In this document: in pieces, positions 1-64,000 of the stretch | Layout: each line of letters opens with the position of its first letter | Numbering within the stretch: the first letter of the stretch is position 1 | DNA from: Parapedobacter tibetensis | GTDB lineage: Bacteria > Bacteroidota > Bacteroidia > Sphingobacteriales > Sphingobacteriaceae | DNA: 64,000 nucleotides | Direction: 5' to 3' | Assembly: GCF_024704835.1 (NCBI RefSeq) | Contig: NZ_JAMXBE010000008.1 | Span: forward strand, 62,001-126,000 | Made by a program: the position numbers and the translations under genes | Notes under the pieces: generated by a model | Told to the model about the DNA's origin: nothing | What the model saw: the letters and a program-made list of their open reading frames with translations, nothing else | Database searches by the model: none

Positions 1-1971
1 TGGGTATTTTTCTATCAATTGTTGCAGTCCCTCGATGGCTGTATCGTAATCGTCTAAGGTAAAATAGGTATAGGGGATTTCAAAAGCCACATCATCTGCA
101 TAATTTGAATTGGGAAACTGTTCGATGACGGAACGTAATGTGGCGATTTTCGCCTCATTGTTACCCTGTAGCCCTTGGATAACCCCTCGTTGGAACAAGG
201 CATAATCCTGGCTTTGTGCCTTACCGTTAATCAACTTATCATAATGCTGCATGGCTCGGCCGTAATTCCGCATGGAAAAATAGGAATCACCAAGGCGGGC
301 GATGGCATCGTTACGTACATTGGTTTCAATGGCATTGCCACCGGTAGATAGGAAACGTTCAAAATAATTGGCTGACGTATTGAAGCTGTTGTTACGGAAT
401 GCTGCATAGGCCAACGCATAGTTGGCATAACTGTATACATCCGTGTTCCTTGCTGCCGGCAACCGGAGGAAACGGGAAAAGTTTTCTACGGCCTCGCCAT
501 ATTTTCGCACTTCATACATCGCTTCCGCTTTCCAATAGGTAGCCAATGCCACTATCTCAGGGTCGATAGGAAATTTTTCGGATCGCATAAACATAGAAAT
601 ACCGTTTTCGAATGCCCGCTCATTGTAAAAATCCAATCCGCGGTAATAGGTGACTTTTTGATATGCGGCATTTGCTGCTTGACTTCGGTTGTTCATGGAT
701 TCCAGCACATCGACGGCGGCACGGTAATTACTAGTACCAAGCAAAGCCTCCGCTAACAACGTTTTGGCTTCTTCCAAACGTTTTGAATTAGGATAGGTAT
801 CCAGATATTCTTGGGCAGCATCCAAGGCCACTTGATGGAATTCGAGTTCGTAAGACAGCTTGGCATAATTGAACAGTCCTTCTTCTTTCAACGCTGGGTC
901 AAAATCCAACTTAGAGGCCCGGAAAAAGGCGTTTCGAGCACTTTGCTTGTTACCTGTCTTCAGGAAGGCATCGCCGAGGGAAACCATTGCGCTTTGGTAG
1001 TAAGCATCTGGCTCGTCCATTTTTTCAAGCTCTGCAATGGCCTTCTCATAATCGCCCATCTTGTATGCCGTATAGCCAATTTGGTAGCTGTCTTGATTAT
1101 TTTGCGTCTTACCTTGGTCGCCAGCCTGGAACTTGTCATAATATTCCTTTGCTTTTTCCAGATCGTTTTTTGCAAAATACGTGGCTCCTACAATACGGAA
1201 CATATCTGTTTCGTTTTCCTGCTTGGTGGTCTCCAGAATTGGCAATGCGTATTCCAGTACATCATCGTATCGCTTGTCCAGAAAATACAGTGCCGACAGG
1301 TAGTATGGATAGCTGTTTTCGTAGGTCTTCGACCCTTTTAGCCGCTCGAACTCTTGCAATGCCGTTTTGTATTCCCCATCCAGGTAACAGAGGTATGCAT
1401 AATAGTAAATCGATGCCTCAGCATACATGCCGCGCTCATCCTTAAGCTGTTCAAAGAGCGGTTTAGCGGAAGCATGATCTTCCGTCATGAAGAGGGAGTA
1501 TGCCAGCTTATACCGAAACTCGGTGTTTTCACGGCCAGCCAGGTTGCGGCTGTCCAATTTATTAAACCACTCGATGGTTTTATCGTAGTTCTTTTGGGCA
1601 AAATACGAACGTCCAACCTGGAAATATGCCGCTTTGGCATTTGCGCTGGCTGGATAATCCCTGATATACTTGAGGAAACGACTTTCCGCATCAGACTCAC
1701 CCAATTCCAATGCACAGATGGCCTGGTAAAAACGCGCATTTTCCTTCAATAAGGTCAACTCCACATGTTCATCCTGCTGTAGGGTGGAATTTATCCGTAT
1801 ATCCTCTATTTTGTCGAAATGCTTAGCAGCTGATGCATATTTCCCTTTTTCATACAATTCCATTCCGGTTTTGTAGGCCCAGTTGACCTCCTGCCATGCA
1901 CTTTGCTGGGCCAAAGCAGGAGATGCCACCAAACTGAACGCAATACTTATCTGATAAATTCTCTTAAACAT
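1..1971 (-). CDS. Secreted tetratricopeptide-repeat protein (C-terminus cut by window edge)
   Basis: An open frame runs from an ATG at 1971 to the left edge without a stop (657 codons visible), so the C-terminus is missing. The N-terminus is a signal peptide: a basic MFKRIYQ start, a hydrophobic core and an ALA-QQ cleavage region. The rest is almost entirely TPR-like helical pairs with recurring patterns such as Y-x-K-A-I-x-E and A-x-Y-x-x-G-x-x-Y. Large periplasmic TPR proteins of this size are common in Bacteroidota and usually serve as scaffolds for envelope or secretion complexes; no enzymatic motif is visible, so the specific role here is unknown. It stands alone, with pyrB upstream in the same direction across 339 noncoding bases. 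TPR assignment is firm; function is not. Confidence 0.88.
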   Translation of the reverse strand, partial: MFKRIYQISIAFSLVASPALAQQSAWQEVNWAYKTGMELYEKGKYASAAKHFDKIEDIRINSTLQQDEHVELTLLKENARFYQAICALELGESDAESRFLKYIRDYPASANAKAAYFQVGRSYFAQKNYDKTIEWFNKLDSRNLAGRENTEFRYKLAYSLFMTEDHASAKPLFEQLKDERGMYAEASIYYYAYLCYLDGEYKTALQEFERLKGSKTYENSYPYYLSALYFLDKRYDDVLEYALPILETTKQENETDMFRIVGATYFAKNDLEKAKEYYDKFQAGDQGKTQNNQDSYQIGYTAYKMGDYEKAIAELEKMDEPDAYYQSAMVSLGDAFLKTGNKQSARNAFFRASKLDFDPALKEEGLFNYAKLSYELEFHQVALDAAQEYLDTYPNSKRLEEAKTLLAEALLGTSNYRAAVDVLESMNNRSQAANAAYQKVTYYRGLDFYNERAFENGISMFMRSEKFPIDPEIVALATYWKAEAMYEVRKYGEAVENFSRFLRLPAARNTDVYSYANYALAYAAFRNNSFNTSANYFERFLSTGGNAIETNVRNDAIARLGDSYFSMRNYGRAMQHYDKLINGKAQSQDYALFQRGVIQGLQGNNEAKIATLRSVIEQFPNSNYADDVAFEIPYTYFTLDDYDTAIEGLQQLIEKYP

Positions 1972-2310
1972 ACTGTCAAATGGTCTATATTCTTATTGTA
2001 TGGCATTACTTGTGTAATTCCTAAATACGGTTTACTTGTACGCGTACTGGGTCGGCATCCCTACAGTTATTTGGCCTTGGGGAAAAACTACTCATATACC
2101 CAGCTTCCTTATTCTTTATACAAAAAAAAGGCCACAAAATACACGTCATCCAATCTAACTCGCTAAATTAATGTGAAACCCGGAAGTTTTCCCCAAAAGT
2201 TGTCCACAAATGTTAATAACATTATATCGTCGACGATAATGCAACGCAAAACACGTGCCCTTGCTTGTAGGAATCCGGAAAGTGATCATAAATAAGGCAA
2301 ATCCGATAAA
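1972..2310. other. Noncoding gap with two adjacent palindromes
   Basis: 339 bases between the stop of pyrB and the start of the TPR gene. No convincing gene is present. It contains two perfect palindromes side by side: ATGTTA-A-TAACAT at 2210-2222 and TATCGTCGACGATA at 2225-2238, about 240-260 bases upstream of the TPR start. A DnaA-box-like TTGTCCACA lies at 2200-2208. The palindromes could be an operator for the TPR gene, but no partner protein is identifiable. Confidence 0.5.
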
Positions 2311-3249
2311 TCATCCTCGTTTATGTACAAGTAAGTACAGCACCGCCATACGGATGGCCACACCATTCTCTACCTGGTCAAGAATGATCGCATGTCGACT
2401 GTCGGCCACATCACTTGTAAGCTCTACCCCACGGTTTATCGGTCCGGGATGCATGATGGTAATTTCTTTACCAAGCGAATCGAGTAATTGCTTGTTCAAG
2501 CCATAGAGCATGGAGTACTCCCGCAGGGAGGGAAAATAGGCGATATCTTGGCGTTCCAGCTGGATACGGAGCATATTTGCCACATCGCACCATTTGAGGG
2601 CGTTAACCAAATTGTGCTCCACCTTTACCCCCAATGAAGAAATATATTTTGGTATCAGCGTAGTGGGGCCGCATACCATAACCTCTGCACCCAACTTGCG
2701 TAGGCAAAGAATATTGGATAAAGCCACCCGCGAATGCATAATATCCCCGATGATGGCTACCTTCTTGCCGGCTACGTCTCCGTAACGCTCCCGGATGGAA
2801 AAGGCATCAAGCAATGCTTGTGTCGGATGCTCATGAGCACCATCTCCCGCGTTAACAATTTGGGCATCTACATGCTTGCTTAGAAAAACCCCTGCGCCTG
2901 GATATGGATGGCGCATTACGATCATATCCACTTTCATGGCCAGGATATTGTTGACCGTGTCAATGAGGGTTTCCCCTTTACTCACGGAAGACGATGAGGC
3001 AGAGAAATTGACGATATCTGCAGACAACCGTTTCTCGGCCAATTCAAAAGACAACCGTGTACGGGTGGAGTTCTCAAAAAAGACATTCGCTATGGTGATA
3101 TCGCGTAGCGACGGCACCTTTTTTATCGGCCGGTTGAGCACATCCTTGAAGTTGTCGGCCGTTTCGAAAATAAGTTGGATATCCCGCTCATCGAGATCTT
3201 TAATCCCCAAAAGATGTCGGGTACTGATTTGTTTTGCTGATGCTGTCAT
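2311..3249 (-). CDS. pyrB: Aspartate carbamoyltransferase catalytic subunit
   Basis: Makes N-carbamoyl-aspartate from carbamoyl phosphate and aspartate, the first committed step of pyrimidine synthesis in the cytoplasm. The carbamoyl-phosphate loop FFENSTRTRLSFE is intact near residue 55, the HPTQALLDAF motif is in the middle and the aspartate-binding region HPGPINRGVE near the C-terminus. The product is 312 aa from the ATG at 3249, the usual catalytic-chain length. An in-frame ATG at 3267 would add six residues; I prefer 3249 because family members begin shortly before STRHLLGIKDL. It lies 36 bases after pyrR on the same strand and is presumably co-transcribed with it. No regulatory chain gene (pyrI) is adjacent. 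Confidence 0.96.
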   Translation of the reverse strand: MTASAKQISTRHLLGIKDLDERDIQLIFETADNFKDVLNRPIKKVPSLRDITIANVFFENSTRTRLSFELAEKRLSADIVNFSASSSSVSKGETLIDTVNNILAMKVDMIVMRHPYPGAGVFLSKHVDAQIVNAGDGAHEHPTQALLDAFSIRERYGDVAGKKVAIIGDIMHSRVALSNILCLRKLGAEVMVCGPTTLIPKYISSLGVKVEHNLVNALKWCDVANMLRIQLERQDIAYFPSLREYSMLYGLNKQLLDSLGKEITIMHPGPINRGVELTSDVADSRHAIILDQVENGVAIRMAVLYLLVHKRG

Positions 3250-3285
3250 TTCCAAGTTAATGCACAATCACAACGATGGTATTAA

Positions 3286-3834
3286 TTATTCCTCTTCTGT
3301 CAATAACGTAATGCGGTCATGCGTATCCGCTTCCTTCCAGCTTACAATAACTCGCTGGGAGTCAATTGAGTCTACCTGCATACCGATATAATCTGGCTCG
3401 ATGGGCAATTGCCGCGAAAAGCGTCGGTCTACCAAAACCAGCAACTCAATCTTTGCCGGACGGCCAAACGCTTGTATTGCATCCATAGCAGCTCGGATGG
3501 TTCTACCTGTCCATAGTACATCATCTATCAGGATGACTTGCTTTCCTTCCATGATAAAATCGATATGCGTACTGCTTGGCACCAACGGCCCACTGTCCTT
3601 TCTCCTGAAATCGTCGCGGAAAAAAGTAATATCCAATTCGCCATAGGGAACATCCTGTAACGCCGGAATTCGCCGCAGTTCTTCCACAATCCGTTTGCCG
3701 AGGTAAATACCGCGAGGTTGGATACCAATAATCGCGGAATCGGCAAAGTCGGCATGGTTTTCAATCAATTGATGGCAGAGCCGTTGGATGGTAATCTGGA
3801 ACTTTGGGCCGTCTAATAAAACAGATTGCTTCAT
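3286..3834 (-). CDS. pyrR: Bifunctional pyrimidine operon regulator / uracil phosphoribosyltransferase PyrR
   Basis: 182 aa PRTase-fold protein. The PRPP-binding signature VILIDDVLWTGRTIRAA is complete, and QPRGIYLGKRI near residue 43 is a typical PyrR segment. In Firmicutes PyrR binds pyr mRNA leaders when UMP is high and attenuates transcription, with a weak uracil phosphoribosyltransferase activity. Here it is the first gene of a pyrR-pyrB pair. I see no obvious PyrR-binding attenuator in the short leader upstream, so an enzymatic role or control elsewhere is possible. A near-ideal -7 element is found just upstream on the minus strand. Confidence 0.94.
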   Translation of the reverse strand: MKQSVLLDGPKFQITIQRLCHQLIENHADFADSAIIGIQPRGIYLGKRIVEELRRIPALQDVPYGELDITFFRDDFRRKDSGPLVPSSTHIDFIMEGKQVILIDDVLWTGRTIRAAMDAIQAFGRPAKIELLVLVDRRFSRQLPIEPDYIGMQVDSIDSQRVIVSWKEADTHDRITLLTEEE

Positions 3835-3850
3835 GAGAGGAATGTTTGGG

Positions 3851-3858
3851 CAAACCTA
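3851..3858 (-). promoter_or_regulatory. Candidate pyrR promoter -7 element
   Basis: On the minus strand the sequence reads TAGGTTTG, matching the Bacteroidota TAnnTTTG consensus, 16 bases before the pyrR ATG at 3834. No clear TTTG -33 element is seen 17-23 bases further upstream. The leader would be short, leaving no room for a classical attenuator. Confidence 0.5.
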
Positions 3859-4008
3859 CTATATTTTTTTGACTTATACGGTTGAAAATGGGATATTTTT
3901 CTATTGCCCACCACCTACGCAAAAGCCTCGAATCCATTTTATATTCAACAGGTTTGAAAGGCATTAATAGTCCAATAAGCTAGCTTGGGGACGGGTGATG
4001 ATGTGGTG

Positions 4009-5775
4009 TCAATTATTTCTGTCTTGCTTTTTTTGCCTCAATTTCTCCACATCTTTTTCAAACTTCTCCCGGAGGACCTTATATTCAGGGGAATTATACA
4101 ACTCGGGGTCTACAAAATCTATTATTTTACCCTTAACGCTTTCCGGAAACTTCATCTTCTTACCATCTAGCATGCTTAGGGCTACCCGACTGTTTTTGTA
4201 GAGAGAATCAACAGATACAAGCGAAGAATCCATAAAAATCCCATCGAAAACTGGACCGTTGAATTCCATTTTAAATTCAGGCCCAACGTTACGTAACCAG
4301 ATGGAATCGATAGCAAAATCTTTTTGGGACAGTTTAAACAACATCGAATCTTTTCTCATATCAAAATGAAACTTCATAGCCGAATCAAGGTGCATCTTTT
4401 GAATGGTCTTGGCCAATGAGTCCATATGAAATGTTTTCCCTTTGAGGCGTTTTACTAATACGCTGTCTGTCTCAAAGAATCGATATTTCGACGCGTAATT
4501 TTTGTGCACGTTAGCGATAATGGAATCAATCATTGCCCTATCATTGTCTTTTAACAATAGGACACGCCTTCCGGAAATCATTTTCAGCGTATCCATTAAT
4601 TTTTGTAGCGAATCTGTATGGTATTCCAAATGTTCACCTCCCTTTAATATAACGATTCGTTTATTATTAGGTATTGAATCGACTTGTTTACCGGCATCCA
4701 ATTTAACCACATGGCTTGTATCCATTCCTGTTGCTTCAGTGTATTCATGAGATTGCTCATTCTTGTTATCCGGTTCAAGGTCTCCTTTTGGCCCAATCCA
4801 AGCCAATGAAGCCGTTGCCAAAGCGGCAAAAGCCAATACCAGCAATTGCTGTCTGATGTTAATATATTTCGTTTTCATATTCGTAATACGTTCAATACGT
4901 TGAAATAATTGCGATTTCGTTTTCCCAGTGGCAGCCATGGCAAGTCTTCCCCCCGTTTCATCTGTCAAAAGTGCTACCTGGAGCAACGTTTGTGCATAGA
5001 ATATCGGTTTGCCGGTTTGCTGTAGCACGATGTCATCGCAGGCATTTTCCCGTTCTTGGTTAATAATCCTACCTATTAACCAAACAAATGGATTGAAAAA
5101 CAATACCGTTTCCATCATTGTTTTGAATAAATTGAGTAGGTAATCATTTCGCCTGACATGCGATAGTTCATGAATCAATATAGCCTCTACTTGGGTTGTG
5201 TCCAAGTGGTTGGCCATCGCCAGTGGGAAAAGCACCATAGGTTTGAGGTATCCCACCACCAATGGCATCTTTACTTTTCCGGAAAGCCGGAAACCAACGG
5301 GCTTAGCTATGCCCATCCGCAGCAGGGTATTGCTGAAAACACTCGCCCAGGCCGATGGCACGGCAAGCAAACCGATATGGCGCATGCGCCGAATACGGAA
5401 ATAGCCAAGGCAAAGCAAAATAACCTGCAGGCAGAGCCCAGCATGGTATCCACCTACCAGGTAATTGAAAGCAGCGGGAGTAGGATTTTTTGGCAGACCT
5501 AATCGTACCAACGCTTCCACAGGAAAATAAAATCCAGCATCTTGTACGGCCTTACTTCCGTACGAAAATTCCAGTCTACCAAAAAAGACTGCGATAAACC
5601 CCATAAAGAGCAATACCAACGAAGAAAAAGAGAAGGCATATCTAGTCCGTGCATTTGAATCGGGAAATGCAGCAAATAACAGAAGCAATAGGCCATATGC
5701 AAGTGCCCCCATCCACAACGAATGGACAATGCTCCAACCTGTTGCTTCGATAAGATTATCAATGGAAAATAACAT
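4009..5775 (-). CDS. BlaR1/MecR1-type M56 membrane metallopeptidase (module 1)
   Basis: 588 aa. Several membrane segments occupy the N-terminal ~130 residues, followed by a cytoplasmic zinc protease loop with HELSH (His202, Glu203, His206) and the downstream NQERENACDD segment that supplies the third ligand, then a last membrane segment around residues 312-328. The remaining ~250 residues are charged and presumably extracytoplasmic; they lack the penicillin-binding domain of true BlaR1, so the signal sensed is unknown. In this family the protease is activated by a signal and leads to removal of the BlaI repressor. The gene starts 6 bases after blaI, so the two form a sensor-repressor operon. 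Confidence 0.9.
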   Translation of the reverse strand: MLFSIDNLIEATGWSIVHSLWMGALAYGLLLLLFAAFPDSNARTRYAFSFSSLVLLFMGFIAVFFGRLEFSYGSKAVQDAGFYFPVEALVRLGLPKNPTPAAFNYLVGGYHAGLCLQVILLCLGYFRIRRMRHIGLLAVPSAWASVFSNTLLRMGIAKPVGFRLSGKVKMPLVVGYLKPMVLFPLAMANHLDTTQVEAILIHELSHVRRNDYLLNLFKTMMETVLFFNPFVWLIGRIINQERENACDDIVLQQTGKPIFYAQTLLQVALLTDETGGRLAMAATGKTKSQLFQRIERITNMKTKYINIRQQLLVLAFAALATASLAWIGPKGDLEPDNKNEQSHEYTEATGMDTSHVVKLDAGKQVDSIPNNKRIVILKGGEHLEYHTDSLQKLMDTLKMISGRRVLLLKDNDRAMIDSIIANVHKNYASKYRFFETDSVLVKRLKGKTFHMDSLAKTIQKMHLDSAMKFHFDMRKDSMLFKLSQKDFAIDSIWLRNVGPEFKMEFNGPVFDGIFMDSSLVSVDSLYKNSRVALSMLDGKKMKFPESVKGKIIDFVDPELYNSPEYKVLREKFEKDVEKLRQKKQDRNN

Positions 5776-5781
5776 GGCTGT

Positions 5782-6168
5782 TTATGATTTGTTTTCAAGC
5801 TCATCCAGATACCGCTTGATGGCTTCAATTTCAGTTTTGCTCGTCTTGTGATTGCCTAGCGCTTGCATAACTAGGCGTGAGGCTGACCCTGAAAACATAT
5901 TGTTAATCAACTTGTTCACCATCTGTTGGCTGGTTTGTTGTTGATCGACTTCCGATTGGTAAATATGGGTTTTGCTGGAGGTATCACGGCTTACCAACCC
6001 TTTCTCATGCATGATCTGCATCAGTTTCAACGTGGTTGTGTAGCCTACATCTTTACTTTTGGCCATCTCTTCATGTACTTTCCTCACCGTGCTGGGGCCG
6101 TGCTCCCACAATACTTGCAGGATTTCCAATTCGCTTTCCGTCGGTTTTATCTGTTTTTTGTTGGTCAT
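5782..6168 (-). CDS. BlaI/MecI/CopY-family repressor (module 1)
   Basis: 128 aa winged-helix repressor. The N-terminal DNA-binding domain is recognisable from LEILQVLWEHGPSTVRKVHEEM and GYTTTLKLMQIMHEKGLV; the C-terminal half is the helical dimerisation region that contains the cleavage site in relatives. It is the first gene of the pair with the M56 protease (6-base gap). Two copies of a TACGAA-N4-TTCGTA palindrome flank the -7 element of its promoter immediately upstream, fitting autorepression. Targets other than its own operon are not visible in this window. Confidence 0.95.
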   Translation of the reverse strand: MTNKKQIKPTESELEILQVLWEHGPSTVRKVHEEMAKSKDVGYTTTLKLMQIMHEKGLVSRDTSSKTHIYQSEVDQQQTSQQMVNKLINNMFSGSASRLVMQALGNHKTSKTEIEAIKRYLDELENKS

Positions 6169-6175
6169 TCTTGAT

Positions 6176-6215
6176 TACGAATTTATTCGTAATCAAATAT
6201 ACGAACAAATTCGTA
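6176..6215. promoter_or_regulatory. Twin BlaI-type operator
   Basis: Two copies of TACGAA-N4-TTCGTA lie at 6176-6191 and 6200-6215, with a 24-base centre-to-centre distance. The first is embedded in a longer perfect palindrome (10-base arms, 6173-6194). Their form, TAC...GTA half-sites in a pair, is that of MecI/BlaI operators. They begin only 8 bases upstream of the blaI start and bracket its -7 element. Confidence 0.8.
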
Positions 6216-6223
6216 ATAGCAAA
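6194..6223 (-). promoter_or_regulatory. Promoter of the blaI-M56 operon
   Basis: On the minus strand TTTG (6220-6223) is followed after 18 bases by TATATTTG (6194-6201), a consensus Bacteroidota promoter. One operator sits between the -33 and -7 elements and the other lies just downstream of the -7 element, an arrangement suited to blocking RNA polymerase. Confidence 0.75.
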
Positions 6224-6267
6224 ATATTTTTATATTTTTTAACAAATAGAAGTATAATGCAGTGGAT

Positions 6268-7296
6268 TTAAGGTTGCATGATGAGCTCCGCAATCTTTCC
6301 GGCGGCACCTGCCAATACCACCCACTCCCCTCTTTTCGCTTTCTTCACCACATGGAAACTGTCATTAGCTAGCATTTTCCAAGTTTTTCCCCCATCGAGC
6401 GAAACATCGACACCCGATGTCCCTGCAGCCACCAAAGTCTTTTCACCAATATATTCAACAGCCGACCGAAATCCGAACGTACCCACCATGGGAGGATTCC
6501 AAGTCAGTCCGCCATCAGCGGTCAGAAACACCGATAGCTCACGAGCGGTGTCCTGCAAGTAATCGCCGCCTACCACAACGCCATTTTTTCCATTCCAAAA
6601 TGCAATCGAAAATATACCTGTTGAGGGAGCGCCTTGTACAATGGGACAGTCATGTGCCGACCAAGTGCGCCCATAATCGGTGGATGAAAACAGCCGCGAT
6701 CGGGCTCCTCCTGTACCAATAAACATGCGGCCTCCCGATAATGTACGGATACCAGTACCACTCGCGGCAAACCCGGCTTCGCCTTCCACCAATTGAATGT
6801 TGGCTTTGCTGCTGATATCTTGCCAAGTTTGCCCGCCATCACCAGTCGCCAAAAGTTGCATGACCCCATTTATCGGGTCGCCGTAAGCCATACCTGCTCC
6901 AGCATCCCAGAAATCCATACCATCGAAGAAAATCTCCGGCCGGTCATCCCTATGAGTTTCCTGCCAGGTATTACCACCATCTGATGTGCTCAGTATGACC
7001 AATGGCGATCCGGCGCTGATGATGAGTGCCTCATGAGCCGAAAAAGCCTCAATATCCCTGAAGTCGATTTCTTCATATCCAGCAACCTGTTGCCAATCCC
7101 AACTATTACCCCGATCTGTGGTTTTGGCTATCCAGCCATCGCTACCGCTCACCCACGCCACGGAATCATCCACCACGGATAGGCCGCGTATGCTGGTTGG
7201 TTTACCTTGCTGGAGCATATCCAACGTCACCTGTTGGGCATAACATCCGCATGAAACAAGCAGTAAAAACAGCGATAAATAAGATTTGATTGTCAT
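6268..7296 (-). CDS. Secreted Ycf48/BNR-like beta-propeller protein
   Basis: 342 aa with an N-terminal signal peptide ending near CYAQQ. The body is a series of BNR/sialidase-type blades: SxDxGxTW motifs recur (TTDRGNSWDW, TSDGGNTWQ, TGDGGQTWQ, STDYGRTW, TADGGLTWN, SLDGGKTWK). Such propellers resemble Ycf48/HCF136, a photosystem assembly factor in phototrophs, but in heterotrophic Bacteroidota they are extracytoplasmic proteins of unknown function. No sialidase active-site residues can be assigned. It follows the first DUF2723 gene by 31 bases on the same strand and may be co-transcribed with it. Confidence 0.85.
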   Translation of the reverse strand: MTIKSYLSLFLLLVSCGCYAQQVTLDMLQQGKPTSIRGLSVVDDSVAWVSGSDGWIAKTTDRGNSWDWQQVAGYEEIDFRDIEAFSAHEALIISAGSPLVILSTSDGGNTWQETHRDDRPEIFFDGMDFWDAGAGMAYGDPINGVMQLLATGDGGQTWQDISSKANIQLVEGEAGFAASGTGIRTLSGGRMFIGTGGARSRLFSSTDYGRTWSAHDCPIVQGAPSTGIFSIAFWNGKNGVVVGGDYLQDTARELSVFLTADGGLTWNPPMVGTFGFRSAVEYIGEKTLVAAGTSGVDVSLDGGKTWKMLANDSFHVVKKAKRGEWVVLAGAAGKIAELIMQP

Positions 7297-7327
7297 TCAA
7301 AAGAAATTATCATTCATGCGTATACGC

Positions 7328-10300
7328 CTATCCCCCGAAAAATTTGATCCGGTATCGATCAAAAACTTCCATGGCGGCATGGTGTTGTTTTTGCTGGCCA
7401 TGTGTTTCTGCTGCAACGGCAAACTGCTGCAAGGCTATCAAACTATCCCGTATGGCAAAACGCTCCACATTGGGTTTGGTTTCGGCAATGGCGGCATAGT
7501 AAGCCAGATGTTCGTCCAAAAATTTCACATTGCGTTCGAGCAATTGATTGGCTTTAGTGGTTTCCCCCACCTTGTAAAGTTGGTCTGCCAACAATGGATA
7601 ACGTGCGGCTATATCCACAAGATGTATCCGCTCCGGCATGATCTCCAATGTGCGGTTCAGCACGTCCTTGGCTGCTTCCTTGTTATCCTCCACAATCAGC
7701 ATTTCGGCCGTATCCGAAAAGATCTTGAGTGATTGCCCCAGCATGGTATACGAAGTTGGATCAAGAAAGGAAGGCTTGTTTAGATCATTCCACGCATACT
7801 TATGCATGATGTTTTTATATGTGGCATCCGTGTTGACCAAACGCTGGCCACTGTTTTCGCCATGTTGGGCCTTTATGGGCATCAACCTCAAGGCGAATCC
7901 TTCGGATACCAAGTAATCTTCAAGCCCAAGCCGCTGGCTTGGAGGGGTTGTCGCAGTAAAATAAATAGGGCGCTCCCAGTTGTTATGCACCAAAATATCC
8001 ATCAACGTCAGATCGGCACGGGTCACGATATTTTGGTTATAGGTCCAGACCATCGTATCAACGATATCATCATGCCACTTTTTGGGAACAACTGCATGCC
8101 GAACTACTTGTTCCTTATCTACCGTCAGCTTGAAGTTTTTGGTGGGTAAAAAATTCTTTCGCTCTCCATTCATATAGGCCAGTTGGTCGGTAGGATTATC
8201 GGATAATAACAAGGCCAACAATTTCTCGAGTTCAACCGAATCTTGGATATCGTAGTCGTGATAATACAAGAAATCACGTTTCCCTTTTACAAATTGACGC
8301 TCCTCCATGGAAATAGGCAGTGCTTCGGATTCGTTTATGGGTTTCTTTGCTTGCCGCACCTGCCAATCCATACCCAATAAACTCAAATTAACCACGCGCA
8401 CGTCCTTCCGCACCCCTTCTACCTCCTGCAGGTACCATAGCGGAAACGTGTCGTTGTCTATATAAGTAAACAGGATAGCATTTGGCGCACAGGATTCGAG
8501 GTAATTGCGCGCCGTATCATGAGCAGTGTACTTTTGCGAACGATCATGGTCATCCCATCCTTCGACGCCCATCAGTACAGGTGCCATAAATAATCCCACC
8601 ATTACGGCCGCCAGCGCAGCTATCCGTTGATTCAATTTTTTCTTCAACAAATCCATAAGCCCAGCCACGCCCATGCCCATCCATATGGCAAATGCATAAA
8701 ACGATCCCGCATAAGCATAATCCCGCTCCCGAGGTTGCAACGGGCTTTGGTTGAGGTGAAGCACAATGGCTAATCCGGTGAAAAAGAATAAAAGACCTAC
8801 TACCGCCATATCCTGACAGCTCCGTTTCAAGTGCCATACTAGACCAAATACACCAAGCAGCAGCGGAAGAAGGTAAAATGTGTTGCGCGACGGATCTATT
8901 TTCATCGCTTTGGGAAGGTTATCTTGCCCTCCCAATCGCCATTGGTCGATAAATTTGATGCCGGTGATCCAGTTCCCCTCGGTGTAATTTTCTAAAAGCG
9001 GCTGCTGGTCATTCTGACGCCCCACAAAATTCCACATAAAATAACGTGCATACATATGCCCGAGCTGGTAGAAAGTAAAGAATTTTAAGTTATCTGCCGT
9101 GGTAGGTTGTTGCCCCTCCCCTAAGCCCAACCAAGCATGGTAACCCTGTGGGTGGGAATCCCGCGTGCTGTAGATGCGGGGGAAAAGTGTCGTACGGTCA
9201 TATATACGTTGATCATCACGACCCGAAACCTCATATTGGGTATCCCCTTTCCGGTATTCATTGCTCCCCCGTTTGATATCGATGACCTCCGAATCAAAAT
9301 AGGGGCCGCTCATCAAAGGTTCGCTACCAAACTGCCCCCTATTCAGGTACCACAGAAAGGAAAATGCATCGTCCGGTTGGCTATTATTCAATGAAGGATT
9401 GGCCTTCGCACGGATGAGCACCATGGCAAACGAACTATAACCAAAGATCACAAAGCCGGTGCACACCAGCACAACATTTAGTATGGGTTTTGCCTTTCGG
9501 ATAGAATACCATATCCCGTAGATAATCCCTCCTATTACCAACAGGGCGAATACCAAGACCCCGGAACCGAATCCCATCCCCAGGGTATTCACAAAGAATA
9601 GGTCGAAATAAGCCGCAAACTTAATCAAATATTGTATGACACCCCAAAGGATGAAGGCCAATACGATGCATCCGACAATGAAGGTCTTCGCCACCCCCAC
9701 AACGGAAGGCCTAGATGTTTTTCGGAAGTAGATGACCAGTGCCAAGGCAGGTATGGCCAATAGGTTGAGCAGGTGCACACCGATGGAAAGACCTATAATG
9801 TAGGCAATGAAAACCAGCCACCTATCTGCGCCGGGTTCATCAGTCTTTGCTTCCCACTTGAAAATGGCCCAAAAGACCACAGCCGTACACAATGATGACA
9901 AGGCATACACCTCTGATTCTACCGCAGAAAACCAAAAGCTGTCTGAAAAAGCGTAGGCCAAAGCACCTACCATGCCTGCTCCCATAATTTGGATGAGTCC
10001 AGCTTGGGACAAGGGAGTGTTTGGTTTCCAAATGACCTTACGGGCTAGGGCCGTGATGGTCCAGAAAAGAAACAGGATAGTCAGCCCGCTCGACAATGCC
10101 GACCCGAAATTCATCCAATAAGCGATGCGTTCAGGATTGCCTAGTGCTAGGTTCGAAAATACATTTTGCAACATAAGGAATAGCGGAGCTCCCGGTTGGT
10201 GTACAATCTGCATCCGGTACGCGGCAGCGATAAACTCACCTGTGTCCCAGAAACCGGTGGAGGGTTCCATGGTCAATACATAGGTGGTAGCGGCTATCGC

Positions 10301-10345
10301 CGCGCAGAGCCAACCGATGAGGTTGTTGGTCTTTTGGTAGTTCAT
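7328..10345 (-). CDS. DUF2723 / TMEM260-like membrane glycosyltransferase candidate (copy 1)
   Basis: 1005 aa. About ten hydrophobic segments fill residues 10-600 and a soluble C-terminal region follows. The start has the family hallmark WDTGEFIAAAYRMQIVHQPG, an acidic pair in the first outer loop as in GT-C glycosyltransferases. The family (Pfam DUF2723) includes human TMEM260, reported as a protein O-mannosyltransferase, so transfer of a sugar from a lipid carrier to an exported protein is a reasonable inference but not shown. The C-terminal part has TPR-like character (EMLIVEDNKEAAKDVLNRTL). A close paralogue, similar over its full length, lies at 11230-14259, with a WYL regulator between them. 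Confidence 0.9.
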   Translation of the reverse strand: MNYQKTNNLIGWLCAAIAATTYVLTMEPSTGFWDTGEFIAAAYRMQIVHQPGAPLFLMLQNVFSNLALGNPERIAYWMNFGSALSSGLTILFLFWTITALARKVIWKPNTPLSQAGLIQIMGAGMVGALAYAFSDSFWFSAVESEVYALSSLCTAVVFWAIFKWEAKTDEPGADRWLVFIAYIIGLSIGVHLLNLLAIPALALVIYFRKTSRPSVVGVAKTFIVGCIVLAFILWGVIQYLIKFAAYFDLFFVNTLGMGFGSGVLVFALLVIGGIIYGIWYSIRKAKPILNVVLVCTGFVIFGYSSFAMVLIRAKANPSLNNSQPDDAFSFLWYLNRGQFGSEPLMSGPYFDSEVIDIKRGSNEYRKGDTQYEVSGRDDQRIYDRTTLFPRIYSTRDSHPQGYHAWLGLGEGQQPTTADNLKFFTFYQLGHMYARYFMWNFVGRQNDQQPLLENYTEGNWITGIKFIDQWRLGGQDNLPKAMKIDPSRNTFYLLPLLLGVFGLVWHLKRSCQDMAVVGLLFFFTGLAIVLHLNQSPLQPRERDYAYAGSFYAFAIWMGMGVAGLMDLLKKKLNQRIAALAAVMVGLFMAPVLMGVEGWDDHDRSQKYTAHDTARNYLESCAPNAILFTYIDNDTFPLWYLQEVEGVRKDVRVVNLSLLGMDWQVRQAKKPINESEALPISMEERQFVKGKRDFLYYHDYDIQDSVELEKLLALLLSDNPTDQLAYMNGERKNFLPTKNFKLTVDKEQVVRHAVVPKKWHDDIVDTMVWTYNQNIVTRADLTLMDILVHNNWERPIYFTATTPPSQRLGLEDYLVSEGFALRLMPIKAQHGENSGQRLVNTDATYKNIMHKYAWNDLNKPSFLDPTSYTMLGQSLKIFSDTAEMLIVEDNKEAAKDVLNRTLEIMPERIHLVDIAARYPLLADQLYKVGETTKANQLLERNVKFLDEHLAYYAAIAETKPNVERFAIRDSLIALQQFAVAAETHGQQKQHHAAMEVFDRYRIKFFGG

Positions 10346-10448
10346 TGGCGTGGAAACTTACTGAATGATCAGGAAAATAATGGTTTAAAAATAGGTAAAA
10401 CACTGCTAATCAAAGCAGGTAATTCTCATTTTTAACGTTTTTTAACAA

Positions 10449-11138
10449 TCAATAATCCACGGGCAGTTTTTTCATGAATTCACTCATGGGTGGGTGGTCC
10501 TTCCTTTCGAAGGGCATCGCTGTGTCATGGATATTGCCAATGCGTGAGACTTTAAAGTCACGGTAGTCTTGCCTTAGGTGGCACCACCCGATCACATGCC
10601 AACTAAATGCGTAAAACACCAAACCCACTGGTTCGACCTTTCGGTTGCTGCGCTCACCATTTTCCTTACAATAAACTATATCGATGATGGTTTTGGTGGT
10701 TACCGCCTGCTGCAGCGTAGCCAGGTGCTCGTAATCCTGGTATAGCCGTTTTGGTATCTGAAATTTGATGCTATCAGCCAGCTGCTCGATTTTTTCCTTT
10801 TGGGAAGTCCGCATCACTGCTTTGACCTTGCTAAGCGCACTGGAGTAGTGTTTTTGGATAGACTTATCCGCAAAACCGATCAACAAATTTTCAACTAACA
10901 ACAGCGCATTGGCCTCCTCTAGACCAAAAGACACCGGACGGAGAAAATACCCCTCCACCACAAAGTATCCCTTGTTAGGTTCAAAACCAACAGGTATCCC
11001 TTGTTCATTAAGGGCCTTAATATCACGGTATACCGTACGGATGCTAATGTCGAACTTCTGCGCAATTTGGTCGCCCATCACATACCTGCGTGATTGCAAA
11101 ATCGTTAGGATACCAAACAAACGGTCTATTCTGTTCAT
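10449..11138 (-). CDS. WYL-domain transcriptional regulator (YafY-like)
   Basis: 229 aa. An N-terminal HTH_11-type winged helix (LFGILTILQSRRYVMGDQIA then ISIRTVYRDIKALNEQGIPV) is followed by a WYL effector domain (EPVGLVFYAFSWHVIGWCHL, DFKVSRIGNI). WYL proteins bind single-stranded DNA, nucleotides or other small ligands and control diverse genes, including DNA-damage and defence loci. It sits between the two DUF2723 paralogues on the same strand, 103 bases before copy 1, so it may regulate them or simply be located there. It ends in KKLPVDY, a normal-looking C-terminus. Confidence 0.92.
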   Translation of the reverse strand: MNRIDRLFGILTILQSRRYVMGDQIAQKFDISIRTVYRDIKALNEQGIPVGFEPNKGYFVVEGYFLRPVSFGLEEANALLLVENLLIGFADKSIQKHYSSALSKVKAVMRTSQKEKIEQLADSIKFQIPKRLYQDYEHLATLQQAVTTKTIIDIVYCKENGERSNRKVEPVGLVFYAFSWHVIGWCHLRQDYRDFKVSRIGNIHDTAMPFERKDHPPMSEFMKKLPVDY

Positions 11139-11178
11139 GGCCGCTGATGATTTGATGCCTTTTAGTTAATCAGTCGCG

Positions 11179-11226
11179 CTGACGATGTATCTGCGCCGAT
11201 CAGCCATATCTGTGTCATCCGTGTTC
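11179..11226 (-). repeat. Dispersed intergenic repeat, partial copy
   Basis: Read on the minus strand, this starts GAACACGGATGACACAGA and resembles the start of the element at 47114-47202 (GAACACGGATGATGC followed by a similar GGC-rich stretch). Repeats with the ACACGGATGA core are often scattered between genes in Bacteroidota. This copy lies between the WYL gene and DUF2723 copy 2. Confidence 0.5.
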
Positions 11227-11229
11227 CAT

Positions 11230-14200
11230 TCACTGATTCGATGGCATCCCGCCAAAGAACCTTGTTTCATATTGTCCGAAAATCTTTTCGATACGCGCTC
11301 CCAGTTCTTCCTGACCGTGTTCTTTTGCAGACTCCATAAATCGGTTCAATGTAAACATGCAGTACTGGATATTCTGCATTTCCAAATTTGGCTTGGTTTC
11401 CGTAATGGCTGCGTAATACTTGAGCTGGTCTTCAAGAAATTTCATGTTACGTTCAATCAGTTCATTGGCCTTTTCCGCTTCATTTACTTGATATAGGTTT
11501 TGGATAACAAACGAATAGCTATAGGAATCCATAATGCGGAAAATCCGTTCAGGCATGGATTCCAGCGCCTTATTCAGCAAATTTTGGGCTTCCTCTACCC
11601 TACCTTCAGCAATGAGGGCTTCGGAAGGAGCCGAGTAGATGTTATTCAGAATCAAGCTGATCATCCTATAGGATTCTGGATCAAGGTAGAGCGAGTTTTT
11701 GATATTGCCCCATTCGTATGTATTCATTGCATGGTCATATAACGCATCGGTATTGACCAAACCTTGGGAAGTATTGTCTTCCATATTTACGGGCATCAAG
11801 CGGAGCGCAAGTCCCTCTGATACGAGGTATTTGTCCAACCCCATGAAATTACTGCTCGGCACCGTGGTGGCAAAATAAATGGGGCGCTCCCAATTATTGT
11901 TTACTAAGATGTCCATGATGGCCAGTTCCGCCCGTGACACGTAGTTACCACCATATGTCCAACGGATGGTATCCGAAATACTATCCTGCCATTTTTCGGG
12001 TACAACATTGTTCTTAATTACGTCTTCCCTGTTGATGGTCAATTGCAGATTCTTGGTAGGCAAGAAGTTCTCGGGCGTTTCGCTCTGCACCTGCCGCTTG
12101 TCATTAGGGTTATCGGAAAGCATCAGCGCCACAATATTCTTCAGTTCTACGGGTCCTGATATTTTGGCATCTTGGTAATAAATTACATCGCGGACACCTT
12201 TCACATACTTCTCATCCGGAATGGTAATGGGCAATGCTTCTGCTTCGTTGACCTTTTTCTTCATTTGCCGCACATACCAGTCGGCACTCAACAAGCTCAG
12301 ATTCACTACGCGTATATCCGGGCGCACATTCTCCACTTCCTGCACATACCATAGTGGATAGGTATCGTTATCACCATAAGTAAATAGAATCGCATTTGGT
12401 GCACAAGATTCGAGGTAATTTTTGGCAATATCACGTGCAAGGTATTTCTTAGACCGATCGTGGTCATCCCACCCTTCTTTAGCCATTAGCATCGGCCCTA
12501 CAAGCAGCCCTATTGCTGTAGCCACAACCCCGGCCGTCTTCGCATTGAGCTTTTTGCGCAGCCATTCACTTATGCCCGCCACACCCAAGCCTATCCATAT
12601 TGCATAGGCGTAGAAAGAACCTGCATAGGCATAATCTCGTTCACGGGGTTGCAGTGGGTTCTGGTTGAGGTACAATACGATGGCCAGTCCGGTGAAGAAA
12701 AATAATAGCCCGACTACCCCTGCGTCCTTTTGCCGGCGCTTGAAGTGCCAGAAGGCTCCAATCAGACCTAGAATCAGAGGCAGGAAATAAAATTTATTGT
12801 TAGATGGATCGGTTTTCAATGACTCGGGCAAGGCATCCTGCCCTCCAAGATGCCATTGGTCAATAAATTTGATTCCACTGATCCAATTGCCTGTGGTAAA
12901 GTCGCCATGTCCTTGTTGGTCATTCTGCCTTCCCGCAAAATTCCAAAGGAAATACCGCCCATACATGTGCCCTACCTGGTAACTGAAGAAAAACCGGAGG
13001 TTATCGCCAAATGTAGGTTGTTCGTTTTCACCCAGATTGAGGTAGCTGCGGTAATATTGCGCATGGCCATCCCTAGTACCACTATATATCCGCGGGAAAA
13101 CCGTTTCGCGGTCATAGACATAACTAAAGTTCCGTCCCGCCACCTCATATTTATTGGCACCTTGGAGGTATATATTGCTTCCATAGTCGATGTCGACAAC
13201 ACGGGAATCAAAATATGGCCCTTTAAATTTAGGATCATCGCCGTATTGCTCTCGGTTGAGGTAACTCAAGAAGGAAAATGCATTATCCGGATCACTGTTG
13301 TTCAGTGTGGGGTCCGCCTTGGCACGGATGAGTATCATCGCAAAGGAACTATATCCAAAAATGATGAATGCCACAGATAGCAAGGTAATATTAAGGATGG
13401 GTTTTGCCCGTTGTATGGAATATCGGAGTCCATAAACGATGCCGCCCACCACTAACACGGCAAATACTAATACCCCCGAGCCAAACCATAGCCCCAATGT
13501 ATTGACGAAGAATAGATCAAAATAAGCGGCAAATTTTATCAGATACTGGATAATACCCCATAGTACCACAGCAACCACTATACAGCCGAGAAGCAACGCT
13601 TTGATTGCACCGTTACTGGTGGCTTGTTTGATGCGGCGGAAATAGATGACCAAGGCAATGGCCGGGATAGCCAGCAAATTCAACAGATGCACCCCAATGG
13701 ATAACCCCATAATGTAAGCGATGAAGATCAGCCATTTGTCAGCTCCGGGTTCATCGGCATGGGCTTCCCATTTCAAAATCGCCCAAAAAACTACAGCTGT
13801 GCATAAGGAAGACATAGCATATACTTCGGATTCAACGGCCGAAAACCAAAATGTATCCGAAAATGTGTAGGCTAATGCCCCAACTGCTCCAGCCCCCATG
13901 ATTTGGATGACGCCTGCTACGGTAAGTTCGCTGCCTGGCTTCCATATCACTTTACGTGCAAGCGCCGTGATGCTCCAGAAGAGGAACAGGATGGTCAGCC
14001 CACTGGATACGGCCGATCCAATGTTCATCCAATAAGCAATACGTTCAGTGTTGCCAAAAGCGAGGTTGGAGAAAACATTCTGCAACATCAGGAATAATGG
14101 TGCACCCGGTTGGTGGACGATTTGCATCTTATAGGCAGAGGCGATAAACTCTCCAGTATCCCAAAAACTCGTTGTCCGTTCCACCGTTAGTACATACACA

Positions 14201-14259
14201 ACCGTGGCGATCAATCCACATATCCATCCTATACTATTATTAATCCTGTTGTAGTTCAT
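11230..14259 (-). CDS. DUF2723 / TMEM260-like membrane glycosyltransferase candidate (copy 2)
   Basis: 1009 aa paralogue of the protein at 7328-10345, with the same order of parts: first membrane segment, WDTGEFIASAYKMQIVHQPG, about ten membrane segments to residue ~600, the conserved RERDYAYAGSFYAYA segment, DNDTYPLWYVQEVE, and a helical C-terminus. The high similarity points to a tandem duplication, after which a WYL regulator gene came to lie in between. Keeping two copies suggests different acceptors or donors, or dosage; sequence alone does not say which. It is the first gene of the minus-strand run 14259 to 6268. Confidence 0.9.
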   Translation of the reverse strand: MNYNRINNSIGWICGLIATVVYVLTVERTTSFWDTGEFIASAYKMQIVHQPGAPLFLMLQNVFSNLAFGNTERIAYWMNIGSAVSSGLTILFLFWSITALARKVIWKPGSELTVAGVIQIMGAGAVGALAYTFSDTFWFSAVESEVYAMSSLCTAVVFWAILKWEAHADEPGADKWLIFIAYIMGLSIGVHLLNLLAIPAIALVIYFRRIKQATSNGAIKALLLGCIVVAVVLWGIIQYLIKFAAYFDLFFVNTLGLWFGSGVLVFAVLVVGGIVYGLRYSIQRAKPILNITLLSVAFIIFGYSSFAMILIRAKADPTLNNSDPDNAFSFLSYLNREQYGDDPKFKGPYFDSRVVDIDYGSNIYLQGANKYEVAGRNFSYVYDRETVFPRIYSGTRDGHAQYYRSYLNLGENEQPTFGDNLRFFFSYQVGHMYGRYFLWNFAGRQNDQQGHGDFTTGNWISGIKFIDQWHLGGQDALPESLKTDPSNNKFYFLPLILGLIGAFWHFKRRQKDAGVVGLLFFFTGLAIVLYLNQNPLQPRERDYAYAGSFYAYAIWIGLGVAGISEWLRKKLNAKTAGVVATAIGLLVGPMLMAKEGWDDHDRSKKYLARDIAKNYLESCAPNAILFTYGDNDTYPLWYVQEVENVRPDIRVVNLSLLSADWYVRQMKKKVNEAEALPITIPDEKYVKGVRDVIYYQDAKISGPVELKNIVALMLSDNPNDKRQVQSETPENFLPTKNLQLTINREDVIKNNVVPEKWQDSISDTIRWTYGGNYVSRAELAIMDILVNNNWERPIYFATTVPSSNFMGLDKYLVSEGLALRLMPVNMEDNTSQGLVNTDALYDHAMNTYEWGNIKNSLYLDPESYRMISLILNNIYSAPSEALIAEGRVEEAQNLLNKALESMPERIFRIMDSYSYSFVIQNLYQVNEAEKANELIERNMKFLEDQLKYYAAITETKPNLEMQNIQYCMFTLNRFMESAKEHGQEELGARIEKIFGQYETRFFGGMPSNQ

Positions 14260-14615
14260 AAATTATTGTTCGTAGGGATATTAAAATGAGGATATTCAAA
14301 AGTTATTACGAAATAACGACTTTTTTAGACAACCCCATTATATTCAAACTTTAAAAATCACGCCCCGAAAATAAGGAATAGTATGGTATTGCAAGTAGAA
14401 TATTTGGATTTTTAACAATTAGCTCCATGATTTGAGGCCTCATTGTAAGCAATGATGTGATAATTATAAAAGGGACAATGGCTCGATTGCTCTTCTAAAG
14501 ACAACAAATCACTATTAATCAAATGCTTATCAAAAAGTAAAATATTTTTGCAACATTTAATCCATCCAGCTATATTTGCAGTCCCGTTCAAGAGGGCGGC
14601 ACAACAAGTTCAAAT
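14260..14615. other. Divergent intergenic region before tRNA-Gln
   Basis: 356 bases, AT-rich, between the divergent DUF2723 copy 2 and tRNA-Gln. No gene is seen. Its right end holds the tRNA promoter. A minus-strand promoter for the DUF2723 gene must also be here, but I find no exact TAnnTTTG match close to its start. Confidence 0.5.
14547..14578 (+). promoter_or_regulatory. tRNA-Gln promoter
   Basis: TTTG at 14547-14550, a 20-base spacer, and TATATTTG at 14571-14578: an exact match to the Bacteroidota sigma factor consensus. Transcription would start about 30 bases before the mature tRNA. Confidence 0.8.
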
Positions 14616-14686
14616 TGCCCGATAGTATAATGGTAGTACAACTGATTTTGGTTCAGTTAGTCTAGGTTCGAACCCTGGTCGGGCAA
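14616..14686 (+). tRNA. tRNA-Gln (anticodon TTG)
   Basis: 71 bases fold into a full cloverleaf. The acceptor stem TGCCCGA/TCGGGCA pairs over 7 bp; the anticodon stem ACTGA/TCAGT encloses the loop TTTTGGT with anticodon TTG; the T arm is CTAGG-TTCGAAC-CCTGG; the discriminator is A at 14686. The 3' CCA is not encoded. It reads CAA codons and, with a modified U34, CAG. A Rho-independent terminator follows, so it is a single-gene transcript. Confidence 0.97.
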
Positions 14687-14696
14687 CAAAAAAGAA

Positions 14697-14732
14697 ATTG
14701 CGGATTGCTTTATGGCAATCCGTAATTTTTTA
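14697..14732 (+). terminator. Rho-independent terminator of tRNA-Gln
   Basis: A 12-bp stem (ATTGCGGATTGC at 14697-14708 with GCAATCCGTAAT at 14715-14726, one G-U pair), a 6-base loop and a T run. Confidence 0.85.
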
Positions 14733-14801
14733 ATGTGTATTTTCTCTGGCACCATATAAGTTGCCGGTGAAAGAAACTAACCCACAAAAACGTACAACAC
14801 C

Positions 14802-15746
14802 ATGCCATTGCAATTCAATCCGGTAAAACTCTTCTCCGGCTCCGGCTCCAAGGAATTGGCTGAAAAAATCGGACGCTCTTATGGAAGAAATCTTGGCGCG
14901 ATGACGCTTTCGCGTTTCAGCGACGGCGAAATCCAGCCGTTCTATAATGAGTCCGTCAGGGGATGTGATGTATTCCTGATCCAATCTACCAACCAACCCA
15001 CAGACCATCTATTCGAGTTGCTGCTAATGGTAGATGCGGCTAAGCGTGCCTCTGCGCATTACATCACCGCGGTAGTACCCTATTTTGGCTTTGCCCGGCA
15101 AGACCGCAAGGACAAACCGCGTGTGGCCATAGGCGCTAAGATGATCGCCAACCTTATTACGGCGTCAGGGGCCCACCGCATCATGACTATGGACCTCCAT
15201 GCCGCACAAATTCAGGGGTTCTTTGACATTCCTGTGGACCACTTGGATGCATCGGTGATTTTCGTGCCACATATCAAATCGCTGAATTTGCCAAACCTGA
15301 CCATTGCCTCCCCAGACATGGGAGGATCTTACCGTGCACGCACCTTTGCTAAGTATTTCAATGCCGAAGTCGTCATCTGCGATAAACAGCGTAAACGGGC
15401 CAACGAGATTGAATCCATGTCTATTATTGGTGATGTTACTGGGCAGGATATTGTACTTATCGATGACATCTGCGACACGGCAGGAACGCTTTCAAAAGCG
15501 GCCTCACTCATCATGGAAAAAGGTGCCAGCAGTGTAAGGGCCGTGTGTACCCATCCTGTCCTATCTGGAAAGGCCTATGAAACCATCGAAAACTCTGCCT
15601 TGACCGAGCTGATTGTCACAGACACCATTCCTTTGAAACATCAAGGCAGCAAAATCAAGGTGCTTTCGACAGCCGATTTATTTGCCAATGCCATCAAAAA
15701 TGTGAATGAACATGGTTCCATCAGCAATTTATTCCAGGTGGATTAG
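14802..15746 (+). CDS. prs: Ribose-phosphate pyrophosphokinase
   Basis: 314 aa, standard length. Makes PRPP from ribose 5-phosphate and ATP, the precursor for purines, pyrimidines, histidine, tryptophan and NAD. Visible family features: FSDGEIQPFYNESVRG near the N-terminus, the ATP-contacting YFGFARQDRKD, the metal-binding MDLHAAQIQGFFDIPVDHL, and the PRPP loop DIVLIDDICDTAGTLSKAA. Located 70 bases after the tRNA terminator and 62 bases before rplY in the same direction. PRPP also feeds the pyr and trp genes in this window. Confidence 0.97.
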   Translation: MPLQFNPVKLFSGSGSKELAEKIGRSYGRNLGAMTLSRFSDGEIQPFYNESVRGCDVFLIQSTNQPTDHLFELLLMVDAAKRASAHYITAVVPYFGFARQDRKDKPRVAIGAKMIANLITASGAHRIMTMDLHAAQIQGFFDIPVDHLDASVIFVPHIKSLNLPNLTIASPDMGGSYRARTFAKYFNAEVVICDKQRKRANEIESMSIIGDVTGQDIVLIDDICDTAGTLSKAASLIMEKGASSVRAVCTHPVLSGKAYETIENSALTELIVTDTIPLKHQGSKIKVLSTADLFANAIKNVNEHGSISNLFQVD

Positions 15747-15766
15747 GAATTATTGATTATTTACAG

Positions 15767-15774
15767 TAGTTTTG
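15767..15774 (+). promoter_or_regulatory. rplY promoter -7 element
   Basis: TAGTTTTG fits TAnnTTTG, 34 bases before the rplY ATG at 15809. It suggests that rplY has its own start in addition to any read-through from prs. Confidence 0.55.
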
Positions 15775-15808
15775 CGGCCTTAAATTTCACAGAATAAATT
15801 ACATAAAA

Positions 15809-16402
15809 ATGAAATCAATTGCTATTAGCGGTTCTTTGAGAAAGAACGTAGGGAAAAGAGATGCGAAGGAGCTACGCTACGAAGGTAAGGTACCTGCAGT
15901 GCTCTACGGTGGTAAGGAACAGTACCACTTTGCCGTATCCGCAACTGATTTGAAGCCGGTAATCTATACACCGGATGTTCATTTCATCGATTTGGAAATC
16001 GATGGCAACCAGTACAAAGCCATCGTCCAAGACACACAATTCCATCCATTGACGGACCAAATCCGCCACATCGACTTCCTTGAATTGGATGACAAAAAGG
16101 AAGTTTCGGCGAATGTACCCATTAAATTGACCGGCACATCACCTGGTGTAAAAACAGGCGGTAAATTGATACAAAAACTACGCCAACTGCGTGTAAAGGC
16201 ACTTCCAAAAGATTTACCTCAATACATTGAAGTCGGCATCGAGGGCTTAAACGTGGGTAATTCTGTACGTGTAGACGAGGTACAGTTGGAAAAAGCCAAA
16301 GTGCTTAACAACGTGGATGACACCATTGTTTCGGTAATCATGTCGCGTGCATTGCGCCAAGCAGAACAGGATGCCGCCAACAGTGCCGAAAAGAAAAAAT
16401 AA
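15809..16402 (+). CDS. rplY: 50S ribosomal protein L25 / general stress protein Ctc
   Basis: 197 aa, the long two-domain (CTC/TL5) form of L25 that binds 5S rRNA. The N-terminal domain has the typical start SIAISGSLRKNVGKRDAKEL and VPAVLYGG; the C-terminal TL5 domain includes PIKLTGTSPGVKTGGKLIQK and LPKDLPQYIEVGIEGL. A lysine-rich tail ends the protein. It sits between prs and pth, the usual bacterial order prs-ctc-pth, and a strong terminator separates it from pth. Confidence 0.97.
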   Translation: MKSIAISGSLRKNVGKRDAKELRYEGKVPAVLYGGKEQYHFAVSATDLKPVIYTPDVHFIDLEIDGNQYKAIVQDTQFHPLTDQIRHIDFLELDDKKEVSANVPIKLTGTSPGVKTGGKLIQKLRQLRVKALPKDLPQYIEVGIEGLNVGNSVRVDEVQLEKAKVLNNVDDTIVSVIMSRALRQAEQDAANSAEKKK

Positions 16403-16436
16403 CATCGTGTACAATTGAATCTTGAACGATAAACGA

Positions 16437-16468
16437 AGCATCAGCCGGCAAGCTGATGCTTTTTGTTT
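16437..16468 (+). terminator. Rho-independent terminator after rplY
   Basis: Perfect 9-bp stem AGCATCAGC (16437-16445) / GCTGATGCT (16452-16460), a 6-base loop, then TTTTGTTT. It lies just upstream of pth, whose own -7 element follows at 16490. Confidence 0.88.
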
Positions 16469-16489
16469 AATGCATATTCCAAATATTTT

Positions 16490-16497
16490 TATGTTTG
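16490..16497 (+). promoter_or_regulatory. pth promoter -7 element
   Basis: TATGTTTG, a TAnnTTTG match only 7 bases before the pth ATG at 16505. The mRNA would have a very short leader or none. Confidence 0.55.
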
Positions 16498-16504
16498 CAT
16501 TGAT

Positions 16505-17071
16505 ATGGCAAAAAAACACCTAATAGTAGGCCTTGGCAATATCGGCATGGAATATGCAGATAACCGCCACAATATCGGTTTCATGGTGGCAAATGAATTG
16601 GCCAAACAAGCTAGTGTAACGTTCTCGACATTGCGGTATGCATATTATGCCGAATACCGCCAACGGGGGCACGGTATCTACATCATCAAACCCACCACTT
16701 ACATGAACCTCAGTGGCAAGGCTGTGAATTATTGGATGCATGAGCTGAAAATACCACTGGAAGATATATTGGTCATTGTTGACGACTTGGCCTTGCCTTT
16801 CGGTAAAATACGGCTCAGGTCAAAAGGCAGTAGCGCCGGGCATAACGGACTAAAAAGTATCGAAGCGTTATGCGGGGGACAGCACTATCCCCGATTGCGA
16901 TTCGGCATTGGCGACAACTTCCCCAAAGGCAGACAGGTGGATTACGTGTTGAGCGGATTCGACAATGACGAATTGATGGAATTGCCTCAGCTTATCGAGC
17001 GCTCCGTACAAATGGTCAATAGTTTTGCCCATGTAGGCGTGGAACTGACCATGACGCAATTCAACAGGTAA
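16505..17071 (+). CDS. pth: Peptidyl-tRNA hydrolase
   Basis: 188 aa from the ATG at 16505. Cleaves peptidyl-tRNA released by stalled ribosomes, recycling the tRNA. The Pth active-site set is present: YADNRHNIGF with the catalytic His, TYMNLSG with Asn, VDDLALPFGKIRLR with Asp, and AGHNGLKSIE. An in-frame upstream start at 16463 would overlap the terminator and -7 element and adds a non-homologous stretch, so 16505 is preferred. It converges with the M56 gene 7 bases downstream. Confidence 0.96.
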   Translation: MAKKHLIVGLGNIGMEYADNRHNIGFMVANELAKQASVTFSTLRYAYYAEYRQRGHGIYIIKPTTYMNLSGKAVNYWMHELKIPLEDILVIVDDLALPFGKIRLRSKGSSAGHNGLKSIEALCGGQHYPRLRFGIGDNFPKGRQVDYVLSGFDNDELMELPQLIERSVQMVNSFAHVGVELTMTQFNR

Positions 17072-17078
17072 CCCCACG

Positions 17079-18668
17079 TCATTGCTTCTGTTTGGACAGC
17101 TTGGTCATGATCTCAATCACGCCTTTGGCACTTTTAGCGCCATATTTCCCTGCCGCCGCCTCACCTTTCAATACATTAATAGCTTCAATTTCATTCGGCG
17201 ATAATTTCTTGATCGCAGCAGCAGTCGTCTCCTTGCCATCAATGACAATCAGGGCGCCGTTAAAATCGCTGTTCGCTGACATGACCACACCACTACTATC
17301 TCTTACCCTCAAGGTGTTCGCACTATCAACAGTTATACTGCTCCCCTCAACAACCAAGATGTTGTCCGCGTTATCAATACCGTACAACCCAACGTTGCCT
17401 TCCTTATTTGCGGTTTTCGTTGTGATGACAACCACGCCATTGATACCCTTAGCCCCATACCCCGTCGTTGCCGAACTATCTTTGAATACGTCAACGCGCT
17501 CAATGTTCTTAGGATTTAACGACTTGAGGTCAAAACCCGGTTCCAACGGCTTTCCGTCCAGTATATAAAGTGGTTGCCTATCACCGCGCAGGTTGATTTT
17601 CGCCGTGTCTTTCCTGGATGTGTCTGCCACGACCCCTTCGTTTGTTTTATCCACCAACTTATCCCCATCAATCGGTGCAGGATCGACACCATGGGTCTGG
17701 CGTTCCTGTTGCTTGGCAACAACATCTCCTTGCTCCAATGTGCTGCTAGGCACCTCGCTTTCCTCCTCCAGCAAGATGCTTTCCGGCACGGTGTGGTCAG
17801 CGCGTTCATACGCTTTGGTAATGGTAAACACCAACACAAAGACTGCAATCACCGGAGCGGTCAACATATACCTTCCCAGGTTTAACTTCGACGACTTCTT
17901 CTTGTTCATCATCATGATTCTCCTTTTAAGACTTCTGAAACTAAAATTAGTTGCCAGTACAGGATTCTTTGCGGCATACTGCCCAATACGCAACAAGCTA
18001 TATTGATAGTTCTTTTTATCAACGCCCTCTTGAAGCACACGTTTGTCCGTTATAAATTCAAGGTTTTCCTGAATCGCATGGCGAATTAACCAAACACCAG
18101 GATTGAACCAGCAGCAAATGCTGCTCAGCTCCGCCAACAATACATCTAACGTATGCAGGCCATGGACATGAACTTGTTCATGGGTAAAAATCTCGGCCAA
18201 TTCTTTCTCGTCATGACGATACGCATTCAAGTATATGTTGCGCCAAAAAGAAAAGGGAAGTATAGCTCCGAAAATCTGGCGATAACGGAATTGCCGCCAT
18301 GTCGCCGGACGTGAAGCGCGGTGCGCTTGCCATAAACTGACTAGCCGGATGAGCAGCCGAATCATTAACCAACTCGATCCCATCGCCACCAACGTCAAAA
18401 TCCAAGACCATAAACTGAACGTTTCGGTGGGAACGGGTTGCCAATCGACGATGAGGTAATCTACTTCATGGGGCAATACTACCTTCCTTTTTGCAATCCA
18501 ACTTGCCACATCCAACAAGGGATAACTGGCTGAAAAAACCAAAGCAAACAACAGGTAAAATCGGTTGAGGTTGTAAAATGTCAATTTACGCAACAAAAAC
18601 CGATATCCCAAATAAAATAGGATAATCGATAGGTTGGCCTTCAGCAAGTACACCATAATGTCAGGCAT
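17079..18668 (-). CDS. M56 metallopeptidase with two TonB-plug-like C-terminal repeats (module 2)
   Basis: 529 aa. The N-terminal half is a BlaR1-type protease: membrane segments near residues 5-25, 35-55 and 88-110, the zinc motif HEQVH (His163, Glu164, His167), and a membrane segment near 268-285. A linker rich in Ser, Asp and Glu follows. The C-terminus has two copies of a TonB-receptor plug-like unit: LYILDGKPLEPG...IERVDVFKDSSATTGYGAKGINGVVVITTK, broken here into its parts at about 365-420, and VIDGKETT with IEAINVLKGEAAAGKYGAKS at about 470-520. Plug units normally close outer membrane barrels; here they would hang in the periplasm. Paired with the BlaI gene 2 bases upstream. Confidence 0.9.
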   Translation of the reverse strand: MPDIMVYLLKANLSIILFYLGYRFLLRKLTFYNLNRFYLLFALVFSASYPLLDVASWIAKRKVVLPHEVDYLIVDWQPVPTETFSLWSWILTLVAMGSSWLMIRLLIRLVSLWQAHRASRPATWRQFRYRQIFGAILPFSFWRNIYLNAYRHDEKELAEIFTHEQVHVHGLHTLDVLLAELSSICCWFNPGVWLIRHAIQENLEFITDKRVLQEGVDKKNYQYSLLRIGQYAAKNPVLATNFSFRSLKRRIMMMNKKKSSKLNLGRYMLTAPVIAVFVLVFTITKAYERADHTVPESILLEEESEVPSSTLEQGDVVAKQQERQTHGVDPAPIDGDKLVDKTNEGVVADTSRKDTAKINLRGDRQPLYILDGKPLEPGFDLKSLNPKNIERVDVFKDSSATTGYGAKGINGVVVITTKTANKEGNVGLYGIDNADNILVVEGSSITVDSANTLRVRDSSGVVMSANSDFNGALIVIDGKETTAAAIKKLSPNEIEAINVLKGEAAAGKYGAKSAKGVIEIMTKLSKQKQ

Positions 18669-18670
18669 GG

Positions 18671-19036
18671 CTATTCACTTTTATCGTCTTTGATCATCTT
18701 GATGATTTCGTCCAATTCATCGGCGCTTATCTTTTCCTCCTTGGCAAAGAAGCTCACCAGTTCCTTATAAGAATTCTTGAAATAATCGCTCACAAACCCA
18801 TTCATGAACATTTTTTTGTAAACCTCTTCCTCAACCATCGCTTCATACCGGTATGCATTGGCATATTTCACAGCCTTGACATACCCTTTGCGTTGCAGGT
18901 TTTTGATGGTAGAAGCCAAGGTCGTATAGGGCACTTTTTCCCCAGGCATGCTGTCCAATAATTCCTTGATAAAGCCACCGCCATTGCGCCATATTAATTG
19001 CATAGCTTCTTCTTCCTGTATTGTTAGTTTTTCCAT
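18671..19036 (-). CDS. BlaI/MecI/CopY-family repressor (module 2)
   Basis: 121 aa winged-helix protein: LTIQEEEAMQLIWRNGGGFI, then PYTTLASTIKNLQRKGYVKA as the recognition region, then a helical C-terminal half ending in EISADELDEIIKMIKDDKSE. It precedes the M56 gene by 2 bases, so the two are translationally close. A 7-3-7 palindrome, TTACGTC-GAT-GACGTAA, lies 5 bases upstream and is unlike the operator of module 1, so the two modules are probably insulated from each other. Confidence 0.93.
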   Translation of the reverse strand: MEKLTIQEEEAMQLIWRNGGGFIKELLDSMPGEKVPYTTLASTIKNLQRKGYVKAVKYANAYRYEAMVEEEVYKKMFMNGFVSDYFKNSYKELVSFFAKEEKISADELDEIIKMIKDDKSE

Positions 19037-19041
19037 AGTTA

Positions 19042-19058
19042 TTACGTCGATGACGTAA
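19042..19058. promoter_or_regulatory. Candidate operator of BlaI module 2
   Basis: Perfect inverted repeat TTACGTC-GAT-GACGTAA directly upstream of the blaI-2 ATG at 19036. It shares the TTAC/GTAA ends of module 1's operator but has a different centre. Confidence 0.6.
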
Positions 19059-19234
19059 ATATCCGAAAAAAACGTAGATTATAAATTAATTTTTAATTTA
19101 TTTTATCGAAAAGCGGAAAAAGAGCATAGAAAACCACATCAAAGATTACTCATCTGCTACAGAAAATTGACTTTATATGATGAAATATGGCAACAATATT
19201 ATATTCAAACACTTTATTATTATGCCATTTTCAT

Positions 19235-19242
19235 TACATTTG
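19235..19242 (+). promoter_or_regulatory. Citrate synthase promoter -7 element
   Basis: TACATTTG fits TAnnTTTG, 19 bases before the gltA ATG at 19262. It also argues against the upstream in-frame start at 19187, which would lie before the transcript start. Confidence 0.6.
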
Positions 19243-19261
19243 CACTTCATCCAAAAAAATT

Positions 19262-20548
19262 ATGTCAGAAATAGCTTCAATATCAGTAAACGGAAAATCT
19301 CATGAACTACCGGTAATTACAGGTACAGAAAATGAACAGGCTATCGATATTTCAAAACTTCGTGACATATCCAGTATTATTACCATAGACCCCGGATTCA
19401 AAAACACAGGTGCCACCAAAAGCGCCATTACCTTTTTGGATGGTGAGCAAGGCATCCTGCGCTATCGGGGCTATCCTATTGAGCAATTGGCGGAACATTC
19501 AACCTTTTTGGAAGTTACCTATTTACTCATCTACGGCGAATTGCCTACAGCAGACACGTTGCAGGATTTCAGAAATAAGATCAGCAGGCACACATTGATT
19601 CATGAGGATATGAAGAAGTTCTTTGATGGTTTCCCTTCAAAGTCGCATCCTATGGGCCAACTATCATGCCTTGTTGGCGCACTGTCTGCATTTTATCCAG
19701 AATCCCTCAACCCTAATCCGAGTGAAGAAGAAGAAAACCTGAGCATCATTAAATTATTGGCTAAGATGCCAACAATTGTCTCCTGGATATATAAAAAGTC
19801 GCTCGGTCATCCGGTCATTTACCCCAAGAATAACCTCAATTATGTGCACAATTTCCTAAACATGACATTTGGCCAAATTACGGAAGATATCACTGTAGAT
19901 AAAGCGGTAGTAGATGCCATGCACACGCTCTTGATTTTGCATGCCGACCATGAGCAGAACTGCTCCACTTCTACCGTCCGCATCGTGGGATCATCCAATG
20001 CCAACCTGTATGCTTCCGTATCTGCCGGCATATCTGCACTTTGGGGCCCGTTGCATGGCGGGGCCAACCAAGCAGTTATTGAAATGCTTGAAAACATAAA
20101 AAACGACGGTGGCGGTAGCGCTAAATGGCTGGCCAAGGCCAAAGACAAAAACGACTCCTTCCGCCTGATGGGCTTTGGACACCGGGTGTACAAAAATTTC
20201 GACCCCCGTGCCAAAATCATTAAGAAAGCATGCGACGATGTATTGGAACGCCTCGGCATAAATGATCCGGTATTGGATATCGCCAAGGAATTGGAAGAAG
20301 CGGCATTGAAAGACCAATATTTTGTGGATCGCAAGTTGTATCCAAATGTGGATTTCTACTCGGGCATCATTTATAGGGCATTGGGTTTCCCAACGGATAT
20401 GTTTACCGTGTTATTTGCCCTAGGCCGGTTACCGGGATGGATTGCACAATGGAGGGAAATGCGGGCAAACAAAGAACCCATTGGCCGACCAAGGCAGGTG
20501 TATATGGGTCACACCACGCGTGATTACGTCACACTGAACCAACGATAA
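19262..20548 (+). CDS. gltA: Citrate synthase
   Basis: 428 aa, the length of the hexameric type-II enzyme. Condenses acetyl-CoA and oxaloacetate to citrate at the entry of the TCA cycle. Catalytic regions are intact: GPLHGGANQAV with the first active-site His, MGFGHRVYKNFDPRA with the second, and VDFYSGIIYRALGFP with the Asp. Start at 19262 is chosen because the promoter element lies between it and the upstream ATG, and SEIASISVNGKS is a normal beginning. It is followed after 214 bases by nuoH in the same direction, but with a separate promoter. Confidence 0.97.
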   Translation: MSEIASISVNGKSHELPVITGTENEQAIDISKLRDISSIITIDPGFKNTGATKSAITFLDGEQGILRYRGYPIEQLAEHSTFLEVTYLLIYGELPTADTLQDFRNKISRHTLIHEDMKKFFDGFPSKSHPMGQLSCLVGALSAFYPESLNPNPSEEEENLSIIKLLAKMPTIVSWIYKKSLGHPVIYPKNNLNYVHNFLNMTFGQITEDITVDKAVVDAMHTLLILHADHEQNCSTSTVRIVGSSNANLYASVSAGISALWGPLHGGANQAVIEMLENIKNDGGGSAKWLAKAKDKNDSFRLMGFGHRVYKNFDPRAKIIKKACDDVLERLGINDPVLDIAKELEEAALKDQYFVDRKLYPNVDFYSGIIYRALGFPTDMFTVLFALGRLPGWIAQWREMRANKEPIGRPRQVYMGHTTRDYVTLNQR

Positions 20549-20762
20549 TTTTCTGTAAAACTCTCAGGTTTTGCTGTGCGTAGAGGCTTACGCGCAGGCC
20601 TATGAAGTTCCCCTGAAACTCTCTTTTAGAACCATCCAAAATAACTGCGAAGCAATCATGAGCACCAATGAAAACTAAGTGCCGCGAATAATCTATCAAT
20701 CTACTATATATTATCCTCCCAAATCCTTATGTTTGCACGACGTAACCAGCGTGTAGAACGGA
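20549..20762 (+). other. gltA-nuoH intergenic region with hairpins and nuo promoter
   Basis: 214 bases. Just after gltA is a structured segment: an inner 8-bp stem TGTGCGTA/TACGCGCA (20574-20595, one G-U pair) flanked by CTCAGG and CCTGAA, which resembles the loop of the hairpin at 36193-36244 and may be a terminator-like dispersed repeat. At 20728-20735 TATGTTTG fits the -7 consensus, so nuoH-N has its own promoter. Confidence 0.5.
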
Positions 20763-21836
20763 TTGGCTTTTTATTTCACATATATGCTAGTAGCCGCATT
20801 GTTGTTTGGATTCATTGCGCTATTCACCTTGTTTGCGGTATATGCCGAGCGCAAATTAGCTGGGTTTGTACAAGACCGGTTGGGGCCCATGGAAACCGGC
20901 AAATATGGCAGCCTACAGACCTTTGCTGATATCCTTAAACTCATTCAAAAAGAATTCATCACCCCGTCTGCGGCAGATGGTGTATTGTTTGCGATGGCGC
21001 CCATCATCATTTTCTTGGCTGTTTTTATCGGCTTCGCCGTGATACCATGGGCACCTGGGCTGGCACCGGCCAACCTCAACCTTGGGATTTTTTACGTCAT
21101 TGCCGTCATCTCCGTGGATGCCATTGGTCTCCTGATGGCAGGATGGGGCTCAAACAATAAATTCTCGCTGCTTGGCGCCATGCGAGCAGTGGCACAAATC
21201 GTTTCATACGAAATTCCCGCTGGCATTGCATTGATTGCTGCCATCATGATCACCCAAACGCTGAACATGCAGGAAATCACGCTCAACCAAGGTATCGAAA
21301 CGGAAAACACGTTGCTGTTTATGGGATTATGGGATGTCAGTGGCATAGGGGGGCTACTTGCTTGGAATGTCTTCCAAGCGCCACACTTGCTGCTGGCTTA
21401 CGTGATTTTCTTCATCGCATCACTTGCCGAATGTAACCGGGCACCCTTTGATATCCCCGAGGCCGAGTCGGAATTGGTGGGGGGGTTCCACACCGAGTAT
21501 GGGGGCTTACGGTTTGCATTCATTTTCCTAGCGGAATACACCATGATGTTTTTGGTGGCGATAATCGGTGTCGTTGTTTTCCTTGGTGGCTGGAATACAC
21601 CCTTACCAAATATTGGGGCATTGAAATTTGCGGATTGGACCACCGGATTAGTTTGGGGAATTTGGTGGACATTGTCTAAAACACTGCTTGTAGTGGGGAT
21701 ACAGATGTGGATCAGATGGACGTTGCCCCGCTTAAGGGCCGACCAGTTAATGTCGCTCTGTTGGAAGGTGCTTACCCCATTGGCCTTTCTCTGTATGGCC
21801 ATTTCAGGAATATGGCGAGTCATGGTTATGGCGTGA
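20763..21836 (+). CDS. nuoH: NADH-quinone oxidoreductase subunit H
   Basis: Membrane subunit of complex I at the junction with the peripheral arm, forming part of the quinone pocket. About eight to nine membrane segments. Family motifs: YAERKLAGFVQDRLGPMETG after the first segment, and the acidic loop AECNRAPFDIPEAESELVGGF. The start is uncertain: a TTG at 20763 gives MAFYFTYMLVAALL and a complete first helix, while the first ATG, at 20784, would start inside the helix; a stop lies just upstream of the TTG. It is the first gene of a seven-gene nuo run; nuoA-G are not in the window. Confidence 0.95.
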   Translation: MAFYFTYMLVAALLFGFIALFTLFAVYAERKLAGFVQDRLGPMETGKYGSLQTFADILKLIQKEFITPSAADGVLFAMAPIIIFLAVFIGFAVIPWAPGLAPANLNLGIFYVIAVISVDAIGLLMAGWGSNNKFSLLGAMRAVAQIVSYEIPAGIALIAAIMITQTLNMQEITLNQGIETENTLLFMGLWDVSGIGGLLAWNVFQAPHLLLAYVIFFIASLAECNRAPFDIPEAESELVGGFHTEYGGLRFAFIFLAEYTMMFLVAIIGVVVFLGGWNTPLPNIGALKFADWTTGLVWGIWWTLSKTLLVVGIQMWIRWTLPRLRADQLMSLCWKVLTPLAFLCMAISGIWRVMVMA

Positions 21837-21954
21837 TTGGATTTTAGCCATACATAGTTTTTAATGGTTAACGTTAACATAAAGAGAGGAAATACGGAAT
21901 ACAGATCAAAGCTGATGGCTGATAGCCGAAAGCTGACAGCCAATAACTGAAAAA
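21837..21954 (+). repeat. nuoH-nuoI spacer with palindrome and short AGCTGATAGC-like repeats
   Basis: 118 bases inside an otherwise tightly packed operon. It has a 12-base palindrome GTTAACGTTAAC at 21867-21878 and, at about 21908-21950, several tandem variants of GCTGAyrGCyGA (AAGCTGATGGCTGATAGCC, AAAGCTGACAGCC). Such repeats are common between genes in Sphingobacteriaceae. Confidence 0.55.
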
Positions 21955-22515
21955 ATGTTCAAAACTGCCTTACATGCATTCATTACCGCAGCAAAAGGGT
22001 TAACCATTACCCTTGGGCACCTTTTTGGTGCGCACAGGTCGCGCAAGGCGTTGGATGTACGGCAGGGAAATTATTTTGTTCAACAGAAGGGGGTCACCAC
22101 TGTCCAGTTTCCAAAAGAAAAAATGCCCATCCCTGAGGTGGCGCGTTACCAGCTGGAGGTCGAAATGGATGACTGCATTGTCTGCGACTTGTGTGCCAAG
22201 TCGTGCCCTGTAGATTGCATAGCCATTCAATCCATTAGGGCTACAGATGTCATCGGCAAGACCTCAGATGGCAGTGTAAAGCGTCTTTATGCGGCCAAAT
22301 TCGATATCGACATGGCTAAATGCATGTATTGTGGTCTATGTACCGTGGTGTGCCCCACTGAATGCATCACCATGACCGACCAATACGATCGCAGTACACC
22401 CAAACTGGCAGATTTGACTTATGCCTTTTCAGACATGACGGCTGAAGAAGTGGAAGCGAAAAAACAGGAATGGACTAAATTCCAAGCCGAAAAGGAGGCG
22501 GCAAAAAACAAATAG
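21955..22515 (+). CDS. nuoI: NADH-quinone oxidoreductase subunit I (two 4Fe-4S)
   Basis: 186 aa ferredoxin-like subunit of the peripheral arm carrying clusters N6a and N6b. Both binding motifs are complete: CIVCDLCAKSCPVDC and CMYCGLCTVVCPTEC. The N-terminal segment before them contacts the membrane arm. A lysine- and glutamate-rich tail follows. It is the only peripheral-arm subunit encoded in this cluster. Separated from nuoH by an unusual 118-base spacer and from nuoJ by 5 bases. Confidence 0.96.
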   Translation: MFKTALHAFITAAKGLTITLGHLFGAHRSRKALDVRQGNYFVQQKGVTTVQFPKEKMPIPEVARYQLEVEMDDCIVCDLCAKSCPVDCIAIQSIRATDVIGKTSDGSVKRLYAAKFDIDMAKCMYCGLCTVVCPTECITMTDQYDRSTPKLADLTYAFSDMTAEEVEAKKQEWTKFQAEKEAAKNK

Positions 22516-22520
22516 CGGGC

Positions 22521-23063
22521 ATGGAAACGTTGTTGTTTTATCTCTTTTCAGTTGTTGCAGTCGGTTCAGCCATCTTGCTGGTGAGCATGAAAAATATTGT
22601 GAGGGCATTGTTCCTTTTCTTCGTTGTACTGTTTTCAGTTGCCGGCCTTTATGTATTTGCATTAGCTGATTTTGTAGCGATTACCCAAATACTGGTATAT
22701 GTGGGCGGCGTATTGGTATTGATGCTTTTCGCCTTCATGCTTTCCAACAAGGAGCTCTTAAACCAACTCCAAAACGGCACATCTCATTTTTTTGCCTTAC
22801 CCGTATGGCAGGCGCTTTTCATAGCCGTTTCTTTCCTCGCCGTATTAGTATACACGATGGTGCAGGCAACTGCATATGAACCCGAATGGATCACCGCTTC
22901 ACGCGACGCGGGTGCCATCATCCGGCCAACGGACAATACGGTACAGCACCTAGGTGTGCACCTCATGACCCATTACTTGCTGCCGTTCGAGGTCGTCTCC
23001 GTGTTGCTGATGATGGCATTGATTGGTGCTGCCCACTTGACAAGGAAGGAGGATCGGATATGA
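22521..23063 (+). CDS. nuoJ: NADH-quinone oxidoreductase subunit J
   Basis: 180 aa with five hydrophobic segments, typical for NuoJ (ND6-like). The third segment carries the conserved FVAITQILVYVGGVLVLMLFA stretch, broken here as FVAITQILVYVGG and VLVLMLFAFML. Its stop overlaps the nuoK start (ATGA at 23060-23063), indicating coupled translation. Confidence 0.95.
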   Translation: METLLFYLFSVVAVGSAILLVSMKNIVRALFLFFVVLFSVAGLYVFALADFVAITQILVYVGGVLVLMLFAFMLSNKELLNQLQNGTSHFFALPVWQALFIAVSFLAVLVYTMVQATAYEPEWITASRDAGAIIRPTDNTVQHLGVHLMTHYLLPFEVVSVLLMMALIGAAHLTRKEDRI

Positions 23064-23365
23064 TTACGCTTACCCATTTCCTCATCGTCAGTGCTTGCCT
23101 CTTTTCAACCGGGCTGTACGCAGTCTTGGCCCGCCGTAATGCAATTTTGGTACTGGTGGGTATCGAGCTCATGATCAATGCAGCCATTTTAAACTTGGTG
23201 GCTTTCGGGCGTTATGACAAAGCGCTTTATGGCGGGCAAGTGTTCGCATTGTTTGCCATTGTATTGGCTGCTGCCGGAGTAGCCGTTGCACTGGCAATTA
23301 TCCTCAATGTATATAAATACTACAAAACGGTGGATCCAGAAGACATCAGAAACTTGAAAGACTAA
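23060..23365 (+). CDS. nuoK: NADH-quinone oxidoreductase subunit K
   Basis: 101 aa, three membrane helices (ND4L-like). Conserved membrane glutamates used in proton transfer are visible in LVGIELMINAAILNLVAFG; the QVFALFAIVLAAAGVAVALA segment is the third helix. The ATG at 23060 overlaps the nuoJ stop by four bases; longer upstream frames are not NuoK-like. Confidence 0.96.
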   Translation: MITLTHFLIVSACLFSTGLYAVLARRNAILVLVGIELMINAAILNLVAFGRYDKALYGGQVFALFAIVLAAAGVAVALAIILNVYKYYKTVDPEDIRNLKD

Positions 23366-23388
23366 AAAACGTAACATTGCCCGAACCC

Positions 23389-25425
23389 ATGCAGACATAC
23401 CCCCTATTGGCCGCCTCATTGGCGATAATGTTGCCGTTCGCGGGATTCCTCCTATCAGCTATTTGTGGAAAAAGAAGCAAAAACGGCGTAATCGCCATTA
23501 TCACCATCTCCTTGAGCCTGTTGGCTGCAGGCTATACATTCACGCAGGTATGGGACAATGCCCCCCTACATGTGCAATGGCATTGGTTTACCATTGGCCA
23601 GCAGGCGTTTCATGTGGGAATATGGTTAGACAATATGGCTGTGCTTATGCTGCTGCTGGTTCCGCTTGTGGCCTTGCCTGTACATATTTATTCGGTGGCT
23701 TACATGAAAGGCGATCCGGGACTTCACCGTTATTGGATGTATTTGAGCCTTTTCTGCTTTGCGATGCTGGGATTGGTGGCGGCCGACAATCTGCTGCTGA
23801 TGTATTGCTGTTGGGAGCTGGTAGGGTTTGCGTCTTACTTACTCATCGGTTTCTGGTTTACCAAGGATGCTGCCGCCCAGGCCAGTAAAAAGGCTTTCAT
23901 TATCAACCGCATTGGCGATGCGGGCTTCCTTATTGGAATCGCCATTGTATACAGCGGTTTTGGCACGGTGGATATCCAAGCGCTTTTCGGACCACAGGGA
24001 CTACTTGCCCAATCAACTGTCGCAGGTGGTCAATGGCTGGTTCCAAGCATCTCTATGCCTGCCGTCTGGCTTACCGTGGCCGGTTTGGCCTTTTTCCTTG
24101 GTGCCATGGCCAAGTCGGCCCAATTCCCGCTGCACGTATGGTTGCCCGACGCCATGGAAGGCCCCACGTCCATATCATCGCTTATCCATGCCGCTACCAT
24201 GGTGGCTGCAGGAGTGTTCCTGCTTGTCCGTGTATTCCCTGTATTCAATGAAACTACCCTGATGGTTATCGCGGGGGTGGGTACATTAACGGCGTTCATT
24301 GCGGCCTATTTTGCCCTTACCCAATGCGATATCAAAAGAATATTGGCCTTTTCCACCATTTCACAATTGGGTTTCATGATGGTTGGTGTTGGCATCGGCA
24401 TGTCCCACGTATCCTTATTCCATCTGGTCACGCACGCATTTTTCAAATGCCTGCTGTTTCTCTGCGCTGGAGCGATCATACACGAAATGCAGCACCTCAA
24501 CCAAAAGCATCAGCTGACAATAGACCCACAAGATATTCGCAACATGGGCGGGCTGGGTAAATACATGCCCATTACCTGTGCCACCATGCTTATCGCTGCG
24601 CTGGCATTGACTGGATTTCCGCTCACGGCGGGCTACCTATCCAAAGATGCCTTGCTTGTGCATGCGTTTGAATGGGGTGCCTTGCAACAAGGAGCAGCCA
24701 AGATCATTCCTTATATGCTGGTCATCGTAAGTGTGCTCACCAGCTTTTACATTTTCCGTTTGCTGTTCAAGGTCTTTTTTGCATCACCTGCGTATAAGCA
24801 GCCTATTGGAATGAACGTTAAGATCAAGGAAGCCTCGTGGTGGTTGCTTGCACCCATGTTGTTCTTGGCGGCTTGTTCATTATTTCCCTTCTTCACGGTT
24901 AATCCGTTGAATGATGGAGAAGTATGGTTGCTGCAGGGAATTGCACCACTGCCCACCCTACCACCACTTAGGCTATTGCACTTGGCCATCCCTATATTGA
25001 CTACATTGACCACGTTATTGGTGGTTGTCGTCACCTGGCACTGGTATACGCTAGGGAAATACCCCCTGAAAACAGGAGGCTTCTTTTACAGGTTGTCGGT
25101 ACACCAAGGTTATATGGATGCGTTTTACCATGTAACTGCTGTACAGCCTATCCTCAAGCTTTCGCGTGTATTGGTATGGGTAGATCGGCAGTTGGTAGAT
25201 GGCCTGGTCAATGGAGTTGCCGCATTGGGCCGGACCACAGCCACACTGGCTGGGTGGATAGACCGGCATGTTGTAGACGGCGTGGTAAACCTGATAGGTA
25301 AGATTGCTTGGGGAATGGGCAATGTGTTACGGCGCTCCCAAACGGGGCGTGTGCAATATTACTTCTTTGTCCTGTTTTTTATTATTTTGGTGGTTTTGCT
25401 TTATCATATTATCGTTCAGGCATGA
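23389..25425 (+). CDS. nuoL: NADH-quinone oxidoreductase subunit L
   Basis: 678 aa antiporter-like proton-pumping subunit (ND5). Typical sequences: CCWELVGFASYLLIGFWF, FFLGAMAKSAQFPLHVWLPD followed by AMEGPTSISSLIHAATMVAAG, and CDIKRILAFSTISQLGFMM. About sixteen helices, with the C-terminal region (residues ~560-678) long and amphipathic as expected for the lateral helix HL. The ATG at 23389 is used rather than an in-frame TTG 12 bases upstream. The stop overlaps the nuoM start (ATGA). Confidence 0.96.
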   Translation: MQTYPLLAASLAIMLPFAGFLLSAICGKRSKNGVIAIITISLSLLAAGYTFTQVWDNAPLHVQWHWFTIGQQAFHVGIWLDNMAVLMLLLVPLVALPVHIYSVAYMKGDPGLHRYWMYLSLFCFAMLGLVAADNLLLMYCCWELVGFASYLLIGFWFTKDAAAQASKKAFIINRIGDAGFLIGIAIVYSGFGTVDIQALFGPQGLLAQSTVAGGQWLVPSISMPAVWLTVAGLAFFLGAMAKSAQFPLHVWLPDAMEGPTSISSLIHAATMVAAGVFLLVRVFPVFNETTLMVIAGVGTLTAFIAAYFALTQCDIKRILAFSTISQLGFMMVGVGIGMSHVSLFHLVTHAFFKCLLFLCAGAIIHEMQHLNQKHQLTIDPQDIRNMGGLGKYMPITCATMLIAALALTGFPLTAGYLSKDALLVHAFEWGALQQGAAKIIPYMLVIVSVLTSFYIFRLLFKVFFASPAYKQPIGMNVKIKEASWWLLAPMLFLAACSLFPFFTVNPLNDGEVWLLQGIAPLPTLPPLRLLHLAIPILTTLTTLLVVVVTWHWYTLGKYPLKTGGFFYRLSVHQGYMDAFYHVTAVQPILKLSRVLVWVDRQLVDGLVNGVAALGRTTATLAGWIDRHVVDGVVNLIGKIAWGMGNVLRRSQTGRVQYYFFVLFFIILVVLLYHIIVQA

Positions 25426-27029
25426 ATTTGCACTTATTATCCATACTTATTTTTATGCCGCTGGTGGCCGCCCTGCTGATGTTCCTTGTTCCATCCAGCA
25501 AAAAAGGCGTATACAAGTATATCGCGCTCCTTATCGGAGCACTGCAGTTGTTGCTTAGTGGGGGTATGTACCACCTTTTCCATGTCAAGGGAGCGGGCAT
25601 CACCCAGGAAAGGCTCTATCAGTTTAGCGAACACCTGCCTTGGATACGCTTGGATATGGGTGGTATGGGGCGCTTGGAAATCGATTATTTCATCGGTGTA
25701 GATGGGCTTTCCATGCCTTTCTTGGTCCTCACCGCCTTGATCATGCTCATCGCCATCGGTGCTTCATGGAACATGCAGAAGGGGCTGAAAGGCTATTTCA
25801 TCCTATTGATGATCCTCGACATGGCTATGATGGGAGTATTCTCCGCATTGGATTTCTTCCTCTTCTATATCTTTTATGAATTGATGCTACTCCCTTTATA
25901 TTTCCTCATCGGCATTTGGGGCGGGGCAAGGCGCGAATATGCGGCTATCAAGTTTTTCCTATACACCTTATTCGGTTCTGTCTTCATGCTGCTGGTCATC
26001 GTGGGGCTCTATTTTTCGGTAACGGATCCCGCAACAGGGGCCCACACCTTCAATATGCTACACATGATGGATCCGGCCAATTACGTACCTGGCTCCCTGT
26101 TTTCGGCAGCGGCTCATCAAGAGCTGTTCGGGATATCGGCACGGTTGCTGGGCTTCATCGTGCTATTCATTGCTTTCGCGATCAAGGTTCCGATTGTGCC
26201 GTTGCATACCTGGCTTCCTGACGCGCACGTAGAGGCACCTACGCCCGTATCCATCATCCTGGCAGGTATCCTGCTCAAAATCGGAGGTTACGGCATCCTA
26301 CGCATCTGTTTCAGCATTTTCCCCGATGCAGCGCTGCAATCAGCGTGGTGGCTGGGCCTTATCGGAGTAATATCCATCATTTATGGAGCCTTGGTAGCCC
26401 TCGCACAACGTGATTTGAAGCGTTTGATTGCCTACTCATCCGTATCGCATATGGGATTCGTATTGCTCGGCGCCGCTTCGCTCACCGCCGAAGGCACGGC
26501 AGGCGCGGTATTCCAGATGATCAGCCATGGCTTTCTTTCAGCCGGTCTATTTTTCCTTGTGGGGATGCTGTACGATCGTGTGCACGATCGCGACATCTAC
26601 CATTTCAGGGGTCTGGCCAGCATCATGCCCCGTTTCACGGCATTCGTGGCGATCGCATTTTTTGCGTCGTTGGGCTTGCCCGGATTCTCCGCATTCATTG
26701 GCGAAGCATTTGTGATTATCGGTGCCTTCAACTCGGAGAGTGTCCATGGTGCCCTCCCCCGTTGGATGGCACTGGCCGGTTCGCTGGGTATTTTATTGAG
26801 CGCTGCCTATTTTCTGTGGACATTGCAACGGATGTTTTTCGGGCAGATCAGGCTTAAGGGTGGGGATGAATGGGCAAAAGCATTGACAGATGCTTCACCG
26901 CGGGAAACGCTTGTGATGGTGCCTATGCTGGTCCTTGCACTTGTGCTAGGTGTATATCCTGCGTTGGCCTTGGATAAAATCAACGCATCAGTGTTGGCGT
27001 TGATGGAGCTGGTAATGAATACGAATTAG
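25422..27029 (+). CDS. nuoM: NADH-quinone oxidoreductase subunit M
   Basis: 535 aa antiporter-like subunit (ND4). The core motifs IAFAIKVPIVPLHTWLPDAH, EAPTPVSIILAGILLKIGGYG and RDLKRLIAYSSVSHMGFVLL are intact, including the channel Lys in AIKVP and the Glu in FYELMLLPLYFLIG. Start at 25422 overlaps the nuoL stop by four bases; longer upstream frames are out of family. Confidence 0.96.
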   Translation: MNLHLLSILIFMPLVAALLMFLVPSSKKGVYKYIALLIGALQLLLSGGMYHLFHVKGAGITQERLYQFSEHLPWIRLDMGGMGRLEIDYFIGVDGLSMPFLVLTALIMLIAIGASWNMQKGLKGYFILLMILDMAMMGVFSALDFFLFYIFYELMLLPLYFLIGIWGGARREYAAIKFFLYTLFGSVFMLLVIVGLYFSVTDPATGAHTFNMLHMMDPANYVPGSLFSAAAHQELFGISARLLGFIVLFIAFAIKVPIVPLHTWLPDAHVEAPTPVSIILAGILLKIGGYGILRICFSIFPDAALQSAWWLGLIGVISIIYGALVALAQRDLKRLIAYSSVSHMGFVLLGAASLTAEGTAGAVFQMISHGFLSAGLFFLVGMLYDRVHDRDIYHFRGLASIMPRFTAFVAIAFFASLGLPGFSAFIGEAFVIIGAFNSESVHGALPRWMALAGSLGILLSAAYFLWTLQRMFFGQIRLKGGDEWAKALTDASPRETLVMVPMLVLALVLGVYPALALDKINASVLALMELVMNTN

Positions 27030-27050
27030 CGGAATGAATAAGCGTTAACG

Positions 27051-28541
27051 ATGACTGAGTTTTTGTTGGATTTGAGCGAGCAATTGGACCACATCCTTTC
27101 CGGGCTGCCAGCCTTGGTGCCTGAGTTGGTATTGGCCGCTGCCTTCGTCGCCAGCATTTTTTCTGGATTATTCCTTGACCGCGGATGGCGGCACGCCACA
27201 TTTACCTTCACCGTTGCCGGTATCGCACTTGCAGGAATATGTAGTGGATTGCAACTCGCCTCGCCGTCCACAGACAACCTATTGTTTGGGATGGTGTTGC
27301 CCGATGTCTTTGGCCAATACATCCGTATGCTTATTGCAGTGGTATGCCTGCTGTTTGCTACATTTGTACACTTCAACCCAGATTTTACATCGCATCATAA
27401 AAAAACAGCCGATTTGTACAGCATCCTGCTTGCCGTGAATATCGGTCTCAATCTTATGGCCATGGCCACCAATTGGCTGATGGCTTTCGTGGCTATTGAG
27501 TTGGTATCCATCGGTTCATATATCATGGTGGGCTACCTCGCCAAGGAGGCAAGGCAAACGGAGGCAGCCATGAAATATGCCCTATTCGGTGCCGTATGCT
27601 CCGCGGTGATGCTATATGGCTTGTCCTTGGTGTATGGTTTAACGGGGAACCTGGACTTCACTTCCGCGCAGCATATCCAGGGCTTGTCCGCTGCTCCTCC
27701 GGTGGTTACCGGCATTGCCTTGTTGCTCGTCTTTACAGGTATTGGGTTCAAGTTATCGTTCGTGCCTTTCCATTTCTGGAGCCCCGATGTTTACCAAGGG
27801 GCTCCCACACCGGTAACGGCCTTCCTTTCCACCGCACCGAAAATTGCGGGGATTGCCCTATTGACGAGGATCTTTTATGCTTGGCCTGAAAATAGTGCCC
27901 CTACCCAATCCCTGTACCTTATGCTATTGGTATCGGCCATTGCCACCATGTTGCTGGGCAACTTGGCTGCACTGCGCCAAAACAATGTGAAACGCATGAT
28001 GGCCTACTCTTCCATCGGGCATACCGGATTTCTCATGATGGCCGTGTTGGCCTATTCCCCAAACGAACATGCTGTGCTACTGTTCTATCTTTCCGTATAT
28101 GCACTGATGAATATGGGCACGTTCATCTTGGCCGATTACATCGAATCACGTACGGGAGCAACTGAGGTAACGGATTATAAAGGATTGGGCAAAATTTTGC
28201 CCGTTGCTTTTGTCTGTTTTGTCATCCTGCTGGTATCACTCACCGGCCTACCTCCTACTGCCGGCTTCATTGGTAAATTATTGGTCTTTTCCGCGGTATT
28301 CAGCAAATGGCAAGCTTCCGCAGATATCGGATTATTGGTATTACTCATCACTGGAGCACTCACCACGGTCATCTCCCTATTTTATTATTTTAAAGTGCCG
28401 CTGAATGCGTTTCTGCGCAAAGAAGAAACACCAATAGAAGCTCAACCACTATATCCAAACCTGCTCTGGCTGGCTGCATTGATTACGGCAGCGGTTTTAC
28501 TGTTAGGTATTTTTCCGTATTGGCTGGTAGACCTGTTTTGA
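27051..28541 (+). CDS. nuoN: NADH-quinone oxidoreductase subunit N
   Basis: 496 aa antiporter-like subunit (ND2), about fourteen helices. Motifs: MAFVAIELVSIGSYIMVGYL, KLSFVPFHFWSPDVYQGAPT, NNVKRMMAYSSIGHTGFLMM and GLPPTAGFIGKLLVFSA. Starts 21 bases after nuoM. It is the last gene of the nuo run. After it come ~450 noncoding bases and signalling genes that look more AT-rich. Confidence 0.96.
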   Translation: MTEFLLDLSEQLDHILSGLPALVPELVLAAAFVASIFSGLFLDRGWRHATFTFTVAGIALAGICSGLQLASPSTDNLLFGMVLPDVFGQYIRMLIAVVCLLFATFVHFNPDFTSHHKKTADLYSILLAVNIGLNLMAMATNWLMAFVAIELVSIGSYIMVGYLAKEARQTEAAMKYALFGAVCSAVMLYGLSLVYGLTGNLDFTSAQHIQGLSAAPPVVTGIALLLVFTGIGFKLSFVPFHFWSPDVYQGAPTPVTAFLSTAPKIAGIALLTRIFYAWPENSAPTQSLYLMLLVSAIATMLLGNLAALRQNNVKRMMAYSSIGHTGFLMMAVLAYSPNEHAVLLFYLSVYALMNMGTFILADYIESRTGATEVTDYKGLGKILPVAFVCFVILLVSLTGLPPTAGFIGKLLVFSAVFSKWQASADIGLLVLLITGALTTVISLFYYFKVPLNAFLRKEETPIEAQPLYPNLLWLAALITAAVLLLGIFPYWLVDLF

Positions 28542-28990
28542 TGGATCTCTAATTGGGCATTGTGGGGAAGCAATGATAAAAGTTATATTCCTATCCTTGT
28601 TCGATATAAAAAGGCATCCCATATGTTTTAAGTTTTGCTAGATCAATCCTCTCTTTGGCAATCTCCCCGAGGTAAATCATCAAAGGGAACATCTCATCTT
28701 TGGCCGAATGGCTCTTCGGTGGATAGCCTGGATAAAGATAGCTTAACTTAGGCTTTTGACTGGTTTGGGCATGTGGTATCAATCAAAGATTCAGCCGCGG
28801 AGATCGCCGAAACATCACCTAACCGATATGCTTGTATTCATGCAGGTTCCATCTTGTCAGAAATCCGCTACAATATCTGATTATCACGTAGTTTATATTT
28901 GTATAATAACTGCGCGTTGATACCTTTGCTTCCACTTATAAAACGGGTTTGCCAAATGAATGTTAGCTCTACTTACTGCCAAATAGGTAT
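28542..28990. other. Intergenic region after nuoN with promoter and possible gene remnant
   Basis: 449 bases with no gene I can support. A 63-codon minus-strand frame (28591-28782) has protein-like composition (KTYGMPFYIEQG end) but no recognised family, promoter or ribosome site, and may be a decayed fragment. TATATTTG at 28894-28901 is a consensus -7 element for the response regulator, giving a leader of about 85 bases. No strong terminator for the nuo operon is visible. Confidence 0.45.
28894..28901 (+). promoter_or_regulatory. Promoter -7 element of the response regulator gene
   Basis: TATATTTG, exact TAnnTTTG match, 89 bases upstream of the ATG at 28991. Confidence 0.55.
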
Positions 28991-29383
28991 ATGGATTTAA
29001 GTATATTTATTGTCGACGATGATATCATGCTGGGCACGATACAAAAAGCATTGATAAAATCAGTGCGACCATTTGATGAACCTATTGTATGCTATGATGG
29101 CTTTAGTGCACTTGACCTTATCGATCGGGAAGCAGCTTTGGGCAAAAAGATATTGGTACTACTTGATATCAATATGCCGGCGATGGACGGGTGGGGCGTT
29201 CTGGATCTGCTGTGCAACAAACCTTACCGCAAGAATGTTTGGGTAATTTTAAATACCTCGTCTGAAGAAGTTGAGGATGAAATAAAGTCAAAATCATACA
29301 CCCAGGTAATTGCTTTTAATAAAAAGCCCCTGACCAGAGAAACACTGCGTAAATTAATGACACAGAAACCACTGACCGCGTAA
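28991..29383 (+). CDS. Single-domain response regulator
   Basis: 130 aa, a bare CheY-like receiver. The acidic pocket (FIVDDD), the phosphoacceptor Asp in LLDINMPAMDGWG, the Thr/Ser switch (LNTSS) and the Lys in FNKKPL are all present. No output domain, so it acts by protein contacts, probably in a relay with the CBS-histidine kinase two genes downstream. The last 11 codons lie in the first unit of a 31-base imperfect tandem duplication that also created the present stop: without it the frame would end a few codons differently. Confidence 0.9.
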   Translation: MDLSIFIVDDDIMLGTIQKALIKSVRPFDEPIVCYDGFSALDLIDREAALGKKILVLLDINMPAMDGWGVLDLLCNKPYRKNVWVILNTSSEEVEDEIKSKSYTQVIAFNKKPLTRETLRKLMTQKPLTA

Positions 29384-29410
29384 ATCAATGACACGGAAAC
29401 CACTGGTCGT
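29349..29410 (+). repeat. 31-base imperfect tandem duplication
   Basis: Units 29349-29379 and 29380-29410 match at 26 of 31 positions. The first holds the end of the response regulator gene; the second starts with its stop codon. Because 31 is not a multiple of three, the second unit is read in another frame. Confidence 0.8.
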
Positions 29411-29436
29411 ACTTTGCTAAAGAAAGGAATGTCCAA

Positions 29437-29778
29437 TTGGATACAGGCAAAACATATGGAATTGATATCAGTTTTGAGGAGCTTAAGCTACCGCTGTTCC
29501 ATGATGTACTGATCCTCGCAAAAAACGCAGCGCAGGGCCGATACGGGCTGGGCAAATCATTGGATATGCTTGCTCCGGGCACTTTTCAAGCAGTGGATAC
29601 GGATGCGGGATATGAACGCATAGAAGCTGTTTTTATAAACAGAAATCTCCTTACTAAAATTCCGGCTGAAAGAATTACACAGTTATTACAACGGCATGTT
29701 TTTGAACATGTCGCTGAAGGCGAGTTAATACAGGTTAATATGAAGGTACGGATTTCGATGAACAATATTAATGGCTAA
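29437..29778 (+). CDS. Unrecognised 113-aa protein between signalling genes
   Basis: An open frame with normal amino-acid use in the direction of its neighbours, 53 bases after the response regulator and 20 bases before the histidine kinase. No ATG is available near the start: the frame is open back to 29392, and TTG at 29437 (giving MDTGKTYGIDISFEEL) is the best candidate. It contains a GRYGLGKSLD segment and a Val/Ile-rich C-terminus, no membrane segment and no motif I know. The position suggests a partner of the two-component pair; function unknown. Confidence 0.55.
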   Translation: MDTGKTYGIDISFEELKLPLFHDVLILAKNAAQGRYGLGKSLDMLAPGTFQAVDTDAGYERIEAVFINRNLLTKIPAERITQLLQRHVFEHVAEGELIQVNMKVRISMNNING

Positions 29779-29798
29779 ACCGGAGGTACACCTAATCT

Positions 29799-30878
29799 AT
29801 GAATATAAAAACACTGATAACCAAGCAATATGCGACACTAGATGCATATGCCGGAACAGGTAGAGCAAAGGAGTTGTTGCGAACACAGGATGCAGCGGTC
29901 ATTTTGGAAGAAAATAAGCCTATTGGTGTACTCACTGCGGCGGACCTAGCTATGAAACAGCATCAACTGGTTATTGATTGTTTAAGGAGCAAGCCTGCAG
30001 TAACTTGTACTGAATTAATAAGTGCTGTACTGAATCTGATGAAAACAACGGGTAATACGGTACTTCCCGTTACTTATGAAGATAGCTTTTACGGTATTAT
30101 TAAACAGGGAGATATACTTTCTTACCTACATACCAGCCATGAAAAGCAAAAGGTGGCCTTACTGGCGGCAACACATGATTTGCACAGTCCGATAGCTTCC
30201 ATCAGTATGCTGGGAACTATACTGAAAGCCGACCCGGCTCTAAATAAACATCAATACCTTATCGATAAGTTAAGTCAAACCTGCGACTACGCACTGGTGC
30301 TCATCCAAGACATCCTCTCTACCGAACAGTCCCAAAACGAAGCCCTTACGCTTCAGGATGAAAACCTGGATGACTTGGTCAACGAGTGCACAGTTTCCTT
30401 ATCCGACAAACTGGAAAGTAAGCAGCTCATTTTATCAAAACAACTGAACTGCAACAAAACCATTAAGGCTGACCGCCTTAAACTAAAGCGGGCAATCAGC
30501 AATATACTTTGGAACAGTATCAAGTTTACGCATCCGGGTGGGATGATCAGCCTTTCCACTATGGAAGCAGCCGACAACCAGGTGTTGCTCGTTGTTCAGG
30601 ATACAGGCATCGGTATTCCGGAAACCATAAGGGATAAGATATTTGATAAATTTACGAAAGCCAAGCGTCCTGGTACAGCAGGAGAACCGACAACCGGACT
30701 GGGATTATACCTTACTAAAACAATCATTGAATCGCACGGTGGCACAATCGAGATGGAAAGCGACGGAGAAACGGGCACCAGTTTCACTGTTTTATTACCG
30801 GCGGAAAGCCGATTTAACCGTATCCAAAATGGAAATGGTTCAAAGGGGGGGAAAGCGGATGGTGAAATGACTCATTAA
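29799..30878 (+). CDS. Cytosolic histidine kinase with N-terminal CBS pair
   Basis: 359 aa, no membrane segment. Residues ~5-112 form a CBS-domain pair (DAAVILEENKPIGVLTAADL and NTVLPVTYEDSFYGIIKQGD), which usually binds adenine nucleotides. Then a HisKA-like helix with His126 in HDLHSPIASI, and a HATPase domain: N box NILWNSIKFT, G1 DTGIGIPE, F box FDKF, G2 TTGLGLYLTK. The H box deviates from the usual HELRTPL. It probably phosphorylates the receiver encoded upstream in response to energy status; the nucleotide is an inference. A short polar tail follows the kinase core. Converges with the GLPGLI gene. Confidence 0.88.
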   Translation: MNIKTLITKQYATLDAYAGTGRAKELLRTQDAAVILEENKPIGVLTAADLAMKQHQLVIDCLRSKPAVTCTELISAVLNLMKTTGNTVLPVTYEDSFYGIIKQGDILSYLHTSHEKQKVALLAATHDLHSPIASISMLGTILKADPALNKHQYLIDKLSQTCDYALVLIQDILSTEQSQNEALTLQDENLDDLVNECTVSLSDKLESKQLILSKQLNCNKTIKADRLKLKRAISNILWNSIKFTHPGGMISLSTMEAADNQVLLVVQDTGIGIPETIRDKIFDKFTKAKRPGTAGEPTTGLGLYLTKTIIESHGGTIEMESDGETGTSFTVLLPAESRFNRIQNGNGSKGGKADGEMTH

Positions 30879-30895
30879 TGCCTGCATGAATCAAC

Positions 30896-31672
30896 TTATA
30901 ACATCATCGCCTTCAGGATGGATTGCGCATAGTCGCCCCAATTCCTCAGGCTCGCCTCCAATTGCGTACGCAGCTCGCGGTAATTAACGGCTTTCCCTTT
31001 CTTCGGCACTTCCAGTTCCTTGGCCGATACAGGCCGGTCATCTACTTTGGTGGCAAAATATGTGGTGTTTTCATAGGGAAGGGCCACACCAAGGATCATA
31101 CCGGGCAGACCAGTGAACGATTCCGGACCACCGGACACAGGAATCTGGTCTGTATAGAAAGCAACCACATAAATGGAATCAAGCACCAATGCATTGGCCC
31201 TACGGCATTCATACCCTGCAATTTCTCGGGTCTCGTTGGTAATGCGCCATTGGATGTGCCGGATGCTGTCCGTTATCAGATAAGTCTCTTCATAAATGCT
31301 TTTCTGACTGACGTTTTGCGCGGCAAGCAAATCTGTAAATATGGTATTACCCATGTCTATGGAAGGATCGTTGCCGAAAAAACCACTCGCTGTAGCTCCT
31401 TTATCACTCTTCGGCCAATAAAGGGTTTTTGTTTGGTCAAATGCGAGGGAATAGGTGAACGATTTGAATTGGGGCTGTGTTTGCTTATATTGCTCAAAAG
31501 CTTGTTCCATAAACGTGCTATTGCCAACTCTGGCCTTGATCTTGGCATACATGTTTACCCGTTTTTCAAATTCGATGACACCACGCTCCACAAACCGGGC
31601 GTGCTGGGCAATCACGGTCTCCACTACAAACAACGATAGGGCAATAAATGATATAATAAACAATTTCTTCAT
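30896..31672 (-). CDS. GLPGLI family secreted protein
   Basis: 258 aa. The start at 31672 gives a clear signal peptide (MKKLFIISFIALSLFVV ... AQH). The family signature appears as FTGLPGMILGV; REIAGYECRRA and AFYTDQIPVSGGPESF are also typical. GLPGLI proteins are exported Bacteroidota proteins of unknown function, often encoded next to an outer membrane barrel. Here it follows the barrel gene by 13 bases on the same strand, so the two are an operon. A longer start at 31708 would overlap the barrel gene and put 12 residues before the signal peptide. Confidence 0.92.
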   Translation of the reverse strand: MKKLFIISFIALSLFVVETVIAQHARFVERGVIEFEKRVNMYAKIKARVGNSTFMEQAFEQYKQTQPQFKSFTYSLAFDQTKTLYWPKSDKGATASGFFGNDPSIDMGNTIFTDLLAAQNVSQKSIYEETYLITDSIRHIQWRITNETREIAGYECRRANALVLDSIYVVAFYTDQIPVSGGPESFTGLPGMILGVALPYENTTYFATKVDDRPVSAKELEVPKKGKAVNYRELRTQLEASLRNWGDYAQSILKAMML

Positions 31673-31685
31673 GGTCGTCAGTCTG

Positions 31686-34484
31686 TTAATTTTGCATAGA
31701 TGGGCCACCGCCCATTTTATTGAAGTCCCAAGTAAGTGAAAACATTAGAAAGCGAGTTATGGTGGTATAACTGTTCTGCGTGATCATGTTATTGTTGGCA
31801 CGGCGGCTGAAACCCAGGTTTTGCTTGAAAATGTCATTCACCCCAACAGAGAAGCTCAGTGTTTCATCTTTCAGGAATTTCTTGCTTATGGAAGCATCGA
31901 CGATGAAACGCTCGAAATCCTCAGCAAATGATTGGGTGGCCGCAGTGTATGTATAGCGGCCCACGAAGTTGATCTGAAATTTCAAGGGGAGGAAGATATT
32001 GAACGAGTAGTCGCCATTAAGGCCCCATCCATTGTTGTTTTGTTGTTGCTGCAATGAAGATTCACCGGCAGTATACGTAGGCCCGAAATTCAAGTTAAAA
32101 TTGTATTTCTTTTGTTTATTTTTCCGGATGCTTACCGAGCTGGAATAGGTAGAAGATACCGTTCGGTTCAACTCACCGTTGACAATGTTGTAATAGATAT
32201 TTCCATTTGCACTGAGACCACCGCCCAGATTGATATCCCATTTTTTCAGATTTTTGCTAAAGAATGCGTTAAACCAAAAATTCGAGGGCGCTTTATCTCC
32301 AAGGTTGTCATATTGGAACGTGCTTCTACCCACAGAATCGGTAAACGTGTTGCTCACAATGGGGTTATGAGTGGTAGAATAGTTGCCAAACACATAAAAA
32401 TATTGACTGCCGAGCACCTTATAAGAGTTATAGGAAAGGTTCACCCGGTTGGTAAACGAGGGCCGAAGATCAGGGTTTCCCAATATGATATTCATGGGGT
32501 CGTCATTTACACGTACGGGTTGTATCTGGCTGATGGTGGGCTGTGTATTATTTCCATTGTAGGAGATGTGGAGCGACTTCTGCTGTGAAAAGCGGTATTG
32601 CCAACTGGCCTGGGGATTATAGTTGGTAAAACGACGTTCAAACCGGTTGTCTATATACCGATCGGTCTGGTCAAATTGTATCCGACTCACCCTTGTGCCA
32701 AAATTGACGGTGGATTTGCCTTTTTTATAGTTAAACACCGCCCCCAACTGATTAGATAATTGGTTTAGTTTGAAATCATTACTAAAGAGCGAATCCAGAT
32801 CATCATATTGACCGGCACCGCTTTGGTTGAAGGATTGCCGAAGTGAAGTTCCATTATTTGCCGTGAGCCGGTAATTCAGAATCAGTGATAATGTCTTGCT
32901 GAATGGCTCGGAATAGGTAAGGTTGGAATTGAATACCGAGCTTTGGCTATCATTGATTTTCAGCTGGTCTACCAATAAAGTGCTATCTACCTCGCCATCG
33001 GTATAAAACTTGCTTTCGGAGTACAGCAGTCCATTCGCTTTGTTTTGGTTAATGGATTCATTGATTTCCCAAGAAATCGTGCGTCCCTGCTTGCGTAGTT
33101 TCTTTGTCCATAGCGCCGATAGGTAAAATTGCTGCCCTTCCGTTTCATTCCTGGTGCGCCTCATCGACTGGTTGAGCATATCCCCCGCGTTGTTCGTGCC
33201 TGCGGATTGGTTGAAATCCATCGTCTCTCCATTTTTGAGGGTTCCGTCAAAGGTCACTTTCAATGTGGATATAGAATCAAACTTGGATTCGTAGATAGCC
33301 CCGGCCCTTTGTCGGAAAATTCGCCGATCAAACACCTGGTCAGACGTCGTATTAATGGCCCCTATGGGAAGATTATTCTGGGTGACGGTATTGCTGGAAC
33401 CATTGACACTCAGGTCGCCAACTTTGTAATTACCGTTAATGGAATGCTTGCCTTCACCCCATTTATTGCTATAAAAGGCACCGCCATTCCATACGGAAGG
33501 TATCCCGCGGCCATCGTAACGCCCACTCCATGACTCGATATCGTCCTGCCCGCCTGATACAGAAATCATAATGCCGCCATCGTCGGTAAAGGAAGTAGAT
33601 CCTGATGATGAATACCTGTCGGCATCCTGCCGGGACAGTCCCGTACGGCCCGTGTTGCCAAGTGTGCCGAAAACAGAAAACCGTTGTTTATTATCGAACC
33701 TGTTAAACATGGCTTGCCCTTGGTACATTTCGTTAGTGCCCGCGCCGGCATCCACCTTCCCGAAATACCCCTTCTTTTTATCTTCTTTGAGTTTGATGTT
33801 AAGCGTCTTGGCACGTTCCCCGTCATCAATCCCGGTAAATTCGGCTTGGTCACTCCGCTTATCGTACAGCTGCACCTTATCCACCATGTCGCCCCGCAAG
33901 TTTTGAGTTACTAATGTGGGGTCATCCCCGAAAAACTCTTCCCCATCCACCAATACTTTGTTGACCGTTTGCCCTTGTGCCGTGATTTTGCCATCTTGGT
34001 CTACTTGTATGCCGGGCAACTGCTTGAGCAGGTCTTCCACTTTTGAATTGGGCTCGATGACAAAACTTGCCGCATCATACTCGGTTGTATCGCCCCTGAT
34101 GGTGATAGCCTGCCTTCGATTCACCAACACTTCCTCCAGTAACTTGCTCCGCAATACCAATCCCAGATTACCCAGATCAACCAAATTTGAAGCACTATCA
34201 AGGGTAAAACGCTCCACATAATCCGCATAATCGGGATAAGTGGCAAAAAGGATATATTCACCCGGTTCCAACCCATCCAATTGAAAATTCCCCGACTCGT
34301 CCGCTCGGGTAAACCGGTAGAGCATGGAATCTTGGGCATGCACCAATACAATGGAAGATTTGGCTAGTTTGACACTTGAGGCGGTATCTACCACCGAACC
34401 TTTGATTATATGACCGTCCTGTTGTGCCACAACAGGGAGCCAACATATACATGCCACAATAAGCGCAATGAGTGTCTTCTTCAT
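31686..34484 (-). CDS. TonB-receptor-like outer membrane beta-barrel protein
   Basis: 932 aa. Signal peptide (MKKTLIALIVACICWLPVVAQQ), then a carboxypeptidase-like regulatory domain (residues ~27-110: GSVVDTASSVKLAKSSIVL), then a plug domain (~125-220: EDLLKQLPGIQVDQDGKIT, VNKVLVDGEEFFGDD), then a long barrel of alternating beta strands rich in N, S and aromatic residues. This matches the OMP_b-brl_3 group. No C-terminal TonB box is evident and the substrate cannot be inferred. Transcribed from a promoter at 34608-34615 overlain by a palindrome. The GLPGLI partner follows. Confidence 0.92.
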   Translation of the reverse strand: MKKTLIALIVACICWLPVVAQQDGHIIKGSVVDTASSVKLAKSSIVLVHAQDSMLYRFTRADESGNFQLDGLEPGEYILFATYPDYADYVERFTLDSASNLVDLGNLGLVLRSKLLEEVLVNRRQAITIRGDTTEYDAASFVIEPNSKVEDLLKQLPGIQVDQDGKITAQGQTVNKVLVDGEEFFGDDPTLVTQNLRGDMVDKVQLYDKRSDQAEFTGIDDGERAKTLNIKLKEDKKKGYFGKVDAGAGTNEMYQGQAMFNRFDNKQRFSVFGTLGNTGRTGLSRQDADRYSSSGSTSFTDDGGIMISVSGGQDDIESWSGRYDGRGIPSVWNGGAFYSNKWGEGKHSINGNYKVGDLSVNGSSNTVTQNNLPIGAINTTSDQVFDRRIFRQRAGAIYESKFDSISTLKVTFDGTLKNGETMDFNQSAGTNNAGDMLNQSMRRTRNETEGQQFYLSALWTKKLRKQGRTISWEINESINQNKANGLLYSESKFYTDGEVDSTLLVDQLKINDSQSSVFNSNLTYSEPFSKTLSLILNYRLTANNGTSLRQSFNQSGAGQYDDLDSLFSNDFKLNQLSNQLGAVFNYKKGKSTVNFGTRVSRIQFDQTDRYIDNRFERRFTNYNPQASWQYRFSQQKSLHISYNGNNTQPTISQIQPVRVNDDPMNIILGNPDLRPSFTNRVNLSYNSYKVLGSQYFYVFGNYSTTHNPIVSNTFTDSVGRSTFQYDNLGDKAPSNFWFNAFFSKNLKKWDINLGGGLSANGNIYYNIVNGELNRTVSSTYSSSVSIRKNKQKKYNFNLNFGPTYTAGESSLQQQQNNNGWGLNGDYSFNIFLPLKFQINFVGRYTYTAATQSFAEDFERFIVDASISKKFLKDETLSFSVGVNDIFKQNLGFSRRANNNMITQNSYTTITRFLMFSLTWDFNKMGGGPSMQN

Positions 34485-34607
34485 AACTAGGTTTTATGCT
34501 ACAGTTTTTTGTCCGTGGGCAAAGAAGCCACCTCCCCGATTCCCACCATTTCTCAGCACACGGTGATTGATACAATTGACATCGTCATGCCCCGGCATCA
34601 ATCGCCC

Positions 34608-34636
34608 CAAATATAAAACTAAAAAAATAGTTTTAT
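34608..34636 (-). promoter_or_regulatory. Barrel gene promoter with overlapping palindrome
   Basis: On the minus strand TATATTTG (34608-34615) is a consensus -7 element. Immediately upstream, overlapping it, ATAAAACTA-N6-TAGTTTTAT (34613-34636) is a perfect inverted repeat with 9-base arms, placed where a repressor would block polymerase. Confidence 0.6.
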
Positions 34637-34754
34637 GGCGTCTGTTGATTATTTAACATTTTTTATCATTTGCGTTAATGTTACCATCCTGCGATTTTGA
34701 TGTAAAAACACGAAAAAATAGTAGACAATAAAACAAGTATTGTTTTGGGTAGCG

Positions 34755-34786
34755 TTTGCACAAGAAATCAACTTTATCTAAGTTTG
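34755..34786 (+). promoter_or_regulatory. M20 peptidase promoter
   Basis: TTTG (34755-34758), 20-base spacer, TAAGTTTG (34779-34786): full Bacteroidota consensus, 21 bases before the ATG at 34808. It excludes the in-frame start at 34745. Confidence 0.75.
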
Positions 34787-34807
34787 TGGCAAACCCATTT
34801 TATTATT

Positions 34808-36175
34808 ATGCAAAAAATCAAGGAATATGTGGAAACGAACCAACAGCGTTTCTTAGACGAGTTGTTTGAGTTGCTCCGGTTTCCATCAGTAAGCGCTGAT
34901 CCTAAATACAAGGCCGATGTGCAGAACGCTGCAGAATACGTTGCCTTGAAATTACGGGATGCAGGTGCAGACCAAGTAGAAATATGCCCCACAGCTGGCC
35001 ATCCCATAGTATATGGTGAAAAAATCATTGACCCCAGAAAGCCTACAGTACTGGTATACGGACACTACGATGTGCAACCGCCCGACCCACTGGAACTGTG
35101 GGAAACGCCGCCATTCGAGCCGACCGTACGTGATGGCAAGATATTCGCCCGCGGTGCCTGCGACGATAAGGGACAGTTTTACATGCATGTAAAAGCTTTT
35201 GAATTGATGCAGGAAACCGGTACACTCGCATGCAATATAAAATTCATGATTGAAGGTGAGGAGGAAGTAGGATCGGATAATTTGGGAGTTTTTGTCAAAG
35301 CCAATAAAGAACGGCTCGCCGCCGATGTGGTGCTTATTTCTGATACGGCAATGATTAGCTTGGATACCCCTTCATTGGAAACTGGCCTCCGTGGACTGTC
35401 ATACCTGGAAGTGGAGGTTTTGGGCCCAAACCGCGACCTGCACTCTGGTGTATATGGCGGAGCCGTGGCCAATCCGGCCACTATCTTAGCCAAGATGATT
35501 GCATCCTTACATGATGATAACAACCGTATCGCCATTCCTGGATTTTACGATGATGTGGTCGAACTTGATGGAACCGAACGGAAAGCGTTGAATGAAGCTC
35601 CGTTTGACGAGGAGGAATACAAACGTGACCTTGGCATCCATGCATTATGGGGTGAAAAAGGCTATACCACCATCGAACGGACAGGTATCCGCCCTACCCT
35701 GGAGGTCAATGGCATTTGGGGGGGCTATATCGGTGAAGGAGCCAAGACGGTATTGCCTGCTAAGGCGAGCGCCAAGATTTCCATGCGTCTGGTGCCTAAT
35801 CAGGATTCAGCGGAAATCACGATGCTGTTTACCAAACATTTTGAACGCATTGCACCCAATTATGTAAGCGTGAAGGTAACCGCGCATCATGGCGGCCAAC
35901 CGGTGGTGACACCTACCGATAGCGTGGCCTACCAAGCTGCTGAAAAGGCTATTGAGGAGGCTTTTGGAAAGAAACCAATTCCTACGCGTGGAGGAGGGAG
36001 CATACCTATCGTTTCGCTATTCGAGGATGAATTGGGATTGAAAACGGTCTTGATGGGCTTCGGTTTGGATAGTGACAATTTACACTCGCCCAATGAGAAA
36101 TACGATATTGCGAACTACCTCAAGGGGATTGAAACCATTCCGTTATTCCATAAATATTTTGCGGAATTGAGTTAA
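34808..36175 (+). CDS. M20 family metallodipeptidase
   Basis: 455 aa. Zinc peptidase of the M20 carnosinase/dipeptidase group. Metal-site motifs: VLVYGHYDVQPPDP (His, Asp), ARGACDDKGQ (bridging Asp), MIEGEEEVGSDN (catalytic Glu pair). The lid/dimerisation domain occupies about residues 200-370. The C-terminal FGLDSDNLHSPNEKYD carries the last His ligand. No signal peptide, so it is probably a cytoplasmic dipeptidase. It ends in a convergent hairpin shared with the aldehyde dehydrogenase gene. Confidence 0.94.
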   Translation: MQKIKEYVETNQQRFLDELFELLRFPSVSADPKYKADVQNAAEYVALKLRDAGADQVEICPTAGHPIVYGEKIIDPRKPTVLVYGHYDVQPPDPLELWETPPFEPTVRDGKIFARGACDDKGQFYMHVKAFELMQETGTLACNIKFMIEGEEEVGSDNLGVFVKANKERLAADVVLISDTAMISLDTPSLETGLRGLSYLEVEVLGPNRDLHSGVYGGAVANPATILAKMIASLHDDNNRIAIPGFYDDVVELDGTERKALNEAPFDEEEYKRDLGIHALWGEKGYTTIERTGIRPTLEVNGIWGGYIGEGAKTVLPAKASAKISMRLVPNQDSAEITMLFTKHFERIAPNYVSVKVTAHHGGQPVVTPTDSVAYQAAEKAIEEAFGKKPIPTRGGGSIPIVSLFEDELGLKTVLMGFGLDSDNLHSPNEKYDIANYLKGIETIPLFHKYFAELS

Positions 36176-36192
36176 GGGTTTAGCAAAGAGGA

Positions 36193-36244
36193 AAACCTCA
36201 TAGGTTTGCACGTAGGCTTCCGCGCCGAACAGCCTATGAGGTTT
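36193..36244. terminator. Bidirectional terminator hairpin
   Basis: A perfect 12-bp stem AAACCTCATAGG (36193-36204) / CCTATGAGGTTT (36233-36244) between the convergent M20 and aldehyde dehydrogenase genes, with A-rich and T-rich flanks. Its 28-base loop (GCACGTAGGCTTCCGCGC core) resembles the structured segment after gltA. Confidence 0.75.
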
Positions 36245-36251
36245 CAAAAAT

Positions 36252-37721
36252 TCACCAAGGCAGTGAAAAGGTCTTGACGTAACTAAAGCATTTCATCGCT
36301 TCAATGACACCTTCCTTGATGCCAAGACCGGAATCTTTGATGCCTCCAAAAGGGGAACTTTCCAAACGGTACCCTGGCATCTCGTTGATATTTACAGTAC
36401 CCGTTTTCAACTCCTTTATGGCTTTCAAGGCCTTTTGCATGTCATTGGTCACCACGCCAGACGACAGCCCATAGCTGGAGGCATTGGCTACCTCGATGGC
36501 ATCGTTAATATCGCTTATGGTGATGATGGGTGCCAGTGGTCCAAACGATTCCTGTACAACCATTGGTGTAGTACGGGGCACGTGGGCCAATATGGTAGGC
36601 TCCATCACCGCATGTTGCCGCCTTCCACCCATTCGTACTTCGGCTCCATCAGATACAGCTTTCTGTACAACTTCTTCGAGATACATGGCGGCCGATTCGT
36701 CGATGACTGTTCCTATCCGGGTCTCCAGATCGAAGGGATCGCCTATACGATACGTTTTGCCTCTTTCTACCATCAACTCTGTAAATCGCTCGATGATCCC
36801 TTCCTGTACCAATAGGCGTTTCACGGAAGTGCAGCGCTGACCGGAATTACGAAAAGCCCCTTCAGCTGCCAGTGTAACGGCAAGCTCCATATCGGCGTCT
36901 TCTAACACGATCAAGGGGTCATTGCCCCCCAGCTCAAGAATCACTTTTTTATATCCAGCGGTATGTGCTATCCTTTTGCCTACTGCCACGCTGCCTGTAA
37001 AAGATACCAATGACACACGGGGGTCGGCCACCAATTGTTCGGCCACTTCTGAAGTAGGACCTACCAACACACTGAGCATGTACCCCGGAAGTCCCGCTTC
37101 ATACAACAGTTCGACCAATCGAATGGCAGTTAACGGTGTTTTCTCCGATGGCTTCAAAATTACAGGTGTGCCGGCTGCTAGGGCAGGCGCCACTTTATGG
37201 ACTACCTGATTCAATGGATGGTTGAATGGCGTGATCGCCACAGCCAAATCTAAAGGTTCACGCGTGGTAAAAATCTTTCGGGCCTTACCATTTGGCGAAA
37301 TATCGCAAGAGAATATCTGTCCATCATCGCGCAGTGTTTCCATCGCTGCAAAGAACAATACATCTCGAGCACGTCCTGTTTCATATAAAGCATCCCGTAT
37401 GCATAAACCCGATTCGGAGGTGATTAGCCTGGCAAACTCATCCTGACGGCTCTCCAGCAATTGACGGGCCTTATCAAGGATTTGGTAACGTTCATACCTG
37501 GAGAGATTCTTGGGGCCTTGCAACGCGCTTTTTATGGCGTCATCAACCAGGGTACGATTGGCCATGGTAACTGTACCCGCCAACTGTTTGTCATAGGGAA
37601 AGAAAACTTCGAGCTGCTCACCGGAATATATAGGCTTCCCAGCCACATAACTATTGAGGTGGACGGGTTTGATGGTTATTGAAGCACTTGGTTTACTAAT
37701 ATTTTGGTCAGTGGAACGCAT
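36252..37721 (-). CDS. phnY: Phosphonoacetaldehyde dehydrogenase (PhnY-type ALDH)
   Basis: 489 aa NAD(P)-dependent aldehyde dehydrogenase. General ALDH residues: Asn167 in TPFNHPLN, Glu263 in ILELGGND, Cys297 in NSGQRCTS. Features seen in PhnY of Sinorhizobium: Arg296 directly before the catalytic Cys, His168 in the FNHPLN motif and an Arg near 117, which bind the phosphonate group in that enzyme. Expected reaction: phosphonoacetaldehyde to phosphonoacetate. It is 24 bases downstream of phnA in the same direction, the pairing known from phosphonate pathways. A generic glyceraldehyde/lactaldehyde-type ALDH is the alternative if the neighbours are ignored. Confidence 0.85.
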   Translation of the reverse strand: MRSTDQNISKPSASITIKPVHLNSYVAGKPIYSGEQLEVFFPYDKQLAGTVTMANRTLVDDAIKSALQGPKNLSRYERYQILDKARQLLESRQDEFARLITSESGLCIRDALYETGRARDVLFFAAMETLRDDGQIFSCDISPNGKARKIFTTREPLDLAVAITPFNHPLNQVVHKVAPALAAGTPVILKPSEKTPLTAIRLVELLYEAGLPGYMLSVLVGPTSEVAEQLVADPRVSLVSFTGSVAVGKRIAHTAGYKKVILELGGNDPLIVLEDADMELAVTLAAEGAFRNSGQRCTSVKRLLVQEGIIERFTELMVERGKTYRIGDPFDLETRIGTVIDESAAMYLEEVVQKAVSDGAEVRMGGRRQHAVMEPTILAHVPRTTPMVVQESFGPLAPIITISDINDAIEVANASSYGLSSGVVTNDMQKALKAIKELKTGTVNINEMPGYRLESSPFGGIKDSGLGIKEGVIEAMKCFSYVKTFSLPW

Positions 37722-37745
37722 ATGGATTGAGCTTATAAATCGTTT

Positions 37746-38990
37746 TTAACAGGTACCGTTTATGGTAAAATCAAATATGTCGAAATTTCGGGGGTCGGTA
37801 CTTGCCTTTATGCTGTAGCGCGCATTGAGGGGATGGGAGATAACCATAGGCACCATTTCTTCATACCGCCCGCCATGTGATCGCAGGCTACCATCCAATG
37901 CACTCAAGTCGTGGTATTCCGGACGGCGCCCAACGACCACATCCCTGGCTGACAACACGACTAAATCACCTGTCCGATCGGCGGGTTGTTCGAGTAACCG
38001 AACAGCGGCTTCCTTGTCATGCACCTCGGTGATACCAGGTTGCAAGACCAGCCAGCTCTTTGCCGCTTCAATTTGACTTTTGTCTTCGATATGTATGACC
38101 GCATAGGAACCCAACGCGCCATGATGTTTTACATAAGGATCTGTAATCGGGCAAATCACACGAAACCCAGCCCCAAATTGTGCCTCCAATATATCTTCAA
38201 GGTACAAAACGTGTGGGGAACCGTCCGCCTTGATTTTAGCATTCATGCCGTGATCAGCAGTGGCACCAACGATGGCTCCTAACGACACCAGTTTACCGAG
38301 CTCGGTATCAATGGCTTCATAAAAAGCCAACGATTCTTCTGTTTCCGGCGCATAGGTGTGCTGCATGTAATCGGTAAGGGAAAGGTATAAGAAATCGGCC
38401 AATCCGTTTTCGATCAAGGCTACACCTGCCCGCAACACAAACAGGCTGGCTTCCCCACTATAAATGGCTGGAATTGGATGCCCTACCAATTCTTCCACAC
38501 CGTCGATGCCGTGTGTCTCCTTCTTTGCCAAACCAGCTTTTTCAGCCGAAAAAGCAATGCCATTGAGTTGATATGACAAAATATCCCGCAACTTTTCCTT
38601 TGCCGTGACCACACCTACCTTGCGCCCTGCATTGGCAGCCACAGCCAGGATGGTCCCGGTGCGGAGGTAATCCGAGGAATTCATCATCACTTCTTCGTCT
38701 TTGGTTTCATCATAGAAAAAATTCCCACTGATACCATGTACTGCCGGGGATACGCCTGTCACGATAGATGAATTATTAACATTGGTAAAGGAAGGTAATG
38801 CCCCACGCACCATCCCTTTGTATCCATATTGTGCCATCTTCTTGAGATTAGGCATTCGATCATGAGCTATGGTGATGTCTAAGTACTCGTCAGCGGATCC
38901 ATCGATGCAAATGACGACGATAGGTAAGGCTTTCGGCGCATACAACCGATTATTTATTTGAAAAGATTGGGTAGATATCGTGTTCAACAT
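37746..38990 (-). CDS. phnA: Phosphonoacetate hydrolase (PhnA-type, alkaline phosphatase superfamily)
   Basis: 414 aa. Splits the C-P bond of phosphonoacetate to acetate and phosphate using two zinc ions. The full catalytic set can be placed: Asp30 (VICIDGS), nucleophile Thr69 (PSFTNVNN), Asp207 and His211 (LTDYMQHTYAP), Asp246 and His247 (ATADHGMN), His372 (LRSHGGR); spacing agrees closely with the Sinorhizobium enzyme as I remember it. The SFTNxNN nucleophile motif separates PhnA from ordinary nucleotide pyrophosphatases. No signal peptide, so it is cytoplasmic. Followed by the PhnY-type dehydrogenase. It has a promoter of its own and upstream direct repeats. Confidence 0.92.
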   Translation of the reverse strand: MLNTISTQSFQINNRLYAPKALPIVVICIDGSADEYLDITIAHDRMPNLKKMAQYGYKGMVRGALPSFTNVNNSSIVTGVSPAVHGISGNFFYDETKDEEVMMNSSDYLRTGTILAVAANAGRKVGVVTAKEKLRDILSYQLNGIAFSAEKAGLAKKETHGIDGVEELVGHPIPAIYSGEASLFVLRAGVALIENGLADFLYLSLTDYMQHTYAPETEESLAFYEAIDTELGKLVSLGAIVGATADHGMNAKIKADGSPHVLYLEDILEAQFGAGFRVICPITDPYVKHHGALGSYAVIHIEDKSQIEAAKSWLVLQPGITEVHDKEAAVRLLEQPADRTGDLVVLSARDVVVGRRPEYHDLSALDGSLRSHGGRYEEMVPMVISHPLNARYSIKASTDPRNFDIFDFTINGTC

Positions 38991-39021
38991 AAGATTAAGT
39001 ATTGCGTTATAACGAATTATA

Positions 39022-39081
39022 CAAATTTAAGTATTCAGGCGAAAGTTTACAAATATTAAATATATTTTTACAAATACTAAA
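39022..39081 (-). promoter_or_regulatory. phnA promoter with upstream direct repeats
   Basis: On the minus strand TAAATTTG (39022-39029) is a -7 element 31 bases before the phnA ATG. Upstream of it are two direct repeats, TTTACAAATATTAAA (39046-39060) and TTTACAAATACTAAA (39067-39081) in plus-strand reading, 14 of 15 identical and 21 bases (two helical turns) apart, the expected layout for a dimeric activator. Confidence 0.55.
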
Positions 39082-39138
39082 ACAAAACAACATCAAAAAT
39101 CCCTTGATGACGGCTTCTATGCGGCAACCATCCTTCAG

Positions 39139-40374
39139 TTAACTTGGTTTGTATTTGTAAACAAATGAAATCGAAATAGCGGACATCAAACAAATAACGG
39201 CGACCACAGCAAAAATGGAGGAGGTGCTGCCGCTCCAATCGATGACCCGGCCAAGAAAAGGCTCGCCAAGGCCTGCAAACAGATAAGCTGTCATATTCAT
39301 CACACCAATTCCTGTTCCGGTATTGCGTTTACCAAGCAATTCTGGACTTAATGGCCAAAAATTGGCTTGGGGCCCATAAACAAAAAAACCGGCTAAAAAC
39401 ATTAACACACCTCCTACTAGGATGTCTTCAACGGGTACCATATACATTAACAAGGCAAGCCCTGCACTCATGCCCATCCCAAAGCGAATGGAAGCCACCC
39501 GGTTGTGCTTGAATATGGTATCGGAAATAATCCCAAAGGTGAGTGCCCCAAAAGCCATTCCGACAGGCATGAGAAAGGTAACCCACAGGTATTGGGGATT
39601 AGCTTTCCAATTGCTACCCAAATAATGCACGGGCACCCATAATAGCAATCCGTAACGGGCCATGCTTTGGAAACCGATGGCCAAACATGCAATTAAAAAA
39701 TTGCGATTGGCCCATACGGCCCCATACCTTGCTTTCCAATCATGACCGTTTTTTCCTTGATGACCAGAATCACCATCTGGATCGGGGAAGCCAACATCGG
39801 ATGGTTTATTGCGGGCAACAAAATAGAAGACAATGGAAGCGACCAAAAGAAAGGTCACGGGTATACGGAATAACATACGCCATTCCATATCCTGTTGCAG
39901 GAGATAAATGGAAAGCAGGTAAGTGACAGCCGAGGAACTGCCTGCGGCCATGGTGTAAAAGCCAAACGCTTTACCTCTTTCTGCTCCACCCCACCAATTG
40001 GTGATCAGCCGGCTTCCGGGCGCCCAAGCCATGGATTGGAAATAACCATTCATAGCCCAAAGCACGGAAATAGCCAAGGCAGATTGGGCATAACTGATGG
40101 CGAAGTTGGTAGCTACGGATAGGATGGCCCCTAGCGGAATCATGGTTCGTGGACTGAACCGATCGGCAAGATTACCGTTGATAAATTGACCTAAGCCGTA
40201 GCCAATCAACATGGAAAAGCTAATCCAGCCGATCATGGTATACGAAATATCCAGATCTGCAGCCATCCCCTGCGCTGCCCAACCAAAATTGTGCCGTCCG
40301 GTATAAAAAAATAGGTAACAAAACATGGTGATGAGCAACATCCTCCATTGCACTTTCCGAAAGTTCTTTGCCAT
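39139..40374 (-). CDS. GlpT/UhpT-type MFS organophosphate (phosphonate) antiporter
   Basis: 411 aa from the ATG at 40374, twelve membrane segments. It belongs to the organophosphate:phosphate antiporter family: YTGRHNFGWAAQG in helix 1 aligns with the GlpT segment carrying Arg45, and ARYGLLLWVP in helix 7 with the segment carrying Arg269, the two arginines that bind the phosphoryl group. Both are conserved (Arg27, Arg240). So the cargo almost certainly bears a phosphate or phosphonate, exchanged for phosphate. The gene starts one base after the alcohol dehydrogenase stop. In this cluster it is the likely phosphonate importer; glycerol-3-phosphate is the alternative. Confidence 0.88.
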   Translation of the reverse strand: MAKNFRKVQWRMLLITMFCYLFFYTGRHNFGWAAQGMAADLDISYTMIGWISFSMLIGYGLGQFINGNLADRFSPRTMIPLGAILSVATNFAISYAQSALAISVLWAMNGYFQSMAWAPGSRLITNWWGGAERGKAFGFYTMAAGSSSAVTYLLSIYLLQQDMEWRMLFRIPVTFLLVASIVFYFVARNKPSDVGFPDPDGDSGHQGKNGHDWKARYGAVWANRNFLIACLAIGFQSMARYGLLLWVPVHYLGSNWKANPQYLWVTFLMPVGMAFGALTFGIISDTIFKHNRVASIRFGMGMSAGLALLMYMVPVEDILVGGVLMFLAGFFVYGPQANFWPLSPELLGKRNTGTGIGVMNMTAYLFAGLGEPFLGRVIDWSGSTSSIFAVVAVICLMSAISISFVYKYKPS

Positions 40375-40375
40375 C

Positions 40376-41455
40376 TTATTCACCTATTTTGATACCCACC
40401 CGCAGGGGCTTGTTGTCCAACGCATAATCAAAGGCTTGTTGCGCCTCCGACAGGGGAAACTCTTTTTCGACGATCCCATCGAATGGATAGTTGTTAAAAT
40501 TCCGCAGTAAGAAATTCAATGCGTGCTGGAGGTCATCGTAGTTATAATTATGCAGGCCTTTTATGGTAACCAGCCTCCGTATTATACTTTCGGCATCGAC
40601 CTGCAGTTTCCGGGCATTGAATACGGCACCCACCCATATGGCTATTCCGCCGGTGGATAACGTGTCCAATCCCATCTCCATGGCATCCGGTGACCCGCTC
40701 ATGTCAAACACTACATCAATGGTCTTCTGCATGGCATTGCCCTCATCCGCTTGGAGGTTGATTAGCCGATCTACTCCGAATTGTATCGATCGCTGCAGGC
40801 GGACCTCGCTGATATCCGCTGCTGCTACAGAAGAAGCACCGGCGTCCTTACACATCGCCGCGCAAACCATACCCAGCAGCCCCATTCCCGTAATCAATAC
40901 CTTTTTGTCTCGCAGGCTACCCGCCAAACGCAGCGCTCCTGCCACGGTGGCAACGGCACAGTTGATGGTAGCAGCGACAGGTAGTGGTAGTTCATCTGGT
41001 ATTCTTAGGATAGCGGTGTAAGGTTTTAAGATACAGTATTCTGCTAGGCCACCATGGAAAATGTCTTCTCCACATAGTTGCGCATGGCCATATTTGAAAA
41101 GCCCATCCCCCTTCTGTGGCATGCCCTGTGTAGCGAGCGTCGACTGTGGATCGGAGGCAAATATTGACCACGTCACGATGTCTCCAGTTCGGAGAGGTTG
41201 CCCGGCATGATCATAGCCACCATGTTGCTCATCGATGGCCACTATACGCCCCACGATTTCATGGCCCAGCACGGAGGGGGTTTTCTCCTGCCGTACCCCG
41301 CAAAACGTATGTAGGTCGCTCCCACAAAGTGTCGTATACAGATTCTCGACCAGCACTTCGCCAGCCTGCAACGCCGGAACAGTGTACGATCGGATTTCCA
41401 GCGGCTGACCCGTAGCGGTAAAAACGGCGATTTTTCCAATAAGGTTTGTATTCAT
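40376..41455 (-). CDS. Zinc-dependent MDR alcohol dehydrogenase linked to phosphonate catabolism
   Basis: 359 aa medium-chain dehydrogenase. Catalytic zinc ligands Cys44 (TLCGSDLH), His65 and Glu66 (LGHEIVG) and Cys166 (TINCAVATV); NAD fold from ITGMGLLGMVCAAMCKDAG with the acidic VAAADIS end of beta-2, favouring NAD. LFKYGHAQ, GGLAEYCILKPYTAI and PVAATINCAVATVAGALRLAG resemble the HpnZ/TIGR03366 group that recurs in phosphonate loci. The structural-zinc lobe (residues ~98-120) has no cysteine, unlike most members. A plausible substrate is 2-hydroxyethylphosphonate, giving phosphonoacetaldehyde for PhnY. Alternative: threonine or sorbitol-type dehydrogenase. Confidence 0.82.
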   Translation of the reverse strand: MNTNLIGKIAVFTATGQPLEIRSYTVPALQAGEVLVENLYTTLCGSDLHTFCGVRQEKTPSVLGHEIVGRIVAIDEQHGGYDHAGQPLRTGDIVTWSIFASDPQSTLATQGMPQKGDGLFKYGHAQLCGEDIFHGGLAEYCILKPYTAILRIPDELPLPVAATINCAVATVAGALRLAGSLRDKKVLITGMGLLGMVCAAMCKDAGASSVAAADISEVRLQRSIQFGVDRLINLQADEGNAMQKTIDVVFDMSGSPDAMEMGLDTLSTGGIAIWVGAVFNARKLQVDAESIIRRLVTIKGLHNYNYDDLQHALNFLLRNFNNYPFDGIVEKEFPLSEAQQAFDYALDNKPLRVGIKIGE

Positions 41456-41479
41456 TTCCTCAGTAATCAGTCTTTTAAG

Positions 41480-43030
41480 TTATCCCTTTGTTGATTTCAA
41501 CATAAAATCTTTGGCAGTCATCGCGAAAGAAGCCGCTTTTTGCTCATTTACTGTCCGGCTATATAGGTCATCGATAAAATAATAATCGGCTGTGAATGAA
41601 TGCTCATCCACCCTCGCAATATAATAGCCATGGCTTTTGATATCGGCAAAAAGTAGGTGCGGATTTATTTCCTTCCGATAGAGTGTCTCCTCCATGGTTT
41701 TCACCTCGTTTGCCGGACGATAATCTTCGTTTTTGGATGTGACACTGGGCGTGAGTAATTCCCAGGCCAGCGGCTTTTCGGTATAGGCTTTGGTGTATTG
41801 CATATGTTCCTTTTCGCGATGCAGGGCAAGGACAAACGATTTATGGTGATCTCCGGTCAGAAAGATCGTGTTTTCTATTTTTTCCTTTTCCAAAAAACCT
41901 ATCAATTTATTCCGTTCATGTGGGTAACCCAACCATTTGTCTTTATATGATGGTAAGCTTTCAGCATCAGGTTTATATCCGGTGATGGGCACCTGATTGC
42001 CGATCAGTTTCCAACGGGCCTGGCTATTCCTAAGGCCATTTTCAAGCCAATTATATTGTTCAGCTCCCAATATTCCTCTCGCGTCATCGTAAAAATTCGG
42101 GGCTTTGGCAGTAAGCTGTTCCGTCCTTGCTGACATCCGTTGGTCCAAAAGGAACAGTTCAAGTTCCTTCCCTATCGTGAGTTTTCGAATGAGATCTTTT
42201 GGGGAGTCGCCACGTACAGGCAACCACTCGAAATAGGCTTGTATACCTGCTTGCTTACGTGCTTCCCAATGGCCTTCCGTCTCCGGCTGATGGTTTTGGG
42301 CTCCATCCGCATAGGAGTCATTGGCAATTTCATGATCGTCCCATACCAAACAAAAAGGCTTTGAAGCGTGCAATAGTTGCAGATCTGGGTCGGTATGGTA
42401 TTGTGCATATCGCCTCCGATAATCATCCAGCGTGACAATCTCGTGGCCGGGTTCATGGGTACGATCGGCCAAGTCGTTGCTGTATCTTCCCGCCTCGTAT
42501 TCATAAATATAATCTCCTAAGTGAAGCACCATGTCTACTTCGTCCTTTTCGGCAAGTGTACGGAATGCGCTGAAATAACCAGCTTCCCAGTTGTTACATG
42601 CCACTACTGCGATGTGAAACGCACCACCATTAAGGGAGGTAGGCAATGTTTTCGTGGCACCTATGCTAGACGCTTCACCTTGATACTGGAAACGGTAGTA
42701 ATACTGGGTACCAGACTGCAATCCGGTCACATCCACTTTGACGGTATAGTCTCGCTCCGGCGAGGTATTATAGGTGCCACGCTGTACCACCTGCTGAAAC
42801 CGCTCATCGGTCGCAATCTCCCATTGTACTGTTGTATCAGGAATATTATCCGTCGTTATCCTTGTCCATATAATCACGCTGTCCTGCAGGGGATCGCCCG
42901 AAGCCACGCCGTGCTTGAAGACTGTTGCGCTTTTCGCTTTGACGCCAATTTTCGATAATAGTGCCTGTCCAATCAATGCGAGCAGGCTTGCGAGAAACTG
43001 TTTCCTGGTTAATAATAGAAATCTTCTCAT
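41480..43030 (-). CDS. phoD: PhoD family alkaline phosphatase/phosphodiesterase, exported
   Basis: 516 aa. N-terminal signal with a Tat-like TRKQFLAS (Arg-Lys in place of Arg-Arg) before a hydrophobic stretch, then a fibronectin-like domain (residues ~35-130: FKHGVASGDPLQDSVIIWTR), then the PhoD metallophosphatase domain. Metal ligands are visible in VACNNW (Cys145, Asn147), HLGDYIYEYE (Asp173, Tyr176), VWDDHEIAND and FLTGDHHKSF. PhoD enzymes release phosphate from mono- and diesters outside the cytoplasm, often with Ca and Fe. It heads the block that continues into the dehydrogenase, antiporter, phnA and phnY genes, so it may free phosphonate from esters before import. Confidence 0.92.
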   Translation of the reverse strand: MRRFLLLTRKQFLASLLALIGQALLSKIGVKAKSATVFKHGVASGDPLQDSVIIWTRITTDNIPDTTVQWEIATDERFQQVVQRGTYNTSPERDYTVKVDVTGLQSGTQYYYRFQYQGEASSIGATKTLPTSLNGGAFHIAVVACNNWEAGYFSAFRTLAEKDEVDMVLHLGDYIYEYEAGRYSNDLADRTHEPGHEIVTLDDYRRRYAQYHTDPDLQLLHASKPFCLVWDDHEIANDSYADGAQNHQPETEGHWEARKQAGIQAYFEWLPVRGDSPKDLIRKLTIGKELELFLLDQRMSARTEQLTAKAPNFYDDARGILGAEQYNWLENGLRNSQARWKLIGNQVPITGYKPDAESLPSYKDKWLGYPHERNKLIGFLEKEKIENTIFLTGDHHKSFVLALHREKEHMQYTKAYTEKPLAWELLTPSVTSKNEDYRPANEVKTMEETLYRKEINPHLLFADIKSHGYYIARVDEHSFTADYYFIDDLYSRTVNEQKAASFAMTAKDFMLKSTKG

Positions 43031-43054
43031 TTCTTCTAGAATTGGTTAACATAA

Positions 43055-43104
43055 TTGTTTAGCATTATTAAACAAATATAGATACCGCGTTTTGTAATAT
43101 CAAA
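43055..43104 (-). promoter_or_regulatory. phoD-cluster promoter with operator palindrome
   Basis: Minus-strand TTTG (43101-43104), 20-base spacer, TATATTTG (43073-43080): a full consensus promoter, about 43 bases before the phoD ATG. Overlapping its downstream edge is TTGTTTA-N7-TAAACAA (43055-43075), a perfect inverted repeat, well placed for repression by the XRE-cupin protein encoded just upstream. Confidence 0.7.
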
Positions 43105-43180
43105 CTTTTTTCTATTATTTATAAGCCAACAAATTGTCAAAGGCATGTTAACCTATATTTTGGTAGACGTCACCAAAAAA

Positions 43181-43196
43181 TAGTTTACTTAAACTA
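43181..43196. promoter_or_regulatory. Second palindrome upstream of phoD
   Basis: TAGTTTA-CT-TAAACTA, a perfect inverted repeat between the regulator gene and the phoD promoter. It shares GTTTA/TAAAC half-sites with the palindrome at 43055-43075 but with a 2-base spacer instead of 7. Could be a second regulator site. Confidence 0.45.
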
Positions 43197-43234
43197 TACT
43201 TTTTGAAAAGAAAAATCAGGAGAAATAATAGGCT

Positions 43235-43813
43235 TTAATTTTCTTCCTCGAAGAAATAGACAACCAAGATGATAGCCTTCTCGGCACCCGTATTTCGTGG
43301 GGTATGGGGTAATCGCCCATCAAACAGCATGGAATCACCAGTGTTGAGGTGTATCACCTCATTTTTAAACTGATAATCCACTTTACCAGCAATGATGTAC
43401 TTGTACTCAAAAGCCTCTGTTTTTACCATTGGGCGACTTGCATCGACATCAAGTTCGAGCAGCACGAAATCGACAGCTGAATTTTTAATGGATCTAGTAA
43501 AAATACGATGGTAATGAAAACCAGCGGCATCCTCCTTCTCAAAATGACTGTAATCGCCTTTCCGTTTTACCAATACGGAAGGCTGCTGTTTGCTCGCACT
43601 GATATCCTTAAAAAAAACATTCAAATCGATATCTAGGGCCTGAATGATATTAATCAATACCAACAGGGAAGGAATGGTTCGGCTATTTTCAATTTGGGAT
43701 ATTAACCCTTTACTCACCCCAGCTTTATCGGCCAACCCTTGCACCGTAATGTTCTTCTGCCGCCGGCGCTCTTTTATGTGTTGGCTGATTTGTATGAGGA
43801 TGTCTTGCTGCAT
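43235..43813 (-). CDS. XRE-family regulator with cupin domain
   Basis: 192 aa from the ATG at 43813; the longer frame upstream overlaps the promoter of the divergent acyltransferase and is not family-like. Residues ~8-65 form an HTH_3 domain (VQGLADKAGVSKGLISQIEN); residues ~110-190 a cupin fold (FEYKYIIAGKVDYQF, LNTGDSMLFDGRLPHTPRN). Regulators of this build (PuuR/SutR type) usually sense a small molecule with the cupin and repress neighbouring catabolic genes. It is transcribed toward phoD and is the obvious candidate regulator of the phosphonate block. Confidence 0.92.
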   Translation of the reverse strand: MQQDILIQISQHIKERRRQKNITVQGLADKAGVSKGLISQIENSRTIPSLLVLINIIQALDIDLNVFFKDISASKQQPSVLVKRKGDYSHFEKEDAAGFHYHRIFTRSIKNSAVDFVLLELDVDASRPMVKTEAFEYKYIIAGKVDYQFKNEVIHLNTGDSMLFDGRLPHTPRNTGAEKAIILVVYFFEEEN

Positions 43814-43869
43814 ATTGATGGCTAAAGTACAAAGTTTTCGGACAGCACACAAAATCTCCCACAAATCCA

Positions 43870-43877
43870 TACCTTTG
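43870..43877 (+). promoter_or_regulatory. Promoter -7 element of the acyltransferase gene
   Basis: TACCTTTG fits TAnnTTTG and ends only 4 bases before the ATG at 43882. If this ATG is used the mRNA is practically leaderless. Confidence 0.5.
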
Positions 43878-43881
43878 GCTA

Positions 43882-44628
43882 ATGATGATACGGTTGTTAA
43901 GGAAGTTACACAGGTACCTTTACTTGGCATCTGTTTTGTTTTTCTTTGCACTCTTTTATCCAGCCTTAACCATCATGGCGAAGAATCCGGAACGAAATTT
44001 CCATCACATTGCACGTTGCCGACGTATCATCGGTCTGCTAAGCTCCGCATGTGTAGGGATATTCTACCGGTTCAAGTTCGAAACTTCAATCGATTGGTCA
44101 AAACCCTATATCATCTGTCCAAACCATGCCTCAAACTTGGACATCACAGCTATGGTATTGCTCTGTCCTACTGATTTTTCTTTTATGGGAAAGATTGAGT
44201 TGTTGGATAATCCGGTGACGGGCATGTTTTTCAACACCATTGATATACCGGTGAATAGGGAGAGTAAAGTGTCGGCATTCAAGGCGTTTAAACGGGCGCA
44301 TCAAAACCTACAAAAGGGCCGAAGCATGATTATATTCCCGGAAGGTCATATCGGAGAGGAGTACCCTCCCAGGCTTTATGATTTCAAAAACGGCCCCTTC
44401 AAACTAGCCATCGAAACACAGGTACCGATAATCCCTGTAATCATTCCTAATGCATGGAAGATTTTTTGGGATGGGGCCAAACGATACGGTAGTAGACCTG
44501 GTATCATCCGAGTAGAGGTATTGCAGCCTATAGGAACCGAGGATCTTGATCTGACCAACGCCGACCAGTTGCGCGATAAGGTGCACAATCGCATAAAAAA
44601 ACGATGGAACAGTACCGGGGGATTGTAA
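43882..44628 (+). CDS. plsC: 1-acyl-sn-glycerol-3-phosphate acyltransferase (PlsC family)
   Basis: 248 aa membrane-associated acyltransferase of phospholipid synthesis, making phosphatidic acid. One N-terminal membrane segment (LASVLFFFALFYPALTIM), then the acyltransferase motifs: NHASNLD (HX4D), MGKIELLDNP, MIIFPEGHIGEE (FPEG) and VPIIPVIIPNAWK. Two adjacent ATGs start the frame; a -7 element lies just upstream. Divergent from the XRE-cupin gene and followed by the ABC ATPase gene 41 bases later. Confidence 0.93.
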   Translation: MMIRLLRKLHRYLYLASVLFFFALFYPALTIMAKNPERNFHHIARCRRIIGLLSSACVGIFYRFKFETSIDWSKPYIICPNHASNLDITAMVLLCPTDFSFMGKIELLDNPVTGMFFNTIDIPVNRESKVSAFKAFKRAHQNLQKGRSMIIFPEGHIGEEYPPRLYDFKNGPFKLAIETQVPIIPVIIPNAWKIFWDGAKRYGSRPGIIRVEVLQPIGTEDLDLTNADQLRDKVHNRIKKRWNSTGGL

Positions 44629-44669
44629 CTTTTCGTATGTTAGCACGTCTTACTTGAAAATTGATACTT

Positions 44670-45428
44670 ATGTCGCAACAGCCACTCATTCAAATCACGG
44701 ATATCGGACGCAAATATGTCATTGGAGCCGAAACCATCCATGCCTTGAAATCGGTGACCCTCCAAATCAACAAGGGCGAATTCGTGGCCTTAATGGGACC
44801 ATCTGGATCAGGTAAATCTACCCTGATGAATATTTTGGGCTGCTTGGATACACCTACCCGTGGTGCATATGTCCTCAATGGTATCAATGTGAGTGACATG
44901 TCAGACGATGAGCTTGCCGAGGTGCGCAACAAGGAAATTGGCTTCGTATTTCAAACGTTCAATCTGCTTCCGCGTTCAACTTCGTTGGATAATGTAGCAT
45001 TACCATTAGTCTATGCCGGTTTTAGCAAGAAAAAGCGAGAGGAGATGGCACAAAAAGTATTGGAAAGCGTGGGATTGGGCAATCGTGTGGATCATAAACC
45101 GAACGAACTTTCCGGCGGGCAACGCCAACGGGTAGCGGTAGCCCGGGCCCTCATCAATAACCCATCCATCATCTTGGCCGATGAACCCACCGGAAACCTG
45201 GATACTAAAACTTCCGTAGAAATCATGGGGTTGCTCGAAGAAATACACTCCGGAGGAAACACCATTATCCTCGTAACCCATGAAGAGGATATCGCGCAAC
45301 ATGCCCACCGCATTGTACGCATGCGGGATGGATTGATTGAAGACGATTATCCCAACAATGACATCAAGAATGTATCCCCTAGGCTCACTACGTTACGCGA
45401 AAAAGGTACCGACTTCGAAAACATTTAG
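44670..45428 (+). CDS. ABC transporter ATP-binding protein (MacB/LolD type)
   Basis: 252 aa. Walker [11 protein letters not shown] loop [13 protein letters not shown], signature [15 protein letters not shown], Walker [13 protein letters not shown] and the H loop LVTHEED are complete. The sequence [18 protein letters not shown] is typical of MacB/LolD-group ATPases, which partner with FtsX-like permeases in lipoprotein or peptide export; no permease gene is adjacent. The ATG at 44670 is chosen over a TTG nine bases upstream. Confidence 0.93.
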
Positions 45429-45600
45429 AAAGACCCTATTACGCTTTTTTATTTCCTTTAGCTATACCCCAACTGGAAAATATGTCAATTTTTCGCAATA
45501 AAATCATCACAATATAAACATTAACTGCCTGACATAAAGATATTTATTATAAGTATCGAAAATATTAATAAAAAATTTCATAATCATAATAGAAATATTA

Positions 45601-45608
45601 TATTTTTG
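45601..45608 (+). promoter_or_regulatory. Promoter -7 element of the DUF2795 gene
   Basis: TATTTTTG fits TAnnTTTG, 30 bases before the ATG at 45639, in a very AT-rich region. Confidence 0.5.
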
Positions 45609-45638
45609 CGCAAAATTGGAACTTAAAATAGTTGCGTT

Positions 45639-45860
45639 ATGTATTGGACTTTAGAGTTAGCCTCACATTTGGAAGACGCTCCTTGGCCGGCGACAAAAGA
45701 CGAGCTCATTGACTACGCCATCCGTTCAGGTGCACCCGTGGAAGTGATTGAGAATTTGCAGGCCCTGGAAGATGATGGTGAGCCTTATGAAAATATAGAG
45801 GAGATTTGGCCGGATTATCCCACCAAGGACGACTTCTTCTTCAATGAGGATGAATATTGA
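45639..45860 (+). CDS. DUF2795 small acidic protein
   Basis: 73 aa, strongly acidic. Starts MYWTLELASHLEDAPWPATK and ends in DDFFFNEDEY. The ATKDELIDYAIRSGAPVEVIENLQAL segment, broken as DELIDYAIRSGAP and VEVIENLQAL, is the DUF2795 core, a helical fold found widely in bacteria without known function. In Bacteroidota it is a highly conserved single-copy small gene. It has its own promoter and a strong terminator and so is a single-gene transcript. Confidence 0.9.
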   Translation: MYWTLELASHLEDAPWPATKDELIDYAIRSGAPVEVIENLQALEDDGEPYENIEEIWPDYPTKDDFFFNEDEY

Positions 45861-45865
45861 AGCAT

Positions 45866-45905
45866 AACCGCCCCGCACCATGAAGTCCGGGGCGGTTTTG
45901 TTTTG
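45866..45905 (+). terminator. Rho-independent terminator after DUF2795
   Basis: A perfect 10-bp GC-rich stem AACCGCCCCG (45866-45875) / CGGGGCGGTT (45888-45897), 12-base loop, then TTGTTTTG. Confidence 0.9.
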
Positions 45906-45935
45906 CCGCTTCGACTCATAAAAATCTGCCTACCC

Positions 45936-45967
45936 CTTGCATCTTTCAAAACAAAAAACCATATTTG
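45936..45967 (+). promoter_or_regulatory. trp operon promoter
   Basis: CTTG (45936-45939), 20-base spacer, CATATTTG (45960-45967): one mismatch in each element of the TTTG/TAnnTTTG consensus. The transcript would start about 10 bases before the trp leader ATG. Confidence 0.6.
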
Positions 45968-45982
45968 CATCACGATAACTAA

Positions 45983-46030
45983 ATGGAATTTATAACGGTA
46001 CATATTACTTGGTGGTGGCACAACAGTTGA
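45983..46030 (+). CDS. trpL: trp leader peptide with three consecutive Trp codons
   Basis: A 15-codon reading frame, MEFITVHITWWWHNS, with TGG TGG TGG at 46010-46018 and a TGA at 46028-46030. It lies between the promoter and a Rho-independent attenuator 50 bases downstream, directly ahead of trpD. Three Trp codons in a 15-residue peptide at this place is the hallmark of ribosome-mediated attenuation: lack of charged tRNA-Trp stalls the ribosome and changes RNA folding. The peptide itself needs no function. Confidence 0.85.
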   Translation: MEFITVHITWWWHNS

Positions 46031-46109
46031 TTGTTGCGGCGAACTCCTATTAGTAAGTAATATCTACTCAAACGCATAGCGGCTTGCCCATCACCGGCAG
46101 GCTTTTTTT
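46002..46109 (+). promoter_or_regulatory. trp attenuator region
   Basis: The terminator stem GGCTTGCC (46081-46088) / GGCAGGCT (46096-46103) with a 7-base loop and a T run to 46109 lies 15 bases before trpD. Alternative pairings are visible: ATATTACTT (46002-46010) with AAGTAATAT (46055-46063), 9 perfect pairs touching the first Trp codon; and the Trp codons GGTGGTGGCA (46011-46020) with TGCCCATCACC (46085-46095), ten pairs with one bulge, which would break the terminator. Which pairing forms in which state is not resolved here. Confidence 0.75.
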
Positions 46110-46123
46110 ATGGCATAACAGGA

Positions 46124-47110
46124 ATGAAACAAATACTAGCACATCTCTTCGAATTCAAAACCTTCACTAAAAGTGAAGCCTACGAGATATTAACCAACAT
46201 TGCCTCGGGCAAGTACAATAACTCGCAGATTGCCGCCTTCATGACAGCTTATGGCATGCGAAGTATCCGCGTGGAGGAACTGGAAGGCTTCCGCGATGCC
46301 ATGTACGACCTATGTCACAAGCTGGATTTCCCTGGATATAAGCTCATTGACCTATGCGGAACTGGTGGTGATGGCAAAAACACATTTAACATTTCTACAC
46401 TGGCTTCCTTTATCGTTGCAGGAGCGGGATATCACGTGGCTAAACACGGCAACTACGGGGTGTCTTCGGGATGCGGGTCGTCCAATGTGATGGAATATCT
46501 CGGCTATCAATTCACTAACGACAAGGGCACCATTAGTCGCCAATTGGAAAATGCCAATATCTGCTTCCTCCATGCCCCGCTTTTCCATCCGGCGATGAAG
46601 ACTGTCGCTCCTATCCGCCGCGAACTCGGAATCAAGACATTTTTCAATATGCTCGGCCCGTTGGTCAACCCTGCCAATCCACCATATCAGTCCGTGGGGG
46701 TTTTCAGCTTGGAATTGGCAAGGCTTTATGGCTACCTCTATCAACAATCTACCAAGCAATACAGCATCTTACATGCATTGGATGGATATGATGAGATTTC
46801 GTTGACCGGCGATTTCAAAGTAATCAGCAGTACTGGGGAACAATACCATACCTTGGCACATTTGGGCCTCGAAAGGGTTGAACCCGCTGATATCTCGGGA
46901 GGCAACACCGTGGAGGAAGCGGCGGCAATCTTCACTGATGTGTTGAACGGACAGGGCACATTGCCCCAAAATAACGTGGTACTGGCCAATGCCGCTATTG
47001 CCATACAGACCATCCATCCGGAAAAGAGCTTTGGCGATTGCTTCTATGAGGCGGAAGCTTCTTTGTTGGGCAAGAAAGCGCTGGAGAGTTTTAGGAGATT
47101 AGTTCAGTAA
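46124..47110 (+). CDS. trpD: Anthranilate phosphoribosyltransferase
   Basis: 328 aa. Transfers phosphoribosyl from PRPP to anthranilate, second step of the Trp branch. Motifs: DLCGTGGDGKNTFNISTLAS (PRPP loop) near residue 72, KHGNYGVSSGCGSSNVMEYLG, and FFNMLGPLVNPANPPYQSVGV. No fused TrpG glutaminase domain. It is the first gene behind the leader/attenuator, although in most bacteria trpE and trpG come before it. A 119-base spacer with a dispersed repeat separates it from trpF, where trpC would be expected. Confidence 0.96.
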   Translation: MKQILAHLFEFKTFTKSEAYEILTNIASGKYNNSQIAAFMTAYGMRSIRVEELEGFRDAMYDLCHKLDFPGYKLIDLCGTGGDGKNTFNISTLASFIVAGAGYHVAKHGNYGVSSGCGSSNVMEYLGYQFTNDKGTISRQLENANICFLHAPLFHPAMKTVAPIRRELGIKTFFNMLGPLVNPANPPYQSVGVFSLELARLYGYLYQQSTKQYSILHALDGYDEISLTGDFKVISSTGEQYHTLAHLGLERVEPADISGGNTVEEAAAIFTDVLNGQGTLPQNNVVLANAAIAIQTIHPEKSFGDCFYEAEASLLGKKALESFRRLVQ

Positions 47111-47113
47111 ATA

Positions 47114-47202
47114 GAACACGGATGATGCGGATTCGGCGGATTTAGACGGATGGCTATTAGAAAAATCCGTGGTTATCAGCAACATCAGTGTCATCCCCGT
47201 TC
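47114..47202 (+). repeat. Dispersed intergenic repeat (ACACGGATGA type)
   Basis: About 89 bases with imperfect inverted ends: GAACACGGATGATGC and, at the other end in complement, GAACGGGGATGACAC. Inside is a small ACGGAT/ATCCGT hairpin. A related partial copy lies at 11179-11226. It occupies nearly the whole trpD-trpF spacer. Confidence 0.55.
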
Positions 47203-47229
47203 AAACCGTTGCAAACGAGAAACAGATAA

Positions 47230-47853
47230 ATGAACCCGAAAATAAAAATATGCGGCCTGAAATATCCGGAAAACATCCGGGATATACTCGCTTTGCAGCC
47301 AGACTACATTGGTTTCATTTTCCATCCGACTTCCAAACGCTTCATCGAGCAGCTGGATGCGGAATGGGTGGCCCAATTGCAGGGCGTAAAAAAGACGGGG
47401 GTCTTTGTCAATGATGATATTCATAAAGTGACGTCATCCCTCAATCAATACCGCTTCCAAGCCGTGCAATTACATGGAAATGAACCTCCTGCATATTGTG
47501 CTGCGCTGAAAGACCTTGGCGTGGAAACCATTAAGGCCTTTGGTATCGACAATATGTTCAACTGGGCACAATTGGCTGATTATGAAGACGTGGTAAATTA
47601 TTATATGTTTGATACCCAAACCCAAAAATACGGGGGAAGCGGCAAAAGTTTTGATTGGAAACTGCTCAGGGAATACCCATCTGACAAACCCTTTTTCCTC
47701 AGTGGGGGAATAAGTGCGGATAACATCCGCCAAGCGCTGCAATTGAATGACCACAGGCTGTATGCCTTGGATTTGAACTCGAAATTTGAAACTGAACCGG
47801 GCATGAAGGATATCGAACTTTTGAAAAAAACAATTCAAACAATCGGAAGATGA
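47230..47853 (+). CDS. trpF: Phosphoribosylanthranilate isomerase
   Basis: 207 aa TIM barrel. Catalyses the Amadori isomerisation after TrpD. The catalytic Cys is in [11 protein letters not shown] and the catalytic Asp in [32 protein letters not shown] is the phosphate-binding loop and [15 protein letters not shown] the typical end. Its stop overlaps the trpB start (ATGA, 47850-47853). Confidence 0.96.
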
Positions 47854-49034
47854 GCGAATATCAAGTAAATGAAAACGGGTATTTTGGCAATTTCGGTGGG
47901 GCTTATATTCCCGAAATGCTCTACCCTAATGTGGAGGAACTGCGCGAGCAATACCTTCAAATCATTCAGCACGAAGATTTCCAACAGGAATTTAATCGGC
48001 TGTTGCGAGATTATGTGGGACGCCCATCTCCCTTATACCCTGCACAACGGCTTTCGGAACGCTATGGGACTACCATCTTCCTCAAGCGGGAAGATCTCAA
48101 CCATACGGGGGCACACAAAATCAATAATACGATAGGACAGATATTGCTCGCCGGGAAATTGGGGAAGAAGCGTATCATCGCCGAAACCGGAGCTGGACAA
48201 CATGGTGTCGCCACAGCCACAGTCTGCGCACTTATGGGCTTACAATGTGTGGTGTACATGGGCGCCATTGATATCGAGCGGCAGGCCCCCAATGTGGCTC
48301 GGATGAAGATGATGGGCGCAGAGGTAGTGGCCGCCACGTCGGGCAGCAAGACCCTCAAGGATGCCACCAACGAGGCCTTGCGCGATTGGATAAACAACCC
48401 TGTGGACACCCACTATATTATCGGTTCGGTAGTGGGACCTCACCCCTATCCAGATATGGTGGCACGTTTCCAATCGGTCATCTCTGCCGAGACCAAAAAA
48501 CAATTGCTGGAGAAGACGGGCCGTGAAAATCCCGATTATGCTGTCGCCTGCGTGGGTGGAGGTAGCAACGCCATGGGTATGTTCTACCACTTCCTGGATA
48601 ATCCAGACGTAAAATTGGTGGCTGTAGAGGCTGCAGGCAAGGGCGTATATTCCGGTGAATCAGCAGCCACCACAATACTGGGCAAGGAGGGCGTACTGCA
48701 TGGCAGCCGCTCTATACTCATGCAAACGGATGATGGGCAAGTGATTGAACCGTATTCCATTTCAGCGGGGCTTGACTATCCGGGTATTGGCCCGCAACAT
48801 GCTTGGCTGCACAAGACAGGGCGTGCCCAATATGCCAGCATCACAGATGACGAAGCCATGCATGCCGGGCTTCTGCTTACGCGGCTTGAAGGCATCATTC
48901 CTGCCATCGAAAGTGCCCATGCATTGGCTCAACTGGAAAAGATGGTTTTCAATGGCGATGAACATGTGGTGGTATGCCTCTCAGGGCGTGGCGACAAGGA
49001 TTTGGACAATTATATGAAGTATTTTGGATTTTGA
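47850..49034 (+). CDS. trpB: Tryptophan synthase beta chain
   Basis: 394 aa PLP enzyme joining indole and serine. The PLP lysine is in [10 protein letters not shown]; the [13 protein letters not shown] glycine loop binds the cofactor phosphate; [13 protein letters not shown] is the COMM-domain substrate loop. It is of the TrpB1 type that works with TrpA. Start coupled to trpF, and trpA begins 2 bases after its stop. Confidence 0.97.
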
Positions 49035-49036
49035 TC

Positions 49037-49810
49037 ATGAACAGAATCAACAAATTATTCGCTAACAAAGGCGATAGACGCATACTCTCCATCTATTATA
49101 CAGCGGGGTACCCGACACTAAATAGCACCGTGGACATCGCCGAGGCCTTGGAAAAAGCCGGAGTGGATTTTCTTGAAATCGGATTTCCTTATTCAGATCC
49201 GGTGGCCGATGGACCGATAATCCAGCATAGCTCTGAAGAGGCCTTGCATAATGGCATGACATTGCATGTACTTTTTGAACAACTTAAGCACCTCCGAAAA
49301 CGGGTGGCCCTCCCCATATTGTTAATGGGTTATGTTAATCCGGTCTTGCAATATGGCGTGGAGCGCTTCTGCAAATCTTGCAAGGAGGTGGGAGTAGATG
49401 GGGTGATTGTACCCGACTTACCCATGTATGAATACGAGGATCTGTACCGCCCTGCCTTCGAGGAAAATGGATTGAGCAACATCTTCCTTGTGACACCGCA
49501 AACTTCGGAAGCACGCATCCGTAAAATCGACGGACTATCTACGGGCTTTATCTACCTGTTATCTTCTTCGGCTACCACAGGCAAAAACTTGGCAGTATCT
49601 GAAAATATGGAAGCTTATTTTTCCCGTATCCGAGATATGGAATTACAAAACCCAATTGCTATCGGGTTCGGCATCTCCACTCGCGACACATTCATACGCG
49701 CCACCGACTATGCCGATGGGGCAATTGTGGGTAGTGCGTTTGTCCAATTATTGGCCAACCCTGATTACAAGGAAAAAATACCTGAATTTATCGGGCAATT
49801 CAAGCCATAG
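49037..49810 (+). CDS. trpA: Tryptophan synthase alpha chain
   Basis: 257 aa from the ATG at 49037. Cleaves indole-3-glycerol phosphate to indole, which passes to TrpB. Catalytic Glu in DFLEIGFPYSDPVADGP, catalytic Asp in VDGVIVPDLPMYEYED, and the phosphate-binding IAIGFGISTRD. Longer upstream frames overlap trpB and are not homologous. It is the last gene of the trp operon; a small hairpin terminator follows. Confidence 0.97.
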   Translation: MNRINKLFANKGDRRILSIYYTAGYPTLNSTVDIAEALEKAGVDFLEIGFPYSDPVADGPIIQHSSEEALHNGMTLHVLFEQLKHLRKRVALPILLMGYVNPVLQYGVERFCKSCKEVGVDGVIVPDLPMYEYEDLYRPAFEENGLSNIFLVTPQTSEARIRKIDGLSTGFIYLLSSSATTGKNLAVSENMEAYFSRIRDMELQNPIAIGFGISTRDTFIRATDYADGAIVGSAFVQLLANPDYKEKIPEFIGQFKP

Positions 49811-49844
49811 AAAATGGCGGCAACTAAGAAATCTGACCGATTTT

Positions 49845-49866
49845 AGAAACCTGTTAGGTTTTTCTT
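49845..49866 (+). terminator. Terminator after trpA
   Basis: AAACCT (49847-49852) / AGGTTT (49856-49861) stem with a 3-base loop followed by TTCTTT. Short, but correctly placed 35 bases after the trpA stop. Confidence 0.6.
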
Positions 49867-49937
49867 TATCCTTGTGCATATATGGTTCGATTTTTACCAT
49901 ATTACTTACCTTGATATATGTAGCTATCAAGCATTCA

Positions 49938-50525
49938 TTAATGCCTCGATATCGAACTAGCGCTTAGCTCGTCCAATTTGCCTAACTCACTGTATAACCT
50001 CGCCGTAGGCAAGCCTACCACATTGGTATACGACCCCACGATTTTTTCAATGGCTACGGCTCCAATCCATTCTTGTATCCCATAGCCTCCAGCTTTATCA
50101 AACGGTTTATAATGCTGGATATAATAATCGATTTCGCCGGCTGTCAACTCCTTGAAATAAACCGCTGTCACTTCGTGGAATAACCGGAGCTTCCTTGATT
50201 GGAGTAAGGCTACTGCCGTAATGACCTCATGCTTCTTTCCCGATAGCAGGTTTAACATATCTGCAGCATGGGCGCCGTTGGACGGTTTACCAAGAATTTT
50301 CCCGTCTATGGTCACAATCGTATCGGCTGCGATAATCAATTTATCGGTCGATTCCATCAGGAATGCCTTTGCTTTTTTTTCAGCGATAAACCTCACAGCC
50401 TCCACTGGTCCCAAATCAGTTGGGAAAGATTCATCCACTTCCTTTATTATCACCTCGAAGGGGATGCCAATAAGTGCTAACAATTCTTTACGGCGTGGCG
50501 ATTGGGAAGCGAGTATGACCTTCAT
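49938..50525 (-). CDS. maf: Maf-family nucleotide pyrophosphatase
   Basis: 195 aa. Maf proteins hydrolyse non-canonical or excess nucleoside triphosphates (dTTP, UTP or m7GTP depending on subtype) to monophosphates. Signature LASQSPRRKELL at the N-terminus, LIIAADTIVTIDGKILGKP in the middle, FDKAGGYGIQEWIGA toward the end; the last matches the dTTP/UTP (YhdE) subtype. It converges with the trp operon. The spacer to kdsC contains TTAGATTTAyGAT repeats. Confidence 0.93.
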   Translation of the reverse strand: MKVILASQSPRRKELLALIGIPFEVIIKEVDESFPTDLGPVEAVRFIAEKKAKAFLMESTDKLIIAADTIVTIDGKILGKPSNGAHAADMLNLLSGKKHEVITAVALLQSRKLRLFHEVTAVYFKELTAGEIDYYIQHYKPFDKAGGYGIQEWIGAVAIEKIVGSYTNVVGLPTARLYSELGKLDELSASSISRH

Positions 50526-50560
50526 TTTAGATTTACGATGTTAGATTTATGATTTTGACG
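50524..50560. repeat. Short TTAGATTTAyGATG repeats
   Basis: TTTAGATTTACGATG followed by TTAGATTTATGATT directly upstream of maf. Such tandem short words are common in intergenic DNA of this group. Confidence 0.45.
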
Positions 50561-50639
50561 TTAAACCATTAGCTGATCCCGAAGTCTTTCAGGAGTAGTA
50601 CGCACTTGACAATATCTTACTTTCGGATTTCCAGACCCC

Positions 50640-51158
50640 TTATATACTGGCTACATGTTCATCTTCACTCCATGTCCTCTGTAATTTCATCACTTTCTCA
50701 ATAACATCCCGCACGGCGCCCGCTCCACCATTTCGGAATGAAATATATGCTGCAACGGCTTTGATTTCCTCCACGGCATCGGCCGGGCAGGCGGCCAACC
50801 CAGCAATCTTCATGTTTTCCAAATCCGGGATATCATCACCCATGTACAAAATGTCATCTGCAGTCATCTCATTATGCGACAACCAGTCATGTAGCACTGC
50901 GCTTTTGTCATCGATTCCAATATAGATATCTTTAATTCCCAACCCTTCCATACGTAGCTTCACCCCAAGAGATCTGCCACCCGTGATAACGGCTATTGGA
51001 TAACCCTTCTTTACAGCCAACTGTATAGCGTACCCATCTCTGGTGTTGAAAGTACGCAACTGTTCGCCTTGCTCCGTTACTAAGATACTACCGTCTGATA
51101 GCACACCGTCTACGTCAAATACGAAAGCTCTTACTTGCTTGAATTTTTCAAATAGCAT
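50640..51158 (-). CDS. kdsC: KdsC-like HAD phosphatase (3-deoxy-manno-octulosonate-8-phosphate phosphatase)
   Basis: 172 aa from the ATG at 51158. HAD superfamily subclass C0, without a cap domain. Catalytic motif I VFDVDGVLSDG, motif II VITGGRSLG, Lys in IYIGIDDKSAVLHDWL, motif IV ILYMGDDIPDLENM. KdsC makes KDO for lipopolysaccharide core. Relatives act on N-acylneuraminate 9-phosphate, and without its KDO neighbours the substrate is an inference from the family. A longer start at 51200 exists but adds a non-homologous stretch. Confidence 0.88.
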   Translation of the reverse strand: MLFEKFKQVRAFVFDVDGVLSDGSILVTEQGEQLRTFNTRDGYAIQLAVKKGYPIAVITGGRSLGVKLRMEGLGIKDIYIGIDDKSAVLHDWLSHNEMTADDILYMGDDIPDLENMKIAGLAACPADAVEEIKAVAAYISFRNGGAGAVRDVIEKVMKLQRTWSEDEHVASI

Positions 51159-51641
51159 AATACACCTATAATCGAGGCCAAACTTAGTAAAAAAACTCAA
51201 TTTCGAACAATTGTAAGGATTTCTTGTACGTTATTGGCGACACAGCGTCCGCATAGGGTTTATAAATTTGGCACAGCATTTGATAATATACTCATGAAAG
51301 CTTGTAATAATGATTTAGAAGCTGATTTACTTAATGTTCTTTTGACAATTTGTTAACAAAAATTTCATTAACAAAACAAAAAAATAGTGTTAAATTTGCA
51401 CTATAGAATTTAACCCAAGTAAAATTGGGAATTTAGGATAGTCTTTTCATAATTTAGGTTTATAATTGGTTAGTAACAAACCCCGATGCCCATCATCGGG
51501 GTTTTGTTTTTATTGACGTTCGGCAATGATTACCAAAATACACCTTGCATCCGTAAATCTTAAAAAGAAAACAACCGTTTGCTTTGGTTAAAGCAAACGG
51601 TCGGGTAATTTATGCTCGACGCCCAACTTTGGGTGTCCTTA
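51159..51641. other. Intergenic region with candidate small RNA
   Basis: 483 bases without a protein gene, between kdsC and floA, both on the minus strand. The centre holds a plus-strand promoter element and terminator (listed separately). The rest is AT-rich with no other structure I can name. Confidence 0.5.
51391..51512 (+). ncRNA. Candidate small RNA of about 105 nt
   Basis: TAAATTTG at 51391-51398 is a consensus -7 element, so a transcript would begin near 51404. It has a small hairpin CCCAA-N6-TTGGG and ends in a strong Rho-independent terminator: CCCCGATG (51481-51488) / CATCGGGG (51494-51501) extended by A-T pairs and followed by TTTTGTTTTT. No reading frame fits. It is antisense to nothing annotated here. 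A -33 TTTG is not found at the usual distance, so the 5' end is uncertain. Confidence 0.5.
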
Positions 51642-52637
51642 TTAATTCTTCTTGTCGCTTCCCTTACTGGTGCCACCTCCCGGTTTGGCGATGGAACTAC
51701 GCATATCGGTATCCGCTTGGATATTCTGCATTTTATAGTAATCCATAATACCCAAGTTGCCACTCCTGAACGCTTCCGCCATAGCCAAGGGCACCTGAGC
51801 TTCCGCTTCTATCACTTTGGCCCGGGCTTCTTGAGCCTTGGCACGCATTTCCTGTTCAGACGCCACGGCCATCGCCCGGCGTTCCTCCGCACGGGCATTA
51901 GCCACCTTGAGGTCGGCCTCGGCCTGATCCGTCTGCAGTTTTGCACCTACGTTCTCGCCGATATCGATGTCTGCGATATCAATAGACAAAATCTCGAAGG
52001 CTGTTCCGCTATCCAGTCCTTTAGAAAGCACGGTCTTGGATATTTTATCAGGGTTTTCTAATACTTCCTTATGGTTAAGTGCCGATCCGATTGTGGTGAC
52101 TATACCTTCACCTACACGTGCCAAAATAGTTTCCTCTCCCGCGCCACCTACCAATTGGTTGATATTGGCTCTTACCGTTACCCGGGCTTTGGCAATCAAT
52201 TGAATGCCATCCTTGGCCACAGCTGCCACAGGTGGCGTATTGATGACTCGGGGGTTTACCGATAACTGCACGGCATCAAACACATCACGGCCTGCCAAAT
52301 CGATTGCCGTGGCCAACTTGAAGTCCAAAGGGATATTGGCCTTATCGGCGGAAATCAGTGCTTTAATAACACTGTTGACGTTGCCTCCAGCCAAATAATG
52401 TGTTTCTATTTCATTTGAATTGATATCCAATCCCGCTTTAGTGGAAGTAATCATAGCATTAGTAACCAACGCGGGCGAGACTTTACGTAAGCGCATCAGC
52501 AACAAGTTCAACAAGTTGACACGTACGCCAGACAATTGCGCAGTAAACCAAAGGTTTACAGGGAGTAAGTAAAGCAAAAAAAAGAATGCTACGATAGCTC
52601 CAACAATAATCAAAATGGGAGTGAAATTAGGGTCCAT
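51642..52637 (-). CDS. floA: Flotillin-like protein FloA
   Basis: 331 aa. An N-terminal membrane hairpin ([24 protein letters not shown]), an SPFH-like domain ([54 protein letters not shown] in slightly different form [15 protein letters not shown]), then a long helical region rich in Ala, Glu, Lys and Arg ([20 protein letters not shown]) and a Gly-Ser tail. FloA proteins scaffold membrane microdomains and assemble into oligomers. Monocistronic here as far as can be seen. Confidence 0.95.
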
Positions 52638-52756
52638 AAGGTTTAAAAAAGTTAACTGTTCTATTTATAAGTTTTAAAGATACAACTATTTTGGCAGCCG
52701 TTCAAATAAAAGTCATTTGGACAGTAGGGCTGCCACTCTTTTAGTAATTATTTCAT

Positions 52757-52764
52757 TATTTTTG
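52757..52764 (+). promoter_or_regulatory. Promoter -7 element
   Basis: TATTTTTG fits TAnnTTTG, 66 bases before the ATG at 52831. It lies after an in-frame start at 52717, so that longer start is unlikely. Confidence 0.45.
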
Positions 52765-52830
52765 GCCTCATTCAAAACTGAAAATGTATACAGCTGCCCA
52801 ACCGCGCTTGCGTATAATGGTAAACTAAGA

Positions 52831-53865
52831 ATGGACAACTACAGATTGAACTATTTCAGGATTTTCATGCTTACCACGTTGGTGTTTTGCATGGCATCTC
52901 TTTCATTACATGCCCAACACTTGGAGTGGAATGTAAACCTGCATGGGTTTGCAGACAACAGGGAATTTGCACGTTCAGGCAGCTATTCACAGACCATTTT
53001 TGGAGTAAGGTTTTCCCCTGAGATAGGCTTGCTGATTGATAGCACACACCGGGTAAGAGCCGGTGTGAATTTCATCCAGGAGTTTGGTGCAAGGAAAAAC
53101 GACAAGCAATTCGAGCCGGTCATCTATTACAATTATCAACAACGGGGACTCGATTTTTATATGGGTTTATTTCCACGCTTCCAGCTACTGGACGACTATC
53201 CGCGGGCCATATTGAACGACACCTTATTGTATTACCGCCCCAATATAGAGGGAATGTTGCTCCGCTATGCAGGGAAATCAGTGCTTCAGCAGATTTGGAT
53301 TGACTGGACTAGCCGTCAAACCGCCACAGATCGTGAGCAATTCATGGTGGGCCTTTCTGGAAAGGTGGAGGCAGCTTCCTTTTATTTCTCACATTATGCC
53401 ATGCTTTGGCATAATGCTAGGGCTAGAGATGATGACGAAGGACAAGCCATCCGTGATAATGGTGCCATCATGGCCAGCATAGGGATGGATCTTTCCCATA
53501 GGGATGTCTTCTTGGATTCCATCGATTTCAATGTGGGTGGTATACTGGCTATCGATAGGTTACGGGGACAGTACGGCTGGCGTACCCCAAAAGGGTTCAT
53601 CGCCAACGCATATTTTTCCCACAAACAATTTTTCCTTCAAAACACGTTCTATACGGGCGAGTCACTGGACATCCCCTACGGCGACCGCTTCTATACAGCT
53701 CCTTTGTATAACCGGCTAGGGTTGGGTTGGATCCCCCTTCGTTATGGACAATTGGAGGGTAAATTCATTGTCAGTTTCCATTTCACCCGTGGGGCAATAG
53801 ACAACCAGCAACAGTTTCTGTTACGTTACAAAATTGGCCGCAGTCATAAGTTAAAGGCGTTCTAG
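52831..53865 (+). CDS. Exported outer-membrane-like protein of unknown function
   Basis: 344 aa. An N-terminal hydrophobic segment ending in SLHAQHLEWN is a signal peptide. The rest is rich in aromatic residues and alternating polar/hydrophobic strands (VNLHGFADNREFARSG, VIYYNYQQRGLDFYMGLFPRF, GKFIVSFHFTRGAIDN) and looks like a medium-sized beta barrel, ending near the C-terminus with a strand. I do not recognise the family. It converges with the head-GIN gene 6 bases downstream. Confidence 0.75.
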   Translation: MDNYRLNYFRIFMLTTLVFCMASLSLHAQHLEWNVNLHGFADNREFARSGSYSQTIFGVRFSPEIGLLIDSTHRVRAGVNFIQEFGARKNDKQFEPVIYYNYQQRGLDFYMGLFPRFQLLDDYPRAILNDTLLYYRPNIEGMLLRYAGKSVLQQIWIDWTSRQTATDREQFMVGLSGKVEAASFYFSHYAMLWHNARARDDDEGQAIRDNGAIMASIGMDLSHRDVFLDSIDFNVGGILAIDRLRGQYGWRTPKGFIANAYFSHKQFFLQNTFYTGESLDIPYGDRFYTAPLYNRLGLGWIPLRYGQLEGKFIVSFHFTRGAIDNQQQFLLRYKIGRSHKLKAF

Positions 53866-53871
53866 GCCATA

Positions 53872-54591
53872 TCAGATTTTTCGAACCTTGCCCGAACCCG
53901 AGGTTTTAACATTGGTACGCGCGTTGCCGCTATAGTGTATATTGCCAGAACCACTGATGGCCGCATCTAACTGGTCATTGGCATGGATACGGATATTGCC
54001 CGAACCGGATATCTTAAGGTTAGCCGATTGGCTTCTTAGGTCGCTTCCTTCGAACTGGCCTGACCCACTGATGGATACGTTGCTTTCCTTGGCGTTTCCA
54101 TTAGCTGACATCCGGCCTGACCCGCTAATGGATGCGTTACATACTGCTACATCCGTCTCAAAGACGATCCGACCTGACCCACTTAGGGAGGTGTTTAATT
54201 TATTACCAGTTATTTTTCCCATCACCGTGATGCTTCCCGAACCTGATTGTGAAAGTCCATCGATTCGTTTTGCGGTCACATAGGCTGTCACTTTACCCCA
54301 ATTACGGCCAACCATCTTAATCCCCCTTTTATACCTAATTTTCAATGTACCGCTTTCCACAACGGTTTCGATTTCTCTGATTGCCTCCTCATTGCCTTCA
54401 AGCCGTACGGATTCGTGTTCACCAACCTTCACCTCTACCACAATGCTTCCACTATTGGCGACAGCGTGGAATTCACCTACATTCCGGGTTTCATCGCGTT
54501 GCTGGCTTATGGAAGTTGCTTCTGCAAATTCCATGCATCCAAACGGCAACAATACAACTAAGCAGCACAATACTAATAGTTTCATATTCAT
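53872..54591 (-). CDS. Head-GIN domain (DUF2807) exported protein
   Basis: 239 aa from the ATG at 54591; ATGs at 54642, 54609 and 54585 are alternatives. A hydrophobic signal (KLLVLCCLVVLLPFGC) may end in a lipobox-like Cys. The body is a DUF2807 beta-helix with SGSG turning up at nearly every rung (QSGSGSITV, LSGSGRIVF, ISGSGRMSA, ISGSGQFEG, ISGSGNIRI, ISGSGNIHY, TSGSGKVRK), giving a regular right-handed solenoid. The family is common in Bacteroidota, at the cell envelope, without known activity. Confidence 0.9.
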   Translation of the reverse strand: MNMKLLVLCCLVVLLPFGCMEFAEATSISQQRDETRNVGEFHAVANSGSIVVEVKVGEHESVRLEGNEEAIREIETVVESGTLKIRYKRGIKMVGRNWGKVTAYVTAKRIDGLSQSGSGSITVMGKITGNKLNTSLSGSGRIVFETDVAVCNASISGSGRMSANGNAKESNVSISGSGQFEGSDLRSQSANLKISGSGNIRIHANDQLDAAISGSGNIHYSGNARTNVKTSGSGKVRKI

Positions 54592-54747
54592 AGCTTTTTC
54601 GTTTTCCATAAGACGCATGCTCAATCGGATATGTTGCACCAATTATTTTTTTGTTCCTCCCGCATTGGAATTTGACGCCGTGATTTCCAAAACTGGATAT
54701 AAACCTATATTTTTAGCGCCTAATGTACCAACATTTATCCGCCATTC

Positions 54748-55917
54748 ATGATGAACATCACCCCTGTAACGGACAAAAGGACGGAACGGTTGTTTTTGAC
54801 GATGCCGCTGCCCTTGTATCGCAATGACCCAAACTACATCCGGCCGTTTGACAGCGACATACAAGCTGTATTTGACCCTGAGAAAAACCCACGTTATGAA
54901 AGCGGAGAATGCGCACGTTGGTTGTTGCTCAACCAATCTGGTAGCTGTATTGGTCGCATAGCCGCTTTTTATGATGGAAAAACCATCGACAATGATGAAG
55001 AGCGTATCGGTGGATGTGGCTTTTTCGAGTGCATTGATGACCAGGAAGCTGCCAATATGCTGTTTGACACGGCCAAGATATGGCTGGCAGACCGGGGCAT
55101 GGAAGCCATGGATGGACCAATCAACTTTGGTAGCAGGGAACGGTGGTGGGGGCTCCTCATAGATGGTTTCCATGCTCCATGCTATTGCTGTAACTATAAC
55201 CCCCCTTATTATCAACAGCTCTTCGAAAGCTACGGTTTTGAGGTATATTTTAAGCAATTTACCTACCGACGGGAAATGGCCGACAAAATGTCCAGCAAGA
55301 TTGGCGAGAAAGCCATGCATGCGTTAAAAGACTCCGGGTACACATTTGCCCATATTGACCCGCGCCAACTAAGTAAGGCTGCTGAAGATTTCCGAACCGT
55401 TTATAACGGAGCGTGGGCCCGGCATACAGGTGTAAACCCGATAGATGAAAAAAGTGTCCATAAACTGATGAAAAGCCTGAAACCCGTTATAGACCCCAGG
55501 ATTATCTGGTTTGCATACTACCACGGCAAGCCCGTAGGCTTTTGGGTAAGTATCCCCGATGTGAACCAGCTGATTGTAAAATATATGAATGGCCGACTCA
55601 CCTTGTGGGGCAACGTCTTATTCCTCTGGAATCGTTGGAGAAGACAGTGCAAAACCATCTTTGGCATTGTATTCGGCGTGGTACCAGAGCACCAGCGAAA
55701 AGGCGTGGAAGCGGCAATGGTGATGACCGCGTCAAAGATTGTGCAAGATAGCAGTCTGATGCCCTATAAAGATTTACAGATGAACTGGATCGGTGATTTC
55801 AACCCCAAGATGATAAACTTGGTTCGCTATATAGGTGGTGCCATTTATAAAACCCACCATACCTATCGTTACCTTTTTGACCGCACTAAACCATTTGAAA
55901 GGCATCCTATACTTTGA
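54748..55917 (+). CDS. Conserved GNAT-like protein of unknown substrate
   Basis: 389 aa. The C-terminal half has a GNAT-like shape (IWFAYYHGKPVGFWVSIPD, then FGVVPEHQRKGVEAAM in the acetyl-CoA binding position R/Q-x-x-G-x-A). The N-terminal half has LYRNDPNYIRPFDSD and DGPINFGSRERWWGLLIDG, with a Cys-rich HAPCYCCNYNPPYY; together they recall the YghO family. It is soluble, with no signal peptide. The substrate is unknown. Alone between two unrelated genes. Confidence 0.75.
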   Translation: MMNITPVTDKRTERLFLTMPLPLYRNDPNYIRPFDSDIQAVFDPEKNPRYESGECARWLLLNQSGSCIGRIAAFYDGKTIDNDEERIGGCGFFECIDDQEAANMLFDTAKIWLADRGMEAMDGPINFGSRERWWGLLIDGFHAPCYCCNYNPPYYQQLFESYGFEVYFKQFTYRREMADKMSSKIGEKAMHALKDSGYTFAHIDPRQLSKAAEDFRTVYNGAWARHTGVNPIDEKSVHKLMKSLKPVIDPRIIWFAYYHGKPVGFWVSIPDVNQLIVKYMNGRLTLWGNVLFLWNRWRRQCKTIFGIVFGVVPEHQRKGVEAAMVMTASKIVQDSSLMPYKDLQMNWIGDFNPKMINLVRYIGGAIYKTHHTYRYLFDRTKPFERHPIL

Positions 55918-56009
55918 GTCAATTCCATATAGGGAGAATAGCTATCTTCATGTGTTGACTTTTCGTATTTTTGGCAATTGCTAATGTAAGGGCAAACAAA
56001 TGCTTTTGT

Positions 56010-59000
56010 ATGAGAACATTAAAATTCAAGGGACAGGTATATTTCGGCTTTGCCATTTCCATTGTCATCATTGTGGTCACTGCGATTTTTTTTTACAGGA
56101 ATCTCAATCACGCTAATGAGGACACCAGAAATTGGATGCAAATTACAGTCAATGCGAATACCGCGGTAGACAGTATCGAGCAACGAAAAAACCGTATAGA
56201 CTTTGAAATCATAGCATTTGTTTCCAATGGCAACCCTACGCATCTCCGGAACATTCAAAGCGAACAGTTTACCATTTCCATGGACCTCGATATACTAGCT
56301 GAAAATACAAGAAAAATCGGTATCGGTGCTTTGATGATAGACCACCTTCGCATACTACTCAATAAACGAGATGAGGCGAATATCATTTCAATGGCGCAGA
56401 GAAGGCAATCGACTGTGCGAAAATTAGAAGAAGTAAAATTTGAAAGCCAACGGATTAGTCGCCAGCTCATTTTGTTGAAACAGGCCATTCGCTCCAAACG
56501 GAAAATTGAGCTGGAAAACAGGCAAAATAAAATTACAGAAACCAAGTATATTGCGCTTTCAGGGTTGGCGCTCACCGTATCTCTTCTACTTGCTTTAATT
56601 GGATATATCTTCCAGACTTTTAATGTGCAGAAAAAATCCGAGCGCCTTATCCGCAAGGCTAATATCGATTTGAATAAGCTTTCAAAAGAACGGGAAGCTG
56701 AAAATTGGATCTTGAAAGGCTTGGCGGTGCTTGACGATAAAACACGGGGTGGGTTGGGTGAGAATGAAATTGCAGCAAAGGCCATCCAATCCGTTTGCCA
56801 ACATCTTAACGCAAAAATCGGGCTCATTTATCTGGAAAGCTCATCAAATGAAGAAGTATTCATACATGCAGGTTCGTATGCAGCGAGCAAAAAAAACATC
56901 CAACCTAAAATCATGAAAAGCCAAGGCCTTATCGGCGAATGCGTAGCTTCGAAAAGCCGAATGGTCCTCTCCGATGTCCCCGAAAATTATTTAACTGTAC
57001 TATCGTCTTTAGGCAATGCTAACCTCAAAAACATCGTTATTCAACCTTTGGTATACGAAAATGAAGTGCTTGGCGTGATGGAAATTGGCTTTTTCCGTAA
57101 AATAGATAACGCCATACTCCAATTTCTGGATCGGGCAGGTATAATGTTGGCCGTAGCTACCAAGGTAGCGCGTACGCATGCCACACTTACCGGATTATTC
57201 GAAGAGACCCAACAACAAGCCGAAGAATTGGAAGCGCAACAGGAAGAGCTCCGTACAACCAATGATGAGCTGATGCATAAAACACATCTTTTGGAAGCAT
57301 CGGAAGAAGAATTGAGGGTGCAACAGGAAGAACTCAAACACGCCAACCTGGAGCTCGAAGAGAAGGCTAGACTATTGGAAGAACATAACTTCTCCATTGA
57401 ACAGGCTAGGCAATCTATTGCCATGAAAGCGAGTGAATTGGAGCAATCTGGCAGATATAAATCGGAGTTTCTAGCCAATATGAGCCATGAGCTTCGTACC
57501 CCCCTCAATAGCATACTGATACTTGCCAAACTTCTAGAAGATAATAAATCACGTAATCTTTTACCTGATCAGGTTAAATATGCGGCCGTTATCCATAACG
57601 CTGGAACAGATTTACTCAATCTCATCAATAACATCCTTGACCTGGCCAAAATCGAATCGGGTAACGTGGAATTGGTGGAAGAGGACATTGCGCCCGCTAC
57701 ATTGGCTGAAGACATGCGTGAATTATTCAACAGCGTCACGGAAAGCAAAGCCATCGATTTTGAGATCAGTATAAATAAAGACTTGCCAGATTCTTTACAT
57801 ACGGATGAACAGCGACTCAAACAGATATTGAAAAACTTACTCTCCAATGCCTTTAAATTTACCAAAGAAAACGGCCAGGTGAAGCTGCGGTTTAGCCGAG
57901 CAACACGAGCGAGGGAATGGAAGGAAGGTATGCTTGGAGGAATAAACCCAAACGATGCCATCGCTATAGCGGTAACAGATACAGGTATAGGCATTTCGGA
58001 AGATAAACAACAGTTGATTTTCGAAGCTTTCAAACAAGCAGATGGCTCAACAAGTCGGAAGTTTGGAGGTACCGGGCTGGGGCTGTCTATCTGCCGCGAA
58101 CTGGCTACCGTACTTGGCGGTGAAATTCATGTGGCAAGCCAACTCGGAAAGGGTAGCACGTTCACACTGTTCCTGCCCTTCCATCGCATCCTTGGAACCA
58201 ACGAACAACCAACGAAAAAGATGCAAACTTTACAAGACATCTCTCCAAATGAGGAAAAGTCCAGTAGCAAGCCGATCTTAAGCCAAAAACAAAAGACAAG
58301 TACTTCTAAACGCTTGCTTATCATAGAAGACGATCAAAATTTTGCTGAAATACTTGAACAGTATGCCCGCGAACAAGGCTTTGATACATTTGTAGCCCAT
58401 CAAGGTGATACTGGTCTACAGATGGCAATGGACTACCTCCCGGATGCCATCATACTTGACATCATGCTGCCCGTGATGGATGGATGGAGTGTCCTTAAAA
58501 AGCTGAAAAGCACACCAGATACTAAGGACATACCCGTGCACTTGATCTCAGCAGCTTCTCCTGGAAACCACAACATCAAAAAAGAAGATGCTGTTGGCTT
58601 TCTCCAAAAGCCCATTGATAAAAAATCCCTCGAAGATGTTTTTGGTCATTTGCATAAGATAGTCTCATCGCCGTTGAAAAAGGTTTTGGTCGTTGAAGAC
58701 CATAAAATTCAAAGTGACAGCCTCAGGTCAAACCTTGTAGAAAATGGTGTGGAGGTAAAACAGGCATTTACAGGCACCGAAGCTATTGATGCGTTGAAAT
58801 CCGGCGAACACTTTGATTGCATTATCTTGGATATCAATTTGCCTGACAAATCAGGAATGGACCTACTGGACGATATAAAAAACATCAACCAACATGAAAA
58901 TACGCCGGTCATCATAAACACAGCCATGGAACTCAATGCTGAAATGACAAACCGAATCTTGCAGTATACGAAAACCATGGTGATTAAATCGGATAAATCA

Positions 59001-59492
59001 AACAACAGAATCTTGGATGAGGTAAATCTATTTATCAATAAAGTCAAAAACAATAAAGGGTCGAACCTTCTATACGCATTCAACCACTTTGAATCGAAGG
59101 AATTGCAATTGGACAATGTGTTAGAAGGCAAACACATTTTGCTAGCGGATGACGATATGCGTAACATCTTTGCATTGAGTACCGTATTTGAATCGTATAA
59201 TATAAAAGTAGAGATTGCCAACAACGGGCTTGAGGCCCTAGAGGTGCTCCAAAAAAAACAGAAAATAGATTTAGTATTGATGGATATCATGATGCCAGAG
59301 ATGGATGGCTATGAAGCAATAACAAAGATAAGGTCAATCAAAAAGTTTGCTAAGCTACCTGTCATTGCAATCACGGCCAAGGCTATGCAGGGAGACCGAC
59401 AACTTGTTCTTGATGCGGGAGCAAATGATTATATTGCAAAACCTGTGGATATAGACAAATTACTCTCTCTGATGCGGGTATGGCTGAGCTAA
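56010..59492 (+). CDS. Hybrid sensor histidine kinase with three receiver domains
   Basis: 1160 aa from the ATG at 56010. Two membrane helices (residues ~11-29 and ~186-206) enclose a CHASE3-like helical sensor domain. Then a GAF domain (~235-390), a long Glu/Gln-rich coiled coil (~395-485: EELEAQQEELRTTNDEL), HisKA with His493 (FLANMSHELRTPLNSIL), HATPase (DTGIGISE, GGTGLGLSICRELA), and three receivers with Asp817 (IILDIMLPVMDGW), Asp941 (IILDINLPDKSG) and Asp1092 (LVLMDIMMPEMDGYEA). First gene of an operon with cheR, cheB and a second hybrid kinase. Its signal is unknown. Confidence 0.94.
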   Translation: MRTLKFKGQVYFGFAISIVIIVVTAIFFYRNLNHANEDTRNWMQITVNANTAVDSIEQRKNRIDFEIIAFVSNGNPTHLRNIQSEQFTISMDLDILAENTRKIGIGALMIDHLRILLNKRDEANIISMAQRRQSTVRKLEEVKFESQRISRQLILLKQAIRSKRKIELENRQNKITETKYIALSGLALTVSLLLALIGYIFQTFNVQKKSERLIRKANIDLNKLSKEREAENWILKGLAVLDDKTRGGLGENEIAAKAIQSVCQHLNAKIGLIYLESSSNEEVFIHAGSYAASKKNIQPKIMKSQGLIGECVASKSRMVLSDVPENYLTVLSSLGNANLKNIVIQPLVYENEVLGVMEIGFFRKIDNAILQFLDRAGIMLAVATKVARTHATLTGLFEETQQQAEELEAQQEELRTTNDELMHKTHLLEASEEELRVQQEELKHANLELEEKARLLEEHNFSIEQARQSIAMKASELEQSGRYKSEFLANMSHELRTPLNSILILAKLLEDNKSRNLLPDQVKYAAVIHNAGTDLLNLINNILDLAKIESGNVELVEEDIAPATLAEDMRELFNSVTESKAIDFEISINKDLPDSLHTDEQRLKQILKNLLSNAFKFTKENGQVKLRFSRATRAREWKEGMLGGINPNDAIAIAVTDTGIGISEDKQQLIFEAFKQADGSTSRKFGGTGLGLSICRELATVLGGEIHVASQLGKGSTFTLFLPFHRILGTNEQPTKKMQTLQDISPNEEKSSSKPILSQKQKTSTSKRLLIIEDDQNFAEILEQYAREQGFDTFVAHQGDTGLQMAMDYLPDAIILDIMLPVMDGWSVLKKLKSTPDTKDIPVHLISAASPGNHNIKKEDAVGFLQKPIDKKSLEDVFGHLHKIVSSPLKKVLVVEDHKIQSDSLRSNLVENGVEVKQAFTGTEAIDALKSGEHFDCIILDINLPDKSGMDLLDDIKNINQHENTPVIINTAMELNAEMTNRILQYTKTMVIKSDKSNNRILDEVNLFINKVKNNKGSNLLYAFNHFESKELQLDNVLEGKHILLADDDMRNIFALSTVFESYNIKVEIANNGLEALEVLQKKQKIDLVLMDIMMPEMDGYEAITKIRSIKKFAKLPVIAITAKAMQGDRQLVLDAGANDYIAKPVDIDKLLSLMRVWLS

Positions 59493-59502
59493 AACAACAA
59501 GA

Positions 59503-60315
59503 ATGAGCATATCATTTGAAAACCTAGAAAAATTAATCGATTTGGTCAATAATGTCCATGGTTTTGATTTGAATGGCTATTCAAGGGCATCACTCAAAAG
59601 ACGTGTATCTCGAATTATGGATTTATTCCATCTTGATTTTACTGACATAAAGGATAACTTAGTAAATACTCCTGGTTTTTTCAACATGTTCCTTATTGAA
59701 GTAACCGTAAATGTGACGGAGATGTTTCGTGATCCGACTTTTTTCATTGCGTTGCGTGAAGAGGTTCTACCCTATTTGGCCACATTTCCCTATATCAAGG
59801 TGTGGAGTGCTGGATGTTCAACTGGTGAAGAAGTGTATTCGCTAGTCATTGTACTTAAAAAACAAGGGCTGTATGACCGGTCTTTCATCTATGGTACTGA
59901 CATAAACCACAACGTCTTGGAAAAGGCTAAACAAGGAATAATCGACTTAAAAAAAATGAAGGAATACTCTGACAATTACATGCAAACCCAGGCAGACGAT
60001 TCGTTTTCAGAATATTATACAGCGCGGTACGATGCGGCTACTATACACCATGATTTGCGAAAAAACGTATTGTTTTCCATTCATAATTTGGTCTCGGATG
60101 GTGTATTCAATGAGTTTCAGCTCATCACTTGTCGCAATGTGTTAATCTATTTCAACCCACCGTTGCAACAACACGTGCTTACCTTATTGTATGAAAGTTT
60201 GGCGCTATTTGGATTTCTTTGCTTAGGTGCGAGGGAAACGCTACGATCAGATAAGTTGAAAGACAAATTCAGGTTAGTGAATAAAAAACAAAACATTTAT
60301 CAGAAAATTGCGTAA
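59503..60315 (+). CDS. cheR: CheR-type protein-glutamate O-methyltransferase
   Basis: 270 aa. N-terminal helical CheR domain (GYSRASLKRRVSRIMDLF), then the SAM-dependent methyltransferase domain: VWSAGCSTGEEVYSL (SAM loop), IYGTDINHNVLEKA, and FQLITCRNVLIYFNPPLQ. In chemotaxis CheR methylates receptor glutamates; no receptor gene is present in the window. It lies 10 bases after the hybrid kinase and overlaps the cheB frame by 8 bases. Confidence 0.94.
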   Translation: MSISFENLEKLIDLVNNVHGFDLNGYSRASLKRRVSRIMDLFHLDFTDIKDNLVNTPGFFNMFLIEVTVNVTEMFRDPTFFIALREEVLPYLATFPYIKVWSAGCSTGEEVYSLVIVLKKQGLYDRSFIYGTDINHNVLEKAKQGIIDLKKMKEYSDNYMQTQADDSFSEYYTARYDAATIHHDLRKNVLFSIHNLVSDGVFNEFQLITCRNVLIYFNPPLQQHVLTLLYESLALFGFLCLGARETLRSDKLKDKFRLVNKKQNIYQKIA

Positions 60316-60925
60316 AATAGACCAACAAATAAGAGGCAAACTTCACGGAATCGAACTTTTATTATTGGCTTGCTCGGCAGGTGGTTTTAAAGTTCTTTTC
60401 GATATCCTGAAGGCACTGCCGGGGAATCTTGCTATCGGGGTTTTAGTTATTATCCATCGAAATGCTAAATATGAAACCAATATAGAAGTAAGCATGACGG
60501 CCAAATGTGACATCCCCATCAAGGTGGCAGAAGAAAAGGAGCTGATAAAACCACCTATGGTATATTTTGCCCCGCCTGGATACCATTTGTTGGTTGAGCC
60601 GGATCACAGCATTTCTCTGGATATTTCCGAGCCCGTGAATTTCTGCAGGCCTTCCATCGATGTGACCATGCAAAGTGTGGCGGACGTATACGGTCCTTCT
60701 ACAATTGCAATTTTGCTGTCGGGGGCAAATCAAGATGGAGCACAAGGCATGACAGCTATCCAACAGGCGGGTGGGGTATGCATTGTACAAGACCCGGAAT
60801 GCGCAGAGATAAAAACCATGCCGGAAGCGGCTATAGCCTTGGGAGCAGTAGACATCATCCTCACGAATGAGGAACTCGTAACGTTCTGCAAAGAACTGAA
60901 CAAACATATTTTGACAAGAAATTAG
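60308..60925 (+). CDS. cheB: CheB-type protein-glutamate methylesterase without receiver
   Basis: 205 aa, only the methylesterase domain. The catalytic triad can be placed: Ser in LACSAGGFK, His in VIIHRNAKY, Asp in LLSGANQDGAQGM. The usual N-terminal receiver is missing, so activity is not controlled by its own phosphorylation. No ATG is available near the N-terminus: the frame starts best at the TTG at 60308, inside the end of cheR, which suggests coupled translation. Together with CheR it could set a methylation level on a neighbouring kinase. Confidence 0.92.
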   Translation: MRKIDQQIRGKLHGIELLLLACSAGGFKVLFDILKALPGNLAIGVLVIIHRNAKYETNIEVSMTAKCDIPIKVAEEKELIKPPMVYFAPPGYHLLVEPDHSISLDISEPVNFCRPSIDVTMQSVADVYGPSTIAILLSGANQDGAQGMTAIQQAGGVCIVQDPECAEIKTMPEAAIALGAVDIILTNEELVTFCKELNKHILTRN

Positions 60926-60928
60926 GTC

Positions 60929-62542
60929 ATGAACAAACTGAAGTTGGTCATCGTGGATGACAAAGAAGAGAATGTATTGAGCCTAAAGGCGTTGCTGGCT
61001 GATGTCGACAACTTGAACATCTGGGGAAGCACTTCTCCTAACGAAGCGCTGCGCTACTGTTGGAACCAAGATGTGGCCATCGCATTAGTAGACGTGCAGA
61101 TGCCTGAGATAAATGGGTTTGAATTCGTTTCCCTGCTGCAAAGCAACCCAAAAACATGGCAGATCATGGTCATCATGGTTACGGCGATATCTAAAGAAGA
61201 TAAGTTCTTGCTGAAAGGACTTCATAGTGGAGCAATCGACTACCTATACAAACCCCTCAACCCTGATATCACGGTAGCAAAGGTGAAGTCATTCATGCAA
61301 CAAGTATATATTCAACGTGAACTGAAACGAAAAAACGAAGAGCTTGAACGATCACATATTGAATTGATAAAAGCAAAGAAAGAAGCGGATTTAGCCCGAA
61401 AATCAAAAGAAAACTTCCTGGCCAACATGAGCCACGAAATACGTACCCCTATCAATGGCATTACGGGCATTACCACGATGCTTAGGAATTCTCCACTAAA
61501 TGGAGAACAATCTGAGTGGCTTGATTACCTCGAAAATGCTTCGCAGTCGCTGTTATTGATCATCAATGACATCTTAGACCTATCTAAAATTGACTCGGGG
61601 AAAATGCGGTTAGACTATGCCAAAACGTCGTTGCCCAACATCATTAAGGAGCTCGGCAACCTATTTACTTATAAAGCTGAACAGAAAGGGATCACCTTTA
61701 AGGTTGCTCATGATGAAAATTTGCCCAAACATATCCTGGCTGATTCATTGCGTTTGACTCAAATATTGAGCAACCTCATCTCTAACGGCATCAAGTTTAC
61801 GGAAAAAGGAAGCGTTTGTTTAGAAACAAAGTTGATCAAACGCTCCAAGCAACGTGTACATATCCAGTTTTCAGTTAAGGATACTGGCATCGGCATCAGT
61901 AGCAATGCGCTTGACAAGATTTTCCAATCGTTCGAACAAGGGGAAGAAGGCATTACCAAGCGCTTTGGCGGCACCGGTTTGGGATTGGCTATAGTCAAAC
62001 GGCTGGTCAACTTGCACCAGGGCCAGATCCATGCCCACAGCGAATTGGGCAAAGGCAGTGAATTTATATTCCAATGCTGGTTCGATGAGGAGGCTTCAGA
62101 GATGATGCCGAAATCTGACAGGAAGCAGTATACCGATTTGCCCCTACTTAATGACGTCCGTGTCCTCCTTGCCGAAGACAATGACTTGAACAGTTTCATG
62201 GTTACCCATATGCTCAATACCTGGGGAATTACGGTAGATACCGTCAAAAATGGGAGAGAAGCCCTGGAAAAGGTGGAAAACACCGCATATAACCTCATCC
62301 TGATGGATGCTCATATGCCCGTCATGAGCGGATTTGATGCTATCCGCGCCATCAGGAACGATCATCGTGAATACCTCAGGCAAATTCCCATCATCTCCAT
62401 TTCTGCTTCAGTATTGCAGCGTGAACAGCAAGCTGCTTATGCCGCCGGCGCAAATGCCGTGGTGGGCAAACCCTTTGATCCGGTGACACTTTATCAGATT
62501 ATCAAAACACTGACCCACGGAAAGTCAAAAGCAGAAAAGTAA
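60929..62542 (+). CDS. Soluble hybrid histidine kinase (REC-HisKA-HATPase-REC)
   Basis: 537 aa, no membrane segment. N-terminal receiver with Asp55 (IALVDVQMPEINGFE), a coiled linker (residues ~130-160), HisKA with His169 (FLANMSHEIRTPINGIT), HATPase (VKDTGIGISSNA, GGTGLGLAIVKRL), and a C-terminal receiver (VLLAEDNDLNSFM; LILMDAHMPVMSGFDA). It probably takes phosphate from, or competes with, the larger kinase of the same operon through its first receiver. Starts 3 bases after cheB; the operon ends here. Confidence 0.94.
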   Translation: MNKLKLVIVDDKEENVLSLKALLADVDNLNIWGSTSPNEALRYCWNQDVAIALVDVQMPEINGFEFVSLLQSNPKTWQIMVIMVTAISKEDKFLLKGLHSGAIDYLYKPLNPDITVAKVKSFMQQVYIQRELKRKNEELERSHIELIKAKKEADLARKSKENFLANMSHEIRTPINGITGITTMLRNSPLNGEQSEWLDYLENASQSLLLIINDILDLSKIDSGKMRLDYAKTSLPNIIKELGNLFTYKAEQKGITFKVAHDENLPKHILADSLRLTQILSNLISNGIKFTEKGSVCLETKLIKRSKQRVHIQFSVKDTGIGISSNALDKIFQSFEQGEEGITKRFGGTGLGLAIVKRLVNLHQGQIHAHSELGKGSEFIFQCWFDEEASEMMPKSDRKQYTDLPLLNDVRVLLAEDNDLNSFMVTHMLNTWGITVDTVKNGREALEKVENTAYNLILMDAHMPVMSGFDAIRAIRNDHREYLRQIPIISISASVLQREQQAAYAAGANAVVGKPFDPVTLYQIIKTLTHGKSKAEK

Positions 62543-62606
62543 TATTAAAATTACAATGTAATGATAAATGGACTTTTTTAACGTTGTATAATTTTGGGAA
62601 ATCCCA

Positions 62607-62614
62607 TACCTTTG
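62607..62614 (+). promoter_or_regulatory. Promoter -7 element of the azurin-like gene
   Basis: TACCTTTG fits TAnnTTTG; a GTTG at 62583-62586 stands 20 bases upstream in the -33 place. The leader is about 65 bases. Confidence 0.5.
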
Positions 62615-62686
62615 GCCGCAAGCAAGCAGCGTAACCAACAATGCTATCCCATTTATGGGTGGTTTAATTAATTAGATTTAACAGAA

Positions 62687-63220
62687 ATGAAGCGATTATT
62701 TTTAGCCCCTTTAGTTGTAAGTGCATTACTCATTGCCGCCTGCGGTGGCAACCAAAAAGAAGAATCATCGGACACAACTGAAACAACCACCTCGGAAACC
62801 GAAACTCCCAAAGTGGATATCCCTGGACTGGACACCGTAGCCTTGAGCAACGACTTGGCCCTGGCGGGTAATGATTTGATGAAATATGACAAAGAACTCT
62901 TTCGGGTTAAAGCGGGGGAGCCCATAAAGCTCACCTTTAAAAATATAGGGGAGATGCCCAAAGAATCCATGGGACACAACGTGGTTGTTCTCCAACCTGG
63001 GACCGATTTGCCTGCGTTCGGCGGTGAAGCCATTAAAGCCGTAGATAACGAGTATATCCCGGCTACTTTTGCTTCATCCATTTTGGCCCACACTAAGCTA
63101 TTGGGGCCAGGAGAGACCGATGTAATTGAATTTACCTTGGAAGAAAAAGGTGTATATCCTTATTTATGCAGTTTCCCTGGCCATTATGGTGTTATGAAGG
63201 GAAAAATCGTAGCAGAATAA
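62687..63220 (+). CDS. Azurin-like blue copper lipoprotein
   Basis: 177 aa. Lipoprotein signal with lipobox LLIAAC-GG, a Ser/Thr/Glu-rich linker (residues ~22-45), then a cupredoxin domain. The type-1 copper ligands are all visible: His in MGHNVVVL, Cys and His in YLCSFPGHYG, Met in GVMKGKIV. Likely an electron carrier held on the outer face of a membrane, for example donating to a terminal oxidase or peroxidase. Single gene with its own promoter and terminator. Confidence 0.93.
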   Translation: MKRLFLAPLVVSALLIAACGGNQKEESSDTTETTTSETETPKVDIPGLDTVALSNDLALAGNDLMKYDKELFRVKAGEPIKLTFKNIGEMPKESMGHNVVVLQPGTDLPAFGGEAIKAVDNEYIPATFASSILAHTKLLGPGETDVIEFTLEEKGVYPYLCSFPGHYGVMKGKIVAE

Positions 63221-63241
63221 AAACCATATGAGACAATAAAG

Positions 63242-63267
63242 AAAGACAGTCAGCCGGCTGTCTTTTT
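63242..63267 (+). terminator. Terminator after the azurin-like gene
   Basis: An 8-bp stem AAAGACAG (63242-63249) / CTGTCTTT (63258-63265) with an 8-base loop, followed by T residues. Confidence 0.82.
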
Positions 63268-63292
63268 TTATTGTTCACCTTCCCTAACAATG

Positions 63293-63300
63293 TAATTTTG
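63293..63300 (+). promoter_or_regulatory. lpdA promoter -7 element
   Basis: TAATTTTG fits TAnnTTTG; a second match, TACTTTTG at 63303-63310, follows directly. Either would give a leader of 20-35 bases. Confidence 0.5.
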
Positions 63301-63336
63301 CGTACTTTTGAATATCTAATAGATTAAATAATTCGC

Positions 63337-64000
63337 ATGCAATACGACGTCATCGTAATCGGTAGCGGACCTGGGGGCTATGTGGCTGCCATTCGCTGCG
63401 CACAGTTGGGCTTAAAAACAGCCGTCATCGAAAAATACAAAACCCTTGGAGGCACCTGCCTCAACGTGGGATGCATCCCATCCAAAGCACTGTTGGATTC
63501 ATCAGAACATTACCACAATGCTGCTAAACATTTCAGTGCACATGGCATCAACCTGAGCAACCTCCAAGTAGATATGAAGCAAATGATTGCGCGAAAGGAT
63601 GATGTAATTGGTCAAAACGTGGCTGGTATTGAATTCCTCTTCAAAAAAAACAAAATTGATAGCCTCAATGGTGTGGGTTCGTTTGTCGACAAAAACACGA
63701 TCAAAATTACGAAGGAAGGCGGTGAAACAACACAAATCACCAGTAAGAACATCATCATCGCCACGGGGTCAAAACCTACCGCCCTTCCCTTCCTCCCTGT
63801 AGATAAAAAACGGATTATTACTTCCACCGAGGCATTGACACTAACGGAAGTGCCTAACCATCTGATTATCATCGGTGGTGGTGTCATCGGACTTGAGCTC
63901 GGTTCGGTCTATGCCCGCTTGGGCAGCAAGGTTTCAGTCGTTGAGTATGAAAAATCCATAATTCCCACCATGGATGGAGCATTGGGCAAGGAATTGCAGC
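63337..64000 (+). CDS. lpdA: Dihydrolipoyl dehydrogenase (C-terminus cut by window edge)
   Basis: 221 codons visible. E3 flavoenzyme of 2-oxo acid dehydrogenase complexes and the glycine cleavage system, re-oxidising dihydrolipoamide with NAD. The FAD-binding VIGSGPGGYVAAIRCAQLG, the redox-active disulfide GGTCLNVGCIPSKALL and the NAD-domain start IIIGGGVIGLELGSV are present. The partner E1/E2 genes are not in the window. The start at 63337 gives the normal short N-terminus. Confidence 0.95.
   Translation, partial: MQYDVIVIGSGPGGYVAAIRCAQLGLKTAVIEKYKTLGGTCLNVGCIPSKALLDSSEHYHNAAKHFSAHGINLSNLQVDMKQMIARKDDVIGQNVAGIEFLFKKNKIDSLNGVGSFVDKNTIKITKEGGETTQITSKNIIIATGSKPTALPFLPVDKKRIITSTEALTLTEVPNHLIIIGGGVIGLELGSVYARLGSKVSVVEYEKSIIPTMDGALGKELQ

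Follow-up and report, generated by a model that had tools for sequence, protein, structure and literature searches.

PhnY-type dehydrogenases oxidize phosphonoacetaldehyde (PAA) to phosphonoacetate, which PhnA-type hydrolases cleave to acetate and phosphate. The locus described here encodes members of both families and raises the question of which enzyme supplies them with PAA. It lies in a stretch of 64,000 nt of Parapedobacter tibetensis contig NZ_JAMXBE010000008.1 (assembly GCF_024704835.1), hereafter the window, and all coordinates are positions within this stretch. A first-pass annotation had read six co-directional genes at 36252–43813 as a phosphonate pathway, in which an alcohol dehydrogenase (ADH) takes the place of the transaminase PhnW and acts on 2-hydroxyethylphosphonate (HEP).

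An inserted block ending in PhnA and PhnY

An ORF survey of the window located six intact ORFs on the minus strand at 36252–43813, just where the annotation had placed them: genes for an XRE-cupin regulator, a PhoD-like phosphatase/phosphodiesterase, the ADH, a GlpT/PgtP-like MFS antiporter, PhnA and PhnY. Their spacing is operon-like, the intergenic gaps from the phnY side to the regulator side being 24, 148, −8, 24 and 204 bp. Between phnY and the convergent dipeptidase gene, the sequence contains a perfect 12-bp inverted repeat (36193–36244; arms 36193–36204 and 36233–36244), which may be terminator-like. The block is an insertion between the dipeptidase gene and a plsC-type gene, spanning 36176–43881 from the stop of the former to the start of the latter: in 7/8 congeners the genes flanking the block are neighbors of each other, with the dipeptidase and plsC-type matches 10–35 bases apart. 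A foreign origin by base composition was considered and rejected, as the GC content of the block (0.467) is not distinct from that of the remaining window (0.454); the insertion is therefore read from synteny alone. The grouping of the six genes is not a matter of chance, because the block is an insertion and because ADH, MFS and PhnA genes are grouped in 6 further genomes of a sample of 400 genomes from the order.

PhnA (37746–38990) scored 493.4 bits in a profile search against TIGR02335 (cut-off 407.55), and its best solved relatives are the phosphonoacetate hydrolases 1ei6 and 3szy (1ei6, E = 3.2e-111). Nine putative catalytic positions are present and invariant in 27/27 aligned PhnA proteins, in agreement with the annotation, which had noted the catalytic residues in place. 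PhnY (36252–37721) exceeds the TIGR03250 cut-off (646.2 vs. 635.65) with the lowest score among 22 PhnY proteins of the order sample; its best solved match is 4i3t (3.4e-149; runner-up 1.1e-88), which we take to be the PhnY structure. By these matches both proteins are clear members of their families, and the pathway must therefore be fed PAA.

Other phosphonate enzymes were searched for throughout the window genome. The best match to PhnW reached 36.7 bits (cut-off 400.8), and none of the 27 genomes with a PhnA locus, all of which were covered, has a PhnW match at E≤1e-20. For PhnX (TIGR01422) the best score in the window genome was 51.3 bits against a cut-off of 220 and for PEP mutase 112.7 against 319.55; no match to the PhnX-like family TIGR03351 was found at E≤1e-40, and the genome is not among the 189/400 that match TIGR03364, the family of PbfD, at E≤1e-60. 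PhnJ of C-P lyase was undetectable in the window genome and 6 relatives (0/7), while the E. coli control was detected. Hence the lack of phnW, phnX and C-P lyase, which the annotation had noted for the window, extends to the whole genome at the thresholds used; a phnW gene located elsewhere and co-regulated with the block had been named by it as part of what would refute its own reading. The same picture was obtained for all five sampled genomes that combine ADH, PhnA and PhnY at one locus, the window genome among them: no PhnW (E≤1e-20), TIGR03364 (1e-60), TIGR03351 (1e-40), PhnJ, or PhnX over cut-off. With no PhnW, PbfD, PhnX, PhnX-like or C-P lyase found genome-wide at these thresholds, the ADH is therefore the only candidate for making PAA among the families searched.

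The dehydrogenase and its partners

The ADH (40376–41455) is an MDR protein assigned to the TIGR03366 family ('HpnZ_proposed', putative phosphonate catabolism associated alcohol dehydrogenase), a model named from gene context only and with no substrate stated. It covers nearly the whole model and scores 313.5 bits, just under the cut-off of 328.1. This is the rule in the order sample, where 71/400 genomes match at E≤1e-60 but only one exceeds the cut-off, 71/72 matches lying below it. Its AlphaFold2 model (pLDDT 95.3) is nearest in fold to 1vj0 and more generally to general alcohol, threonine and polyol dehydrogenases. Across 51 family proteins, C44, S46, H49, R55, H65, E66, K115, K121, H124, C166 and H302 are invariant. 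The positions of R55, K115, K121, H124 and H302 are basic in 0/5 cases in aligned 1vj0, and in 2d8a four are non-basic and one falls in a gap; an Arg adjoins the R55 position in both structures. In horse liver ADH numbering, R55 and H302 presumably fall at L57 and I318. At least 90% of the 51 proteins carry an Asp at position 214, after the Rossmann motif; such an Asp goes with NAD preference, which suggests NAD as cofactor.

The MFS protein (39139–40383) belongs to the GlpT/PgtP group but stays under every curated cut-off (TIGR00881, 165.5 bits; GlpT, 122.7 bits). GlpT (1pw4) is its best solved match. Both GlpT phosphate-site arginines, which we take to be R45 and R269, align to Arg and are kept in 7/7 proteins; we propose that it may act as a phosphonate:phosphate exchanger.

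PhoD (41480–43030) matches PF09423 with 340.8 bits (gathering score 27) as well as PF16655, and scores 313.3 on the stricter NCBIfam model NF058638 (cut-off 1000); its best solved relatives are 9uya and 2yeq (alkaline phosphatase D). A Tat-like N-terminal start, read by eye (TRKQFLASLLAL), indicates that it is probably exported. PhoD was rejected as a fixed part of the pathway, since it is exchangeable with other phosphoesterases. Among the five PhnA-PhnY-ADH loci of the order sample it is present in the window only; its place is taken by PC-phospholipase C at two loci and by a PF01663 phosphodiesterase at one, while the fifth locus starts at a contig end. The annotation had suggested looking for the six-gene order in related genomes. 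The exact order was found at 0/26 other PhnA loci, whereas the PhoD-ADH-MFS part recurs in the window's order together with a PhnX-like gene in Pedobacter (L110/L194) and Flavobacterium (L128–L130); the window PhoD matches the ADH-linked PhoD of two Pedobacter-type loci at 54–57% and that of Flavobacterium at 40–42%.

The regulator (43235–43813; PF01381, HTH_3, and PF07883, Cupin_2) starts with ATG, the mechanical ORF start lying further upstream at 43951. It belongs to a cluster of 12 members including the window's, found at PbfD-type and ADH-type PhnA loci alike, and is no more than 7 kb away from the ADH at 15/72 loci.

Association of the dehydrogenase with PAA consumers

The order sample comprises 27 PhnA loci, including the window, and 72 ADH loci in 71 genomes. 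ADH and MFS accompany PhnA at 7 of the 27, a PbfD-type oxidase does so beside PhnA-PhnY at 17, and three have neither; ADH+MFS and PbfD-type genes never occur together there. We then defined the neighborhood of an ADH as 7 kb and a PAA consumer as PhnX-like or PhnY plus PhnA. A consumer is present at 55/72 ADH loci (PhnX-like at 50, two of them also with PhnA; PhnY+PhnA at five) and missing from 17/72; in a wider set, 32/77 ADH loci have no consumer nearby, some of them at contig ends. Five PhnA genomes lack PhnY, and in each of them the ADH sits next to the PhnX-like gene. Outside the order, ADH genes have PhnA+PhnY close by at two loci from Acidobacteriota and two from Verrucomicrobiota, and classical PhnX over cut-off at L137, L138, L140 and L154. 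Every ADH genome (71/71) carries TIGR03351 at E≤1e-40 (63) or, without it, PhnY (8), an association with a hypergeometric probability of 5e-25 when kinship is ignored; TIGR03351 itself is over cut-off in 51/400 genomes and matches at E≤1e-40 in 191/400. When the PhnY+PhnA label is mapped onto the ADH tree, 5 changes are required, and supported branches force no fewer than 4 of them; the four other PhnY+PhnA members of the order form a supported clade that excludes the window protein, whose own place is unsure.

TIGR03364 occurs somewhere in 60/71 ADH genomes, and the ADH therefore is mostly an added entry rather than a replacement. A consumer is nearby in 11/11 ADH genomes without TIGR03364 and at 44/61 loci of genomes with it. 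At 9/72 ADH loci (13/77 in the wider set) the 7-kb neighborhood contains a PbfD-type gene, cases including L148 and the four PhnX loci named above.

Taken together, the lack of any PhnA locus shared by the ADH and the PbfD-type oxidase, the exchange of consumers and the genome-wide absences lend good support to the annotation's placing of a PAA-making ADH in the slot of PhnW. If the ADH makes PAA, it would act on HEP, the alcohol whose oxidation gives PAA.

Other roles for the ADH have to be weighed. MDR reactions are reversible, and PhpC reduces PAA to HEP in biosynthesis; the ADH might thus run backwards as a safety valve for surplus PAA, formed from 2-aminoethylphosphonate (AEP) or a relative by an enzyme encoded elsewhere. 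PhnY and PhnA would still be needed, PbfA, PbfB, PbfC or a novel transaminase could provide such an enzyme, and TIGR03364, another PAA-making family, is frequent among ADH genomes. However, neither PhnW nor TIGR03364 has a match in the five ADH+PhnA+PhnY genomes, the short DUF5690-ADH-PhnX-like groups (L119, L121, L123, L124) contain no other labeled PAA source, and the NAD preference suggested by Asp 214 is more usual for oxidation, which makes a reverse reaction improbable. The ADH could also oxidize an alcohol (sugar, polyol, glycerol) freed from a phosphonate ester rather than a phosphonate, in line with its nearest folds and with the exported phosphoesterase families that adjoin it at several loci. 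PAA would then be without known source in the five genomes, which nevertheless keep PhnY, and the ADH tracks PAA consumers (55/72) and not one esterase type, a labeled phosphoesterase being within 7 kb at 20/72 loci; we therefore regard this role, too, as unlikely.

Less credit is given to two further roles. Handling of a C-P cleavage product such as acetaldehyde would fit the loci with PhnX-like or PhnX, whose products would include it, but the PhnY+PhnA route at the window, at four more loci of the order and at four beyond it yields no acetaldehyde, because PhnA makes acetate; this role is highly improbable. The chance also appears slim that the ADH oxidizes a different hydroxyphosphonate and that the PhnY/PhnA or PhnX-like proteins of ADH loci have shifted in specificity. 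The PhnX-like family is separate from PhnX, with PAA as its putative substrate, and the window PhnY is the lowest-scoring one; yet PhnA and PhnY exceed equivalog cut-offs, the PhnA active site is kept, and classical PhnX also occurs near an ADH of the same family.

A proposed HEP pathway compared with known systems

We thus return to oxidation of HEP and consider it likely, judging from sequence, that the block is a horizontally acquired cassette through which HEP, probably in the form of esters, is used independently of PhnW and C-P lyase. Exported PhoD would cleave the P-O ester outside and free HEP, which the GlpT-like antiporter would import in exchange for phosphate. The ADH, as a zinc/NAD enzyme, would convert HEP and NAD+ to PAA and NADH, the step with strong comparative support; PhnY would oxidize PAA to phosphonoacetate, from which PhnA would release acetate and phosphate. 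The probable signal for the regulator is the substrate or one of the intermediates. With somewhat less confidence, we favor a more general model: TIGR03366 would comprise HEP dehydrogenases of several phyla, a nitrogen-free entry feeding PAA to PhnX, PhnX-like or PhnY-PhnA, with the window cassette as the PhnYA form, phosphoesterases of exchangeable types cleaving the esters outside the cytoplasm and DUF5690 and GlpT-like MFS proteins serving as alternative importers. If so, HEP would be usable without C-P lyase and phosphate obtained without ethylene, the TIGR03366 family would gain a function and DUF5690 a possible role, and hydrolytic phosphonate pathways would consist of interchangeable entry and exit modules.

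HEP and methylphosphonate polysaccharide esters are described as a considerable reservoir of phosphonates in nature (PMC9381506, PMC5649143), and HEP is monitored in produce together with ethephon as a pesticide metabolite (PMC7278595). Oxidation of HEP by PbfF was considered and then excluded by assay (PMC12366243). Among the matches listed from open-licence PMC papers, no HEP dehydrogenase is reported and no tested member of TIGR03366 was found; the papers matching TIGR03366 or HpnZ are by title unrelated to phosphonates.

The PhnW-PhnY-PhnA route for AEP of the Sinorhizobium meliloti type has PhnY, PhnA, the intermediates PAA and phosphonoacetate and the products phosphate and acetate in common with the window. 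It differs in its entry, since the window genome has no PhnW match and a TIGR03366 ADH occupies this slot, and the window cluster adds the GlpT-like MFS protein and the XRE-cupin regulator. C-P lyase, the described route of HEP breakdown, takes phosphorus from HEP and HEP polysaccharide esters and releases ethylene (PMC5649143); the proposed route would draw on the same phosphorus source but give acetate and no ethylene. Another known entry is PbfD (TIGR03364), which has been shown to make PAA from N-methyl-AEP (PMC10590968) and likewise is an accessory oxidoreductase taking another phosphonate to PAA without PhnW. PbfD is an FAD amine oxidase, whereas the window ADH is a putative zinc/NAD alcohol dehydrogenase, and the two share no locus among the 27 PhnA loci but are both present at L148, outside the order. 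The window ADH is assigned, slightly under the cut-off, to NCBIfam TIGR03366, the name of which already holds the link to phosphonate catabolism; what is new relative to this name is HEP as the proposed substrate and the exchange of PAA consumers, which the comparison of gene neighborhoods shows. The ADH thus is probably a new enzyme at the entry of an established pathway.

The six-gene block and its insertion site

ORF calling confirmed the six genes of the first-pass annotation on the minus strand at 36252-43813, all in the same direction and narrowly spaced: an XRE-cupin regulator, PhoD, an MDR dehydrogenase (ADH), a GlpT-like MFS transporter, PhnA and PhnY. The genome measures 5.98 Mb in 85 contigs and is 99.82% complete. 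In profile searches PhnA and PhnY both exceeded their NCBIfam equivalog cut-offs, and solved-structure relatives concur with the family assignments, bearing out the identities initially given to these two enzymes. The ADH scored 313.5 against TIGR03366 (cut-off 328.1), the MFS protein was closest to GlpT/PgtP while staying under every cut-off, and domain searches gave clear domains for PhoD and the XRE-cupin protein.

The flanking dipeptidase and plsC-type genes were detected in all nine genomes of the genus. Because their matches are separated by 10-35 bases in seven of the eight other congeners, the 7.7 kb block most likely entered this site within the lineage of the window. PhnA is above its cut-off in one of the nine genus members and in 27 of 400 genomes sampled from the order (39 at E≤1e-40). 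The junction may be an insertion hotspot, since genome G369 holds ~23 kb of different DNA at the same place (L237-L238, G369:C21:343881-367368), in which tblastn (E≤1e-5) found no match to any of the six block proteins. Another congener, G143, carries an ADH that appears as two ORFs and adjoins a full-length MFS gene (L096, identical to L184, G143:C16); its genome is without a PhnA match.

Known and proposed entry enzymes at PhnA loci

In the 27 PhnA loci, comprising the window and L035-L060, the position of the entry enzyme was occupied by a PbfD-type oxidase (TIGR03364) along with DUF5690 in 17 cases, by ADH and MFS in seven and by neither in three, and oxidase and ADH+MFS never shared a locus (0/27). 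According to passages of PMC10590968, PbfD, a TIGR03364 member, oxidizes N-methyl-2-aminoethylphosphonate to phosphonoacetaldehyde (PAA). One representative oxidase reached 358.3 bits (cut-off 285.1), and among the matches listed at least 16 of the 17 oxidases beside PhnY exceeded this cut-off. PhnY was above cut-off in 22 and PhnW detectable at E≤1e-20 in none of the 27 PhnA genomes. Five genomes unite ADH, PhnA and PhnY at a single locus, i.e. the window genome, G349, G282, G239 and G078. None of them yielded a match to TIGR03364 (E≤1e-60) or to the PhnX-like family TIGR03351 (E≤1e-40), a PhnX over the cut-off or the C-P lyase protein PhnJ. At the thresholds used, the absence of phnW, phnX and C-P lyase, initially noted for the window, extends to its whole genome. 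At two further ADH+MFS+PhnA loci (L054 and L057), a PhnX-like gene lies divergently beside the ADH gene (233.5 and 221.2 bits, cut-off 218.9); both genomes lack PhnY at E≤1e-100 and carry TIGR03364 at another place. When PhnX-like was aligned to PhnX and read by eye, a lysine was found at the position that we take to be the Schiff-base lysine of PhnX.

DUF5690 (PF18943), present at 17 of the 27 PhnA loci beside PbfD-type oxidases and PhnA-PhnY, is also found at 25 of 72 ADH loci, where it mostly alternates with the GlpT-like MFS (both at 6/72), and is a candidate phosphonate importer. Four such proteins showed 7-9 segments by a crude hydrophobicity measure, which undercounts, as it assigned just 4 to the window MFS. 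SusC/SusD-type outer-membrane pairs adjoin PhnA-PhnY-PbfD in 12 loci (L037, L040, L043-L050, L052 and L055; domains scanned in L037), and some loci of this kind have a PF01663, EEP-type or alpha-L-fucosidase-like gene nearby, which suggests uptake of phosphonate conjugates. At L038, L056 and L060, PhnA stands without a nearby PhnY, ADH or PbfD-type gene; its neighbors are a SusC/SusD-type pair and a gene resembling those of sigma factors (domain scan of L038), and perhaps phosphonoacetate or its conjugates are used here. Thirteen PhnA-like proteins (L061-L073) score far under the TIGR02335 cut-off (164-203 bits), have no PhnY match nearby and possibly possess a different alkaline-phosphatase-superfamily activity.

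Partners of the dehydrogenase within and beyond the order

Searching the 400 genomes with TIGR03366 (E≤1e-60) returned 72 matches in 71 genomes, and the neighbors at all 72 loci were labelled by purpose-built profiles. The PAA consumer within 7 kb is exchanged between loci: PhnY+PhnA at five, PhnX-like at 50 (two also with PhnA) and none at 17. A rough estimate from one PhnX-like gene per ~5.7 Mb predicts fewer than one chance neighborhood of this kind among 72 loci. Within the same distance, MFS was found at 48, DUF5690 at 25, PbfD-type genes at nine and PhoD at three loci, and 69 of 72 have a consumer or either transporter. All 17 loci without a nearby consumer belong to genomes encoding TIGR03351 or PhnY elsewhere. 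All 71 ADH genomes have one or the other (TIGR03351 in 63, PhnY alone in eight), compared to 202/400 in the sample, for which PhnY, and likewise PhnW, was sought in the 27 PhnA genomes only (hypergeometric 5e-25, kinship ignored). TIGR03364 is also present in 60 of the 71 (hand count), which argues against a simple replacement of the other entry by the ADH. A consumer is near the ADH at 11/11 loci in genomes without TIGR03364 (five PhnY+PhnA, six PhnX-like) and at 44/61 in genomes with it.

A contig scan of 84,980 species with seven ADH queries was evaluated for the best 80 of 416 relatives, representing 80 loci. Among the 77 of these in which the ADH was labelled, PhnX-like lay within 7 kb in 34, PhnX in six, PhnY+PhnA in five (one, L090, being the same place as L039) and no consumer in 32, several of them at contig ends. 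PhnX exceeded the TIGR01422 cut-off in L137, L138, L140 and L154, all four with a PbfD-type label; in L138 and L154 the ORF caller left the ADH unlabelled. Loci uniting PhnA, PhnY and ADH are also present in Acidobacteriota (L132, L133) and in Verrucomicrobiota (L142, L148), the latter two having DUF5690 as well; L148 additionally has a PbfD-type gene. On a tree of 110 ADH proteins, built by a quick method with SH-aLRT support only, the PhnY+PhnA pairing requires five changes, at least four forced by supported branches. The ADHs of L036, L039, L041 and L059 form a supported clade excluding the window ADH, whose own position is poorly supported.

Proposed reaction and known entry enzymes

Since PhnY and PhnX share PAA as substrate, the ADH accompanies either, and some genomes lack another known PAA source, the ADH would most simply produce PAA. 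Plain oxidation to PAA needs the alcohol 2-hydroxyethylphosphonate (HEP), which would therefore be its substrate. The predicted ADH model (51-sequence alignment; pLDDT 95.3) adopts a zinc MDR fold, nearest to TM0436 (1vj0, TM 0.9). C44, H65 and C166, by MDR patterns presumably the catalytic-zinc ligands, are invariant in 51 proteins from several phyla, as are S46 and H49 and the basic residues R55, K115, K121, H124 and H302. None of the latter five positions is basic in 1vj0; in 2d8a four are non-basic and K115 falls in a gap, while an arginine adjoins the R55 position in both structures. R55 and H302 presumably line the substrate pocket (horse-liver ADH numbering), and the five residues would suit an anionic substrate.

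Of the five PhnA-PhnY-ADH loci sampled in the order, L036 starts at a contig end; in each of the other four, the gene immediately preceding ADH is of exported-phosphoesterase type (export read by eye from N-termini): PhoD in the window, phosphocholine-specific phospholipase C in L041 and L059 (789.6 and 766.4, cut-off 580.25) and PF01663 in L039 (33.7, cut-off 23). Judged by sequence, this fits release of the phosphonate from an ester. The other phosphoesterase types at L041, L059 and L039 show that the position is not tied to PhoD. PhoD-ADH-MFS recurs in the gene order of the window, and with PhnX-like, in L110 of Pedobacter sp. MC2016-24 (a locus that a second collection holds as L194) and in three Flavobacterium loci, L128, L129 and L130. 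Of the adjoining 930-945 aa genes, the two that were scanned (L110, L128) both encode TonB-dependent receptors. The window PhoD shares 54-57% identity with its counterparts at two Pedobacter-type loci, 50% with that of Chitinophaga skermanii and 40-42% with those of Flavobacterium. In the proposed route, a phosphonate ester would be cleaved, the phosphonate imported by the MFS protein and HEP oxidized by the ADH, putatively under control of the block's regulator.

The NCBIfam name of TIGR03366 already ties this ADH family to phosphonates, without naming a substrate. The strings "hydroxyethylphosphon" and "HEP" are both absent from the review PMC10574752, and among the matches listed in open-licence literature we found no report of a HEP dehydrogenase. 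In the available passages, work on PbfA, PbfB-D and PbfF establishes the principle of accessory entry enzymes (PMC8154272, PMC10590968, PMC12366243), Achromobacter operons carry HpnW where PhnW would stand (PMC11203657), and HEP oxidation would supply PAA directly, with PbfF ruled out as the responsible enzyme (PMC12366243). The TIGR03366 ADH is proposed as an entry enzyme leading from HEP to PAA.
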